A stretch of DNA of 64,000 nucleotides, from assembly GCA_963678705.1 (NCBI GenBank), contig OY783209.1, positions 14,384,001-14,448,000 of the forward strand. Reading direction: 5' to 3'. Origin of the DNA: Panorpa germanica (taxonomy: Eukaryota > Arthropoda > Insecta > Mecoptera > Panorpidae). The notes under the pieces are model-generated. The model saw only the letters and a program-made list of their open reading frames with translations, made no database searches and was not told the DNA's origin. Of this stretch, positions 1-64,000 are shown one piece after another. Position numbers and translations under genes: made by a program. Every line of letters starts with the position of its first letter. Position 1 is the stretch's first letter.

Positions 1-566
1 AGTAGCGGTGCGAATTTCTGCGGGCAATGTTAGAATAGAGTTAGGACGTTCAAATTTAATATGTAGGCTCGCTGTAGACAGTAATTAAAGAAAAAAGATA
101 AACAACTCCAAATTTCCAGTGGCGGCGGAAGTTAAGACAGTAAAAGCCAGAAATATTGAAAAAGTAATATCAAAACTTAGGGTATGTATTGAGACACTAA
201 TTGCGCATGTTTGCCAATAATTGGTATACAAAAAGTGTAGGAAGTGTATAGTTTTGTGCGGTGCATATTCTGGTAATATACACACCGATTATCAGGTTAA
301 TATAACCGTGAAAAAAGTGATTTTTAGAAGTCACTTAAATTAATAAAAAAATTCCATTGGCTAGAACATTGCATATTTTATTAAACACTATAGCATCCAT
401 TGTTTTAGTGACCTTGGCATTCAATAACAAAAATTATTGAATATAAATTACACTGAACAATGTTGATTGCAACAATATAATAATTGAAAGAAAAGAATAC
501 TGTGTGGCTCCCTTACGGGCTTAAGGATGCTTGCCGAATTGCATAGATGTGGAGTTTTAAAAAAGT

Positions 567-1856
567 ATGGCAAGTCGTCAAAATAATACAAAAACTGGAA
601 ATTTACATAAAGTACTAATAAATACTGTTGCAACTAAAAGAATCATGCCTACTAGAGCAGCAGCGAGACCAAATCTAGTCCAGCAGAAGAGGCTCCTAAT
701 GAGCATAGAACTACAACTGGGCATGATAATAATGAAAAAGAAGAAGATACGGATGGCAAGAACGAGCATGAAAAAGAAATTTTAGAAATGATTGAATTAA
801 AAACTAAAATATTTGAAGTAATAAGTGATCCTAAAAGTCAGATAATTACTGAAGTAAGGAATTTTCTGATTAGAAACATTGTGAAGCTTGAATCTAAAAT
901 GGATCTATTAATTCATAAAAATATAAGTTTAAATAATCAAGTTATTAGCATGAAAAGTCAACATGAAGAACATGAAATTAAAAAATTTAGCTACGCAAAT
1001 GTAGTAAAAGCTAATAAACAAATTAATGTTGAACAGAATAAGAGAGTGGCACCTGTCTTTGCAAATAGAGTGAAAGACGCAGAGCCGAAGGTTATTATTT
1101 TTCGACCTAACGTATCAGAAAAGGAAAATAAACTAGAAACATGTCAAATGATGCATGATAAGTTAGTATCAATTATTAAACCAAAGTTAAAGGAGATAAA
1201 AGTTAGGAAAATAAGATTGGTAAGGGATAAGGGAGTTCTTTTGGAAGTTGACTCTGATAAGGACATAAATGAACTTAGACAATGTGAAGATATTGAGGTA
1301 GCAGGAATTCAGGCAGAAAAACCCAAGTATGATGAAGTTCGTTGGAAAATGAAGATTTTTGTAGTAGAAACAGAAATGGCAACAAATATTAAGAAAGCAA
1401 TATATGACAAGAATATACATGGAAATGCAATGGAGTACAGCGAGTTTGAAAAGAATGTTAATGTCATATATACGCAGCCAATACAAAATAATAAGGAAAT
1501 AGTTAATGTTATAATAAAAACAAATGCTGCTATCAGGAACTTGTTGCATTCTAAAGGAGGTAGATTGTATATAGGTTTAGCAAGTCTGCGAATCACAGAC
1601 CACAACACTGTTACGAAATGCTTTAAGTGCCAGGGATATGGCCATATTAGTAAGGTGTGTAGAGGAACTCAAATGTGTGGCCATTGCGGTGGAAATCACA
1701 CATATAAAGATTGTGAAGGAAAGGATGCCCCCCCCGACTTGTGGAATTTGTAAAAGTAAGAATAAACCTATGGAACATAATGCAGGTACTGATAAATGTC
1801 CGGAGTATAAGAAAGCATTGTCTATTTTAGCAGCTCGACTAAACAGGCAGCAATAA
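567..1856 (+). pseudogene. LINE ORF1 (gag-like nucleic-acid-binding protein), frameshifted
   Basis: ORF1 of the LINE at 225-5342 probably coats the element RNA. The central reading frame (788-1753) has a basic, coiled-coil-rich N-terminal half and ends with zinc knuckles: CFKCQGYGHISKVC and then CGHCGGNHTYKDC. A third cysteine motif (CGICKSKN...DKC) continues in another frame up to 1856; the shift falls at a run of seven C near 1728-1735. The likely start is the ATG at 567, whose frame also differs from the main frame; the main frame is open upstream of 788, so a second shift lies around 690. Both breaks look like simple indels. Confidence 0.75.
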
Positions 1857-1968
1857 TAACATTAACTCAGAAAATAGTAATATATATAACTGTAAAAATA
1901 AAGAGACATGGGAAACTCAGGATTTATCAAAACATGCAGACCAAGATAGAACTAAATATTTAAAAATT

Positions 1969-4900
1969 ATGCAGGTAAATGGGCAAGGAAGTATTAAAGT
2001 AATGGCACAAATAAAACAACTTATGGATTCAGAAGATTTGGATGTCGTATTACTTCAAGAACCATACTGTTATAAAAATAAAGTGAAAGGTTTCACAATT
2101 TCTTCCAGGATAATACAAAGTGTATAAACTGAATGTAAGGCTGCTATAGTGATAAGGAACAGAGAGCTGGATGTTCTTTCAATTACCCAACTAACAGATA
2201 AATATGCTGCCTGTGCTAAGGTATATGGTTCATTTGGGGAATTGTATTTAATATCTGTGTATTGCCCACCCTCCTCTAAAATTAAACCTCATATTATATA
2301 CATGCACAAGGTATTACTTGAATTAGGGAATGATAAGTCGTTAATCGTAGGAGCTGATGCAAATGCAAGATCCTTTCTTTGGCATAGTGGAGAGCTCAAT
2401 AACAGAGGTGTACAAATTGAAATGGCCCTAATACAAAACAATTGGGAGATTGTAAATAAACCTAGAATGCCATACACTTTTAGCACCGTTAACGGGGAAT
2501 CAAACATTGACATTACCATTACAAATATAAGAACTGCACCAAACATTAAATTATGGAAAGTTGAAAATGAATGGACGACTAGTGATCATAGATGCATTAC
2601 AATGAGGTATTATGAAACGGACAAAACTGAAAGGAACACAACTACAAAGAGAATTGGGAACTACAATATTAAAACTGCTAAATGGGAAGTTTTTCAACAG
2701 AAAATAGGGGAAGTTTTTAATAATGATTACCTAGAAGAATTCAAACATTTGGACTGTGAGAGACAAGGTCAGGAATTGACCAAGGTAATAATAGATAGTT
2801 GTAATGCATCTATGAAGAGAACTTAAAAATATCCCAGAAGTGTGCCATGGTGAGATGCTGAACTTATTAATGGAAATAAGTATAAAAATACAAGAAGGAC
2901 ATTCCAGTGGGGAAGGAGGAACCAGACTCGGGAAGAGGAGATTGAAGTGTATAGAAAGAATTTAAAAAAAGCTAGCAGTGAATACAAAATAGCAATAAAA
3001 AATAAGAAGAAAGATTCTTGGGAAAAATTGGTGACGAATTTAGGCAATGCGGATCCGTGGGGATTAATATATAAACTCAGTGCTAACAAAATCAGAGGAG
3101 ACGAAATTTTTTATTCAATAAAGGATGGAGATAATAATACCACGACTTGGCAAGAAACAGCTGAGTTATTGTTAAATAAAGCGGCACTAAATGACGATAT
3201 TGAAGAAAATGAAGAACAGTCTCGAATTATATATGACAATTTAAATTATACTGGGATTGGTGAGGAGGAATATTTTACTTCTGAAGAAGTATTGGATGTT
3301 GTTATGAATACTAAGGATGGGAAATCACCTGGAAAGGATAAAATAACATCTGAAATGGTTAAAAGTTTTTACGAAATGTGCCCACAGTATCTAGAAACGC
3401 TTTATAACAATTGTTTAAAGGAAATGAAGTTTCCAAATATCTGGAAAATTGGGGTATTAAAGGTTTTCTTGAAGAATGATGATAAAGACCCTTCTGATGT
3501 TAACTCATATCGTTACATCACGTTGTTGCCTGTATTGGGGAAAATTATAGAAAAGCTGCTTGCTAAGAGATTACTCGCTAATTATTACTTGCAAGGATTG
3601 GATGCTAAGATGCAATTTGGCTTTAAGAAAGGATCATCCACAGAGGATGCATTAGTGATGGCTCTGAATAAAGTGAAACAAGCAGATGAAAAGCATGTAT
3701 TGGGAATCTTTATTGATATTAAGAGTGCTTTTGATGATGTATGGTGGCATAGCGTTTTACGGAGAATAAGACAAGCTAGATGTTCTAGACAACTATATAG
3801 CATTATGGAAAATTATTTCTATCATAGGGAATTAGTATTACAAACGGGAAACAATATCAAAAAGAAACAGACTCAAAAGGGGTGTCCCCAAGGATCAGTT
3901 CTAGGACCCATTTTATGGAATTTTGTTTTCGATGAGGACACATTAAATACGCATAATGGGAATGTTAACATATGCTTCGCTGATGATAAATTAATTCTCG
4001 TCAAAGGGAAAAGCAGGAAACAATTGGAAGAAAAAGCTGACCATATAATGCAGCAGATGAGTAACTGGATGGATACACAGAAAATGAAGATATCTACGGA
4101 CAAAACCAAACTAATGATGCTTAAAGGAAAATTTAAAAGAGCTCCGACAGTTAAATATAAAGCGAATACCATATCATGCACAAAATCTATTAGGTATTTG
4201 GGAATGATCCTAGATGAAAATCTAAATTTTGTTGAACACGTTAAATATATCAGAGAAAAATTACGCAAATCCATGGGAAAACTAAACAGAGTAACAAGAA
4301 AGGATTGGGGACTGCGACCAAGGGTACTTAGAGTTCTTTATGAAGGAATGGCTGTACCAATCATAACATACGGTGCTGCTGCTTGGTTTAAGAAAGCAAA
4401 TAAAACCATTATAAGGAGGCATTTAAATGCAGCCCAACGATTTGTATTATTAATGATCTCAAGATTCTGCAGAACAGTCTCTACAGATGCGCTACAAGTA
4501 CTAACTGGTAGGTTGCCGATAGACTTGCAAGTAATTAAAACAGGAGTGATTTATTATATCAGGAAAAACTTGCAAATGTCATTTGACGGAATTACTATTG
4601 AAACACTAGATGGGGATGAGGTAGACCATGAAAGAAGAATTGTAAATGTTAAAAAAGCAGTGAGTGAGAAACTGATGACAACATGGCAGAACAGATGGGA
4701 TATAACGAAAAAAGGAAGAACAACTTATCACCACATTAAGAATGTCAAGTTTGTAAAGCAAAATAAGTGGTTTCAACCTGGACTGTATTTATCCTTTTTG
4801 GTAAGCGGCCATGGATCTATTAAAGCAAAGTTAGTCCAGCTTGGAGTTGAGAGTAATAATAGGTGAACGGGAAACACTGATGCATATATCAAAAGAATGC

Positions 4901-5164
4901 CCAGACTACTATGAAGCGAGAGTGATATTTCAAGATAGAATAAAAGTCAAAGAAATTGGAAGTCTAGAGTATCTAGTAAATGAAGAGATTAGGTATCGAT
5001 ACTATAATGAGTATGCGAAGGAGATTTTTGAAACTAGGAAAATGCTATTGAAGAATGATGAAGTAAGAAGAAGAAGAGATGCAGAGACAATAATAGGAAG
5101 TGAAGGAGAGGAATTAGAGCAAGGAAATTGGGATAATTTCACGGTGGATGAGATTGAACAGTAA
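1969..5164 (+). pseudogene. LINE ORF2: endonuclease plus reverse transcriptase, inactivated
   Basis: One reading frame runs from about 1969 (MQVNGQGS) to 4866, broken only by stops at 2125, 2824 and 2851. The N-terminal third is an APE-type endonuclease (QEPYCYKNK; GADANARSFLWHSGE; SDHRCITMR). Reverse transcriptase follows from about 3300, with GKSPGKDKITSEMVK, FIDIKSAFDDVWW, GCPQGSVLGPILWNF and the catalytic CFADD. The C-terminal His/Cys motif (HISKECPDY) lies in another frame (4841-5164). The stops at 2824 and 2851 fit C-to-T/G-to-A changes of Gln and Trp codons (PWW is conserved at the second). It would nick target DNA and copy the element RNA. Confidence 0.85.
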
Positions 5165-5342
5165 ATTAGATAAAATGAGTTATAATAAGTTACTTTGTAC
5201 ATATTTTATTTGTTCATATATAAACATATATTAATGTAATTCAAATGTAAAATTAAGGGGGATAGAATAAGTGGAAAAAGCTGCACATATGAGCGGAAGC
5301 CTAGGAGGTGCTATTAAATTTATTAAATGAAAAAACAAAAAA

Positions 5343-8300
5343 TGCCAATAATTGGATTACGAAAATTTTATTTCAGAAGCGGCGTGATTTTTTGGGGGCA
5401 ATGTCGCAACAGAGCTAGAACGTTGATATTTAGAACGTGGGCCTTATATAGAGTGTTATTAAAGACAAACTATGAAAAACTGCAACTTTCCAGAGGCGGC
5501 GGGCGCTGGGTGCCAAATACCAGAAATATGAAATATATAGAGATGAAAGGGTATAGTTTAGAATATATGTTCTTAGATACAAACAAAATAGATCACTGTG
5601 CTAAAATTTAACAAACTTGTTCAGTAGCGGAAGTTTGTGGGGGGTACTAATGCTAAAATTTAAATACAAAGCTAAAATTTAGTATGCAGATATAGATTGA
5701 CATATTAATAACGAAAATATAAAGAAACTATATTTTCTTATGTGTAGTATTGGAGCAGGGTTTGATAAAATGAGTTTAAAAACCATGTAGGGGTACAAAA
5801 ATGATATTTTGCATGTAGAATACTAAATAGAAAAAAATAGTTGTCTATATGTTAGATATTCAAATTAAATCCAGTAGAAGAATTGGATTGATATTTTGTG
5901 CGTTTTTAGGCAATGTGCTACGAAATCGGACGGGAGAAAGAGGAGTAGAAAACTATGTATGTGCATATTTAAAGAACATATTGCATATTGCAGGAACAGC
6001 TTTGCAATAGTACACAATTTTGAAATTTTGTATGTGGAGAGTCTCTATAAACGGTTATTTATAAAAGGTAGAGAGAATATTTGGTACAAGCAAAATAAAT
6101 TTCAATGGCTAAAATATGACAGTTTTACTTTAGTAGCGGGGGCAAATGGGGAGACTAATACTATATCGTAAATATAAATTTGAAAAATAGAATGTAGGTT
6201 TACAGTGCAGCAATAATTATGTAAATGAATGGCTGTAGTATCGAATTGGAAGTGCTTCAGGGGGGTGGAGGCGCTGCGGGTCTGTACGCTAAGTAGGGGT
6301 GGCGCTTGAAGTAGTGGCGGTAGAAGGCAGCTGCTCTGCTAGAGATGAGTTCTTGTTTTAGAAGTGTGGGTGGCGGTGCAGAGATTTTTAGGGGGTAATG
6401 TTAGAATAGAGTTTTAACGTTGAAATATAGTATGTAGACAGTAATTAATGAATAAATATTTAAAATTCCAAATTTCCAGTGGCAGCGGGAGTTGAGACGG
6501 TAAAAGCCTAAAATATTTAATAAAGATAATTGTAACTTGGGGTATGTATTGAGACACATATTGTGCATATTTGCCAATAATTAAAACCACAAAGTTTTTA
6601 TTCAGTAGCGGCGCGAATTTTTGGGGACACGGTCACATTAAATTTAGAACGTTGAAATTTGAGACGTTGGTAGATGGCCATTAAAGACAAAGCATAGAAA
6701 ACTGCAAATTTCCAGTGAGGGTTGGCACCGAAGAGGAAATATGAAATATATGGGGATAAAAAGCTAAGATTTAGTATATATATCTTGGATAAAAACAAAA
6801 TTGATTCCTGCGCCTACTTTGAAAAGACTTGACGTAAAAAAATTGTTCCTTTTATTCGGAAAATAATTAGGGGTCTCCGCTCTTTCGCTGCCCTAGGACT
6901 TCCATAAATCTAAATCCGGCCTTGACTAAAAATAAATAAAAAAGAAAATTACATCTATTAATAAATTGTATTAATAGCGGTTGCGTCTGGAGGTAGAACA
7001 CTACGGATTCGGATAGCAAGGGATGGGGAAAGGGGTGGTTAATAGTCCCCAATGTAAATAAAATTGAAATTATTATTGAGACTATAATTATACATATATC
7101 AGTAGTGGTGCAAAATTGGTAAAAAGGGTTTACGATTTGAAATTTAGTATGCAAGTTTACAGTGCAGTATTAATTATTTGAATGGATTTCTGTAGTATCG
7201 AAGTAATATTGCATTTTAGTGGCGGGAGAGAGAAAAGGAGCGCCGGCGTCAACATCCTAAGAGGCCGAAATGTTCGAAGGAGGGATAGGGACGTTGCATG
7301 AATCGTGGTGGTGAATATAAGATCGACGGTGCGGTGGGATTACATTAAAGGTGTCAGAATGAGAACGACAAGGGCGAAAGTGCTAAGGAGCAATTAGGAG
7401 CGTGGCGTTTAGCATGATTTATTACAGAACTGAATTGATGTAATTGGTAGATATAGAGGGAAATGTGTAAAAATATATTTTAACAAGCATTTATCTTCCT
7501 TTTTTAAAATTTAACTTCTTAAAAATAAGTATTAAGTTTGAAAATAAATTGCCGAAGAGATTGGTAAGCAGGGGGGCGTTAGTGGATTGATATATCATTG
7601 GAAGAGCAATAATTGGTTGAGCTTTGGGACGGGAGACTCTAAGTGGCGACGGCGGTCAGTGCAAGAGAGATAGAGAATTGCTGAAAGTGTGCCGCGGTAC
7701 TGTAAGTTGGCGTATGTAGTGTAGGTGCAACGAAATTAAATTAAAAGTACGGGAATGATAGAGCTAATAGACTGTCATTGGTGGTGATCACGATCGGGGT
7801 ACTGAATATTGTTCAATACAGTGTTTCATTAGAAAAAATGGTATGATTAGACCGAAATGGATGAAGATAAATTTTAAAAAAAAACAAATATTTTACCGAA
7901 AAATGCTCTATATGTTAGATATTCAAATTACATCCCGTAGTAAAATTGCATTTATATTTTGTGCGTTTGTAGTGCTACTAAATCGGTTGCTGGTAGGTGA
8001 GGTAGGAGAAGATAGTCCATAGCCCCAAATATCAAATTAAAAAATTGAAAACTGTGTATGTGCATATTTGCAAAAAAAAACTGAACCTCAGTAGTGGCGT
8101 GAATTTGAGGAATGGGGGCGGGAAAGGCTTTGCCAAAGAGCTCAATTTTGAAACTTAGTATGTGAAGGGTCTCTATTAACGGTCATTTATAAATGGTTAC
8201 GAGAATATTTAATACGAGCAAAACAGATTAGTATGACCAGAACAGAAAATTTTACTATTTTACTTAAGTAGAGAGGGTAAATGGAGAGACTAATATTATA

Positions 8301-8876
8301 TAGTAAATATAAATATGAAGTATAGAATGTAAGTATACACTTCAGTATTAAATATTTAAATGAATTGCTGTAGTATCGAATTGGATGTGCCTGAGCAGTG
8401 GGCTATAGAGAATAGTGGCTGTGAGACGTAGCCGCACTGTAGATATGTGCTGAAAAAATTATGCTGGAAGTGTGGGTGGCGGTGCAGAGGAATTAAATCG
8501 TGGAAGCGAAGTATTATTTAATTATAGCGCTAAAGCGGGGGCGCTGTGAAAGTTCTCTAAGCACCGACGATGCTCAGGAAATAAGCGATACAGAGTGCTG
8601 AAGGAAGAAAGCGCTCTATCGCCGAGTTCTAGAGGAATCAAATTAAAAGTTCGGAAACGTTAGAAAGCATGGAGAAGATGATTAAGGTTTAGTGGGGTGG
8701 CACTGGAGACTGGTCAATACAGTACTTTTTTACTCTAAATGAAAGGATTATGACACAATAAGGAAACATAATTTTAAAAAATGATATATTTTAGCTAAAA
8801 TTACTTAAAAATAATATTTCGCATTACTTTCAATTTAGCAAATAGCTTTCACAGTTATTCACAAATAATATATACA
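5343..8876 (+). repeat. Gene-free body of Helitron A made of diverged internal repeats
   Basis: No credible coding region is visible here; the short ORFs lack conserved motifs and overlap homologous non-coding stretches in Helitrons B and C. The stretch is a mosaic of degenerate units with recurring phrases: cagtagcggcg, gaaatttagtatg, accagaaatatgaaatata and gctgtagtatcgaatt. Comparable units in the same order can be followed in 24180-28020 and 39540-41800. Confidence 0.7.
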
Positions 8877-8905
8877 CGTCGCTTTGCGACGGGGCCAAGC
8901 GCTAG
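8877..8905 (+). other. Helitron 3' terminal hairpin and CTAG end
   Basis: Stem CGTCGC, loop TTT, stem GCGACG, then ten bases and CTAG next to a T. This is the canonical Helitron replication terminator arrangement. Comparable ends are seen at 41785-41813, near 42607 and near 57925; copy B (28027) has CTAG but a damaged hairpin. Confidence 0.85.
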
Positions 8906-8930
8906 TATATATATATATAGAGCGATATTT

Positions 8931-9259
8931 ATATATATAAGTAGTATATAAAAGAGGGGACCTAACGCAAACTCAGATTTGATTGATTTGACACCTAAAA
9001 ATTTACTAAATTGTTATATATAACCAAATATTTTGAAAATATTAAATATTTATAAAAAATTGCAATAATTGTTATATATAACCAAATATTTTAAAAATAT
9101 TAAATATTTTTTAAAAATTACAATAATTAATAACATTTATCAAAATATTGACATATATTTAGACTTCTAGAGATTCTGCATTATAGTGCTCCAAAAGTGA
9201 TAATATATCGTGTTTTACCATATTCACAAAATACTGAATAATTTTTTTTCTATTAAATG
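8931..9259 (+). repeat. Polinton left terminal inverted repeat
   Basis: Matches the reverse complement of 23331-23660 with only a handful of substitutions and small indels (roughly 97 percent by eye). It holds two tandem sub-repeats containing GTTATATATAAC (near 9014 and 9069) and ends exactly at the ATG of the inward-reading gene, so the same upstream sequence serves the first gene at both ends of the element. Confidence 0.92.
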
Positions 9260-9852
9260 GAAAATAGAAAATGCTCTACATGTAAACAAACCTTATCTTT
9301 GGATAATTTTTATTCAAATAAAAGTAAAAAAGATAATCTATGTAATATATGTAAAAATTGTGATTTAAATTATAAAAAACAAACTATCTTTTGTGAATGT
9401 GGTAAAATAATTTCAAAATATTTTCATAAAAAACATTTAAAGACAAATTATCATCGATTAAGACTTAATAAAGCTAGAAAATGTTCTTCTTGTCAAATTG
9501 AAAAACCATATGAAGAATTTAATAAAAATCAAAGTGATACATTAGGATATTCTTATACTTGTAAAGAATGTGTTAAAAATTAATTTAAAAAAAGAGCAAA
9601 AGTATCTTATGTTACTTACTAATCAATTATTTATACACAAATCTGTCTTCACAGTATTACGAAGGAGATTCAATGTATTACGCAAACTCGAACTCACGAA
9701 CAACATACTATCCAGTTTATTAGAATTCGTTCTATTAAGTTTATGTCAACACGATTTTATCATCATTTTACAGATGTTAAATCTTTTTTTCGACTTTGTA
9801 ATACAATGAATTATCTCCTTCAGAACACAAACAAATCAGATTTTTACATATA
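9257..9852 (+). pseudogene. Left-end zinc-ribbon protein of the Polinton
   Basis: The intact part (9257-9583, 108 aa) has a CSTCKQTLSLDNFY motif followed by CNICKNCD, a central CECGKIISKYFHKKHLKTNYH module and then a second CSSCQIEKPYEEF...CKECVKN motif: repeated treble-clef or zinc-ribbon units. The same frame continues past TAA codons at about 9581 and 9629 as a basic region to about 9852, which suggests a longer ancestral protein of nearly 200 residues. It starts at TATTAAATGG at the inner edge of the TIR. Duplicated cysteine modules like this occur in HNH-like or DNA-binding proteins; no catalytic residues are certain and the function is unknown. Confidence 0.6.
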
Positions 9853-10157
9853 AATAATAAGAGAAGAAATCAATATCATAAGATACTTTTGAGAATTAAT
9901 ACGACCAGTCTACCAATGATACTGACTTTGATCTGCACTAATATAAGATGTGCACCTCTTATAAAACGCATACTCAAAACCATAATATCATAGTTATCCC
10001 AACATATGAAAAATTAAAACTTGTATATATAGTCCATAATTACAACGTACAATATTATTGAGAGCTAAGACGTGAATCATCCCATACAAATGAGATTTCG
10101 TTAATTAGTGTCACCATCTATTATTAATTATTATATGCAGAACTCTGAAAGAGAAAT

Positions 10158-10215
10158 AAAAAAAAAGATTTGTCACATGTGGGATTCGAACGCATGCTCT
10201 GCAAAACAGAAACAT
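10158..10215 (-). other. tRNA 3'-half-like sequence with T-run terminator
   Basis: On the minus strand a B-box-like GTTCGAATCCC (10181-10191) is followed by CACATGTGACA and, a few bases later, a run of nine T (10158-10166), as at the end of a pol III gene. I find no matching 5' acceptor stem or A box upstream, so this is at best a tRNA or SINE fragment lying over the 3' end of the metalloproteinase. Confidence 0.3.
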
Positions 10216-11121
10216 ATTCATTAAGTTCAAAACTACTTTGTAGTACGAGTTTCTTTAATAAAATTTTTAACTGTTCTAAAATTGTCATATTTGGACAGGG
10301 TATATCAAACACAGATAAGTCTTTTTTACCTGATCTAATTAATGAATTTGAAAACTCATTATATTCATAAAAATTGTCATTATGAAAAAAATATAATAGT
10401 CCATTTATATATCTAAATACATTAGAAACGTTCAATGGTATCCCCGGAAATAAGTCTGATAAGAGACCATGACGTATTGGAGATAACGAACACTCATTTA
10501 GTTCTATATAAAGGTTATCATAAAAAACATATGTTTGACCAGTATATGAGTTAAAAATACTTGTGATCATTTTATTTTGTGGAATGCCTAATCTTTGTAA
10601 AGGAACTCCATTATAATTATTATTTACTTCAAAACTAAGATAACTCATCAACAATTATTAATATTTCACCTGAAGGTCTTTGATATATATGAGATATTTT
10701 TTCTATATCTTTAGGTAAAATTTTTAAATAATCTGTTATCAGTTCCGGTTCCTGATATATCTTATCATCAATTTTTATTCTCCACACATACTTGTTATAA
10801 AATATATAGAGATTATGATTCACAATTAAAAACGTATCTATATTTTTATATACATTACAAAGAATAGGTTTATTAATTGGATTATTCTCCTTCGGAACAT
10901 TTGGAATGGTTGTTGGAATACTAGTTGGAATAGTAGTTGGAATTATTGAAGTTGTTGGAGGACCATATAACCTCTGAACTGCATAAATATCATCTTGACT
11001 GAGATTATTCTTTCTTCTATAATAAGGAAACATTATTGCTTCTTCATGTGCAGAATGTTCAATACCTAACGTATGTCCAATTTCATGTATTAATACAGAA
11101 TACAAACTAGTTCTTTCAGTA

Positions 11122-11148
11122 TCTCCTTCGGAGCGTTCTGAAAGAATA
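11122..11148. repeat. Palindromic repeat copy inside the metalloproteinase
   Basis: The imperfect palindrome TCTCCTTCGGAGCGTTCTG, followed by AAAGAATA, is read in frame as ILSERSEGDTER just upstream of the zinc-binding helix. Family metalloproteinases have no such serine/glutamate insert here. Related copies occur at 11587-11621 (pro-domain) and 10883-10898 (hinge). Confidence 0.7.
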
Positions 11149-11751
11149 TCATTATGATACAAATCCCAATCTTCCGACCTATCTAAATAAATTTCTAAGC
11201 AACTATTATTTGTATTAGGATACGTTGCATGTGCTAAAACAGTTCCTTCTCCATCAAAATCCCATTTACATAAACCTTTTGTACAACGAGCATTATTTTT
11301 ATGTTTATGTATATCGCTTGCAAACGAAATTAATATATCAGGCTTATAAATATTATTATAAAAAGTAAGACCACTTACTATCGACCAAACATTAAAAGCT
11401 TTTTGAGTAATTTCTTTGTGTATTGATTAAGCTAAAGCAAAATGCCAATACAAAGTTTTTCTAACCCATTTCGTTGTATGAATTCTATATTGTAAAGGAT
11501 TATCTTCATTTTCACATCTTGGTGTTTTAATTAACTTTAATACTCCATCAATAGGTAAAATATAATATTCTTGAAAAAGTATTAAAGAGCCTTCAGAGTC
11601 TTTAGTACTCTCCGGAGCGCTACTATTAGTAGTTGAGAAACCAAAATGATTTAAATATTTTTCAATGTTTTTATCGGAGTCTTCGTTTGTTGAAAATATT
11701 GGTAAAAGAAATAAAAAGTAAAAAATATATATCATTTATACATTAAATAGT

Positions 11752-11773
11752 ATCTCCTTTTTAAGGAGCGCTG
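11752..11773. repeat. Intergenic palindromic repeat copy
   Basis: TCTCCTTTTTAAGGAGCGCTG lies between the major capsid gene and the metalloproteinase gene. It is one of the few copies outside coding sequence. Confidence 0.55.
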
Positions 11774-11776
11774 TTG

Positions 11777-12988
11777 TTAAATAGTCTCCTCAAATTTATT
11801 TAAAACCATATCAAATTTATTTTTAATATGAGATAACAACATAATATAACAACATGTATCATTTTCAACTTTCCTATCAAGATCAACATGTAAAAATATT
11901 GTTTTATTTGAAATTTCTGTATCTGTTGGTTGACAAGTTAAATCAACTAAATAAACAGGTCCAAGTTCTTTATAACTTTTTACATCATAGAACATATTTT
12001 TATCTGTTATAGAAAATATTTTTTTATAAGACTGATATGTCATATATGCAATATTATATTTATCTTTATCAAAATCTAAATTTTGACTTTCTTCTGGATA
12101 TCTATTTATGTTAATAGTGAAATAATAATTTTTAACATATTTATGATTAAACTCACTCATATCTTTCAATTGATTATTAGATTTATTTACTTAAAAAGCG
12201 AATATTCCAAATAACGGTTGTTTGTGGCTTCTGTAATCTGTAGCAATATCAAGTTTTAATGATTTTCCAGACATACTCTCATTCAATATTTTAATACATT
12301 GCCATCTATAATAATTCAAAATATAATTTCCTTCTTCACTTAGAGTTTTTAATTCATCAAGTAACATTGTACAACCAATAGTATCATATTCAAGCAATGG
12401 AGTATATAAATAAATATCAGTAATTATAATTTTACCCTCAGCAACATCATTCGCTCTATAAATTGCATCATTATCATGATTCATTGTAAATATAAATTCA
12501 TCAGCACTACCCCAAATTATATTATCAGTATCACATATTCCTAATCCAAAATCAGATAAAGGTACTAATGCTGTAAAAATACCACCATGTTCAAAATTTG
12601 AAATAAATCCAGTATTTAAATTATTTGTATCAGTTTTTGTTTTTGTAATTACTCCCTTCATTGTACTTGCAACTCCAACATTTTCAATTAGATCAATTTT
12701 GTAATTATGTTTTTTATATTCAATGGTTTTAAATTTATGTGCTACAAAATTATTTATTAATTTAACTACAGTTTCATTACCATAATTTTTTTCATCTGTT
12801 TGTTTATATTCTCCCTCAATATAAATATGAATATTTTTTAAATTTAGAAAACAGTTATTATTATAATCAAGTTTAAAAGATATTGCTGCATTTTCTTTAT
12901 TTATATCTCGTCTATCAAATTTTGGATAAAATTTCTTGTATTCATTACGAATTAAATATTTGTTATATTTATCAAAAACTTCGGCCAT
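11777..12988 (-). pseudogene. Polinton major capsid protein (double jelly-roll)
   Basis: Two ORFs, 12191-12988 and 11777-12169, lie in the same frame and are separated by one TAA at about 12191. Together they make about 404 codons, near the size of adintovirus-type capsid proteins. N-terminal jelly-roll features include IYIEGEYK, VVKLINNFVAHKF, NVGVASTMKGVI and ALVPLSDFGLG. The C-terminal half has FTININRYPEESQNLDF, a tyrosine-rich stretch (YNIAYMTYQSYKK) and GPVYLVDLTCQ, which match the second jelly-roll of Polinton capsids. The stop fits a CAA-to-TAA change. The start has the TAATAAATG context. It follows the protease gene directly, as in many adintovirus-like elements. The product would form the capsid shell. 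Confidence 0.8.
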
Positions 12989-13419
12989 TTATTAGAATAA
13001 AAAAGATTCTCCTTCGGAGAGCTCTGAAGGAGATTATGCTTTTCATCGCTCCGAAGAAGATTCTGCTTTGGAGAGCTCCGAAAGTTCTTTAAGTAAAATA
13101 AACAGAGATGTCCACAAATTGGTGGATCATTATGTTGTTGAATTCGTGAATCATTATAAATTATCTCCGAAGGTTGTGAGAAATACTTTACTAATTCTTT
13201 AGGCGGTTTTGCATTTCCATAAGAATCAAAATAATATATTTTATTATTATTTTTATAATAAGCAGTCCAATGACTTCCAATCTGATATGAATTTTGTAAA
13301 TTTATAATTCCACATTCAATATTATTTGGTTTATCTGGTAACTCGTCTTTCTTAAACACACCTCTAAAACTTTTAATTTTTAATTTTTCAACTAAATTTT
13401 CAATATCTATGTTCGACAA
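12952..13419 (-). CDS. Adenain-like cysteine protease (PRO)
   Basis: Polinton/adenovirus maturation protease (C5-like) of 155 residues. The catalytic histidine sits in QIGSHWTAYY, the acidic residue in YYFDSYG, and the Gln-Cys pair in QQHNDPPICGHLCLFYL. The opening FRGVFKKDELP is the family N-terminal signature. No ATG is present at the start: the frame begins at a TTG (13419) and is open into the upstream pX gene, so the start was mutated or the protein was made by frameshifting from pX. The C-terminal tail after the last conserved block is made of three 27-bp palindromic repeats (RSSPKQNLL, RSDEKHNLL, QSSPKENLF) and overlaps the capsid start by 37 bp. Confidence 0.82.
   Translation of the reverse strand: MSNIDIENLVEKLKIKSFRGVFKKDELPDKPNNIECGIINLQNSYQIGSHWTAYYKNNNKIYYFDSYGNAKPPKELVKYFSQPSEIIYNDSRIQQHNDPPICGHLCLFYLKNFRSSPKQNLLRSDEKHNLLQSSPKENLFYSNKWPKFLINITNI
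12986..12994 (-). promoter_or_regulatory. TAATAAATG start element (major capsid), representative of a set
   Basis: The capsid ATG lies in TAATAAATG. The same or a near-identical string sits on the ATG of pX (13869-13877), the PLA2 protein (15335-15343), the ATPase (16038-16046), the zinc-ribbon integrase (17956-17964), and the ORFs at 18486 and 18940. TATAAATG occurs at the metalloproteinase and TTAAATG at both TIR genes. The penton has the variant AATAATGG and PRO has none. The string resembles the poxvirus late promoter/initiator TAAATG; a transcriptional role is inference. Confidence 0.55.
13005..13087. repeat. Three tandem 27-bp palindromic repeats
   Basis: Units start at 13005, 13032 and 13059 with the theme GATTCTCCTTCGGAGAGCTC, each ending in a GAAGGA or GAAAG-like arm. 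They encode three 9-residue peptides at the protease C-terminus and lie immediately upstream of the major capsid start. Confidence 0.75.
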
Positions 13420-13871
13420 TGGCTGAATCTTTTTTTTTGTAAACCACTTGCTGTCTTCTCCTTAGAAAGGAGTGATAGGCCTCGTCCTGTCTTCTCCATT
13501 GCTAAATCATGTCTTTTTTGTTCTTCAAGTTCTTTATCTTTAGCTGATTTATTTATAACTGAATTAGTAATTGCAGATGCTCCACCAATTAATGATCCTA
13601 AAGCTGCTAATCCTGCAAATACTAATGGAAGAAATCCACCCTAATTATTTCTTTTCAAAGCTCCAAAGGAGATTTTTATTCTACAACCTGTTTTCTCTTT
13701 TATTACCTTCTTAATTCTATTTGATAATCTTTTTGTTAATAATATTTTATTTTCACCACCACTAATTAATTGATCATATTTTAAATGAATAAGAATATCT
13801 TTTTTATCCTTATAGGCTTTATTATTATTACTAGTTTAATGTTTTGTTAAATTTGTTTGGAATGTTTCCAT
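13407..13871 (-). pseudogene. pX/mu-like hydrophobic core or minor virion protein
   Basis: A frame of 154 codons with an intact TAATAAATG start. It contains a basic region with LIHLKYDQLISGG and LLTKRLSNRIKKVIKEK, followed by GGFLPLVFAGLAALGSLIGG, closely resembling the glycine-rich hydrophobic motif of adenovirus pX (mu) and its Polinton counterparts. In-frame stops occur at about 13838 (TAA) and directly before the hydrophobic motif near 13643 (TAG). Both fit changes of glutamine codons. The end of the frame overlaps the start of PRO in the -1 frame at a run of nine A, a possible slippery site. The product likely condenses DNA or perturbs membranes during entry; this is inferred from the family. 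Confidence 0.72.
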
Positions 13872-13900
13872 TTATTACTAAAATAAAGTATCTCTCCTTT

Positions 13901-15337
13901 TTATGCTAATCCAAAACCGATTTTATGTTTTAATTTCATTCCTGTTGTGACAAGCCAAGCATTTGTTTTCTCACCAATGTTACTATCAGAACTCTTAAAC
14001 CTATTCCAAGCTTTCTGTTCTAAAACTTTATCAGCTTCATGTCTCTTTTCTAATTCTTTGTTTTCACTATAAGCAATATCATGTTCTTTACAAGCTTCGT
14101 CTAATTCATTAATTCCTTTATCACCTCTTGCTAATCTATCGTGTAATTTAGTACCGGGACCACAATAATTATATCCAGGAAGATGCATTTCAAATGGTAG
14201 GGTATTTATAATTGTATTTAGTATACCTGATCCTCTTATAATTTTCTTTGGTAATGATAACACTCCTAATTTTTCATTATGAAAATTATTATTACCTGCA
14301 TTTTCTTGCGCATTAATATATTGTAAACGATTTATTAATTGATTCAAATTTGAAATATATTGAACTTCTATTTTATTATCATTGTATTCTTTCCATTGAA
14401 AGCGCTCCGAAGGAGATTCTTTCCATTGAGAGATACCAGAACCTTCTTTCTCTTCTTTAAAATTACTATCATAATATAAATCTCGTTTCATACCTGTTTT
14501 AATATAATCATGTATATATTTTATAATTGTAGTCCATTTAATTGTTGGTGATGAAAGAGGTTTATTAATTTTGTTGTTTAAAGCATTAGAATTTATTATA
14601 ATATCTCTGTAGTCTATATAGTCATCTTTTGTAAATAATTGTGGATCAGGTTTACCACCATAAGTTAATAAATACCATAATCCAACAGTTCCATTATAGG
14701 TTTTTTTACCATCGATAGTAATTCCATCATCTTTATCAAGTTCCATTTTACTATTACCTATTTTTATTTCGTTATTAACAGATTTTGGTCCAAATATTTT
14801 ATCAAACTTGTAATCTTTATCCATACTAAGTTGCAAATATGTTGATGCGTTTGTTCCATATATTTTTATTTTTGAAAAATCAAACTTTCTTGGAGTAACA
14901 GGTTCTGTTAATTCTTTTTTACTCGGTGTAACAGGTTCTGATATAGTAAAATATGGTTGCAATTGTTTAGTTTCTCCTTCAGAACTTTTAATAATATCTT
15001 CATCTATTTTGCCAAGCGCTGATAATAACGGGGCATATTCTTTTTCTTTATTAGTCTTATATTTTAAATTTTGTAATTCAATTTTTTTATATTTCTCATA
15101 TAGTTTATTTCTAATCTCATCTGCTTTTTTAGCTTCTAATAATTTATCTGATTCTGTTTTACAGCGCACTGAAGGTGATTTTGGTTTCCAACGCTCCGAA
15201 GGATATTTAGGATTCTCCAGCGTTTTCTTTTTTTTCTCAGAGATTTGTATAGATCCTTTTTTATATGTTTTAATTAATTTATCTCGCATTTTATCTATTT
15301 TTTTAGCTTCGGAAACGGTTAAGATGTCTCCTTCCAT
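13901..15337 (-). CDS. Phospholipase A2-domain structural protein
   Basis: An intact 478-residue ORF. The C-terminal 100 residues carry a parvovirus-VP1-like PLA2 domain: LPGYNYCGPGTKLHDRL (calcium loop) and DEACKEHDIAY (catalytic His-Asp), then a charged helix. Such domains help virions breach endosomal membranes. The N-terminal 130 residues are Lys/Glu-rich with repeats (AKKxDxxRxKL twice), then a globular region of unknown fold (FDFSKIKIYGTNAS... GTVGLWYLLTYGGKPDPQLF) that resembles proteins seen near PLA2 domains in insect virus-like elements. Several palindromic repeats are read in frame (YPSERWKPKSPSVR; SSEGETK; SPSERF). The start has TAATAAATG. It lies between the ATPase and pX genes, consistent with a minor virion protein. 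Confidence 0.8.
   Translation of the reverse strand: MEGDILTVSEAKKIDKMRDKLIKTYKKGSIQISEKKKKTLENPKYPSERWKPKSPSVRCKTESDKLLEAKKADEIRNKLYEKYKKIELQNLKYKTNKEKEYAPLLSALGKIDEDIIKSSEGETKQLQPYFTISEPVTPSKKELTEPVTPRKFDFSKIKIYGTNASTYLQLSMDKDYKFDKIFGPKSVNNEIKIGNSKMELDKDDGITIDGKKTYNGTVGLWYLLTYGGKPDPQLFTKDDYIDYRDIIINSNALNNKINKPLSSPTIKWTTIIKYIHDYIKTGMKRDLYYDSNFKEEKEGSGISQWKESPSERFQWKEYNDNKIEVQYISNLNQLINRLQYINAQENAGNNNFHNEKLGVLSLPKKIIRGSGILNTIINTLPFEMHLPGYNYCGPGTKLHDRLARGDKGINELDEACKEHDIAYSENKELEKRHEADKVLEQKAWNRFKSSDSNIGEKTNAWLVTTGMKLKHKIGFGLA
14387..14429. repeat. Palindromic repeat flanked by a 13-bp direct repeat
   Basis: A 17-bp core, aagcgctccgaaggaga, is flanked on both sides by TTCTTTCCATTGA (about 14387-14399 and 14417-14429). 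In protein terms QWKE is repeated on either side of SPSERF. The structure looks like a short insertion with a target-site duplication and adds 30 bp, exactly ten codons. Confidence 0.75.
15145..15203. repeat. Two palindromic repeat copies in the PLA2 gene
   Basis: Copies around ACAGCGCACTGAAGGT and AACGCTCCGAAGGAT lie next to each other. The first is flanked by an imperfect 11-bp direct repeat (GATTCTGTTTT / GATTTTGGTTT), again suggesting duplication on insertion. Confidence 0.6.
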
Positions 15338-15366
15338 TTATTAATAAAATAATGCATCGTTCCTGT

Positions 15367-16040
15367 TCAAAGAGCATTAACACTCTTAATATATCCATCA
15401 ACGTCTTTAAACATATAACGTTCATTATTGTTATCTTTTTCACGATTGATACATAAGAAAACATATTTTATTTTTCAACATTTATTGCATAACTCTTTAA
15501 ATTTATTTAAATCCATACCAGCACCGACAATTGTTTTATGAATCTCTGAATACTATATAAATATTGTTTAAACAATATAATTAAATTACAATTATTTCTA
15601 ATCAAATTTTTACTTGTTTCAAGAAAACTTTGACTAAGATAAAAACAAGATAATTTTTTATGTCTTCCACTATAAAAATATTTTTTAAACATATCTTGAT
15701 CTTCTACTAAACAATCATCAAACACAACAACACTATCAGTTATACAATCTTCAACAGGAATAATATTTTCACAATTATTAAAATGCGAATCCACTGTATC
15801 TATCTCACTTAAAATTCTTTCTAATGCTTTATATATTTTTTGATTTAATGTTGTTGTATAAATATATAGACCTTTGAATTCTATAAAAGGTTGTGTAAGA
15901 AAATTAAATAACAACCATGTTTTACCACAATTTGATGGACCACATAATAAACATCTTAATGGTTTTGGAAATATTCTTTCTGAGTTTTTATGTTCTTCAA
16001 ATATATAATCTTTTATTTATGGTCTACGTTGTAGAGTCAT
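15367..16040 (-). pseudogene. FtsK/HerA-type genome-packaging ATPase, inactivated
   Basis: The Walker A motif GPSNCGKT follows LRCLLC, and the Walker B motif VVVFDD lies in the intact part (15507-15914). Downstream FYSGRHKKLSCFYLSQSF and RNNCNLIILFKQ are typical of Polinton/NCLDV packaging ATPases. The ATG at 16040 is in a TAATAAATG context, but codon 8 is TAA. A frameshift near 15520 moves the C-terminus (MDLNKFKELCNKC, then REKDNNNERYMFKDVDGY) into another frame ending at 15367, with one further TGA. The first 17 bp overlap the end of the penton gene. It would drive DNA into the capsid. Confidence 0.82.
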
Positions 16041-16926
16041 TTATTAAACAACAAAAATGTAAGTATGTTATAATTCTACTAAATATTTGACACTTATTTC
16101 CTTCTAAGTCATAAACATTTAAAATAATTTCTTGAAATTTATCAATTCGATCTGATATATCAATATAAATAATTTCATTTGGATTTAAAAACTGTCTTGC
16201 AATATTTGTATCTAATTTAAATACATAAAGTAAATTATCGTCTTTATGTGAATGTGGATGAATATCATGATTTGAATGACTTGATTTTACAATATTACAA
16301 TGTATTTCATATAAATTATTATTAATAACTCTTTTTTCTTTAGGTAATATAAGAGGACCTTCTATAATTTTATTTTGTGGAACAATACCAATTCCAATTA
16401 TATTATTAATTGTTTTTGAAAATATTAATTTAACTGGACTATTAATTTTTACTTTATTTTGATTAACAACATCCATTACAAATAAACCATAATCAAAAAA
16501 ATTTTGAGAACTATGAAAACTTTTTCCTTTTGGTATTTCTCCAGATGGTGTAAAAGTTACATAATTTAAAAAATCACCAGCATTTTTCTCAGAAATATCA
16601 AATACATGTCGATTATTATTAATTTTAAATTTTTCTGATTTTATTATATAAACCATACGAGTTAAATATTGTATAATTTTTGTTTCCAAATCATTAATAG
16701 AATATATACCTGCTTTTACATTACAAATTAATAAATAATGACCATATATAGTTTCCCAAATAATATCTATATTAAATTCAGGATATTCTAATTTTGTAAA
16801 AATATTTATATGAATTAAATCATATTTAATACCAGATACTCCAATTTTATATTTTTTATGTGGATCACGATTAATTGGATTTTCAAATCTCAATTTGTTT
16901 CCAATAATTTTAATAAATTTCCCCAT
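16024..16926 (-). CDS. Penton-like minor capsid protein
   Basis: An intact 300-residue ORF. The C-terminal half reads as a Polinton minor capsid (single jelly-roll) protein: EIHCNIVKSSHSNHD, LLYVFKLDTN, IIYIDISDRID and ILNVYDLEGN near the end (family: DxxG). The N-terminal half has RFENPINRD and an INDLETKIIQYL helix, also usual for the family. It would occupy capsid vertices. Its stop codon overlaps the start of the ATPase gene by 17 bp, indicating a compact transcription unit. The ATG lies in AATAATGG, a variant of the element's start motif. No breaks are visible. Confidence 0.75.
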   Translation of the reverse strand: MGKFIKIIGNKLRFENPINRDPHKKYKIGVSGIKYDLIHINIFTKLEYPEFNIDIIWETIYGHYLLICNVKAGIYSINDLETKIIQYLTRMVYIIKSEKFKINNNRHVFDISEKNAGDFLNYVTFTPSGEIPKGKSFHSSQNFFDYGLFVMDVVNQNKVKINSPVKLIFSKTINNIIGIGIVPQNKIIEGPLILPKEKRVINNNLYEIHCNIVKSSHSNHDIHPHSHKDDNLLYVFKLDTNIARQFLNPNEIIYIDISDRIDKFQEIILNVYDLEGNKCQIFSRIITYLHFCCLINDSTT

Positions 16927-16976
16927 TATTTATTTATAAAAAAAGAAAGCCTTCGCAGTCTTTAGCAAATCTAACA

Positions 16977-17958
16977 TTAATGGAGTTCTTTATTATAAAA
17001 TCCACCAATGACTTCTTCACCATTTAAATCTTTTATTTTATATGTTATTGGATTGGTATATAAAATTTTATGAATTTTAAATATTTCATTTGTCCAATTA
17101 GTTTCATATTTATTTGAAAATGTTGATTTGAATTTTGTTATTCTAACTTTATCACCAATTTTAAATTTTGAGATATTTTCATAAAATCTATCCCTATTGG
17201 GACAGTATACAGTATTCAAAATATATTTTTCATTATCTTTATTCACTTCAAAGGGTTTCATTTTGATAGTTCGATGATAATCTTTATAATTATACTCTTT
17301 TATTAAAGTATCTAATATATTTATCCATTTAAAATTATTATTTGCTGTAAAATAGGGTTTCATCTTACGATTCAAAGTACCATTAAATCTTTCAATAATT
17401 GTAGATTTTTCTTCATTTTCAGTGTGATACATTTTTATATTATATTTATCCAAAAATTTTATAAAATCTTTATTAACAAATTCTAAGCCTTTATCAACAT
17501 GTAATAATTTTGGTTTTCTATTATGTAATAATGATTCAAAAGCTTTAGCAACTGATTTTCCTGTTTTATATTTTAATGGTTTAGACCAAACAAATTTTGA
17601 AAAAGTATCAATAACATTTAATATATATTTAAAACCATTATTATCATCAGCATATTTTCTCATTATAACTAAATCTGCAGCCCATAAATCATCTATTCCA
17701 AGTGTTATAACTTTTCTTCGTCTAAATTTTTTAATAACTGGTTTATGTAATTCAATTGCTTCTTTTAAAAGAACTTCAGAGTTTTTTTTTTGTAGGGCTC
17801 CGAAGGAGATTCTTAATAAATTGACTTTTATTACTATTACAAATTTTACATTTTGCTAATAATCTGTATTTATTATTTTCTGTTTTAATTGTTTTAATAT
17901 CAATATTATCTGTTTTCTTTTTGCATTTTACACAATATACTCGTTCTGAGATATCCAT
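16977..17958 (-). pseudogene. Zinc-ribbon plus retrovirus-like integrase (rve), frameshifted
   Basis: The N-terminal 60 residues (17776-17958) form a zinc ribbon with YCVKCKKK and CKICNSNK, like the DUF5679 family. The integrase core follows in another frame: DDLWAADLV (first Asp), LLHVDKGLEF (second Asp) and STIIERFNGTLNRKM (Glu), with the usual KPYF and YNYKDYHRTI motifs. The C-terminus is a chromodomain/SH3-like region (FKIGDKVRI... GGFYNKELH). The frame change lies in an A-run inside a palindromic repeat near 17780-17800. Catalytic residues are present, so only this shift separates it from an intact gene. It would integrate the element into chromosomal DNA. The start has TAATAAATG. Confidence 0.85.
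17771..17813. repeat. Palindromic repeat at the zinc-ribbon/integrase junction
   Basis: The arms GAACTTCAGAG and GGGCTCCGAAGGAGATTCTT surround a run of ten T. The linker between the zinc ribbon and the integrase core consists of this repeat, and the homopolymer carries the frameshift. Confidence 0.6.
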
Positions 17959-18006
17959 TTATTACAATAAATAAATGCTCCCTGAAAGAGCGCTGCGAAG
18001 CAGATT

Positions 18007-18486
18007 CTATTTTGAAGATGGTATTCCATTTATATTTGCTTTCTTTAAATATTTATCCAATGGAAAAAATTTAAGATTTTCAATAAATTCTGCTTCTTTA
18101 ATATAAACATCGTTTTCATTTATTATATTTGCTTTTATTTGTGTTAACATTTGATTATAAAATTTATAGGCCACTTTAAACTCAGACATTTTTTCCTTAA
18201 TTTGAATTTTTTTATCTAAAATTTCAATTATTACTCCACCTAAACTTAATGCTCCTATCAAGCGCTCTAAAAGAGATGCTGCTAATGGTATTAAAATTAA
18301 ATCTGGTAATCCACTTGGCAGCGCTCCGAAGGAGAATCCAGATGCACTAAATAATACTTTACTTATTGTTAAACCAATATCAATTTTTTGATAATAATTA
18401 TAACTTTTTCTATATACATACATTCGTTTTTCAATATATGTTTTGGAGGAGATAATCTCCTTTGGAGAGCTCTGAAAGAGATTCAT
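18007..18486 (-). CDS. Unknown Polinton protein with central hydrophobic region
   Basis: An intact 159-residue ORF starting at TAATAAATG. After a repeat-derived N-terminus (NLFQSSPKE) comes YYQKIDIGLTISKVLFSA, a Gly/Ala/Leu-rich hydrophobic stretch (residues about 45-90; LPDLILIPLAASLLERL and IGALSLGGVIIEIL) that could be two membrane segments, then a charged helical tail with KMSEFKVAYKFYNQMLTQI. Proteins with a short hydrophobic core followed by a coiled helix occur in other animal Polintons, but I know of no assigned role. At least three palindromic repeat copies fall in or at the edges of this gene (18259-18280, 18317-18341, 18444-18485). Confidence 0.6.
   Translation of the reverse strand: MNLFQSSPKEIISSKTYIEKRMYVYRKSYNYYQKIDIGLTISKVLFSASGFSFGALPSGLPDLILIPLAASLLERLIGALSLGGVIIEILDKKIQIKEKMSEFKVAYKFYNQMLTQIKANIINENDVYIKEAEFIENLKFFPLDKYLKKANINGIPSSK
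18444..18485. repeat. Palindromic repeat at the start of the 159-residue ORF
   Basis: GATAATCTCCTTTGGAGAGC continues into TCTGAAAGAGATTC and encodes the first residues of the ORF starting at 18486. The copy thus extends or replaces the original N-terminus. Confidence 0.6.
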
Positions 18487-18508
18487 TTATTATAAAAAAT
18501 ATTTTCTT

Positions 18509-18940
18509 TTATTGACTAAAAGTAATGTTATGTTTTTCGTATTTATCATTTAAAATAATTTTACTTTTGTATATTAATTTCAATAATTTCAAATCATCTG
18601 GATTATCAATTATTTTATTATATTTTTCTGGTAAACTCAATTTCTTCCTATTTTCAAGAGTTAAAATTATTCTATCTCCATATTTTGATGTTATCATTTT
18701 TGCATTCATAATGAGATAGGGTATATTTAATTCTAACTCTAACAAATTTATGAAATTATTATAAAGATTATTAATGTTATTCAATTTGTTTATTAATTCT
18801 TCTCTGGAGAGCTTTGAAAGAGATTTTATTTTGGAGAGCTTTGAAAGGGATTCTGGTTTACAAAGCTCTGAAAGAGTATCTGCACTGCAGCGTTCCAAAG
18901 CAGTATCTGTATTGGAGAGCTTTGAAAGAGAGACGTTCAT
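18509..18940 (-). CDS. Unknown Polinton protein with repeat-derived N-terminus
   Basis: An intact 143-residue ORF. The first 50 residues are translated palindromic repeats with a nine-residue period (LSKLSNTDT, LSELCKPES, LSKLSKIKS, LSKLSREEL). The remainder is a helix (INKLNNINNLYNNFINLL) followed by MITSKYGDRIILTLENRKKLSLPEKY, a compact conserved-looking module of unknown function. The ATG overlaps the stop of the polymerase gene as ATGA within TAATAAATGA, implying coupled or overlapping expression. DNA binding near the replication genes is possible but is only a guess from position. Confidence 0.55.
   Translation of the reverse strand: MNVSLSKLSNTDTALERCSADTLSELCKPESLSKLSKIKSLSKLSREELINKLNNINNLYNNFINLLELELNIPYLIMNAKMITSKYGDRIILTLENRKKLSLPEKYNKIIDNPDDLKLLKLIYKSKIILNDKYEKHNITFSQ
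18797..18930. repeat. Five tandem 27-bp palindromic repeats
   Basis: Five units of about 27 bp with the theme GGAGAGCTTTGAAAG. They are all in frame and encode the N-terminal third of the ORF starting at 18940. Units differ by several substitutions, so the array is not brand new. Confidence 0.75.
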
Positions 18941-20896
18941 TTATTATAGAAAAATTCATCAATATTTTTATGACCATATGATAGTCTATTAAATTTATCA
19001 ATTAAATATTTTTTATCATCATAAGGACTTAATCCAATTTTTTCTTCTTGAATAGTATATAATTGTAGCTTAAATGATCTTATACTATAACTAGTTTCAA
19101 TTGTTTTTTCTTGTTTAAATAAACAATCTTTATATTTATCAAATGTCATTTTCATAATATTAACTTTTTTAATTCCTTTACATATTTTCTTCTCATGATT
19201 ATCAGTTCTAAACGCATACATTTTTGATCGTAATTCACAATATTCTCTTATTGGAATACCATTATATTCATCTTTAAATAATCCTGGAATTTTTTTATTT
19301 CTTTGAGGTATATTATTAGGATGATCATCTGGATAATCACTTGTATCAAAATATTCAATATTATTTTTTATATCTTCATAAAAATCGTCTGTTTCTACAT
19401 TTATGATAAAGGAATCTGTGTCAGTGCTTAATAGTTTAACTTTATCACCATATTTAGGTTTTAAATAGTTATAATAAAATTTATACATTAATAATTTTGA
19501 AAGTTCAAGTATTTAACATAAACTTTTTTTCCATACATGAGGACAGTATCTTCATTTAATATACTTCTATCTTGATAATGATTTGAATTTATCATTTTTT
19601 GCATTGCTTCTTCAGATTTAATTAATTTTACATTTAATCTATTTCTAACGTTTACCATTTGTTTTCCATATACACTATTATTCATTAATTTAAAGAAATC
19701 TTTTTCAAAATCATTTTTAGCATTTTGTCGTAGTTTAGTATTTTTATCAATATATGGTTTTAACCAAGCTTTTTGTATATATTTAATACCTTTATTAATA
19801 TTAAATAATTTAGCACCTTGTCTTATATATTCTTTTAATATTCTATAATCTATAATATAATTTTTTTTATTGTATAACGTACACATTAATTTTTTATTCT
19901 CTTTTGATGGTTTTGATCCTAATCCAATATCAATCATTTGTTTTTGATATTCTGATAATTCATCATATTTTGGTGAATAGTGTTCTGGAGCTAATGCATA
20001 ATCATCAAATTTATCATGTAATTCTTTTGGAATTCCTAAATTAACATCTAATATATATCCTATGTCCCTCTCATCATCGATACTCATTATATTTTTATTT
20101 TTTTAAAATCTTGAATTTCTTCGTCTGACAACCATTCATGATTAGATATTGGAAGTTTTTGAGACATTGCCCAACCATATAAATTATTAGCATCTAAATA
20201 CATTATATAACTTAAATTTTTTTTGAATTATATATACCCTTTTCTTCAGCTTTTTCTTTTGATAATTTGATAATTTTTTCATACTTTTCATCATAGAAAT
20301 AACAATTATTTGATAAAGCATAATTATTTGATATCATACTAATTCCACCACGAATACCTTTTTCAATAAATTCATACATTTCTTGATCTTGATATAATTC
20401 TAATGTTTGTTTGGTATATTTTAATAAAGCTGAGTTAGCTAGATGTGGAGCACTCATAAAATAAACTGGATCTAATTGATATTCCTTATAACACATATCT
20501 CTAAAATTATTAAATACATCATATAATAATATACTATCTAATCTTAAATATCTATCATGGGATTCACCAAAAGTATCAATATTAAAATGTTTCCAAAAGT
20601 CTTTGGCAAATTTATATTGTTTTTCAGTTATTGTATTACAATTTAAATTGGAATAAAATTCTTTAATATCTGGTAAATTTAATGCAACGAACTTTTTATA
20701 ATCATCAACCCATTCATATAGATAAACTCCTTTTTGTAATAAGAAAGCTTTTCCTTCTAATGAATAATTTTTATATCTTTCATTAAAATATTTAAAAGAA
20801 CTATAATCACATATTTTTTCAATTTTAGTACAATATTCACAATCATCATATGCTATTATATTGCTTTTTGAAGCATTTGGGGTCTCTGGTGTCTCT

Positions 20897-20924
20897 GGAG
20901 CCTTCGGAGCTCTGCAAAGCAGTA
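20897..20924. repeat. Palindromic repeat copy in the polymerase gene
   Basis: GGAGCCTTCGGAGCTCTGC, followed by AAAGCAGT, is read as LLCRAPKAPE immediately after a zinc-ribbon-like YCYKCKKQRELKNP motif. Confidence 0.55.
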
Positions 20925-21130
20925 TAGGGTTTTTTAATTCTCGTTGTTTCTTACATTTATAACAATATCCAGAGTTAATATTTAATAAATTTTTAATTGC
21001 TTTATCTAATGAAACACCCATAAATGCTAATGTATCAATAAATCTTATTTCCATAAAACTTTGTATTATTGTTCCTTTTGGTGTTATTCTAAGTTTTTCC
21101 CATTTATATGTGCAATTATCATTTTTACAT

Positions 21131-21250
21131 TCTATAGGAGATTCTCCTTCAAAGAGCTCTGTAAGAGATTTTCCTTCAAAGAGTTTTATAAAAGATTTTC
21201 CTTCGGAGAGATCTATAAGAGATTCTGTTTCTAATTCGCAGAGTTGCTTA
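21131..21250. repeat. Four tandem 27-bp palindromic repeats in the polymerase gene
   Basis: Units with the theme GATTTTCCTTCGGAGAGATC encode ESLIDLSEG, KSFIKLFEG, KSLTELFEG and ESPIE. They are in frame, inside the exonuclease part of the polymerase and between CxxC motifs. Confidence 0.75.
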
Positions 21251-23330
21251 GCAGTTTTATAGATATTTTGACATTTTAAACATTTTATTTTATTTTCTCC
21301 ACACACTTCAAGTTTTGTTATACCTTCACATTTATTACATTTTTCAAAAAGGTTTTCACCTTTTCTTGATATTTTACAATTTGAGCAATATATTGAATCT
21401 TGTTTTGTTTCATATTCATTTACCAAAACTCGTTTTGATAAATATTTATAATTTTCAGTTGTATCAGCAAGTATTTTAATATTTTCAGCTTCTTTGCTCA
21501 ATTTTAAAATCCATTCAATAAATATTTTTGAATTATATTTTATATTATGTATTCCAATGGGTACAAAATTGGGTAATTTTAAATTTAAATTACAAGATTT
21601 ATGTGCGGCACCTCTAAATTTACCAGTTATGTGATCATGATCCCAAACTTAATTAGAAGGAAGACCTTCAAAATCTTTACCACAAATATGACAATTTGTT
21701 TGTGATTCAAATAATTTTATATCTTCTTCATTCCATTTCATAGGTTCATTTATTTTCTTTATTTTGTAATAATTTTTTGCCAAATCTGTTAAATCGTTAT
21801 TAAATGTTTTCATTATTATATTAGAGTCTTTTTCTCTTCTCAAAATAGTTTTTTCATTTGTAGTAAAACAATAACTATTTGGAATGTGTTTGGAAATAAT
21901 TTTTTTATTATTTATTTTATCTGAGGGAAAATCTTTAGATAATGTACATTCAAAATCTAATGTTGTAAAATAAGGGTGATATATTTCTGCTTTATTAGAT
22001 TTATAAAATAATTTGTATGTTTTTTCAGCAGGCATAATTATATTGCTAGTTGAGATTCCACAAATTTTTGTATGAGTATTATATTGTATAACAGTTTTAA
22101 ATCTCTTACTACATTTATTACAAATATAAAAACGAATATTACAATGATGAATTTTACCTTTTATTAAACTACTTAAATTTTTTATACCAACAAAATGATA
22201 AGTTAAATCACCATCATCATTAATCAATTCACTAAGGACTAATAAATTAACATGTGTTTTATCATAAGAAATATTCTTACTTCTATAGCCTAATATTATT
22301 TGTTCTTCTTCTTCTCTTCCCATTTTTATTAATTCATATAAATTAATTCAAATATTTAAAAATTGTTCATATTTTTCAATAATGTCTTGAGATAAAGCAA
22401 GGGGATATTCCATTTCTAATTCCTCATATCTTGTTATATTATATTTTGATGGTCTACAATTATCCCTATCTACTGAATTTAGTATACTTTCTAAAGCATA
22501 TTCAAAACATCTATTATCTTCCATTTCCTTACACTTAAATTGTCTAGTTCTAATATTTTTTACATTTATACAACATTTTTTATTTTTAATATATTGTGGT
22601 AAATCAATATATGATCCACCTTTTATTGGTTGAAATTTATCTCTATATAAAACAGAATATTTTACTTTTTAAATCTATATTTAGAGTTCTTTTCAGTCCA
22701 TTCATCAAATTTATTGTCAATTATATCTTCAATAACTTTAATTAATTTATGAATATCTTTTACATAACTTGAAATTTCTATAATGTCAGTACTAAATTTA
22801 TTTGTATGTGTATTTACTTCTTCTCCATCTTGATTTAATTCTACATACTCAATAAAAGTAGAAAGTTTAAACTTTATATATTTATATTTTTCAATTTGAA
22901 ATTTTATATAATTCGTTAATGGTTTTCTGATTTCTTCAAAATGTATATTAATATCTTCATTATTTTTTTAAATAAAATATTTATCACTTATTATTCCATT
23001 AAACGCTCTATTTGGTTTTAATTCTAATTCTTTAATCAATCTCTTTCTTTCTAAATTCTTTTCAAAATCTGTTGGTTTGGGAAATATATCTTCATCATCA
23101 TCTTTGATACTTCAAAATGGGGGTAAATATGGTTTTTCTATTGTAAATGAGATATCAACATTTTGAAATGGTGGTATATATTCTTCTTTTGTATTAATAA
23201 TATTATATCTCATTATTGGATTGATTAGTTGTGCTTTTCTTAACTGAGATACTCCTCGAATTTTATTATCTCTGCAATATTGTTTTAATTGAAGCATAGT
23301 TTGAGTTTGAAATTGGTTTCTTATATAATC

Positions 23331-23649
23331 CATTTAATAGAAAAAAAATTATTCAGTATTTTGTGAATATGGTAAAACACGATATATTATCATTTTTGGA
23401 GCACTATAATGCAGAATCTCTAGAAGTCTAAATATATGTCAATATTTTGATAAATGTTATTAATTATTGTAATTTTTTAAAAATATTTAATATTTTTAAA
23501 CTATTTGGTTATATATAACAATTATTGCAATTTTTTATAAATATCTAATATTTTCAAAATATTTGGTTATATATAACAATTTATTAAATTTTTAGGTGTC
23601 AAATCAATCAAATCTGAGTTTGCGTTAGGTTCCCTTTTTTTATATAATA

Positions 23650-23660
<11 letters not shown>
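23331..23660 (-). repeat. Polinton right terminal inverted repeat
   Basis: Inverted copy of 8931-9259, ending internally at the ATG of the polymerase gene and externally in an AT-rich stretch that merges with a (TA)n microsatellite. Differences from the left TIR are few (for example GGGAACC for GGGGACC). Confidence 0.92.

Positions 23661-23699
<39 letters not shown>
23651..23699. repeat. (TA)n microsatellite
   Basis: Simple TA repeat between the Polinton right end and the 5' end of Helitron B. Confidence 0.95.
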
Positions 23700-23700
<1 letters not shown>

Positions 23701-23709
23701 CTATATATA

Positions 23710-26700
23710 TCCGGTAACAAAATCGTATATGGTATCTTCTAAACGGCGCCTACAAAGTTTTTTAAATTTTGATATTATGTGATAGACGAATTTCTAAGAC
23801 TTTCTACGTCCCTGAATTTTTCCCTGAATTTTCGTGGAAAAACTGAAAAATTCGAAAAAATACTTTTGCAAATCTCTGACGAACTACAAAAGATAGAAAA
23901 CTAAAATTTGGTATGTGTATTAAGATCATAATTGTGCACATTTGTCAATAGTTGGAAATTTGAAAATTTGGGGCAATGTTAGAATAGAGTTAGGACGTTT
24001 AAATTTAATATGTAGGCTCGCTGTAGACAGTTATTAATGAAAAAAAATAAACAGCCCCACATTTCCAGTGGCGGCGGGAGATGAGACAGTAAAAGCTAGA
24101 AATATTAAAATAGGAGTATTTAAACTTAAGGTATGTATTGAGACACTTGCCAATAATTGGATTACCAAATTTTTAATTCAGTAGCGGCGTGATTTTTTGT
24201 AGGCAATGTCGCAACAGAGCTAGAACGTTGATATTTGGAATATGGGCCCTATATAGAGTGTCATTAAAGACAAACTATAAAAAACTGCAATTTTCCAATG
24301 GCGGCAGGCGCGGGGGCCCAAAAACCAGAAATATGAAATATATAGAGATGAAAGGGTATAGTTTAGAATATATGTTCTTAGATACAAACAAAATAGATCC
24401 CTGTGCTAAAAGTTGACAAACTTGTACAGTAGCGGAGGTATGTGGGGGGTACTAATGCCAAAATATAAATACAAAGCTGAAATTTAGTATACAGATATAG
24501 ATTGACATATTAATAACAAAAATATAAGGAAACAATATTTTCTAATGTGTAGCAATAGAGCAGCAGATAATAAACCGAGTATAATAACAATGTAGGGGTA
24601 CAAAAGTGATATTTTGCATGTAGAATACTAAAAAGAAGAAAATAGTTGTCTATATGATAGATATTCAAATTTCATCCAGTAGTAGATTTGGATTGATATT
24701 TGGTGCATTTGTGGGCAAAGTGCTACGAAATCGGACGGGAGGAAGAGGGAAATTAAAATGGTTTACAGTGAAATGAGTAAAAATAAAATTTAACATGCAT
24801 TTATCTTATCGAGCCATTATTTAAAAATGAAATTTGGTATAAAGGTTTGTTAACCTTCTTAACCAAATATCCTTTATTGTTATAAATGATGAATTTGGAA
24901 AATTAATTGTATAGAGATTGGTACTCAGGGTGGTGGAAGCGCAGTAATCCTAATTTAGAGGAAAAAACCAGAAATATCAAATATATGGGGATGAAAGGCT
25001 ATAATTTAGTATATGTGTCTTGGGTACAACCAAAATTGATTCCTGTGCCTACTTTGACAAATTTAGTTTATTGGCGGAAATTATTTTCAGCACTAATAGT
25101 ATAATATAAATACAAAACTGAAATTTAGTATGCAGATATAGATAGATATATTAATAACGAAAATAAAAAAAATTACATTACCTAAGTGTAACATTAGGGT
25201 AGGAGGTGATAAACCGAATATAAGAAGAATATACAGGTACGACGATGATAATTTGCATGTTGAATATTAAATAGAAGTAAAATAGTTCTCTTTGTGTTGG
25301 ACATGTTCAAAATACATTCAGTAGCAGAATTAGAATAATATTTGGTGCGTTTGTAGGCAGAGTTCAATCTCTTTATTTTAAGTATGTTTATTAGTTGTAA
25401 ATAATAAGTTATGAATTATGTATTGCAAATGTTTATATGTGTATACATTTTTTTTAGTGCTAATAACTTCTTAAAGTTGATGCAATAAAAATAAATATTA
25501 AAAAAAAATTACATATAATATAAAATTAAGTTGAAAGGGGTTGCGTCTGGAGGCAGAACACTACGGATCCGGATGGCAAGCGATGGAGGAAAGGGGTGGG
25601 TAATAGTCCAAAATGTGGAAAAAGTAAAATTAAGACTAAGTATTGAGACTCTAATTATACATATTTTAGTAGCGGTGCAAAATTTGTAAATATTCGGGAA
25701 GTTTATGCTTTGCCAAACCTACAATTTTTAAATTCAATTTGTGGGGTTCTTTATAAACGGTGATTTAAAATAGCTATAGAAAATGTTGAGTACAAGCAAA
25801 ATAGATTACTTTGATTAAAATTTGACAATTTTACTTCAGCGGCGGTATGTTTGTTTATAGTGCAGTAAAAATTACTTGAATGAATTTTTGGAGTATTGAA
25901 GTGGAAGTATAGTATATTAGTGGGGCGAGAGGGATGGGGCGCCGAGGTAAAAGAATAGTCCGAGATGCTCGAAGCAGGGGTGATGGAGGAAAGCAACTAT
26001 ATGAGTTAGGGACGTTGCAGATGGATGGATAGGGACGGTGAATTATAATTAAATTAAAAGTGCCAAAATGGAAACGATAGGGGCCACAGTGCTAAGGAGC
26101 GATTAGGAGCGTGGCGCTTGGTATTGTTCATTACAGAATGTAATTAATGTATTTGGTAGGTTTAGAGTGAAATGGGTAAAATATAATTTAACAAGCATTT
26201 ATATATATTTATTTTTAATTTAACTTCTTAAAAATAATGTGCATACAAGGTTGAAATTTAGTATGTAGGATAGCAGTAAAGTATTAATTTTGAAAATTAA
26301 TTTCTAAAGACATTGGGGTTGTAGCGAGGCAGAAGCGTAGAAATATTTAATTCGAATAACGTATTGGCACGGGAGACAGTACTCCCGCCAAGTGGCGACG
26401 GCGCTCAGTGCAGGAGGGATAGAGGATTGCTGAGCGTGTGCCGCGGTACTGTAAGTTGGCGTCTGAAGTGTAGGTGCAACGAAATTAAATTAAAATTACG
26501 GTAATAATAGAACTAATAGGCTGTCGTTGGTGGTACTGAATATTGTTCAATACAGTGTTTCATTAGAATAAATGGTATTATCAGATGGAAGTGGATAAAG
26601 ATAAATTAAAAAAAGCTCTATATGTTAGATATTCAAATTAGATCCCGTAGTAAAATTGGATTTTTATTTTGTGCGTTTGTAGTTCTACTAAATCGGGTGC

Positions 26701-28027
26701 TGGTAGGTGGGGAAGAAGAATATAGTCAATAGCTCCAAATATCAAATTAAAAAATTGAAAACTGTGTATGTGCATATTTGCAAAAAAAAACTGAACCTCA
26801 GTAGTGGCGTAAATTTAAGGAAGCTCAGTTTTGAAATTTCGGTCATTTATAAAAATAGAGGTAAATAAAGGTTATACAGGTAGAGAGAATTGTTACGAGC
26901 AAAATAGATTGCTACGCCTAAAATTTGACAATTTTATTTCAGGAGCGAGGATTAATGGAGAGACTAATATTATATCGTAAATATAAATACAAAAATTAGA
27001 ACATAATTTATTTAATTATCATTAATTATGTAAATAAATTGCTGTAATATAGAATTGGTTGTGCCTGATTGGTGGAGAGGGTAGCGCTGGAGTTCAGTAC
27101 TAGTGGCGATAGATTATAATGGCTCTGGGAGGTTGCAGAATATGTGCTTTGGTGCTGGAAGTGTGGGCGGCGGTGCATGGGGATTAAATCGAAAGTGCAA
27201 TAACGGGAAGGATAAGGGCTAGAGATGAGATTATTAAAAGTGAACCGCTGAGCTTTCTTAAAAACATAAATGAATTGATGTATTTAGTAGGTTTACATTG
27301 AAATGAGTGAAAATTAATTTGATCAAGCATTTATCTTTTCGAATAATTATTAAAAAATAATGTACTTCTAAGGATGAAATTTAGTATGTAGGTTGCCAGG
27401 TTTAGTATGTATGTAGGTAGGATTATTTAATGATTGCGCGAAAACGGGGGCGATAGGAAAGTGCCCTAATGAGCGATGATGCTCACGTGGGCTGTGATGT
27501 TGCAAGTGGGCGCATTGTGGCAGAGGTACAAAGGAATACAATTAAAAGTGCGAGAATAATAAAGGGCATGGAGCAAAGAGGTGATGATTGGTGTTTAGGG
27601 GCAAGGCAGTGGACATTGTTCAATACTGTGCTTGATTAGGGTTAATGATAACTTTACGCAGGAAGGAGGAAGCGAAGGATTATTTAATTATAGCGCTAAA
27701 ACGGGGGCACTGTGAAAGAACTCTAAGGACCGACGATGCTCAGGGAAGAAGCGATGCAGAGTGCTGAAGGAAGGAGGCGCCCCATGGCGGAAGTTTAGAA
27801 GAATCAAATTAAAAGTTCGGAAACGTAAGAGAGCATGGAGCCAAGAGGTGATGATTAGGGCTTATGTGCGGGGGCACTGGAAACTGGTCAATACAGTGGT
27901 TTATTACTGTAAATGAAAGAATTATAACAAAATAGGCAAACATACATTTAAAAAATGATATATTTTAACGAAAATTACTTAAAAATAATATTTTGCTATT
28001 TTCAATGGCGAAGTGGCGAAGCGCTAG
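23710..28027 (+). mobile_element. Non-autonomous Helitron, copy B (complete)
   Basis: A complete 4.3 kb copy. The 5' end TCCGGTAACAAAATCG follows an A, and the 3' end is GCGCTAG followed by T. The same 5' end opens copy C at 28123. No Rep/helicase or other gene is visible; the small ORFs are non-conserved. Internal content is the same array of diverged units as in copies A and C, with small deletions relative to them. The terminal hairpin is damaged (GGCGAAGTGGCGAAGCG). Confidence 0.82.
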
Positions 28028-29991
28028 TCTTACTATTATAATGTTTGTAATGTTGCAATTTAACATGGAAAACTCATAAGAACTCATAGATATTTATATA
28101 TATATTTATATATATATATATTTCCGGTAACAAAATCGTATATGGTATCTTCTAAACGGCGCCTACAAAGTTTTTTAAATTTTGATATTATGAAAAGGAC
28201 GAACTTCTAAGACTTTCTACGTCCCTAAATTTTTCCCTGAATTTTCCTGGAAAAAATTATTCTGGAAAAACTGGAAAATTCGAAAAAATACTTTTGCAAA
28301 TATCTGACGAACTAGAAAAGATAGAAAACTGAAATTTGGTATGTGCATTGAGATCACAATTGTACACATTTGCCAATAGTTGGACATTTGAAATTTAAGT
28401 TCAGTAGCGGTGCGAATTTCTGGGGGCATTGTTAAAATAGAGTTAGGACGTTCAAATTTAATATGTATGTTCGCTGTAGATAGTAATTAATGAAAAAAAT
28501 AAACAGCCCCACATTTTTAGTGGCGGCGGGAGTTGAGACAGTAAAGGCCAGAAATATTAAAAAAGTAGCATTGAAACTTAGGGTATGTATTGAGACACTA
28601 ATTGTGCATGGTTGCCAATAATTGGATTACCAAAATTTTAATTCAGTAGCGGCGTGATTTTTCAGCCGCAATGTCGCAACAGAGCTAGAACGTTGATATT
28701 TGGAACGTGGGCCCTATATAGAGTGTCATAAAAGACAAACTATAGAAAATTGCTACTTTCCAGAGGAAGCGGGCGCTGGGAGCCAGAACCAGAAATATGA
28801 AATATATAGAGATGAAAGGCTATTGTTTAGAATATATGTTCTTAGATACAAATAAAATAGATCCCCGTGTTAAAATTTGATAAACTTGTTCAGTAGCGCA
28901 GGTATGTGGGAGGCACTAATGCTAAAATATAAATACAAAGCTGAAATTTAGTATGCAGATATAGATTGACATATTAATAACGAAAATATGAAGAAACTAC
29001 ATTTTCTTATTTGTAGTATTGGAGTAGGGGGTGATAAACAGAATATAATAACCATGTAAAGGTACAAAAATGATATTTTGCATGTAGAATACTAAATAGA
29101 AAAAAATAGTTGTCCATATGTTAGATATTCAAATTTCATTCAGTAGCAGATTTGGATTGATATTTGGTGACTTTTTAGGCAAAGTGCTACGAAATCGGAA
29201 AATTATGTATGTGCATTGTGCATATTTGCCATAATTGCGAAAAAAATTAACCTCAGTAGCGGCGCGAATTTGGGGCAAGTGATGGTAAGAACAGCTTTGC
29301 AATAGAGCTCAATTTTAAAATTTAGTATGTGGAGAGTCCCTATAAACGGCCATATATAAAAGGCAGTGAGAATATTTGGTACGAGCAAAATAAATTTCTA
29401 TGACTAAATTTTGACAATTTTACTTCAGTAGCGAGGATAAATGGGGAGACTAATATTATATCGTAAATATAAATATGAAAAATAGAATGTAGGTTTACAG
29501 TGAAGCATTAAATATGTAAATGAATGGCTGTAGTATCGAATTGAAAGTGCTTCAGCGAGAAGGTGGAGGCCTGGGGGTCAATACGCTAAGTAGGGGTGCT
29601 ATAAGGAAGGTAGCTTCTCTGCAAGAGATGAGTCGTTGTGTTTGAAGTTTGGGTGGCGGTGCAGAGGGATTAAATCGAAAGTGCAAGAACGGAAACGAAA
29701 ACGGCTAAAGTGGTAAGTAGCGGAGGGCGCTGTGGTTAGGGATAATTATCGAGCCATTATTTTAAAATGAAATTTGGTATGTAGGTTAACAGTAAAGAAT
29801 AAATTTGGCAAATTAATTATTTAGAGATTGGTACACAGAGTGGTTCAAGTGCAGTAATCCTAATTAAGGGGAAAAAATTGAAAATTCTAAATTTCCTGTG
29901 GCGGTGGGAGTTTTTTTTTTTTTTTTAATATAGTTTCTCGGGCTTCATAGGCACGTAGCCTTTTATCGCCTCTAATATATTCTGCTCCTTC

Positions 29992-32900
29992 TTATACTTT
30001 GTATCCCGATAACAAGAATGATCTATTCATGGCTACTGCTGTTATAAATTTTGGTTTCTCAATTAAAAAGGCGGTGTTAACAGGAAGCGTCTGCGAAGTC
30101 TGTAGCACCGCCCGTTGTAGTCCATTTCTTGCCATTGCTGTATTTTTACATTGCCACAGAATGTGGTCAGGGTCTGCCTCTTCTTCACCACATTCGCATT
30201 TAGAGTTTGGAATGATTTTGTTTCTTGCTAGATGTTTCGGAGCTCCAGTACGATTTATTCTTAGTCTTGAGGTCATTGTAATTAATCTTTTTGGCCATTT
30301 TAGTTTGGCAAACCATGGCTTACGTCTCAGTATTGGTTGTATTATATAAAATTCTCTACCTTTATCAGAATTATCCCACTTGTCTTGCCAATTTTTATTT
30401 CATTTTTTTCCTATTCTGCTTTCATGTCTGATTTTATAAAAAATGAAATATATTTATCACAGGAAGTAGCTACCTTGGCCATTTGATCAGCTTTTTCATT
30501 TCCCTTAATTCCCTTATGTGACGGTATCCAAATTAGTTTAATATTTCAGCCCTTATCTATTTCCCTATTTATTTTTTCTTTGACATAATAAATTTTGTTG
30601 TCTAATTTTGTATTGATTCCCTTACTGCTTAACGACTGTATGACTGATAACGAGTGAGATAATTTTAAGGTGTTGTCTCTGTCATCAGTAATGATTTGAT
30701 CCACAGCTAGATCTATGGCACATAACTCAGCTGTATATATGAATGCTTGATTATGAAGCTTGTAAATTCTGCTATTGTTAATATCTACTACTGCTGCACC
30801 CACTCCATCTGCTACTTTTGAGCCGTCAGTATATAATTTTGTATAATTCGGCAATTGTTGCTCCAATTTTTGTTGTAAGTCTATAGTTATTAGCTCAGGT
30901 AATATGTTACTCATATTTAGCTCCTTGCCAATAGTTATATTTGCAGGAGTTCCTCTACCTGAGTAATAATAATCTAATTCGAAAATTGGTATTTCTACTG
31001 GGGTTCCACTTTCTGTCCATTTCCTTTTTTCATTTATCCAAATTGCATTAAGCTCATGACTTCTTGAACCTGTTCTTGACAATTCGTTAAGTTCGTCACT
31101 TATTAATGTGTTATTTGTCATTAAAGCGCTAGCCATAAAGTAAGACGGTTTCTTTATCCATCTTTCTTTTAATGGTGGCATACAAGCCTCTGCTAGTAAT
31201 GAAAGGGTATGAGTTGTACAGATAGCTCCTAATACTATTCTTAAAGCTTTATATTGCAATTTTTCAAGTGATTCTATTGTATTCTTTTTACACATTATTA
31301 GTACCTCTGCACCATACTCCAAATGAGGGCGGACTAATGATTTATATAAATTTAGTAGCGAAGATGTATTTAGTCCCCATCTTTGTCCAGCAAATATTTT
31401 GAGTATATTGATTGCAGGTTCAGCTTTCTTTTTAATATTGAGTATTATTGATTTTTCGGATTTATTTGTGGAAAATGGAAATCCTAAGTATATATAATTA
31501 TTTGTGTATTCCAATTTTTGTTTACTTAGAGTTATTATAGGTGGCTGAGATATTTTTGAACTCATGTTAAAAATCATTAGTTTAGATTTTTCGGTTGATG
31601 CTTCTAAACAAGCATCATTAAGCCATTTTTCTAAGTTATTTACAGTCTTTTGCATTTGTTTTCCAGTCCCCTCTATAGTATTTTTTTGTGATAAGAAAAC
31701 TAAGTCCTCCACATATGATATCCATGATATTGTTGGGTTGAGATACGGTTTTATTGATCTAACCATCATATTAAAGAGAAGAGGACTTAGTGCTGAGCCT
31801 TGTGGAATGCCTTTGGAACATATTCTCCAGTCCGATAATAATCCATTAAACCATAGTTGAGTTTTCCTGCCACTTAGTAAATTCTTTAGTATATTATTTA
31901 TTAGTCTCGGTACTCCTATTACATATAATTGCCTTAATAAAAAATTGATGTTTACATTATCGAAAGCTGCTTTGATATCTACAAAACAGGCCATTGATAC
32001 GTTGCCTTTGTTTTCTCCTGCTTCAATTTAAGCTGATAATGCAACTATGCCATCCCTGGTACTTCTACCTCTTCTACAGCCTAAAATTTGCTTTGGTATT
32101 AACGACTTAGAATCTAACCAATGCTCTAATCTCGTTTTTAATATTTTCTCAAAGACTTTTCTGCAGCAACTAATGAGAGTTATAGGTTTATATGAGGTTG
32201 GTTGATTTACTGGCTTATCTATTTTTAATATTGGAACAATCAGAGTATTTTTCCAGGACTCAGGAATTAGTTCTCCTTCCAAACTTTTATTGTATATGTT
32301 TAATAATAACTTTTTAGCGATTGATGGGAGATGGCCTAACATTTCATATGATATTCCATCTGGACCAGGCGTGTTTGTTTTCGTCATTATAAGGTGAGAT
32401 TGTAGCTCCCACATTTCTACTTCTTTAATCATTATTTTACTAGAGTCGTCTTGAGTGACTCCATATAGTACGCTTTCTTGCTCAGGTACCCTGGGCGGTG
32501 CTATTACTTGTGAAAGTTTACATAACAAGTCCTCACTGTTAGGTGAAATTGTTTTCGTGCATTTTCCTGAACCTCTCATCCTATTAATTCAATTGTGTCA
32601 ATTAGACAACTATACTTTTTTTCCAGCGTTGTATTGGACTAAATTTGGTTTGCCAATAAGTCTGCTTTTATTTGGTTAGAGAAATTGTCCCAGTCGATTG
32701 TATTTAGTACAATATTTAATTTAAATCTTTCTTTGCCTCTGCTTGATTGACCAATTTGTGCCCCATTCATAAGTATAATGGCGTGATCTAAACCTAATTG
32801 ATCCTCCATTACGTTCCATGAAAGTTGGCTACCAAGAGATGGAGTTGCCCATGATAAATCAATTGCTGACTGGATGTTCCTGAATGGATGTCGATTTGAG

Positions 32901-33408
32901 TAGGAGAACCATCATTAAGAAACATCATGTTATTATTGTCCATCACCTGACATATAATTTTACCCCTTGGACAGTCATAGGTGTTTCCCCAAGCAATGGC
33001 TTTAGCAATCCAGTCACCTAGAATTAGCCTTGGTTCTGGAATAGATCTTAATATTGTATTCAATATTCCTGTAGTAATAGATGCTGTTGCTGGGGCATAA
33101 AGAGATACAACATTAATATGCCCATCACCCCATTTAATTTTTGCTCCTATAATCTCAATATCCCCTAAAAGAGGAATTAGAATTCTGTCAATAAAAATGT
33201 TGTGGTTTATTACTAGAGCAACGTTGTTATTTCTATCTGCTCTTACTAGTTCCATACTTCTCCATTTGATTTTATAAGATGGATCAAGCCAGGTTTCCGA
33301 GAGTGCGATTACTTCAATAGTATTTTCAAAAACTATTTGCTTTAGATTTATCAATTTGGATTTTAAGCTGCGGCAGTTCCATTGCATTATACAAGTATTT
33401 TTATACAA
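29992..33408 (-). pseudogene. I-type LINE ORF2: endonuclease, RT, RNase H, Cys/His tail
   Basis: The endonuclease opens the ORF (IMQWNCRSLKSKL, IALSETWLDP; 32809-33408). RT segments lie at 32028-32579 (TPGPDGISYEMLGHLP, KPITLISCCRKVFEKIL) and 30546-31994 (CFVDIKAAFDNV, GIPQGSALSPLLFN). The usual catalytic FADD position reads WISYVEDLVF, that is YVED. RNase H follows with LYTDGSKVADGVGAAV and YTAELCAIDLAV. The C-terminal zinc motif CECGEEEADPDHILWQC lies at 29992-30276. At least four frame changes or stops make it inactive. Confidence 0.87.
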
Positions 33409-33439
33409 TATTTATTATGTTTGTTAACTAACATTTGTA

Positions 33440-34671
33440 TTAGAACATTTCAATATTTTGATTATCTGGGGGTAGAATAGTATGGTTATTTACAATTTCT
33501 GGCTTCAAATTATTAGTAAGAGTTTCTGCATGTAAAACAACCTGGTCAGTGTCAATATTATGGTTTATCTCCTCTGAATTTCTGATCTCTTCCAAATTTT
33601 CAATAATATTTTTCTCTAAATCAGGTTTCTTAACTAACTCTGATTTCTTAGTTATCACTGTTTTCTTAACTTTATCGGTCTTATTTACAGGAATTGGCTT
33701 AGAGCGTTCGTTTTCCTTTGCCTTATGTGTATTATCAGGCTTCCACGTCCTTTTCTTTACTTCTCGAGGGGATCTGCGGGGTCCTGAAATTTTTAAATCT
33801 CTACGAATTTTCCTTTCCGGTTCACCGCTTATGATGCAGTCTGTAATATTCTTTTTATTTAGACTCTCTTCCAAAGAAGGGAACTCGAAGAGATTTAATT
33901 TAAAAACCTCTTTCCCACGATCAATTTTAATTTTTTCTATATAGGTACCTTTCTTTTTGTTGTTTTTGTTCTTCAATTCTAAGTATTTGCTGCAGGATCT
34001 ATCGTCAGCTTTATGTTCTTGTTTACAGTTACGACACACTATCTTCTCTTTCTTGCAACTTGGCTATTGGCAATATTCAGCACTTCTGCAGAAATTAGTG
34101 GAGTGGCTAAATTTCCAGCACCGACGACACTGTCTAATTCTTTGTATATATGCTGAAACTGGGTAAAGGATACCCTGGAAGGCTATATATTCCGGGATCT
34201 TATCCCCGCTAAAGGATATTAGGCACTTCCAAGTAGGAGTCTTTTTGCCTTCCTCAATTCTATTAAATCTAATAAAATCAGTGGTAACTGTCTACTATTT
34301 TTATTAAAGCCAACTGCGTCAGGTAGGAATACGTCATCCAGATTATCGGGGTGTAAGTCGATTAGTCCCTGTACATCTACCAAATTCTTTGGAATTATGC
34401 TCTTGTATTAAGCTAGAACTATGGCGCCTTCTATAATTTTATTAGCCAGAAATGGGCTATTCGTCTCCACCTCAATTTTTCTTTGGCTGACAACAATAAT
34501 GTTGATCTCTTTGTAATTTAATCGCAAATATTGTGCTATAAAGGCAGGGTTTGTATTGTAACAAATTGGTTTTAGAATTACCAAGCACACTCCTGAATAA
34601 CTATTGGATCTGAAGCTGGTTCTTATCCTTTTTGCTTCAAAGAGGTCTTTCTCATGAGACCTGTCATTCAT
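33440..34671 (-). pseudogene. I-type LINE ORF1 (gag-like)
   Basis: The start at 34671 reads MNDRSHEKDLFEAKRIRTSF, then an RRM-like region in pieces (VVSQRKIEVETNSPFLANKI). After a broken middle part (34040-34400), cysteine knuckles continue into CRNCKQEHKADDRSCSKYL and a long Lys-rich tail to 33440. It would bind element RNA. At least two frameshifts. Confidence 0.72.
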
Positions 34672-35316
34672 AATTATAACCTCACTTTCACTTAATACAA
34701 ATTAATAAAAAAAAAAAATCTATTACTTCGTTTTTACACTTTATTATTTTTAAACTCCTTTATATTTATTAAATAAATGTATTTATTAAATAAATAATTT
34801 ATATTTAGTATAATAAATTTAATAAATTGAAAATAATTTCAGGAGCAAAATTTATTACAACATAAATACACGATAGCTTTTTGTTTTCCTTCGGCGGTGG
34901 GAGTTGAAACCCTAAAATCTAATAATATTTAATAAAGAAATTTTTAATTTGGGACATGTATAGATTTAGTAATTGTGCATTATAGCCAATAATTAGAACA
35001 ACAAATTTATAATTCATTAACGGCGCGAATTACTTAGGCAATGTGAGAATAGAATTAGAATATTTAAATTTTGCAGGTAAGCTCTCTGTAGACAGTAACT
35101 TCTTTAAAAAAATAGGAAACCCTAAATTTCTTGTGGCGGCGGTAGTTTTTTTTTTTTATTATCTCAATGAGTTAACAGCATTCTGCCAGTGCAGGCAATA
35201 AGCTTATGATATGACATATTATAAAAGTGACATGTGAGAGAATCAATCCAATGACTGATCTCTGTAATTATTACATTCTATGTTGCAAGATATTCATTCA
35301 CTGCTTATTTGAGCAC

Positions 35317-38025
35317 TTATCTTAGGCCTAAAGCTAAGTCAGCTGGTTGACAACGCTTTAACCTACGGATTTCACTGTTATCACTCTCGTATAGTTGGTT
35401 TGCTAGCACATTTGGGTGATTAGAGAGTCTCTCACTATAATTAACACTGTACTGATAAATTACATCATTGATGGATTCTAGTGGAATGTCCCGCTGAATA
35501 ACCTCGTTGGATATATAGTATGGGGCGTCAACAATGGCACGTAAAACTTTATCTTGAAAACGCTGCAGTATGGAAATATTGGATTTGCTTGCCGTCCCCC
35601 AGAGCTGAATTCCGTAAGTCCAGATCGGTTTTAATATAGCCTTATAGAGTAGTATCTTATTTTCTAATGATAGTTTCGATTTACGACCTATCATCCAGTA
35701 CAGCTTGCTTAGTTTGAGGCCAAGCTGTTTACGTTTCGTAAAGATATGCTTCCGCCATGTAAGCTTCTTGTTCAGATGAATACCGAGATATTTAGCATCA
35801 TCGGATTGTGGTAGTTCGCAGTTGTTAATTTTCACTGGTGTACAGGTTTCTCTGCGCATGGTAAAAGTTACATGTACGGATTTGGATGCGTTGACTTTTA
35901 TCCGCCATTTCTTGAGCCATACTTCGATCATGTTGAGGTTGTTCTGAAGATACTGTGATGCTAGACGAGGGTCTGTGTGCGATGATAGTACTGCTTTGTC
36001 ATCAGCAAACGTTGCTACAGTAGTTAATCTTGTAATTGGCAGATCTGCTGTATAAAGAAGATATAGAGTAGGTCCAAGAAAGCTTCCCTGTGGGACTCCT
36101 GATTGGATAGGATACAGATCTGTATACTCGCTACCTTGTTTCACTAGGAAGTACCTATTTGTCAAATACGATTTTAACAGCTGAAAGTGAGAGTATGGGA
36201 GCAACTTTTTTATTTTAAATAAGATTCCTTTATGCCATACTTTGTCGAAGGCTTGCGATATGTCCAGGAAGGCAGCTGAGCAGTATCTTTTTGCGTTCAG
36301 ATCTTTGTTGATTTTGTTAACAGGTCGATGTACTTGTTCAATAGTTCCGTGTCTATTCCTGAATCCAAATTGATGCTCAGGGATTAGCTTTCTTGTATCG
36401 ATTATCTCTTTCAATTTTTTGACATATATTTTTTCAAAAACCTTAGACAATATTGGTAATAAGCTTATAGGCCTGTATAAAGTTACCTCTTCTGGTTTTT
36501 TTCCGGGTTTAGGATCATAATAATTTGGGCAACTTCCCAACTATTTGGGAAATAGTTTGTTCGAAGTATTGCATTAATTATAAATGTTAATAGTTTTATG
36601 CATTTCCATGGTAACTCATGAATGATTCTACCAGTTATTAGATCAAATCCGGGTGACTTTTTAATGTTTACTTCTTTGGAAATTGTATTTAATAGGTCAG
36701 TGTATTTAATTTTTGAATGGGGCAGATCCATTTGGAGAGGAGCATCCAGATATTCAGAAATTTCGTTTTCTTCAGCTGCAGATATTTCTGAAGAATATGG
36801 TTTGAAAACCTCTTGCAGGTGATTAGCAAACATCAGAGCCTTATCTTTATCATTTTTGGCCCATTAATTCTTACCGTCTTTAATAGGTGGGTTGTGCAGT
36901 TGAGTACTCTTCAGTTTTCGTGTTGCTTTCTATAGCGAGTAGTGTGATGCCTCAGACGGCGTTAGATTTGCAAGGTTATTTTGAATTTTAAGGTTTTTCT
37001 ATTCTAATAACATGTCTTTCAACTCTTTTGTTGCTCTGTTCAGTTTTCGTTTGTACACCGAATCTCTCCTTTGTTGCCATAGTTTCCGCAGATATCTTTT
37101 TTGCATTATTTTTTCCATAATAATGAGTGGCATATCATTTTTCCTTGGAAATATTTTATGTTTGGGGGTAACAAACCATGCTGCTTCTTGTATGTTTTTT
37201 GTTATGATTTCCACAGCTACTTCTATGTCTATTTCAGATCTTAATGGTATTTCTAGTGAGGTTAGGTCTTCTAACTTATGTCTAAATAGATCCCAGTCCG
37301 TTCTTTTATTATGTAAATATGGCTCAGTTTCTTTATTGAGTATCTTCTTATAAACAGTGAGTATTACGGGTGAATGGTCAGACGATAATTCCAAACAAGA
37401 TTCTGCCTTACATTTCTTAGTATCAATACCATTCATAATAAAAAAAGTCAATCACATCAGGAACTTTTTCCTTGTCAGAAGGCCAATAGGTTGGCTGATA
37501 TGTTGACATATGTTGCAGCTTATTTGCTGTCATAGATTTTACCAATTCTCTGCCATTAGACGTAGTTAGTCTGGAACCCCATGTTGGATGTTTGGCGTTA
37601 TAGTCACCTCCTGCTATAAATCTATTTCCTAATGTTTTAAAGAACTCCTCAAAATACAGCTGTTTGTTGTTGTGCTTCGGTGGACAATATATAGCAGATA
37701 TAATTATTGGTCCGTGTACGTCTTCTATTGAGACACTCGTTGCTTGTAGATGATCCTTAGTGTACTTATCTCGTTCATGATGTTTAATGTTATCTCTTAT
37801 TATTATGGCTGTTCCTCCACGTGCCTTTCCATCCGGGTGATTCGTATTGTAAACTTTATAGTTAGGAACGTTTATATAGTTCCGTTCTATGAAGTGAGTC
37901 TCTGCTACCATCATGATGTCTAAATCCTGGTTGAGTATAAAAGCTTTGATTTCCTGCGAGTGCTGGTGAAGACCATTTGCATTCCACATTGCAATTTTGT
38001 ATTTATATTTTTTGTGTACAGCCAT
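35317..38025 (-). pseudogene. Jockey ORF2: endonuclease and reverse transcriptase
   Basis: Starts at 38025 with TAATG overlapping the ORF1 stop, as in jockey elements. The endonuclease has IAMWNANGLHQHSQEI, VAETHF, SAIYCPP, FIAGGDYNAKHPTWGSR and, in another frame, ELSSDHSPVILTVY. The reverse transcriptase has YRPISLLPILSKVFEK, FLDISQAFDKVWH, SGVPQGSFLGPTLYLLY and TFADDKAVLSS, then the thumb region up to 35317. Frame breaks lie near 37430, 36850 and 36500. The catalytic residues remain. Confidence 0.88.
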
Positions 38026-38210
38026 TATGCCAGTTTACTAATGACAGTAGTTAGTAAATTGAGCATAACTCCCATTTGTTCCATTAGCTTGCTGAGCATT
38101 TCTTCAAGTTTTGCTATGTTGTTAATAGGTTGATTATATGTTGGAATAATTGGATTATGTTGTGTTTCTTGTACGCTATTTTTGTTGTTGTTCTATTTGT
38201 GTTGTCGTCA
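38025..38210 (-). pseudogene. C-terminal end of jockey ORF1, original orientation
   Basis: On the minus strand about 50 codons end in MGVMLNLLTTVISKLA and a stop that shares a base with the ORF2 ATG. The rest of ORF1 is on the opposite strand at 38495-39500, so the inversion breakpoint lies near 38200-38230. Confidence 0.7.
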
Positions 38211-38494
38211 AAAGCGGGCATAAAATACAACAGCTCTTCAAGTAAGAAATAAAATTATTCTAAAATTATTTTAATTATCTGTATTAAAACATCTTTAAAT
38301 AATAGTATTCTATTCAAATATTTCTTTTGTTGTTAATAAAAAAACAATTCCTATTGATGAGTTAATAGCATTGTAAAAAGTGAATTCCATAATCTTTTGT
38401 CTTATGGCAAGATAACTTAACTAATTTAATAGAAAATCGGTATAAACTACTAAAAAGAATAGAAATAAAATCATCTATAAGGAGCGAAGCCGTC

Positions 38495-39500
38495 ATGGCT
38501 AGCGTCCAACACGTTGACACAATGCCCATAGTGGAACATCAACAACCTAACGTGCAAAATCAGGAAAATCACCATCAGATTCCATGGATAACCGTAGTGG
38601 ATAAAAAACGGTTAAGAAGCCCAGAAGAAGACAAACCGCAGAAACAAACAAAGATGAGTGACTACTGGCTATAGAAACCAATAGAAACAAGTAACAGATT
38701 TGACAATCTCAACGTAGAGGAAGAATCTAGTCAAACAAATATTGAACGTAAGCCTCCACCAGTAACTATATACAAAGTAGGAATTATTGAACACATCCAC
38801 AAACTGCTCCAAGATATAACAAATGGACAATATGAGATAAAAAATGTAGCGTTTGAAACAGTAAAAGTACAGGTTCATGATGCGGAATCCTTCGGTAAAC
38901 TGATAAAGGAACTAGATAGCAGGAATACTGAATATCACACATTCAGGCCTAAAAGCGAGAAAACTTTTAGATTTGTTATGAGAGGTCTACATCATGGAAC
39001 AGACATAAACTCCATTAAAGAGGCTCTATTGGAATTAGGTCACGAAGCCGTAAACATACACAACATAAAAAACAGAACCACAAAAAATCCTCTTCCAATG
39101 TTTTACATAGACATTAAGCCTAAAGAAAACAATAAGGAAGTGTACTCCATAATAAATCTAAACAATAATATCGTGCAATGTGAACCGCCTCATGCAAAAA
39201 GAATTATTCCGCAATGCACCAGATGCAAATCCTTCGGACACACAAAGACTTATTGCCGTAGGTCTTTCAGATGCATCAAATGCGCAGGTTATCACGAAGC
39301 TAAAGACTGTAGTCGCAAAACACGCGATAACCAGGTAAAATGTGTTAATTGCAACAACGCTCATCCAGCCAACTATAGAGGTTGCATAGTCCACCAGCAA
39401 CTCCAACATCGACTATACCCAGCATTACGAGAGAAGAAAAACCCACAACAGCTGCAATTTATATCTGACCACCAAATTCGTCCGGGCATGACATTCGCGC
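38495..39500 (+). pseudogene. Jockey ORF1 (gag), inverted segment
   Basis: Start ATG at 38495 (MASVQHVDTMPIV). One in-frame TAG at 38672 interrupts an otherwise continuous frame containing the jockey gag signature KPPPVTIYKVG, the PRE_C2HC region (HHGTDINSIKEALLELGH) and three zinc knuckles (CTRCKSFGHTKTYC, CIKCAGYHEAKDC, CVNCNNAHPANYRGC). The frame runs past the element junction near 39500 into Helitron sequence and stops at 39520. Upstream, 38215-38494 is the inverted 5' UTR. Confidence 0.82.
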
Positions 39501-41848
39501 GGCGAAAGTTGAGATCGTAAAATCTAGAAGTATAGATACACTAACTGTAAATATTTGCCAATAATTGGAAAACCACATATTTTATTCAGTAGCGGAGCGA
39601 TTCTTTGGGGGTAATGTTAGAAAAGAGTTTGAACGTTGAAATTTAGTATGTAGGCTCGCTGTAGACTTATTAAAAAATTATTATTAAAAACTCCAAATTT
39701 GCAGTGGCAGCGGGAACTGAGACAGTAAAGTCCAGAAATATTAAATTAAGAAGATTGAAACTTGGGACATGTACATTAATTGTCTATATTTGCCTATAAT
39801 TGTAGCACTAAAATTTTTATTCAGTAGCGGCGGCTTTTTTTGGGGACAACGTCGCAACAAAGCTAGAACGTTGAAATTTAAGACAAACTATAGAAACCAC
39901 AAATTTCAAGTAGTGGCGGATACCGTGGGCTAAAAACCGAAAATGTCAAATATATAGTGATGAAAGGCTACAATATAAAATATATGTTCTTAGATACAAA
40001 CAAAATAGATCCCAGTACTGAGATTTGACAAATTTGTTCAGTAGCGAAAGTATGTGGGGGGCACAAATGCTAAAATATAAATACAAAGCAAAAATTTAGT
40101 ATGCATATAAAGATTGACATATTAATAACGAAAATATAAAAAAAACTACATTTTCTTAAGTGTAACATTAGAGTGGGGAGTGATAAACCGAGTATAAGAA
40201 CAATATAGAGGTACAACGATGATATTTTGCATGTAGAATATTTAATAGAAGCACAATAGTACTCTATAACTTTGATGGCCAAATTACATTCAGTAGTAGA
40301 AATGGATTGATTTTTGGTGCATTTGTTGTGCTGCGAAAACGAACAGGAGTAAGAGGTATAGGAGGGAAATAGTTAACAGCCCCAAATATCAAATTTAAAA
40401 AAATAAAAACTATGCATGTGTATATTTGCGAAAATAAATTTAAACTTTTGAGCGGTGTCAAATTGGGGAAGTGGAAGCGGTAAAGGCTTTGCCAAAAAGC
40501 TCAATTTTGAAATTTCGATCATTTATAAATATAGAGGTAGATAAAGGTTATAAAGGTAGAGAGAATTGTTACGAGCAAAAAAGATGCCTAAAATTTAACA
40601 ATTTTATTTCAGGAGCAGTGATTAATGGGGAGACTAATATTATATCGTAAATATAAATACGAAAATTAGAACATAAGATTACAATGCAGTTTTAATTAAG
40701 TAAATGAATTGCTGTTATATCGAATTGGTAGTGCCTGATTGGATTAGAGGGTGGCGCTGGGGTTCAGTATTAAGTAACGGTGGTGTTAGAAGTAGTGGCG
40801 ATAGATTATAATGGCTCTGGGAGGTATTTGTGTTGCAGAATATGTGCTTTGGTGCTGGTAGTGTGGGCGGCTGTGCATATGGATTAAATTGAAAGTGCAG
40901 TAACGGGAAGGATATGAGATAGAGATGAGAAGCGAACCGCTAGGCTTTCTTAAAATCATAAATGAATCGATGTAATTAGTAGGTTTACATTGAAATGAGT
41001 GAAAATTAACTTTATCAAGCATTTACTTATCTTTATCTTATTGAATAATTATTAAAAGATAATGTACTTCTAAGGATGAAATTTAGTATGCAGGTTGCCA
41101 GTAAAGTATTTATTTTGAAAACTAATTGTTAAGAGATTAGTACGCAGGGGGTGGAAGCGCAGGATTATTTAATGATTGCGCGAAAACGGGGGCTATAGGA
41201 AAGTGCTTTAATGAGCGATGATGCTCAGGTGGGCTGTTGTGTTGCAAGTGGGCGCATTGTGGCAGAGGTGCAGAGGAATACAACTAAAAGTGCGAGAACG
41301 ATACAGAGCATGAAGCCAAGAGGTAATGATTGGTGTTTAGGGGTGGGGCAGTGGACATTGTTCAATACTGTGCTTTATTAGGGTAATTGATAATTTTACG
41401 CAGGGAGGAGGAAGCGAAGGATAATTTAATTATAGCGCTAAAGCGGGGCGCTGTGATAGTACTCTAAGGACCGACGATGCTCAGAGAAGAAGCGATACAG
41501 AGTGCTGAAGGAAGGAAGCGATCCATGGCGGAAGCTAAGAAGAATCAAATTAAAAGTTTGAAAACGTAAGAGAGCATGGGCCAAGAGGATTGGGGCTTAT
41601 GGGCGGGGGCACTAAACACTGGTCAAAACAGTGCTTTATTACTGTAAATGAAAGAATTATAAAAACATAAGAAAACAAAATCTTAAAAAATGATATATTA
41701 TAGCGAGAATTACTTAAACATATTTTTTTTGCATTATTTTCAATTAAGCAAATAACTTTTATTTATTCACAAATATTAAATACACGTCGCTCTGCGACAG
41801 GTCTAAGCGCTAGTCTTATGATATAATGTCCGAGGTGTATGTTTGTTT

Positions 41849-42607
41849 TCTTATATGTTTATAAGTTTACGCGATTCGTATGGTAGCTCGAAAACGGCTC
41901 CGTCAATGTTTCTGAAAATTTTCTATTTTATAGAGAAAAAAATTCTAAGACTTTTGGGTCCCCGGATTTTTCCCTGAATTTCCTGGAAACCCGTAATATT
42001 TGAAAAACTGGAAAAAAAGTGATTCCTCCTTGGCTGTATTACTTTTAAGTCGTAAAAGATAGAAAGTTAAAATTTTGCATGTGTATTAAGATATTCAATG
42101 CTGACATATCTCGAAAATTAAAAATTCAAAAATTGAAAAGGGGGGGTTGAAGAAATTCGGAGGCCTGGTATGGAACTTTGGAGAAAGTTCATATTCTGGG
42201 TTCTAGAATAATGAAGTATATTATTAATAAAATAGAATTCAAAATTTTAAAATTTTATTTGGGGGCACGGGGGACATTATTTTCCGAGTGTAAAAATTGT
42301 GCTAGAGAGTTGAAATTTTGTATACAGGCTAACCTTGGTAACTCATTTACTAATCGAAAAAATAATCTTAAATTTTGAAAAAAAGTTGGTCAAATAACAT
42401 AAGCATAAATTAAAAATATTTTTTATTTTGATATAAAAAATATGTTTTCTTAGTCAGTTTGTATGAAAAATTAATTGTTAATTTATGTAAAATTAATATA
42501 GGACGAGTTTATTTATTATTTCAATTTAAAAATGAAATTAAATTTTGACATGAAATTCAAGCCACACAAAAAAAACAGACTTCGCTTGCGACGGGGGTAA
42601 AAGCTAG
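41849..42607 (+). mobile_element. Short Helitron of a related second family, copy D
   Basis: About 760 bp. It begins TCTTATATGTTTATA and ends with the hairpin TCGC TTG CGA, a spacer, AAAGCTAG and T. The 5' third resembles the first family (CCCTGAATTT and GGAAAAACTGG motifs), so the two families share ancestry. No coding sequence. Confidence 0.75.
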
Positions 42608-42619
42608 TAATACTATAAC

Positions 42620-44207
42620 CAGTGGCGTAGCTAGGTAACCAAGGGCCCCGGTGCAAAAAAAAGGTTTTTTAAGTCAGATATAAATACTTTAAAGGTACAA
42701 AGCTATTAGTTTATCATCTGATCTTTATCGTGCACTGCATGGCACAGCAAAACTACTTGTATAAGTACGTGTGTCTTGTGTGAGCTTTAGCCAAGGTGAA
42801 GAGTTTAGGATTGTATACTTGGATTTATATTATTGGTATTAATCAATTAAACAAAGTAAATCAAAAGATGTATGCATGTATGTATGTAAAACATTTATTG
42901 TACCTAAAACATTATTAGTATATTACACACCGAGGGAAAAAAGTAAGACATTTTAACCCGCGTGTAAAACTGACCCCTATCCGAAGGCAAGCCTGTGCTA
43001 TGCAGACATCCTCGTCGTCGATGTGATTAATGACATCGTCATCGGTAGCAGAGTCTTTGACTGCAATAATTACCAAATCTTCTTCAGCAGGTTTCTTAAC
43101 CAGCACTGCAGTGGTCACATTATTTGAGTCACTATCAACAGAAATATTTGCACCAAAACTACTTGTAGAAGGCTGACTAAAAAATTGGTCTATTTTGGGT
43201 AATTTTTGTTTACTATTTTCGGTTTCCTGACGTTGTTTGCGCTTCAATGCACCACTATGTTTCATTTTTTTACCCATAGTTTTAAATCTCTAATTTATGC
43301 CAAATTATTATTGTTAAAAATAATTAGGATTTACTAATTACAAATCATAAGTCGATATAAGAACTGTTTATGATACAAAGCACTGTATATCTCAATGACT
43401 GTTATATAACGAATGTCGTCTCGCAGTGCCTTGGACCAGCATGGACAAGTGTCTAAATCTATTACGTTTCTTTGGAGCGGGTTACTTCGAGCAGAGTAGA
43501 CGAATGCGCAATCCAGAGTTGTTATGTTAAGATAAGACTGAAACCAGAGTAGCTCCAGAGTTGTACTTAAAGTCTTAGAACGCAATATCGTTAACATTAT
43601 GTTACAGGGAACAAGATAAATAATGTTATGCTACGGTACCCCGACAGTTTATATCGATTAAGGTCCAAACACAGTGAGACAGTCTTTCAGCGCACCGTAC
43701 TATGTTTTTACTTATGTCACTCCTTCTATCTTATCCAGATCAATTATTATGATGTTTTAATAGTAGACCAAAGAAAATATACATCTGCCTTTTCTGTATA
43801 TTGTTAGCGATATTACGCTCTAAGACTCTAAGTACAATCCTGCAGCTACTTTTGTTTCAGCTTAATCTCAACATAAACAACTCTAGAATGCGTACCTCTG
43901 CCTGAGAGAATTACGTAATAGACTTAGACCCTTGCCTGGTCCATGCTTCCCACATCCCTCATGTTTAGCGATAAATTCGTACACAAGTGAGTATGAAATA
44001 CACTCTCAATATAATATAAATAAATTATTGTTTATGTTTTGTTATAAAAGTTTTGTATGCATTGTCGGAAATAACTATTTACTAAGAGTATATACTTCAC
44101 TGTGAAACCGTTAAAATATAAATATGAGTTATAAAAGTCCGAGGGCCCCCTGAGCTTGGGGGCCCCGGTGTACTGCACCGACTCGCCCATACCTAGCTGC
44201 GCCAGTA
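42620..44207 (-). mobile_element. Decayed hAT transposon
   Basis: The left end CAGTGGCGTAGCTAGGTA and the right end (reverse complement CTGGCGCAGCTAGGTA) are typical hAT terminal repeats. The flanking 8-bp repeat is actataac (42612-42619) and aatataac (44208-44215), 7 of 8 identical. Only the first part of the transposase is recognisable; the rest of the interior is non-coding, so this is a deletion derivative. Confidence 0.78.
42915..43277 (-). pseudogene. N-terminal remnant of hAT transposase
   Basis: 120 residues beginning MGKKMKHSGALKRKQRQE, then PKIDQFFSQPSTSS and an acidic stretch. hAT transposases of the ZMYM-like group start with this basic stretch and PKIxxFF motif before the BED/TTF zinc finger. 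The frame ends before any catalytic region, so it cannot encode an active enzyme. Confidence 0.6.
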
Positions 44208-44384
44208 AATATAACTAAGTATGGATATACTTATCCAGTAGCTTACATTTCTATAATTACACGGTGTGGTAGAGATTTCTCTAATGAACAAGTCTACATG
44301 ATTAGATTACTAGGTACGAGGGTTTAGTTTTGTATAGTTTTCGATCATCATTATTATCAAGCAACATTTGCGTCACGGCGATGT

Positions 44385-45560
44385 TTCGTGGTTACAAAGT
44401 CTCAATTCGTACTTTGCTGCTATAGTTTTCATTTCTTCTACGACTGTATTAATCTTCAGGTCTCTATGAATGTCGTCATTGCGGATATAATAAGGTGCAT
44501 TAACTATTCCTCGCAGAACTTTATTTTGGAAAGTGTGTATTTCTTTAATGTTCGATTTCTAGGTGCAACCCCAGAGTTGCACTCTATACGTCCACACTGG
44601 CCTTAGCACTTATTTATATACGAGTATAAGCAGCTTGTTTTCAATGTTTAGTTCAGAACGTAGTCCAATTAGCATATATACATACATATTCCTGTATTTT
44701 ATGTTTGTAAGGTCTTCCTTTTTCTTTTTGACATGCGTTTTCCACCTTAACTTAGTATCTTACGTTATTCCTAGATATTTTACTAGATCTTAGATAGGAG
44801 TTGTGTTTGCGTTTATGAGTATGGACAGAGTTTTAGTATTCTTTTGGTATGTGATATTTATGTGTGTTGATTTAGACTCATTGAATTGATTTCATCACAC
44901 TTTTCTCCAAGAGCTGACCTTGTTCTGAGTGATAGCTGATATTGCTTTTGTCATTAGTCCCATTTTTTTTGTATTTTCCCAGACCGCTTGCATTAGTAGT
45001 AAAGAGCACTACTTTATTTTTCAGATGTTCGGCAGATTTTAGGGGCACTTTTAGTTCTATAAGATTTTCATGAAACTTCGTGAAACTTTCCCAATTTGTA
45101 TTAAAACCGGTTAACCTGGGTGATACTTCTTTCTGTACTAAGTTTTCACTTACTGTCAAGATAATAGGTGTGTGATCTGAGCTCAGGTTACTACTGTCTT
45201 CACTATATAGCTGTTGGATAGACCTTTGGTGATGACGAAGTCGATAAGATCTGGTGTTTTATTGAGATCAGTAGGTCAGTAGGTTGGTTTCTCTGTCGAG
45301 CGGAACTTACATATAGCCTTCAAACCTGCGTTATATAGTATTCTACCTTTATGCGTAATATGTCTTGACTCCCATTAGGTATGTTTCGCGTTGTAATATC
45401 CACCAATGACAAAGGTTGTTCCAAGTAATTTAAACAGTTCTTAGTAGTCATGCAATTGTAGTACGTATCGTGGGGAGCAATAGATTGCTGAGATACCAAA
45501 CACTTATCACGGAGCGTTCAAAACACCTATTGTTATGCAAATTTCGGTGTTAATATTTGA
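44385..45560 (-). pseudogene. Jockey LINE relic with internal deletion
   Basis: On the minus strand, 44390-44830 matches the thumb and C-terminal part of the reverse transcriptase of the jockey copy at 35317-36540 (the region around the TYGIQLWG motif is recognisable). Positions 44878-45560 match the end of the endonuclease domain (TVSENLVQKEV, NTNWESFTKFHENL, and broken GGYYNAKH-like sequence near 45390). The RT palm between them is missing. Many stops and shifts occur; it is older than the copy at 35148-39500. Confidence 0.68.
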
Positions 45561-46989
45561 AGTGGTTATTTGTTGTGGAATGTATTAATAACAGTTAGAA
45601 ACTTATTGAAAACACTATTTAAAATAGTAATAATTTATTTTGATAACTTGATACACGTGACTTTTTTGTTACTACTTTAGACTCTTTTGCTAAGTGGAAG
45701 AGAGCAACTCTAGGTTCTAGGTCTGATGTATTAACTGATGACTGTTCTGAAGCGCAACTGCCTGTATTTTGCCATGTCAGTAGCCAAAAAGGGTATTTAG
45801 TGTATTTGTCTACCGACAGTGAGAAACTTGCATTGATGTTGGACAAATTCAACTTAAGCCAGGAAAAATGGAATTGTTCTCATTAGACATTTACTCATAA
45901 AATCAATTGTGAATTCAAATAATATTATAGCATAAGATTTAAATATGTCCGAACTCAAATTATTTAATTTTTTGGGTTCAGTAGGTCTTTTTTAGTGTTA
46001 TCAGTTAGATAAGATCAACAGATGTCACATGTGCAAGAATCACTTGTTTTGGTTGCTGTGACGTCACAAGTTAGTTACACTTGCCAGAAGGGATGTTTCC
46101 CCTTCCCTTCATTGTATTATTTTTTACTTTAGTCATTAAATACATTTAAAATCTTTTTTTTTACGACAATCTTCAAGCAAGTAAGACCTACTCAACCTAT
46201 AAAATACAATTCAAATAACTATTATTGAAATACCGCGTGCTCAAAATATGTATTAATAAATACCACGCGCTTTCATAATATAAAATACAATCTTACTTGT
46301 TTGAACCTTTCTAATATCAAACTTAGTTATTAAAATTATTGTTGTTAATCTTGTTGTACCACATTAAATAAATTTGTTAAGTGTTAAATATCATTTGAAA
46401 ATCCATGTGTTGTGTTTATTATTAATTAAGTTGTCTCATTAATTAACAATGTTGTATTCTTCTTTGGAAGCAGGTACCTTGATTTGAACAACTCAGATGG
46501 GTTGTTTAGTTTTCTGATATTTAAACCTTTAAATGAAGAATATTGATGTTGTGGCATCAGACAGTCATGAAACAGGTCCGCTAGATACAAATATGACCAC
46601 GACACCTAGTCTCTATCTATAAAGTAATAAAATAAGGGTCTAAACGTTTTTAAACTATCAAACCTATCTCAATATAATGTTTCTAAGAGCGTTAATAAAA
46701 TCTTTATGCCAAGTAAAGCATGATAGTTAGAATGTTTTAGATATGAACAGAGTTATAGACATGAACATTTCTAGAACAATGTTCTAGAATTGTTTATAAA
46801 ACGCGAGTTTAGATTGATCTGTATTATCAGTTCACATTTCTATCAAAGCGTTACTGAGTAAAGAAATACACAAAAATCGTGTAAATGCTATAGTTTTGCA
46901 TATAAAAATGCATATATCCGTAAAAAAACTTCTTTAACGCTATTAAACTTCTGAAACGCTATAAAAACAGAACATATAATGGTTACTAC
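45561..46989. other. Unassigned AT-rich DNA
   Basis: No gene is supported. A possible 134-bp MITE lies at 46172-46305, with 15-bp near-inverted ends TTCAAGCAAGTAAGA and TCTTACTTGTTTGAA and an internal direct repeat around AAATACC(G/A)CG. The ORF on the minus strand at 45619-45852 shows no family features. Confidence 0.4.
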
Positions 46990-47376
46990 CAACACCTCCT
47001 AGATACAAGGCCTAACAGCGTTTCAGTCAATGGTATGTGACGTCATCACTAATAGTCATATGCTGCTGAGTTCTGCTATCGGTATAAGATAGTTTGTTTG
47101 AAAATGTTAGTATCATATTGGGTATTCAACAAAGTTTCCGGTTACAAATTATTAAGGACTATCATTTTTAAGTTATTAATTAGTTTGCAATTATTGAATT
47201 GTTTGTTTATGAATTGGTTTTTGTAAGGGTTTTATAATGAGTAATTAAAGAAGTAAAATACATCGAAAATTTAATTTTAAACTGAGTACCATTTCTAAAT
47301 CGTAACATTTCTACAAAAATTAAAATAAATAGACTAGTAACACACATATGCAAAAAAGGAAAATGGTATACCTTCC

Positions 47377-47378
<2 letters not shown>

Positions 47379-47452
<74 letters not shown>
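47379..47452. repeat. (TA)n microsatellite within the P element
   Basis: About 36 TA units between the end of the transposase gene and the left terminal repeat. Confidence 0.95.
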
Positions 47453-47459
<7 letters not shown>

Positions 47460-47565
47460 TAATAATAAAAATGTAATATATAAAAATATTAGCTTTATTT
47501 TTAATATATTTCTTTTAACAATATACGAGTGTATACAATAACAATACTTATATTTAGAACCATAT

Positions 47566-50319
47566 TTAGGTAGTTATAGTTTTCAATTTTCTTTTCTTAT
47601 ACTGTTTATTATTTTGTAAGTCGTCATTTTTACGAGATGATAAATTATTTAACATAATATTAGTTGAAACATGAATTAATAACTTGCATATATAATAGTT
47701 GTTATGACACTCGAGATCAAGAAGGTCTTCTAACAGCATTTCTTTTACTTCTAAAGTTTTGCATGTAACATCTATTATATATTTTCTCTGATTTTGGAGA
47801 GAGAAAAAATCTATATCCCGAGACAACTTTTCAACTATTAAATAATTGTACATAACTAACTCCACGATCTAGATTTTTTATTAAATTGTATGACTCGTGT
47901 AAAGAAATTGTCTTATCAATTGTTAAGATTTCTTTACACTTGCTACACTTAAATTTTTTTAAAACAGCATGACAACAATACCCCGCTAAATATGTAATTA
48001 CAGGTAATAATTCTTCTACATTGGCTATATCCATTTCGCTAATTACTACCGATTGCAATGGTGTCATTGCTTCATTAGTATCTTCAATATTATCTAGAAT
48101 ATTTTCTGGACATTGTAATGTTTGCACTGTCATTGCTCTATCTTTAATTATTAGTTCTAGTTTTAAATTTGATTGAAGACGTAATTTTTTTTCACACTCT
48201 AGAACTTGTCTCATGGAGATGTGATATTGAGACCCAGCTAATTGCCTATATTTTCCAAATCTATCTTCAAGTAAATCTGTTTGAATTTTACCTGGTAATA
48301 TATATGTAAATTTTAGTTCGTCTATGCAGTAACGACACAATTCTAACATTCCGTATGTAGTTTGTCTTAACGCATCGTGCGTTTGATTAGTAAAGCAACC
48401 ACTAGAAAAATTCATTTGTTGCCACGCGTCGAGCCAGTCAATAAATTTGTTTAAAAATATAAATTTCTGATCTGATTTTTCCTTTGTTAAAGGTGTCATG
48501 TAAATGTTACTTTTGTGTAAACCTTTGTTTACAGTTTTAACGTTCATAACATCCCACCATTTGCAAATGATTGAAATAAAAATTGACGTATCATTATAAT
48601 ACTCAATATTATGCAGACGTCCTTTTTCATTCAAACCTTGAACTACAAATTGGTTGAAAATTTTCAACACTAATTTCACATTTTGGCGCTCAAGATTTGA
48701 AGGTGCAATGCTCTTAAATGTTAACCCGTGTGCATAAGAAATGATTGCAGTATTTTCTATTTCATATAACTTTTTAAGAGCAGAAAATGATGCTGTTCTA
48801 CAATTATCACCTTTTTCAAAATCTGGAAAAAACATACACTGTCCAATATTTTTTTGATTTAACCAGTTATTTCTAATGTTTTTAAGAAAATGAACCGAAT
48901 CAATTAAATAGAAGAGTGGCCTACTAGCATCTTGGGGATGCTGATAATGAAAAGATGTTTTATTAGGAACAGCGAAACAACTCATAGCTTTTCTATTTAT
49001 TGCATTGTTATCTGAAACAACACAAATGACTTTGAATCCCGCCTTTTCTAACCCTAATATAAGCTTTTTTATCAAATTGTATAAAGTTACATAATTTATT
49101 GTTTTAATTGGTACAATATGAACAACATCTTTAAATTGTGATAATAAACTGGAAACCATAAAAACAAAGGCACTTGTAGCCGCAGTATTTGAATCAAATG
49201 ATGCACCAACAATAGATCCACCCTTATAGTCAAAAAATGGTTTAATGTGTATCTCATCAATCATTAGTGTAACTGTTTTTTCAAAATCTTGAAGATAGCT
49301 TACTCTGTTACTAGCGTACATCAAAAAAAATTTATCATTAGTTTCTAACTGCGGATTTACATGTAAATCATTGCATACTTTCTTCAATGTGTTAGGATGC
49401 GGAAATATAAAATATCCACTTTGTCTTAAAAACTTGTAGGCATGTGGTGAAATTGTATTTAATAAAGAAGCAAATACTAATAACTCAGGGGAATATCTAA
49501 AATTATTTGTAGGACATATGCATAATTCTATTTGCCCCCTTAAGAAATGTAAAATATTTTCATTTTTGTTTTATTTTCTTAATTAATGTACTCTTTATAA
49601 AAACCGATAATGCCAAATGTTTATCTATTGTAATAGAATATTGAATAAAGGGTTCAGGTTCAACAGTCAAATAAAAAATGCAAATAAGCTCTTTATCTGG
49701 CAAATACTGATGTGACCAGCTTTCAGAAACACCGTATTTTCTAATACAATCCAGAAGGTTGTTTATATTATTAATTCTACGATCGGTATTATAGGCATTC
49801 GCTGAATTTATACTGTTTATGATCGCTGAATTCAATAATCTAGTTTCTCTTTCTTCGGCTTTTGAATCGGGAGATACTCTATTTGTTGAAGGGCCCGGTG
49901 AGGTGTTGCTTGAGGAGCAATATGCAACACTTTTGGGGTAATTTGAAAATACGGAAGGAATAGTTCCTTTTTTTAGTCTTTTGACTTTAAGAGTTGCTGA
50001 AACTAGAACACCAGTTTTGTTGTCATACGCTTTCGATTCTGTTTCAATATCGTCACTTTTGAAATGAAGTTCGCAGACCTGTAAACAGTTTAATATAATA
50101 GTCTTGTGATGGTCGGTATATTTGTCTAATTAATCTTTCACGCATACGTTCTCATTATCTACTTACTTTGGATTTATTCGACGGAACAAACGCCTTTCGC
50201 TGAATAGCAGAACACCATTTCATTTTTAAGCATTCGTCTTTAGAGAAGCCAAATACAGATACTTTTGGACCCGTAGGATAGTTACCCTTACAAAGTGGAA
50301 CGCAGCATCTACTTAGCAT
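47566..50319 (-). pseudogene. THAP9/P-element-like transposase
   Basis: The THAP zinc finger opens at 50319: CCVPLCKGN, then GPKVSVFGFSKDE and KWCSAIQRK, ending at a GTAAGT splice donor near 50160. The next exon resumes with VCELHF and GTIPSVFSNYP (the AVPTIF-like box), then a coil region to about 49563. The catalytic part follows in the frame of 47831-49387: TLMIDEIHIKP (first Asp), VICVVSDNNA, LIDSVHFLKNIRNNWLN and the long insertion domain typical of P transposases, ending with CSKCKEI. A frameshift at an A-run near 49560 and another near 47860 break it. The missing intron and indels leave activity unlikely. It would excise and integrate the element. Confidence 0.85.
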
Positions 50320-51473
50320 TTTGTTGTTTAATAATTTATACTTTAAGAAGTCACTCACTCGACAAACTGGTTACTAATTGTGGAATATTTTAATTAGTTT
50401 TATATATTACACACTTAGCTAAAATTCTACACACGTAATGATCAGTAAAACATTTACAGCACATACACCATACAAGGTTTTCATACACAACACTAATTTT
50501 TAGATTAAAACAGTTTAATGTTTAAACAAAATATAAACAAAAAAAACACAAACACAGTTACTATAAATACACCCTCTTAAGACTAATTATTTATATTTTT
50601 AATTAATTATATATTTTATACGATTTTTTTAACTGAAATAACATGGAAGTAAATGCAATACGTAATGCACAGAGAGATACTAAATTGTACTAAATCAATA
50701 CCCTTAAAATACATTTCAAGTATATTTAGGTAGAATTGGGTAAAACATCTGGTGTTCAGATGACGACAAGTGATGACGTTACAAAATCGCAGTTAGGCCT
50801 TGTATTCTAGGAGGTGTTGTTACTACACAAGAGAAAATATTACTTTTCTGTATTTGGTGAAATCGACGGCAATAATGTTTTAGAAATTGTTTTAAATAGA
50901 CAAACAGCCATATTTCTTCATAATATGTATTACAGCTGGAACTATTTTTTATTTTTTTTATCCGTTTTTAAGTAGAAATAAATTGTCTGTAATCTGTGAA
51001 GAAATATTTTGGTAATTATTCGATATAGCTGCCACTTTTGTTTTTCACTTTGTAAAAAAACTACTGCATTTTTCTATGTTTTATTATGCTTATTGTATTC
51101 TCAAAACATGTCAAAATCACTACGTAATATTTCTTTTACCACTTTTTATTAAGAAATAGAAGATATTAAGGGTTAAAGTTGACCAAAAAATGTGATATTT
51201 GACAACATTTTACACATAATTTCGTTAATATTGGCCAGTGTAATACTTACTTCCCAAGATTCAAACCAACTATAAATATATATGATGTGTTTGAATATAT
51301 GATAAAATAAATTTACAAATGGTTTAAATATGTGATTTCAAATATTCAAAAAGGCGCGGTGCTTTTAAATACTTAATTTTACATGTTTCTAATTTAGTAA
51401 TTATATAGATGTGGGGTTTACACTAGTTCGATAAAAAGATATAAATAAAGATAAAGATAAAAATAGCACATGT

Positions 51474-51545
51474 GGTGGGAGTAGAAAGAAGGGAGGGATG
51501 AGAGGGTGGGGAGGAGATGGATGGGAGGAAGGGGGGGGGGCTTAA
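51474..51545 (+). repeat. Polypurine GA-rich tract
   Basis: About 70 bp almost free of pyrimidines, ending in a run of ten G. It lies just 5' of the LINE fragment and could form G-rich secondary structure. Confidence 0.7.
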
Positions 51546-51563
51546 AAAAGAGAAAGGAATGGA

Positions 51564-51839
51564 ATGGCGATCGAGGGGGCAGAAATCAGAAGAGAAGGAG
51601 GCGCAAGTGTGGAAGATGAGCTAAGGAGAAGGGACAAAGAGATACAGCAACAGGAAAGAATGGAAAAAATCGAGAAGAGCAATTACAACACAAGATATAA
51701 AAGGATTTGTGAGAGAGAGATACCACATCACTTAAGAGAAAAAAAAGACAAAAACATGAGAAGGATTGCCAGACTTAGATTGGGAAACGAGGAGAAAGGA
51801 TTCCTATATACATTCAAACTTAAAACTAAACTTTATTAA
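51564..51839 (+). pseudogene. LINE ORF2 C-terminal fragment
   Basis: 91 residues, mostly charged helix (ELRRRDKEIQQQERMEKIEK), then YNTRYKRICEREIPHHL and MRRIARLRLGNEEKG. The RRIARLRLGNE block is the signature preceding the C-terminal Cys/His motif of many insect LINE ORF2 proteins. The cysteine motif itself is missing. It lies wholly inside the foldback element. Confidence 0.5.
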
Positions 51840-52113
51840 TTTATTAAAACTTAAAATTATTCTAGACTTGTACTACTTCCAAAAGTGCTTTCTACCACAT
51901 AAATGTGGTGACATAACCTCAATTTTGAAATTTCAACTTTAACCCTCAATATCTTCTATTTCTTAATAAAAAGTGGTAAAAAAAATATTACGTAGTGATT
52001 TTGACATGTTTTGAAAATACAATAAGCATAATAAAACATAAAAAAATGCAGTAGTTTTTTTACAAAGTGAAAAACAAAAGTGGCAGCTATACCGAATAAT
52101 TACCAATATTTTT

Positions 52114-52956
52114 ATAGCAACATGTTCCAATTTAAAAAATCTATTTTTGTACTATTATGATAATTTAAATTAGGTCGGACTCCATTTTCTAAAGTAACAA
52201 GTTTATTTTTAACTTACTTTTTGAAATTAAATAACTAATTACATAATAACAACTTGCATTTACAGACCAAATTTGCAATTTTTTATATAAATTTTTATGT
52301 ATAAGTTGTATAATTACTATATTCATTTTATTTAGATAATTAATTTAAAAAAACCGCTTCTATGTTCGACTGGCGACACTTTGGAAATACCGATTGTCAT
52401 CCAGTAATTATCATAAGTAAGTCAAAGCAGTCACATTTTTCAACTCGAAACTGTGAGGACATAACAGATCATTTTAAGTCTGTTTCACGGCTGTTTGGCA
52501 TAATATACCAATTGAATTTGTTTTCTGAAAGAAACGTGTAGTATGTTAACTATCAGAACAAGAAGCTATCAACTTTAAATAAAATAGACAATGATGATAA
52601 ACCAGTTTATGACAGTAAATAATAATATATACATATACAGTGAAAGTGTATGTAAATATTGAAAATATATACGGACGTATTGGTTAAAAACAAATAGATT
52701 GAACAGTTTTATAACATATTTGTCCTGTTTAGATTGTGCAGGCCACACCGAAAATTACTGTGAATAATAAATTTTAATATAACGCAGTTAAATAATAAAA
52801 TATAAAATACGAAAGTTAGAAAATAAATTTGTGAACAAATAAAATTAAAAATAAATACAGTGCTTTTAAAAATTAATGGTTTTGGTATGTTATATATCTT
52901 ATCGAAGATATATAGAACTACAATTCCACTACGGGTATTTTTTTAACAATATTAAG
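52114..52956. other. AT-rich sequence upstream of the host exon
   Basis: No ORF or mobile-element signature is recognised. Given the signal-peptide exon that follows on the plus strand, part of this stretch may be host promoter, 5' UTR or intron. I see no motif strong enough to call. Confidence 0.4.
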
Positions 52957-53163
52957 ATGAATTCTTTTGTGAATTTTATAATATTAGTCACCTGTTGTGT
53001 AAATAAGTGCTATTCACAAAATTTTGCTTCGCCATGTCCATCTATATTCAACTATGCTTATGAAAACTCGCAGTGGGTAGGACTTATGGACCTTCCAGGA
53101 CCTCGTATAGGTCAATCACTTTATTTGAGAGTAGAGCTTTCTTTAGCTGCACAAGTTCCAACA
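52957..53163 (+). CDS. Host exon: signal peptide plus start of a GD-type N-terminal domain
   Basis: The ATG at 52957 opens a classic signal peptide (MNSFVNFIILVTCCVNKCYS), followed by SPCPSIFNYAYENSQWVGLM and LYLRVELSLAAQVPT. This CP-x-F-x-Y, W-x-G, L-x-V-x-LSL pattern matches the N-terminal (GD_N) domain of gastrulation-defective-like secreted serine proteases of insects. The exon ends at ACA|GTAAGT (53164), a good splice donor. An in-frame ATG exists at 52876, but the signal peptide favours 52957. The remaining exons, including the protease domain, are not visible downstream before transposons begin; they may lie beyond the window or be lost. Confidence 0.65.
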
Positions 53164-53979
53164 GTAAGTTTTATAAAATATTTTCATCATAGTTCTTAAA
53201 GAAATATATACTATGTTAGAAATCTATAAGTATATAGTTTGGAATGCTACAGAAAACATTTCCTTTGTTCAGATAACACAGACCTGGAGGTTCAAATGTC
53301 TTCGACTAAAATTATGTATTAAAATATTTCATTTGAAGTGGATTCGACCACACTTCATCCATTTAGTATATGAACGTTCTTCATTTGAGCCATTTTATTA
53401 GGTAGTTTATGCTCAATTGTAATCGAAGAAAATCCACCACTAACCTGCTCATAGACGTTAAAAATCCACTTGAATGTTGTCAACCAACTTGGTCATCTAC
53501 AGCGCCCATAAGGGTTAGATGTTATTTGTCTTTGAAATTCTTGTTATGTTATATATGTGGAAATGAAAGAACTATCCCACACAGCTGATGTGGAAACAAG
53601 AGTACTCTTATGTGGATTAAGGCAAATGTAGATTCAGTTAAAATTTAACTATGTAATATTTTAGCCTCTTGTCAAGATGTTGAAGAATTACATAATTTGT
53701 TTAATACATTTATTTAATAAAATAATAACGATGATAATATTACAATATGGTTACAATATAAACGTTGGTATTTACTTTACAAATACAGAACAATGAATAA
53801 ACAAACTATCTTAAAGTTTAGTATACTAAGTCTTACATTAGTTTTTAGCTAGATTTACCTAGTCAATTTCGGTAAGCACATTCCTTCTCCTATTCATTTA
53901 GTGGTTTAACGTTTCACACTTTATAATTGCTTTAACCTGTAACTCAGTTTCCGTTCACAATATACACTTAGTAATCACA
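53164..53979. other. Probable intron or unassigned DNA after the host exon
   Basis: Starts with the GTAAGT donor of the preceding exon. Short open stretches (53213-53401) show no convincing continuation of the GD-like domain. No mobile-element end is recognised before the gypsy remnant. Confidence 0.4.
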
Positions 53980-55700
53980 TTATTTTACGACTTTTCTAGT
54001 TCGGGTGTTGAGGTTATGATTACTTTGTATGCTCAATTTGTTTTTATACGTCGCCTTTAGTTTCACTAGCATCTGAAACACTGTCCATGGATTCATATGA
54101 TCTGCACTTGAATTTGTATTATACGAACCTTCCCCTTCCCCGATACGTCTTACCCTATACCGCTCATTTGGGTCAACTTTCGTAATCTGATACGGTTCTG
54201 AATATTTGTTGTATAATTTTAATCCAGTACCAAACTGAGTTCCTTTTATGGCGACGATGTCTCCAACTTTACATGTCATAGCTTCTTTTTCAATTGAATA
54301 TCTTACGATTCTCTTCCTATGTTTTTGATATTTGTTTCTTTACGTTAATACGTAACTCTTGCAAGCCGTCATCACGCATTTCTCGATAAACTTCTTCTAA
54401 CTGCTGATAAATATGCATTTCATCTTCTGTTTTCATTGTCACACCTGTGAACAACTTAAAGGGTGTGGTATTTATGCGCGGATAAGTTTTGTTAAATCCT
54501 TGTTGTACTTGTCACACGTATTCATATCATTTGAGTGATTTGTTCAAAGAAAGCTTGGCCAACACTGGTATAACAGTCCCGATTACGCGTACCTTGACAC
54601 GTTAAATATTTCTAGTCTTGCAATAATCTTTAAATTCTTCTGAAGTAAATGATGTTCCTCTGTCACTTACAGTACGATATGGATCGCGAAATACTTTAGA
54701 CTGGGTTTTCAGTCTTGTAATGACTTCAGTACTGGCCTATGACTTGACCGGATAGAGCCATACAAACTTCGTAAAGCCGTCCACAACTACCAGTATGTGT
54801 ATATATTGCTTGCTCGTAACCTGTAGAGGTACGTGGTCTACATGATCTACGTGTATGTTTGGAATGGTACTTCATATTTTTTAATAAGATGTAACAACCC
54901 TTCTTGCTTTCTCATTTTTCGGTCTGCTACTATGCACGCTATGCAGATTTCAATATGCCTAGTTATTTTCTTGTCCACGTTCCGAAGATAGTAATCGGCA
55001 TCAATTGATTCTTTTGTTTTCTCTAGCTTATAATGACCAATATCTTTTCTTATAATATTTTCAAATAATAATATAATGATAGACTTCGGTATTACGATTC
55101 GTCTTCTGTCTGTACCTGGATCTTCATAATAAATCAATTCATTTACTATAACGTAGTTGTCATACTTTTGCGTTTTTAACAGGGTCTTAACCAATTGTAA
55201 TTTCTCGTCCTGTTGCTGAGCTGCTATCATTCGGTTTAGTAGGTTGTCTACTGTCATTACGACGTTCCTACTTAATGCATCGACGTGCATCATTATTATT
55301 CTTCCTTGTACGCTATTCAATTGTGTAATTAAACTCACTTAATAACAATATCCTCCTTGCCACTCTGTCGACAAATCACGTTTATTTATAGTCATTTGGA
55401 AAGCGGCTCAATCCGTAATAGTTTTAAATTTTAAACCTAACTTTAAACCTCTAATAACATTTAATGATTAAATCATTGCTAGAATTTCTAATTCATAGCT
55501 ACTATAATTCTGTTCATGCTGATTGAGTTTTTTACTCATGTAATAAACTAAATGTAATTTATTGTTAAAGTATTTTTGAAACAAAATTCCGCCGTAATCC
55601 CACTTGCTAGCGTCATAATGAAATTCTGATTCGGCTTCATGTCTGTATATCGATAACACTTGGTTTTCACACAGATTTTGCTTCAACATCTGCATTAATG
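53980..55700 (-). pseudogene. Gypsy retrotransposon relic 1 (RNase H to integrase C-terminus)
   Basis: From right to left on the minus strand: an RNase H segment (FHYDASKWDYGGILFQ, YSSYELEILAMI; 55468-55695), the end of RNase H (MMHVDALSRN), the integrase zinc-binding region (GHYKLEKTKESIDADYYLRN, CIACIVADRK; 54847-55338), a broken integrase core (GTSFTSEEFKDYC near 54660), and the integrase C-terminus (KVGDIVAIKGTQFGTGLKL; 53980-54279). The order is pol of a Ty3/gypsy element. No LTRs, gag or upstream RT are seen; a TA microsatellite bounds it on the right. Confidence 0.8.
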
Positions 55701-55781
<81 letters not shown>

Positions 55782-55790
55782 AATATATAC
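55697..55790. repeat. (TA)n microsatellite
   Basis: A long TA tract with a few interruptions at the right edge of gypsy relic 1. Confidence 0.95.
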
Positions 55791-56884
55791 CGTTAGCTCA
55801 CCTGACCAGAATGCAAATGTAATATCTCTGGACCTCAGGTTAGTGTTACCAAATAATATATAAGTTATAAAATAATATAATTTCTTTCCATCTTTGTTGA
55901 CAACGAAGAAAATTTTCACTAAAATTTTCACTCATCTACACTTAGGTAATTAAAACTAAATCTGAATTTTACAATATTATATTAAACTACATAAAATTTT
56001 GTCTGCCTTATTTCTATTTTTATGTAGGTACTTGTATAAGTTTTGTGATATGAAAGAGATTTGACACTGTTTTTTTATGACCTGTATTAATTTTATATAT
56101 CGAATTTGATATCTTTTCAATAATATTAAATGGACCAACCTTCAGCTCATCTAATTTATTTCTATTTAGTTTCTTTTCATTTTTTACATATACTATATCC
56201 GCTAAAATTAATTAATTGAGTTCTATTTTTATTAAATTTTTTTTTATTGTAGCTATGTGATTCAATTTAATTTTCAAATCCTATTTCTCTTAATTTTACT
56301 CAACTTGTGTTTTATATCTTTTTAGTTCATACGGCAAAAAGGAAACCATTGTACCATCCAAGAAGTATTTTGGTGCAAATTTAGTAACTGTATGTTCTGT
56401 ATTATTATATTTATCTACACAGTTATGAGCAATAGTCGTCCATGCGCTATTTTATCAAGTTTTTCGTTTGCCTTACATCTTATTTTGTTTACTAGCATTT
56501 AATCAAGTATTTCATTTAAGTAGTTAGAAAACAAAACACAGTGAAAATAATTGGTATAGATTTGACATTTAAAAATGTTTTGAATTCTTTTAAGTTGATT
56601 CCCGAATAATAAAGGGTGAGAAGCAATCAAATTGTACCAGAATCTATTACAATATTGATTAGTTTAACAAAATCATTTGTGCAGCACTTTGTGTTTTAGA
56701 GGTAACAATATGAGTATATCGTGTGAAGTGGTCCACTAAAAGCTGTAAATATCTTTTCGTCAATCGTGAGCCTTCAAAATCTCTAATCGTGTCTATCGAG
56801 ACTATTTCAAAAAGTTTTGTGGCAGGACCTAAATGTGACATTAGATTATTATAATGTTCCAACTGTTTGAATCTATTCTTATAT

Positions 56885-57925
56885 TCTTATATGTTTATAT
56901 GTTTGGTACTGAATTTTGTATGGCAGCGCGAAAACGGCTCCATCAATGTTTTTGAAAATTTCCTATTTCGTAGAGAAAAAAATTCTCAGACTTTTGGCGT
57001 CCCCAGATTTTTCCCTGAATTTCCTGGAAACCCGTAATTTTGGAAAAACTGGAAAAAAATTGAGCCCTTTTTTGCTGTATCACTTTTAATTCGTAAAAGA
57101 TAGAAAGTTGAAATTTTGCATGTGTATTAAGGTATTCAAAGCTGACATTTCTCAGAAATTAAAAATTCAAAAATTAACAAAGGGGGGGTTGAAGAAATTC
57201 GGGGGCCCGGTAGGGAACTTTGGAGAAAGTTTATATTCTGGATTTTAGAATAATTAAGTATAGTATTAATAAAAAAAAATTCAAAATTTCAAAATTTTAT
57301 TTGGGGGCACGGGGGCAGTATTTCCCGAGAGTAAAAATTGTGCTAGAAAGTTGAAATTTTGCTGGAAAGTCGTAAAAGATAGAAAGTTGAAATTTTGCAT
57401 GTGTATAAGGTGTTCAATGCTGATATTTCTCAAAAATTAGAAACTCAAAAATTGAAAAAGGGGAGGTTAAAGAAATTCGGGGGCCCGGTAGGGAACTTTG
57501 CAGAAAATTCATTTTCTGGATTCTAGAATAATTAAGTATATTATTAATAAAAAAAAAAATCAAAATTTTAAAATTTTATTGGGGGGCACTGGGGGGCAGT
57601 ATTTGCCGAGAGTAAAAATTGTGCTAGAAAGTTGAAATTTTGTATATAGGCTAACCTTGGCAACTTATTTACGAATCGAAAAAAAAATCCCAAATTTTGA
57701 AAAAAAGTTGTTCAAATAACGCATAAATTGAAAATATTTTTTATTTTGATATAAAAAATGTATTTTCTTAGTCAGTTTGTATGAAAAATTAATTGTTATT
57801 AAATGTTAAATCAATATAGGACGAGTTTAATTATTATTTCAATTTGAAAATGGAATTAAATTTTGACTTGAAATTCAAGCCACTCACAAAAAACAAACGT
57901 CGCTTGCGACGAGGGTAAAAGCTAG
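56885..57925 (+). mobile_element. Second-family Helitron, copy E, with internal duplication
   Basis: Begins TCTTATATGTTTATA and ends with a perfect hairpin CGTCGC TT GCGACG, then GAGGGTAAAAGCTAG and T. It is the longer sibling of copy D; the extra length is a tandem duplication of about 280 bp (about 57085-57365 and 57366-57645) that includes the AAGAAATTCGGGGGCCCGG segment. It is inserted in gypsy relic 2. Confidence 0.8.
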
Positions 57926-58186
57926 TTAGATTATATTTATTTAGTCCTCTCGTTTTATTTTCGATACATATCTCACAATTTTACAATGTCTTTTAATATT
58001 TAATATGCACTTATTTTGTTTTGCATTATTTTACACCTAAACGGCATATATTTTTCTTATTATAATTTTTATATTATTTTTATATATTATATGTTTTTAT
58101 ATTAATTATTATATTTTTATTATTTAATTTTATATATTTTCATATACAATTTTAATATAAGTTTATAATAAGTTTTTTGTCGAAAT
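57926..58186. other. Low-complexity AT-rich stretch
   Basis: TTTTTATATTATT-type sequence between Helitron E and the gypsy RNase H remnant. No feature recognised. Confidence 0.5.
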
Positions 58187-59400
58187 CTATTGATAAACTA
58201 ATTTTTTTCGTTTTCTAACCTTTTTATAGAAACTCAATGACACAATGTCTTGATAATAATTTTGATTTGGTATTTTGTATATTTCAATGTTTTCCTGATC
58301 GGTCATAATATCATTCAATTTTATCATGTTTACAATTTTTAATTGTTCATCTGTATCTTTATTTGCATCCAATACTGGGTTCCTACTTAAACAATCTGCT
58401 TCTATATTTTCTTTTGCAGGAGTGTATTTAATTTTAAAATCATACTGGCTTATCATTTCCATTGTGTTGTGTTTGTTTTTTAAACTGCCCCAATACCTAC
58501 TACAGATGCATCTGCGTAAATGTTTATTTGCAAATCCTGATCAAATATTTCTAACACTGTTTGTGAACACAATATGTTTTTCAAGGTTTTAAAAGATTTA
58601 TGACAATCTACAGATTAAATAAATTTCTGATTTTTCCTAAGTAAATTATAAAGGGGTTCTAAAATTAACGCACTTTTAGGTATAAGCTCATGATAGAAGT
58701 TAATTTCCCTAGTTTTCGGTATTGGGAAATCCTTTGAATTGAAACTAAATTATTTCTTACTGGACGTTCTGCATTATTATGTATTATGTGACCGAGATAT
58801 TCCACTGAATCTGAATCAAGTGTACAGTGTGATTGGAAAAAGTCATAGAAACTATTAGGATATCATCTATGTAGTTTACAGCAAAATTATTAAGCTTATA
58901 CTTTCTTGTTACCTATATATGCTTTGAAAAATAACTGGTGATGTCTTTAAACTAAAAAATAAACATTTCCATTTATAATACCCTGCCTGCGTTACAAATG
59001 CTGTTTTCTTTCTATCTTCAATTCTTAGCGGAATTGACCAGAAGGCTGAATTGATGTCCAGTGTATATATACCATATGTAGAGTTTTTTGTCTTAATCAC
59101 TAGGTCGTCGATTAATGGAAATGGTTGAACTTGAGGTTTCTCTATTTTACTTAGATCTCTAAAATCTATACATAATCTTGATTTTTTGTTGTCTTTTCTT
59201 TTAGCCAATTTATCTTTTGTTTTAAAATCCAAAGTCACCGGTGCCGCAAACGGACTATAAGATTCTTGTATAACATTTTTGTCGTTGTTTTGCTATTTGT
59301 TCTTCTACACGTACATCTCTAAGGCCTTTTATTAAAATAATTGTTCATGAGTAGATCAATAATTGCTTTGTGTTCTCTGACCGTGCCTATGTCATATTTG

Positions 59401-59965
59401 TCTTTTGCAAAGATTAATTTGTATGTGTATCTTTTTGTGTAATTCTTATTTTTGTATTAGTATTTAAATTACTCCTATTTATTTTAAAACTTCTTATGTG
59501 TTCATTAAAGTTTATTGATTAATTTTTTATCTCCTAATCTGGGTAAGATATCAGCTTAAATGATATCTTAAAAGAAAAGCCAATAATCAAACCTGTTTTT
59601 AAAAAGGTTTGAACGATCGAGGCTATTTTTTCCTAAATGCCATAAACCGCTCAGTTTTTTTTAAATTTTAACATGTTTTACGACTTCAAAAGCGTCTAGT
59701 ATTTTCTTAAAGTACGATGCTTGTAACATTTTTTATAATTTAAGTACAATTAACATAACAACTTTAAATAGGCTGTTAACTGTTGGCATTTAACTGTTAG
59801 AAATTGGGTTTTATTAAAAATACCATAAAATAAAATAGGCAATAAAAAGTAAATAGTCTCAACTATAATCTTCTTAAGGCTTTGCACCTTGCTACCAAAC
59901 ACCCTGTATATACATATACATTACATTTTATATATATATATATATATATATAAATATACATATAT
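59401..59965. other. Unassigned AT-rich DNA ending in a TA tract
   Basis: The left edge may still be decayed gypsy RT sequence. No gene or element end is recognised. A TA tract lies at 59931-59952, next to the solo LTR. Confidence 0.4.
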
Positions 59966-61292
59966 TGTTACGAATTTGCGGGAGTCTGAGCATACAAAAG
60001 TTATAATTGTAAAATATTGGTGAGGAATTAGCAGAAAAGGTTGCACATCCCTGTACAAATATCTCGGCATTGCGATAAACAAGGTTGTTTACTTCACCGT
60101 CCTTGGATATAAACGGAAACAAATGCATATCGCGCATATCTGTTATTTGTTTACGCGCGTTGTTTCTGGAACTTATTATACTGCGTAACGCCATAGAAAT
60201 ATTGCGATTGCATAGAAAGAAACCAGAACACCGCGCAACAGTCAATACGCAGGAATAAGTCAGCTAGTAAGGCCTGTCTCAGTATGGGACCGTATTTAAG
60301 CGACGGCGTATTCGGACGTAAATCGGCGTGTTGGATGAGCTACAAAGCAAACCGCCTATGTGTGTCACAATACATGTTTATACTAATTTATTTATCTATA
60401 TTTATGATACAGCATCCTCTTGATGTTTACGTCATAAATCTGGTGTGCTTGGATAATAAGATAAGGGTATATTATCTTATTATGTCTCTCTCTTTCTTGA
60501 ATTAAAAGAATTAATTTTTCGGTGTCCATGATTCACTGAAATACAAACATAAACTGAAGCATGCTAAACATACTCGTCATACGCTATGTCGCGATAGACC
60601 CGAAAGTTTGCATTTACAAAGGTTCGGATAGGATATCGTTGTAGTAGTGCTAGCGCTTGGATAAAATTCGCCTTTATCCGGTTCTAATGTGCGAGATAGT
60701 GCCGCCCGTATTCGGACGGCTTTGTAGCGTGCAGTCTGAGAGCTCCAGAGAGATCTCATTACATTTACATGGTTCGGATAGGTAAAGCGTAGTAGCCCGT
60801 ATACGTCCGGCAGAAATTCGCTTAAATACGGTGCCATACTGAGACAGGCCTAAGTCTGCAATGAAAAGTGAACACGTGAAATGAAGTAATAAACGGTAAT
60901 TGTAAATTGTTGTACATATGTAGTTGTAATTGTTTTGTCTGAATAAATAAAGTCTGTAAATTGTGCAAATCCTTCTTATTATTATTAATTGTGCCTATCC
61001 TTTATTTTATAAGTTACAACGCGACTGAATAATGAAAGTAATTACTCTGCTGGGTTATAGAAAGAACCCAAGTCGCAAGCGTGGTACGGCAAATATATAG
61101 AAGGTTCGAGAATCCTACTCTACCTTCCCTTAATCTTGGCTTGCACAAATTTTTACCTTTGGCATCATTGAAGGTTCCAGAGCACAGACTTCCTCCCTTT
61201 CACGCCCTTATAAGTTTGTATTCTTTAGTGTTAGAAGCTGAAGAGGATAGTTGCTAGGCACACACAAGCCTCCGCCCAGTAAAATTGTAACA
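59966..61292 (+). mobile_element. Solo LTR interrupted by a MITE
   Basis: Starts TGTTACGAATTTGCGGGAG and ends AAATTGTAACA, giving a TGTTAC...GTAACA terminal pair. It is flanked by ATAT on both sides (59962-59965 and 61293-61296). A polyadenylation signal AATAAA lies near 60943. Removing the MITE at 60271-60850 leaves about 745 bp, a plausible gypsy LTR. No internal element sequence adjoins, so this is a solo LTR formed by recombination. Confidence 0.65.
60271..60850. mobile_element. PIF/Harbinger-like MITE
   Basis: The terminal inverted repeats GGCCTGTCTCAGTATGG and CCATACTGAGACAGGCC extend with mismatches to about 33 bp (CCGTATTTAAGCG inside). They are flanked by TAA on both sides (60268-60270, 60851-60853), the 3-bp duplication of this superfamily. 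580 bp and no transposase. The interior has further inverted similarity (TATTCGGACG and CTTTGTAGC stretches). Confidence 0.8.
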
Positions 61293-61296
<4 letters not shown>

Positions 61297-61356
<60 letters not shown>

Positions 61357-61400
61357 CGTCATATATATATATATTATATATATATATATATGACGACACA
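61297..61400. repeat. (TA)n tracts and a perfect GTGTCGTCA hairpin
   Basis: Two TA tracts. The second is bounded by GTGTCGTCA (61352-61360) and its exact inverted copy TGACGACAC (61392-61400), making a long self-complementary hairpin. Confidence 0.85.
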
Positions 61401-61475
61401 AGTAGTCGAGAGCATTGATGCTTGACTCTGACTACAATGTCTCCGGGTTCGATTCCCGGGCCAGTGTTATATTAT
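61400..61475 (+). other. tRNA-like sequence (tRNA pseudogene or SINE head)
   Basis: Contains an A-box-like TAGTCGAGAGC and a good B box GGTTCGATTCC inside a GGGTTCGATTCCCGGG T-arm, about 45 bp apart. The acceptor stem is not clear, so a tRNA-derived SINE or decayed tRNA is more likely than a functional gene. Confidence 0.45.
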
Positions 61476-61887
61476 CTGGGTTTGGTAACAATCAGATTTA
61501 TTTGGTTATGTGCAACCATAATCATGAATATGAACAAAGAATACACGATAACAAAAAGAAATAATCGATAAAGAAAATAGACAGAGGAATAAAAACGAAA
61601 AAGAAGGAAAACTGCTTTATAAAAAGAAAGGAATTATAGTTGAAAGAACAGAAGAGTAGAAGTATACAGTATTAGACAAAGAAAAAATGCTAATAGAAGA
61701 AAGAACCAGAGAATGCAATGGGTGTCATCATAGTGGAAGCGATGTATCAGATCGTGATGCAGTTATAGTTAAAATAGAAAAAGATGGATAATGGAAAGAA
61801 GCATAGATTGAAGAATTTAAATAGAATAAATGAAATAAGTTGATTAAATAGAAAATTATAAATTGAATAGATTATGTCCTACAAAAA
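61476..61887. other. Purine-rich unassigned DNA upstream of the copia element
   Basis: AG-rich sequence with one short open stretch around 61678-61790 (KMLIEERTRECNGCHHSG) that could be a remnant of a mobile-element ORF. No confident assignment; could be the body of the tRNA-like SINE. Confidence 0.35.
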
Positions 61888-62089
61888 TGTTGATAAAATG
61901 TAATATATATTAGTTTAAGTGCTAATAACTGTTATTTTATGTCTATTTTATATCGACAATATCAGTCAATTATACAAGTAGTGCCATCTACCTTTAACTA
62001 TGTAATACTTTTTTTTTATATGTATAGTAAATGTGAGATATGGAATAAAGTTTAGTTCGTATCTGTGACTCAAGCGTTTGATTAATTAG
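61888..62089 (+). repeat. Copia 5' LTR
   Basis: Begins TGTTGATAAAATG, contains AATAAAG near 62044 as a polyadenylation signal, and ends just before the primer-binding site. About 200 bp. The exact start is uncertain because the 3' LTR is outside the window. Confidence 0.55.
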
Positions 62090-62200
62090 AGGTTATGAGC
62101 CCAGTATTTTTTTAGTTTTTCTCGCAATTTTCGTGGACATTATAAGTAAAATAGTCTTTGCAGATTGAGATAAACTGTAATTAACGCTGTGACTGTGAAA

Positions 62201-63347
62201 ATGACGACGAACTATCATGTCAGTGTGCCTAAACTAAAAGGTCGGGAGAATTACAGTGAATGGGCTTTCGCGGCTGAGAATTTCTTAATTCTGGAGGGGC
62301 TGTCTGATTGCATCAAGTCGGAGACAGTACCAAAAGAAATAGGAGCAGCAGGTGATGCGAAAACCAGAGCCAAACTTATTCTCACAATAGATTCGTCGCT
62401 GTACGTACACATAAAAGATGTACAAACAACCCATGAGCTGTGGAAGAAATTGAAGATGACTCAGGATTTACGAAAAGGATCAGTTTGCTGAGGAGTTTGA
62501 TTTCCATTCGACTCGAGAATGTTTCAATGACTTCGTACGTGACACAGATAATTGAAACAAGCCAGAAATTGAGTGGTACGGGTTTCAACATTAATGATGA
62601 GTGGATCGCATCGCTTTTGTTAGCGGGATTAACAGAAAAATATTCCTCTATGATAATGGCGATCGAGCATTGCGGCATACCATTGACAGCAGACGCCATT
62701 AAAACAAAGTTGTTGGACATGGAAGAAAGCGAAAACGGTGGCGACAGCAGCGCTTTCAATTCCAATGGTGTGTTTGCGAGTTATAAGAAGAACCGGAATG
62801 TTGGTGGCACTTCAACCAGAGACAATGCCCATATGTCAAAGTCAAAATCAAAGGTCATAACATGCTATAAATGTAAACAAACAGGGCATTACCGTAATCA
62901 GTGTACATTTTCGAACAAAAATTCATGGAATACAAATAATAATGAACGTACAAGTAGTAATGCGTTTAGCGCCGTGTTCTTGAATGGTGAATTCTGCAAA
63001 AGCGATTGGTATATTGACTCCGGGGCGAGTGTTCATCTTACCGCGAACAAAGAATGGTTGTCAAATGTGTCGCGGGATCTTAAGATTAAGGAAATTGTCG
63101 TGGCAAACAAAAATAAAATACCTGTATTATGTACTGGAGATGTGCAGATTACGACAAAGACGCACGCCAGTAAATACGAAATTACAGTGGAAGGTGTATT
63201 GTGCGTACCAAAGTTGACTACAAATCTGTTGTCTGTTAGTCAACTTATATCCAAAGGAAACAAAGTTTTATTTAACAACAATGGTTGTCAGATTTTCAAT
63301 AAGGCAGGAGTACTTGGAATATGTCTGAATATTGTCCAGCAACTGCA
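62201..63347 (+). pseudogene. Copia gag and protease, frameshifted
   Basis: Gag starts at the ATG at 62201 (MTTNYHVSVPKLKGRENYSE, then WAFAAENFLILEGL), the copia/UBN2 gag signature. After a frame change near 62465 it continues (LLLAGLTEKYSSMI) to the zinc knuckle CYKCKQTGHYRNQC. The protease active site is DWYIDSGASVHLT near 63005, followed by VEGVLCVPKLTTNLLSVSQL, which is typical of the protease/GAG-pre-integrase junction. A second frame change near 63335 separates it from integrase. In an intact element this is one polyprotein. Confidence 0.87.
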
Positions 63348-64000
63348 ATGACTGTGTCCAATGAAGTTTGGCATCGACGTTTAGGTCATGTCAACAGCCA
63401 GTATTTGAACAAGATGCAAGATGCTGTAGAGGGATTGACAATTGATAGTAAGATTGATATGTCCAAGTCATCATGTGTCGCATGCTGTGAGGGCAAGCAA
63501 AGCCGGTTGCCTTTTCCCAAAGAAGGTAGCAGAAGTACTGAGTTGTTACATATTGTGCATACCGATCTCTGTGGGCCAATGGAAAATCGGTCAATAGGTG
63601 GTTCGAGATACTTCATGCTGTTCATCGATGATTTTAGTCGTATGACATATATTTATTTCCTAAAAACAAAGGATGAGGCGTTGAAATGCTTTCAACAATA
63701 CAAAGCAGAGGTTGAGAATCAACTTAATCGCAGGATTAAGATTTTGAAAAGTGACAATGGGACAGAATTGTGCAACAGCAAGTTTGATGATTTTTTGATG
63801 TCGCATGGGATAGTACATCACAAAACAAACCCATACACGCCAGAGCAGAATGGACTCTCGGAGCGATATAACCGGACTATTGTTGAGAAAGCCAAGTGTC
63901 TGTTGTTTGATGCAGGTCTCGAGAAAAGGTTTTGGGCAGAGGCTGCACACACTGCAGTGTACTTACAGAACAGGACTGTGACTACATCCTTAAATTATAA
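63348..64000 (+). CDS. Copia integrase, truncated by the window end
   Basis: An open frame from about 63348 to the window end. The zinc-binding HHCC motif is WHRRLGHVN followed by CVACCEGKQ. Catalytic residues are the Asp in LLHIVHTDLCGPM, the Asp in KILKSDNGTEL and the Glu in NGLSERYNRTIVEKAK. FIDDFSRMTYIYFLKTK is also characteristic. It inserts the cDNA into the genome; reverse transcriptase and RNase H should follow beyond 64000. Confidence 0.87.
   Translation, partial: MTVSNEVWHRRLGHVNSQYLNKMQDAVEGLTIDSKIDMSKSSCVACCEGKQSRLPFPKEGSRSTELLHIVHTDLCGPMENRSIGGSRYFMLFIDDFSRMTYIYFLKTKDEALKCFQQYKAEVENQLNRRIKILKSDNGTELCNSKFDDFLMSHGIVHHKTNPYTPEQNGLSERYNRTIVEKAKCLLFDAGLEKRFWAEAAHTAVYLQNRTVTTSLNY

Follow-up and report, generated by a model that had tools for sequence, protein, structure and literature searches.

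Selfish hairpins lodged inside genes have previously been described from bacteria and organelles, and in the passages of the literature cited here their mechanism is left unsettled. Yeast VAR1, for instance, holds an in-frame GC cluster. Rickettsia palindromic elements (RPE) are palindromic selfish repeats of 105-146 bp, found in frame in protein genes and with a target site duplication given as '?' (PMC2229807). The yeast mitochondrial GC clusters (GC42 and kin) are short G+C-rich palindromes with a putative AG duplication; they show presence/absence polymorphism, stems tighter than loops, and merger and shuffling of units (PMC4478555). Adjacent hairpins with tandem copies and complementary substitutions characterise the double hairpin elements of Allomyces and the repetitive hairpin-forming elements of sponge mtDNA (PMC2800124). 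REPINs are mobile, clustered doublets of short palindromic REP repeats, with changes on both sides of the hairpin (PMC3116915), and the palindromic repeats M1 and M2 of Pithovirus invade a eukaryotic DNA virus, in (M1-M2)n patterns (PMC10664404).

Here we describe a hairpin unit of 24 bp residing in a Polinton (Maverick) of Panorpa germanica. The window, i.e. the whole stretch of DNA analysed, is 64,000 nucleotides long. Hallmarks of a Polinton are present between 8950 and 23640: terminal inverted repeats (TIRs, 8950-9269 and 23321-23640, 320 bp, 97% complementary), an rve integrase, a DJR capsid domain and an adenovirus-type protease; the Pfam search that found these domains in the ORFs also found a PLA2-like one. 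The element belongs to family A, of which at least 52 integrases are in the genome among the matches listed. By eye, fragments at 18937-22323 look like a protein-primed family B DNA polymerase (PolB), one of them matching copies of families C/D, and ORF 20212-21501 is read as a putative DNA polymerase fragment; Pfam gave no polymerase domain among the window ORFs scanned, these included. The features are collected in Table 1.

Table 1. Polinton, candidate helper gene, repeat units and empty sites in the window (brackets enclose the 24-bp core)
Feature	Position	Strand	Remarks
Polinton (Maverick), family A, carrying the repeats	8950..23640	.	TIRs, Pfam domains, integrase listing
108-aa protein with three Cys/His modules, adjoining left TIR; candidate helper	9257..9583	+	
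Unit TAT[24]TAT, 8/8 within-half pairs	11120..11149	+	near-matching empty allele in copy L028 only
Array, three units flanked by ATT, the third ending CTT	13006..13089	+	0 to 4 units in 17 copies
Unit, partly degenerate	13648..13674	+	similar unit with like flanks in three B copies
Unit in PLA2-domain ORF; 30-bp tandem variant in some copies	14392..14418	+	
Empty site in window	14460..14461	.	TAT[CTCCTTCGGAGCGCTCTGAAAGAG]TAT in 12/17 aligned copies
Two units flanked by ATT	15151..15207	+	B copy L031 lacks 18 aa here; other A copies include empty alleles
Unit beside poly-T run, upstream of integrase ORF	17785..17811	+	1 or 2 units per copy
Intergenic unit	17980..18006	+	17 copies, none with 100 aa open on the minus strand here
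Unit ATG[24]ATG	18249..18278	+	1/17 A copies (window copy only); 9-aa gap in three B copies
Unit AAT[24]AAT	18308..18337	+	17/17 A copies; 9-aa gap in three B copies
Unit at start of ORF 18007-18486	18454..18483	+	17/17 A copies; 8/8 within-half pairs
Array, five units, N-terminal part of ORF 18509-18940	18796..18933	+	3 to 6 units per copy
Empty site in window	20060..20062	.	[TTGCTTTGCAACGCTCCGAAGGAG]ATA in 4/17 copies, two also with left ATA
Reverse-oriented unit in ORF 20212-21501	20899..20925	-	
Array of four units, ORF 20212-21501	21141..21257	+	4 units in 17/17 copies

Each unit consists of two mini-hairpins in 24 bp (stem-TTC-stem, stem-GAA-stem) and adjoins a doubled triplet. It is laid out as a 4-bp stem with a TTC loop, a 2-nt spacer, and a 4-bp stem with a GAA loop, and the total repeat step, 24 bp plus one copy of the 3-bp direct repeat, amounts to 27 bp. 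An initial annotation of this DNA had seen an imperfect single palindrome. Among 139 distinct 24-mers, covariation of the pairs within halves reached a z of 11.8, versus -3.4 for pairs across halves, and after thinning to 44 representatives (at least 6 differences apart) the values were 5.0 versus -2.5. A single full-length palindrome as conserved unit is ruled out, since cross-half pairs do not covary: the constraint falls on two separate mini-hairpins. As to the unit length of 27 or 30 bp proposed in that annotation, both the 27-bp form and 30-bp variants (steps at 14386 and 16192) were found, but other lengths occur too, namely 25 bp at 18550 and, at 11743, an insertion of 34 bp whose direct repeat is longer. 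Halves are swapped between neighbouring units in copies L019, L024 and L025. A bias towards the forward orientation, hinted at by the window, was dropped, the site clusters being 6 forward, 5 reverse (two of which, 12264 and 14923, may be chance) and 8 symmetric.

Flanking triplets are identical in 64 of 165 distinct units, versus 30.1 expected by composition, and reverse-complementary in 3, versus 9.3 expected. When equal, the triplets of AG-centred units are ATT (26) or TTT (4) and in no case TAT (0), and those of CG-centred units are TAT (10), ATT (6), AAT (3), ATA (2) or ATG (1), the 9 CG-centred units with ATT or AAT being exceptions to the association of triplet and core. A majority tally per site cluster gives CG/TG cores in 7/7 TAT/ATA clusters and AG/CT cores in 5/7 ATT/AAT clusters (Fisher one-sided 0.010), its 14 entries being non-independent, with cluster 18811-18919 in both rows and cluster 13003-13075 mixed. 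One unit has TAT beside it in one orientation, but ATA when inverted.

Scanning the window with the 24-mer core at 16/24 or more yielded 28 sites inside the element, in agreement with the more than 25 dispersed copies first announced, versus 2 start positions in the outer 49 kb. With TCTCCTTCRGAGMGCTCYGAAGGAGA at 17/26 or more, 30 sites were found over the entire window, 28 in 9175-23415 and 2 elsewhere, and first-order simulated windows (n=6) gave 1 to 6 sites each; at 18/26 or more, the window outside the Polinton has 1 site in 49,230 bp. Strong or clear sites are 11123, 13009-13086 (3), 13648, 14392, 15154-15204 (2), 17785, 17980, 18252, 18311, 18457, 18799-18930 (5), 20899 and 21144-21254 (4), and weak or half units lie at 9644, 9815, 10887, 11597 and 14974. 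Most positions named in the initial annotation hold, but 16945-16966 and 11752-11773 fall below 14/24 in the 24-mer scan, though the stretch 11743-11776 is variable, only some copies having it.

All data come from one genome assembly, and genome counts refer to strong sites among the matches listed (at least 136). The motif is not equally frequent outside Polintons: 129 of the 136 sites listed sit within 13 kb of a family A or B integrase. The other 7 occupy three places, and the stretches sampled there (three of 501 bp, covering 3 of the 7 sites) all match family A and are fragments of it. All 136 are near or in Polintons and none is on C249, the contig bearing COX1. The best named matches of a COX1 fragment are Diptera, at 92-93%, which makes an insect host probable. 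No listed strong site of the genome was traced to non-Polinton DNA. Units are known from two related Polinton families, A and B, which are sister families. In 10-kb pieces of four copies of families C and D no unit was found at 18/26 or more, and the repeats listed for these families are of tandem or A+T-rich types only. The 24-mer gave 0 matches in viral contigs and 0 exact matches in the GTDB genome collection (84,980 species, bacteria/archaea). Viral relatives sought with a 16-mer (13 contigs, one match each) were taken as chance, and the PLA2-domain protein has no relatives in viral contigs. Among the titles and abstract openings listed by literature searches, none announced such elements for Polintons or Mavericks.

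Units vary in presence and number among closely similar family A copies, in both orientations, and some occupy identical places in sister family B. Between close copies (n=13, median 1.1% substitutions), the median number of site clusters with unequal unit counts is 5 out of 19. Relative to empty alleles, the gain is 24 + 3 bp. Filled and empty pairs with matching flanks (at most 2 substitutions per flank) were found at 14460 (TAT), 15154 (ATT), about 20060 (ATA), 16020 (AAT) and 18249 (ATG), and at 11120 (TAT) with one near-matching empty copy.

Frames are mostly kept, as had been claimed: length differences of at least 9 bp are multiples of 3 in 31/34 cases at coding sites versus 1/6 at intergenic ones (Fisher one-sided 0.0005), those at the intergenic unit 17980..18006 not being multiples of 3. 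This tally excludes T-run sites (13425, 17788, 20059), divergent replacements (13004, 13017, 14460) as well as, at 13456, a pair of rows of lengths 40 and 4 that have an edge in the T-run; if this pair is scored as misses, the tally becomes 31/36 (Fisher 0.0016). Related genes are without the peptides at the units. In alignments with family B, the B copies show two 9-aa gaps at units of ORF 18007-18486 and an 18-aa gap in the PLA2-domain protein, and the SPSERF peptide, from the unit in the PLA2-domain ORF, is missing in 13/13 public homologues aligned (full gap in 12, five other residues in one). All three reading frames are used by units, one of them by a single unit. Openness in six frames was rejected as a general property, for although the perfect palindrome is open with 58/64 triplets, a TGA interrupts one plus-strand frame of two common variants, which leave all three coding-strand frames open; moreover, 57 of the 139 distinct 24-mers have a stop in some coding-strand frame.

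We consider it very probable that the units are a mobile selfish element, and the proposal of selfish, Polinton-restricted micro-repeats resembling Rickettsia/Wolbachia palindromic elements in behaviour is supported. Given mobility, we lean, with some reserve, towards template switching over enzymatic action at the ends; our preferred reading, held with the same modest confidence, is a frame-neutral selfish hairpin micro-element that spreads by template switching via short triplet identity. During replication or recombination of Polinton DNA, a growing strand would exit at a triplet, for example TAT or ATT, copy a unit from elsewhere on the same or another Polinton molecule, and re-enter at an identical triplet, so that the triplet would be doubled. 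Hairpins would provoke pausing, and template switching within the hairpin would keep the stems matched. Template switching can create hairpin stems and may help maintain them, the evidence for maintenance of short stems being termed circumstantial in the source itself (PMC8794818). Slippage or unequal exchange would then lengthen or shorten the arrays, mostly by 27 bp at a time. Where they spare conserved domains, insertions are probably tolerated and carried along with the Polinton, because a unit adds 9 codons and the commonest variants are open in all three gene-strand frames. Neither an intermediate nor an enzyme of insertion was seen in the assembly data.

True transposition, the main rival, is a possible but less probable route, by which an enzyme working in trans, either a host transposase or a Polinton product such as the 108-aa Cys/His protein, would act on the double hairpin and insert it at A+T-rich triplets, duplicating 3 bp of the target. 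Recurrent gains of 24 + 3 bp with the varied triplets TAT, ATT, ATA, AAT and ATG speak for it, but triplets tend to follow core type, and beyond the Polinton's rve integrase no transposase or nuclease domain exceeds the Pfam cut-off in 15 distinct window ORFs. The case for the 108-aa protein comes from its distribution: of its 72 genome matches, 65 have an A or B integrase at most 15 kb away, 7 are near no listed integrase, and 0 are near C/D integrases, of which 75 are listed. This counts as one association, not two, since A and B are sister families, and the protein's Pfam hits are all below threshold, inspection showed no catalytic motif, and a protein search gave no homologue at E <= 0.01. 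That the Polinton possesses its own hairpin-mobilising system, in which this protein would recognise the double mini-hairpin and drive insertion with a 3-bp duplication, is an idea to which we give little credence. If true, REPIN/RAYT would have a counterpart among eukaryotic viruses and, to our knowledge, 24 bp would make the unit the smallest such element known.

Explanations that dispense with mobility fare worse. Were the variation due to loss, ancestral units would have dropped out by recombination-like deletion from one direct triplet to the next; excision of exactly 27 bp would mimic an empty site, and partial alleles at 16020, 14412 and 15162 resemble footprints. Some empty alleles could indeed be explained by such precise loss. 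As a general account, it is improbable: for several units the filled allele is the minority one, that at 18249 occurs in 1/17 A copies and is absent from the three B copies compared, and both orientations occur at unrelated places. We judge equally improbable that units are functional cis signals (protein-binding, packaging or RNA-processing) kept by selection on the Polinton. Paired stem changes and the 6 of 19 site clusters with a unit in 17/17 copies would suit this, but the 10-kb pieces scanned of four C/D copies have no unit at 18/26 or more, and Rfam has no match to the unit at gathering threshold. The packaging or recombination signals at fixed places suggested initially are unsupported, because number and place of units vary between near-identical copies, even though some sites are constant. 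Least probable of all, and hardly credible, are ordinary protein-level repeats, in which slippage would expand low-complexity linkers while selection favours the peptide. Tandem arrays with 27- and 30-bp units, some of them close to ORF ends, recall such repeats; the use of three frames, the presence of units between genes (17980) and the maintenance of pairing at the DNA level speak against them.

Dozens of nearly identical nuclear copies and unit-free related families provide filled and empty alleles within one genome, in which insertion length, target triplet, orientation, frame selection and stem maintenance are directly countable. The units also offer virus-like transposons a route to acquire 9-residue peptides.

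Compared with known systems as described in the cited passages, the Polinton units share with Rickettsia/Wolbachia elements their position in frame within protein genes, but the latter are bacterial and about 100-150 bp long, whereas here a unit of 24 + 3 bp with two hairpins resides in a eukaryotic virus-like transposon; the distinction is by size, host and description. REPINs differ in being bacterial, extragenic and proposed to be moved by RAYT (PMC3116915), and no RAYT (REP-associated tyrosine transposase) domain was found by Pfam among the 15 distinct window ORFs. Pithovirus M1/M2 are about 140 bp long and intergenic, with a putative TA duplication (PMC10664404). MITEs are marked by TIRs shared with an autonomous transposon and by a target site duplication of fixed length; for the units, a 3-bp repeat was observed, and Polintons were the candidates considered as autonomous partner. 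Like double hairpin elements, to which they are likened by description, the units are two independent stem-loops with compensatory change; those elements are organellar and mostly intergenic, some being in protein or rRNA genes, and no 27-bp frame-neutral unit is described in the cited account (PMC2800124). Yeast GC clusters share with the Polinton units a short duplication, here of 3 bp, and empty alleles, here at six sites, but are mitochondrial, 42 bp long and with a 2-bp duplication, whereas the units lie in nuclear Polintons, mostly in genes, and keep the frame. We conclude that, going by these descriptions, the units belong neither to the Rickettsia palindromic elements nor to the yeast GC clusters, but work like both.

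The Polinton in the window (8950-23640) is 14.7 kb long, with terminal inverted repeats (TIRs) of 320 bp. Its ORFs matched Pfam models for a double-jelly-roll capsid domain, an adenovirus-type protease, a PLA2-like domain, an rve integrase and matrixin, the last a metalloprotease-type domain at 10635-11162 (E 3.7e-17). The initial annotation had seen no copy of the motif outside this element. At ≥16/24 matching positions, 28 sites were found inside it against 2 in the remaining 49 kb of the window; at ≥17/26 the Polinton holds 28 of the 30 window sites, and six simulated windows yielded 1 to 6 sites each. Units within ORFs use all three reading frames, one of them by a single unit. Both TIRs also contain a weak motif-like stretch (9176-9199, 17/24; 23391-23414, 16/24), which could be chance or the ancestor of the unit.

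The 464 Mb genome, probably that of an insect (its COX1 fragment is nearest to named Diptera, at 92-93%), was also searched. The half-unit, with up to 3 mismatches, gave 193 + 174 matches (reversed control, 0 + 2) and the 24-mer 146 + 146 (control, 0 + 0), each match to this near-palindromic 24-mer being counted on both strands. Searching for integrases (at least 150 matches scored, the best of 2104 first-look candidates) revealed very numerous Polintons, of which many keep the integrase frame open. Identity sorts them into at least four families: A (85-100%, including the window copy), B (63-68%), C (about 51%) and D (about 46%). Among the matches listed, the two pattern searches gave at least 136 distinct unit sites, 114 of them within 13 kb of an A integrase and 15 of a B integrase. 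Seven, at three places, had no listed integrase nearby; three 501-bp stretches from these places, covering 3 of the 7, match family A at 84 to 99.8% identity. Conversely, a listed site was near at least 46 of the 52 A integrases listed and at least 12 of the 21 from B, compared with 1 of 75 C or D integrases, where the site was closer to an adjacent A copy. Counted at ≥18/26 in 10-kb pieces, units numbered 13-21 in close A copies (n = 17, window included), 4-15 in more divergent ones (n = 4), 3-4 in B (n = 3) and 0 in C (n = 2) and D (n = 2). Two D copies carry an 11-bp TTACGTTCAAA/TTACGTTCCCA-like repeat array (L034, 2502-2690; L035, 2493-2699).

Seventeen of the 21 A copies were aligned; the other four (L018, L022, L026 and L028) were excluded because of their divergence. 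Measured against the majority of each column, 500-column blocks of the aligned copies mostly show 94-100% identity, although L021, L024 and L027 contain divergent stretches. Length differences among the copies cluster at the units. At clean filled/empty sites (see table), each event adds 24 bp plus one triplet. Flanking triplets are identical in 64 of 165 distinct units (30.1 expected) and reverse-complementary in 3 (9.3 expected). Of the two unit lengths proposed initially, 27 and 30 bp, the first corresponds to this gain. Exceptions to 24 + 3 are 30-bp steps at 14386 and 16192, a 25-bp gain at 18550 and an intergenic 34-bp insertion with a longer repeat at 11743. Near window position 13425, adjacent units have swapped halves in L019, L024 and L025, which suggests recombination inside units.

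Filled and empty alleles of the unit in family A Polintons ([24], 24-bp core)
Allele	Window position	Observation
TAT[24]TAT	14460	empty in window; filled in 12/17 copies
[24]ATA	about 20060	filled in 4/17 copies
ATG[24]ATG	18249	filled in window copy only
AAT[24]AAT	16020	clean filled/empty example
ATT[24]ATT	15154	clean filled/empty example
TAT[24]TAT	11120	near-matching empty allele in L028

The unit had been described as a single palindrome, a description that covariation among 139 distinct 24-mers does not uphold. Four within-half pairs covary clearly (3-9, 4-8, 16-22 and 17-21; z 5.0, 4.1, 7.4 and 8.0) and the other four have z of 0.3 to 2.8, against no covariation across the palindrome (z 0.7 to −3.9). 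The cross-half pairs serve as a control because relatedness is the same for both. Thinning to units at least 6/24 apart (n = 44) left z at 5.0 within halves and −2.5 across, with a mean of 37 both-sided changes. In DNA-parameter folding, the forced double hairpin equalled or beat the full hairpin in 95 of 139 units, and the perfect palindrome favours the full hairpin. Mean energies were positive for both forms (2.1 and 4.0 kcal/mol), meaning that many units would have no stable fold under this model. The paired stem changes may be due to selection for mobility or to correction during template switching (PMC8794818).

Peptides encoded by units are lacking in the relatives compared. ORF 18007-18486 carries, at units 18252 and 18311, two 9-residue segments that face gaps in three B copies; the PLA2-domain protein has one of 18 residues relative to B copy L031, at unit pair 15154-15204; and at 14392, 12 of 13 public homologues show a full gap, the other having five different residues. 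Sites were classed as coding when an open minus-strand stretch of ≥100 aa covered them (as it does in 15 to 17 of the 17 copies for those used) and as intergenic otherwise (open in 0/17 copies at 17989 and 0/9 at 11743). Length differences of ≥9 bp from the commonest allele, tallied by hand, were multiples of 3 in 31 of 34 cases at 14 coding sites versus 1 of 6 at two intergenic sites, after T-run sites, divergent replacements and two rows at 13456 had been set aside. Selection on the reading frame is therefore visible, and a 24 + 3 gain passes it, in line with the initial remark that frames are kept.

How units are gained is best explained by template switching: a unit would be copied along with its own triplet into a site already bearing that triplet. 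The main rival is an enzyme acting in trans that inserts the unit while duplicating 3 bp. Evidence bearing on this choice comes from the triplets, which tend to be tied to core type. Among equal-triplet units, AG-centred ones have ATT (26), TTT (4) and TAT (0), and CG-centred ones TAT (10), ATT (6), AAT (3), ATA (2) and ATG (1). By cluster majority, 7/7 TAT/ATA entries are CG/TG and 5/7 ATT/AAT entries AG/CT (Fisher one-sided, 0.010, for entries tallied by hand and not fully independent). Moreover, the same single unit was seen with TAT when forward and with ATA when inverted. This association and the inversion pair fit template switching.

Tempo was measured over the 78 pairs formed by 13 close copies; the four less close rows of the 17 were set aside. 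The median substitution distance is 1.1%, and the number of site clusters, out of 19, at which unit number differs has a median of 5 (range 0 to 8). Some units are flanked alike in family B, so either the process predates the separation of A and B or units were exchanged afterwards.

Adjoining the left TIR (9257-9583) is a predicted 108-aa protein with three Cys/His modules. It had 72 genome matches: 50 at 84-100% identity (47 without stops), 21 at 34-38% and one fragment. Among the integrases listed, one from A or B is no more than 15 kb away from 44 + 2 matches of the 84-100% group, 19 of the remaining matches are near a B integrase, 7 are near none, and 0 are near the 75 C/D integrases. All Pfam scores were below cut-off, and none of 5 candidates from 5.8 billion proteins reached E ≤ 0.01. 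The protein is an orphan that Polinton families A and B share, with no homologue found elsewhere, and is a speculative candidate for a helper of the units. Two B-integrase elements, at 6.91 Mb of contig C9 and 15.6 Mb of contig C3, contain one match of the A type and one of the B type, which points to a possible exchange of ends.

Single features of the Polinton unit are common to REPINs (bacterial REP doublets) and to the M1/M2 palindromic repeats of pithoviruses. Two systems come closer in the way they work: Rickettsia palindromic elements (RPE), as in-frame selfish palindromes, and yeast mitochondrial GC clusters, with a short duplicated target and shuffling. The resemblance to Rickettsia/Wolbachia elements noted initially thus stands for the working mode and not for membership; size and genome differ from those of RPE and GC clusters, and the Polinton unit is therefore a member of neither.
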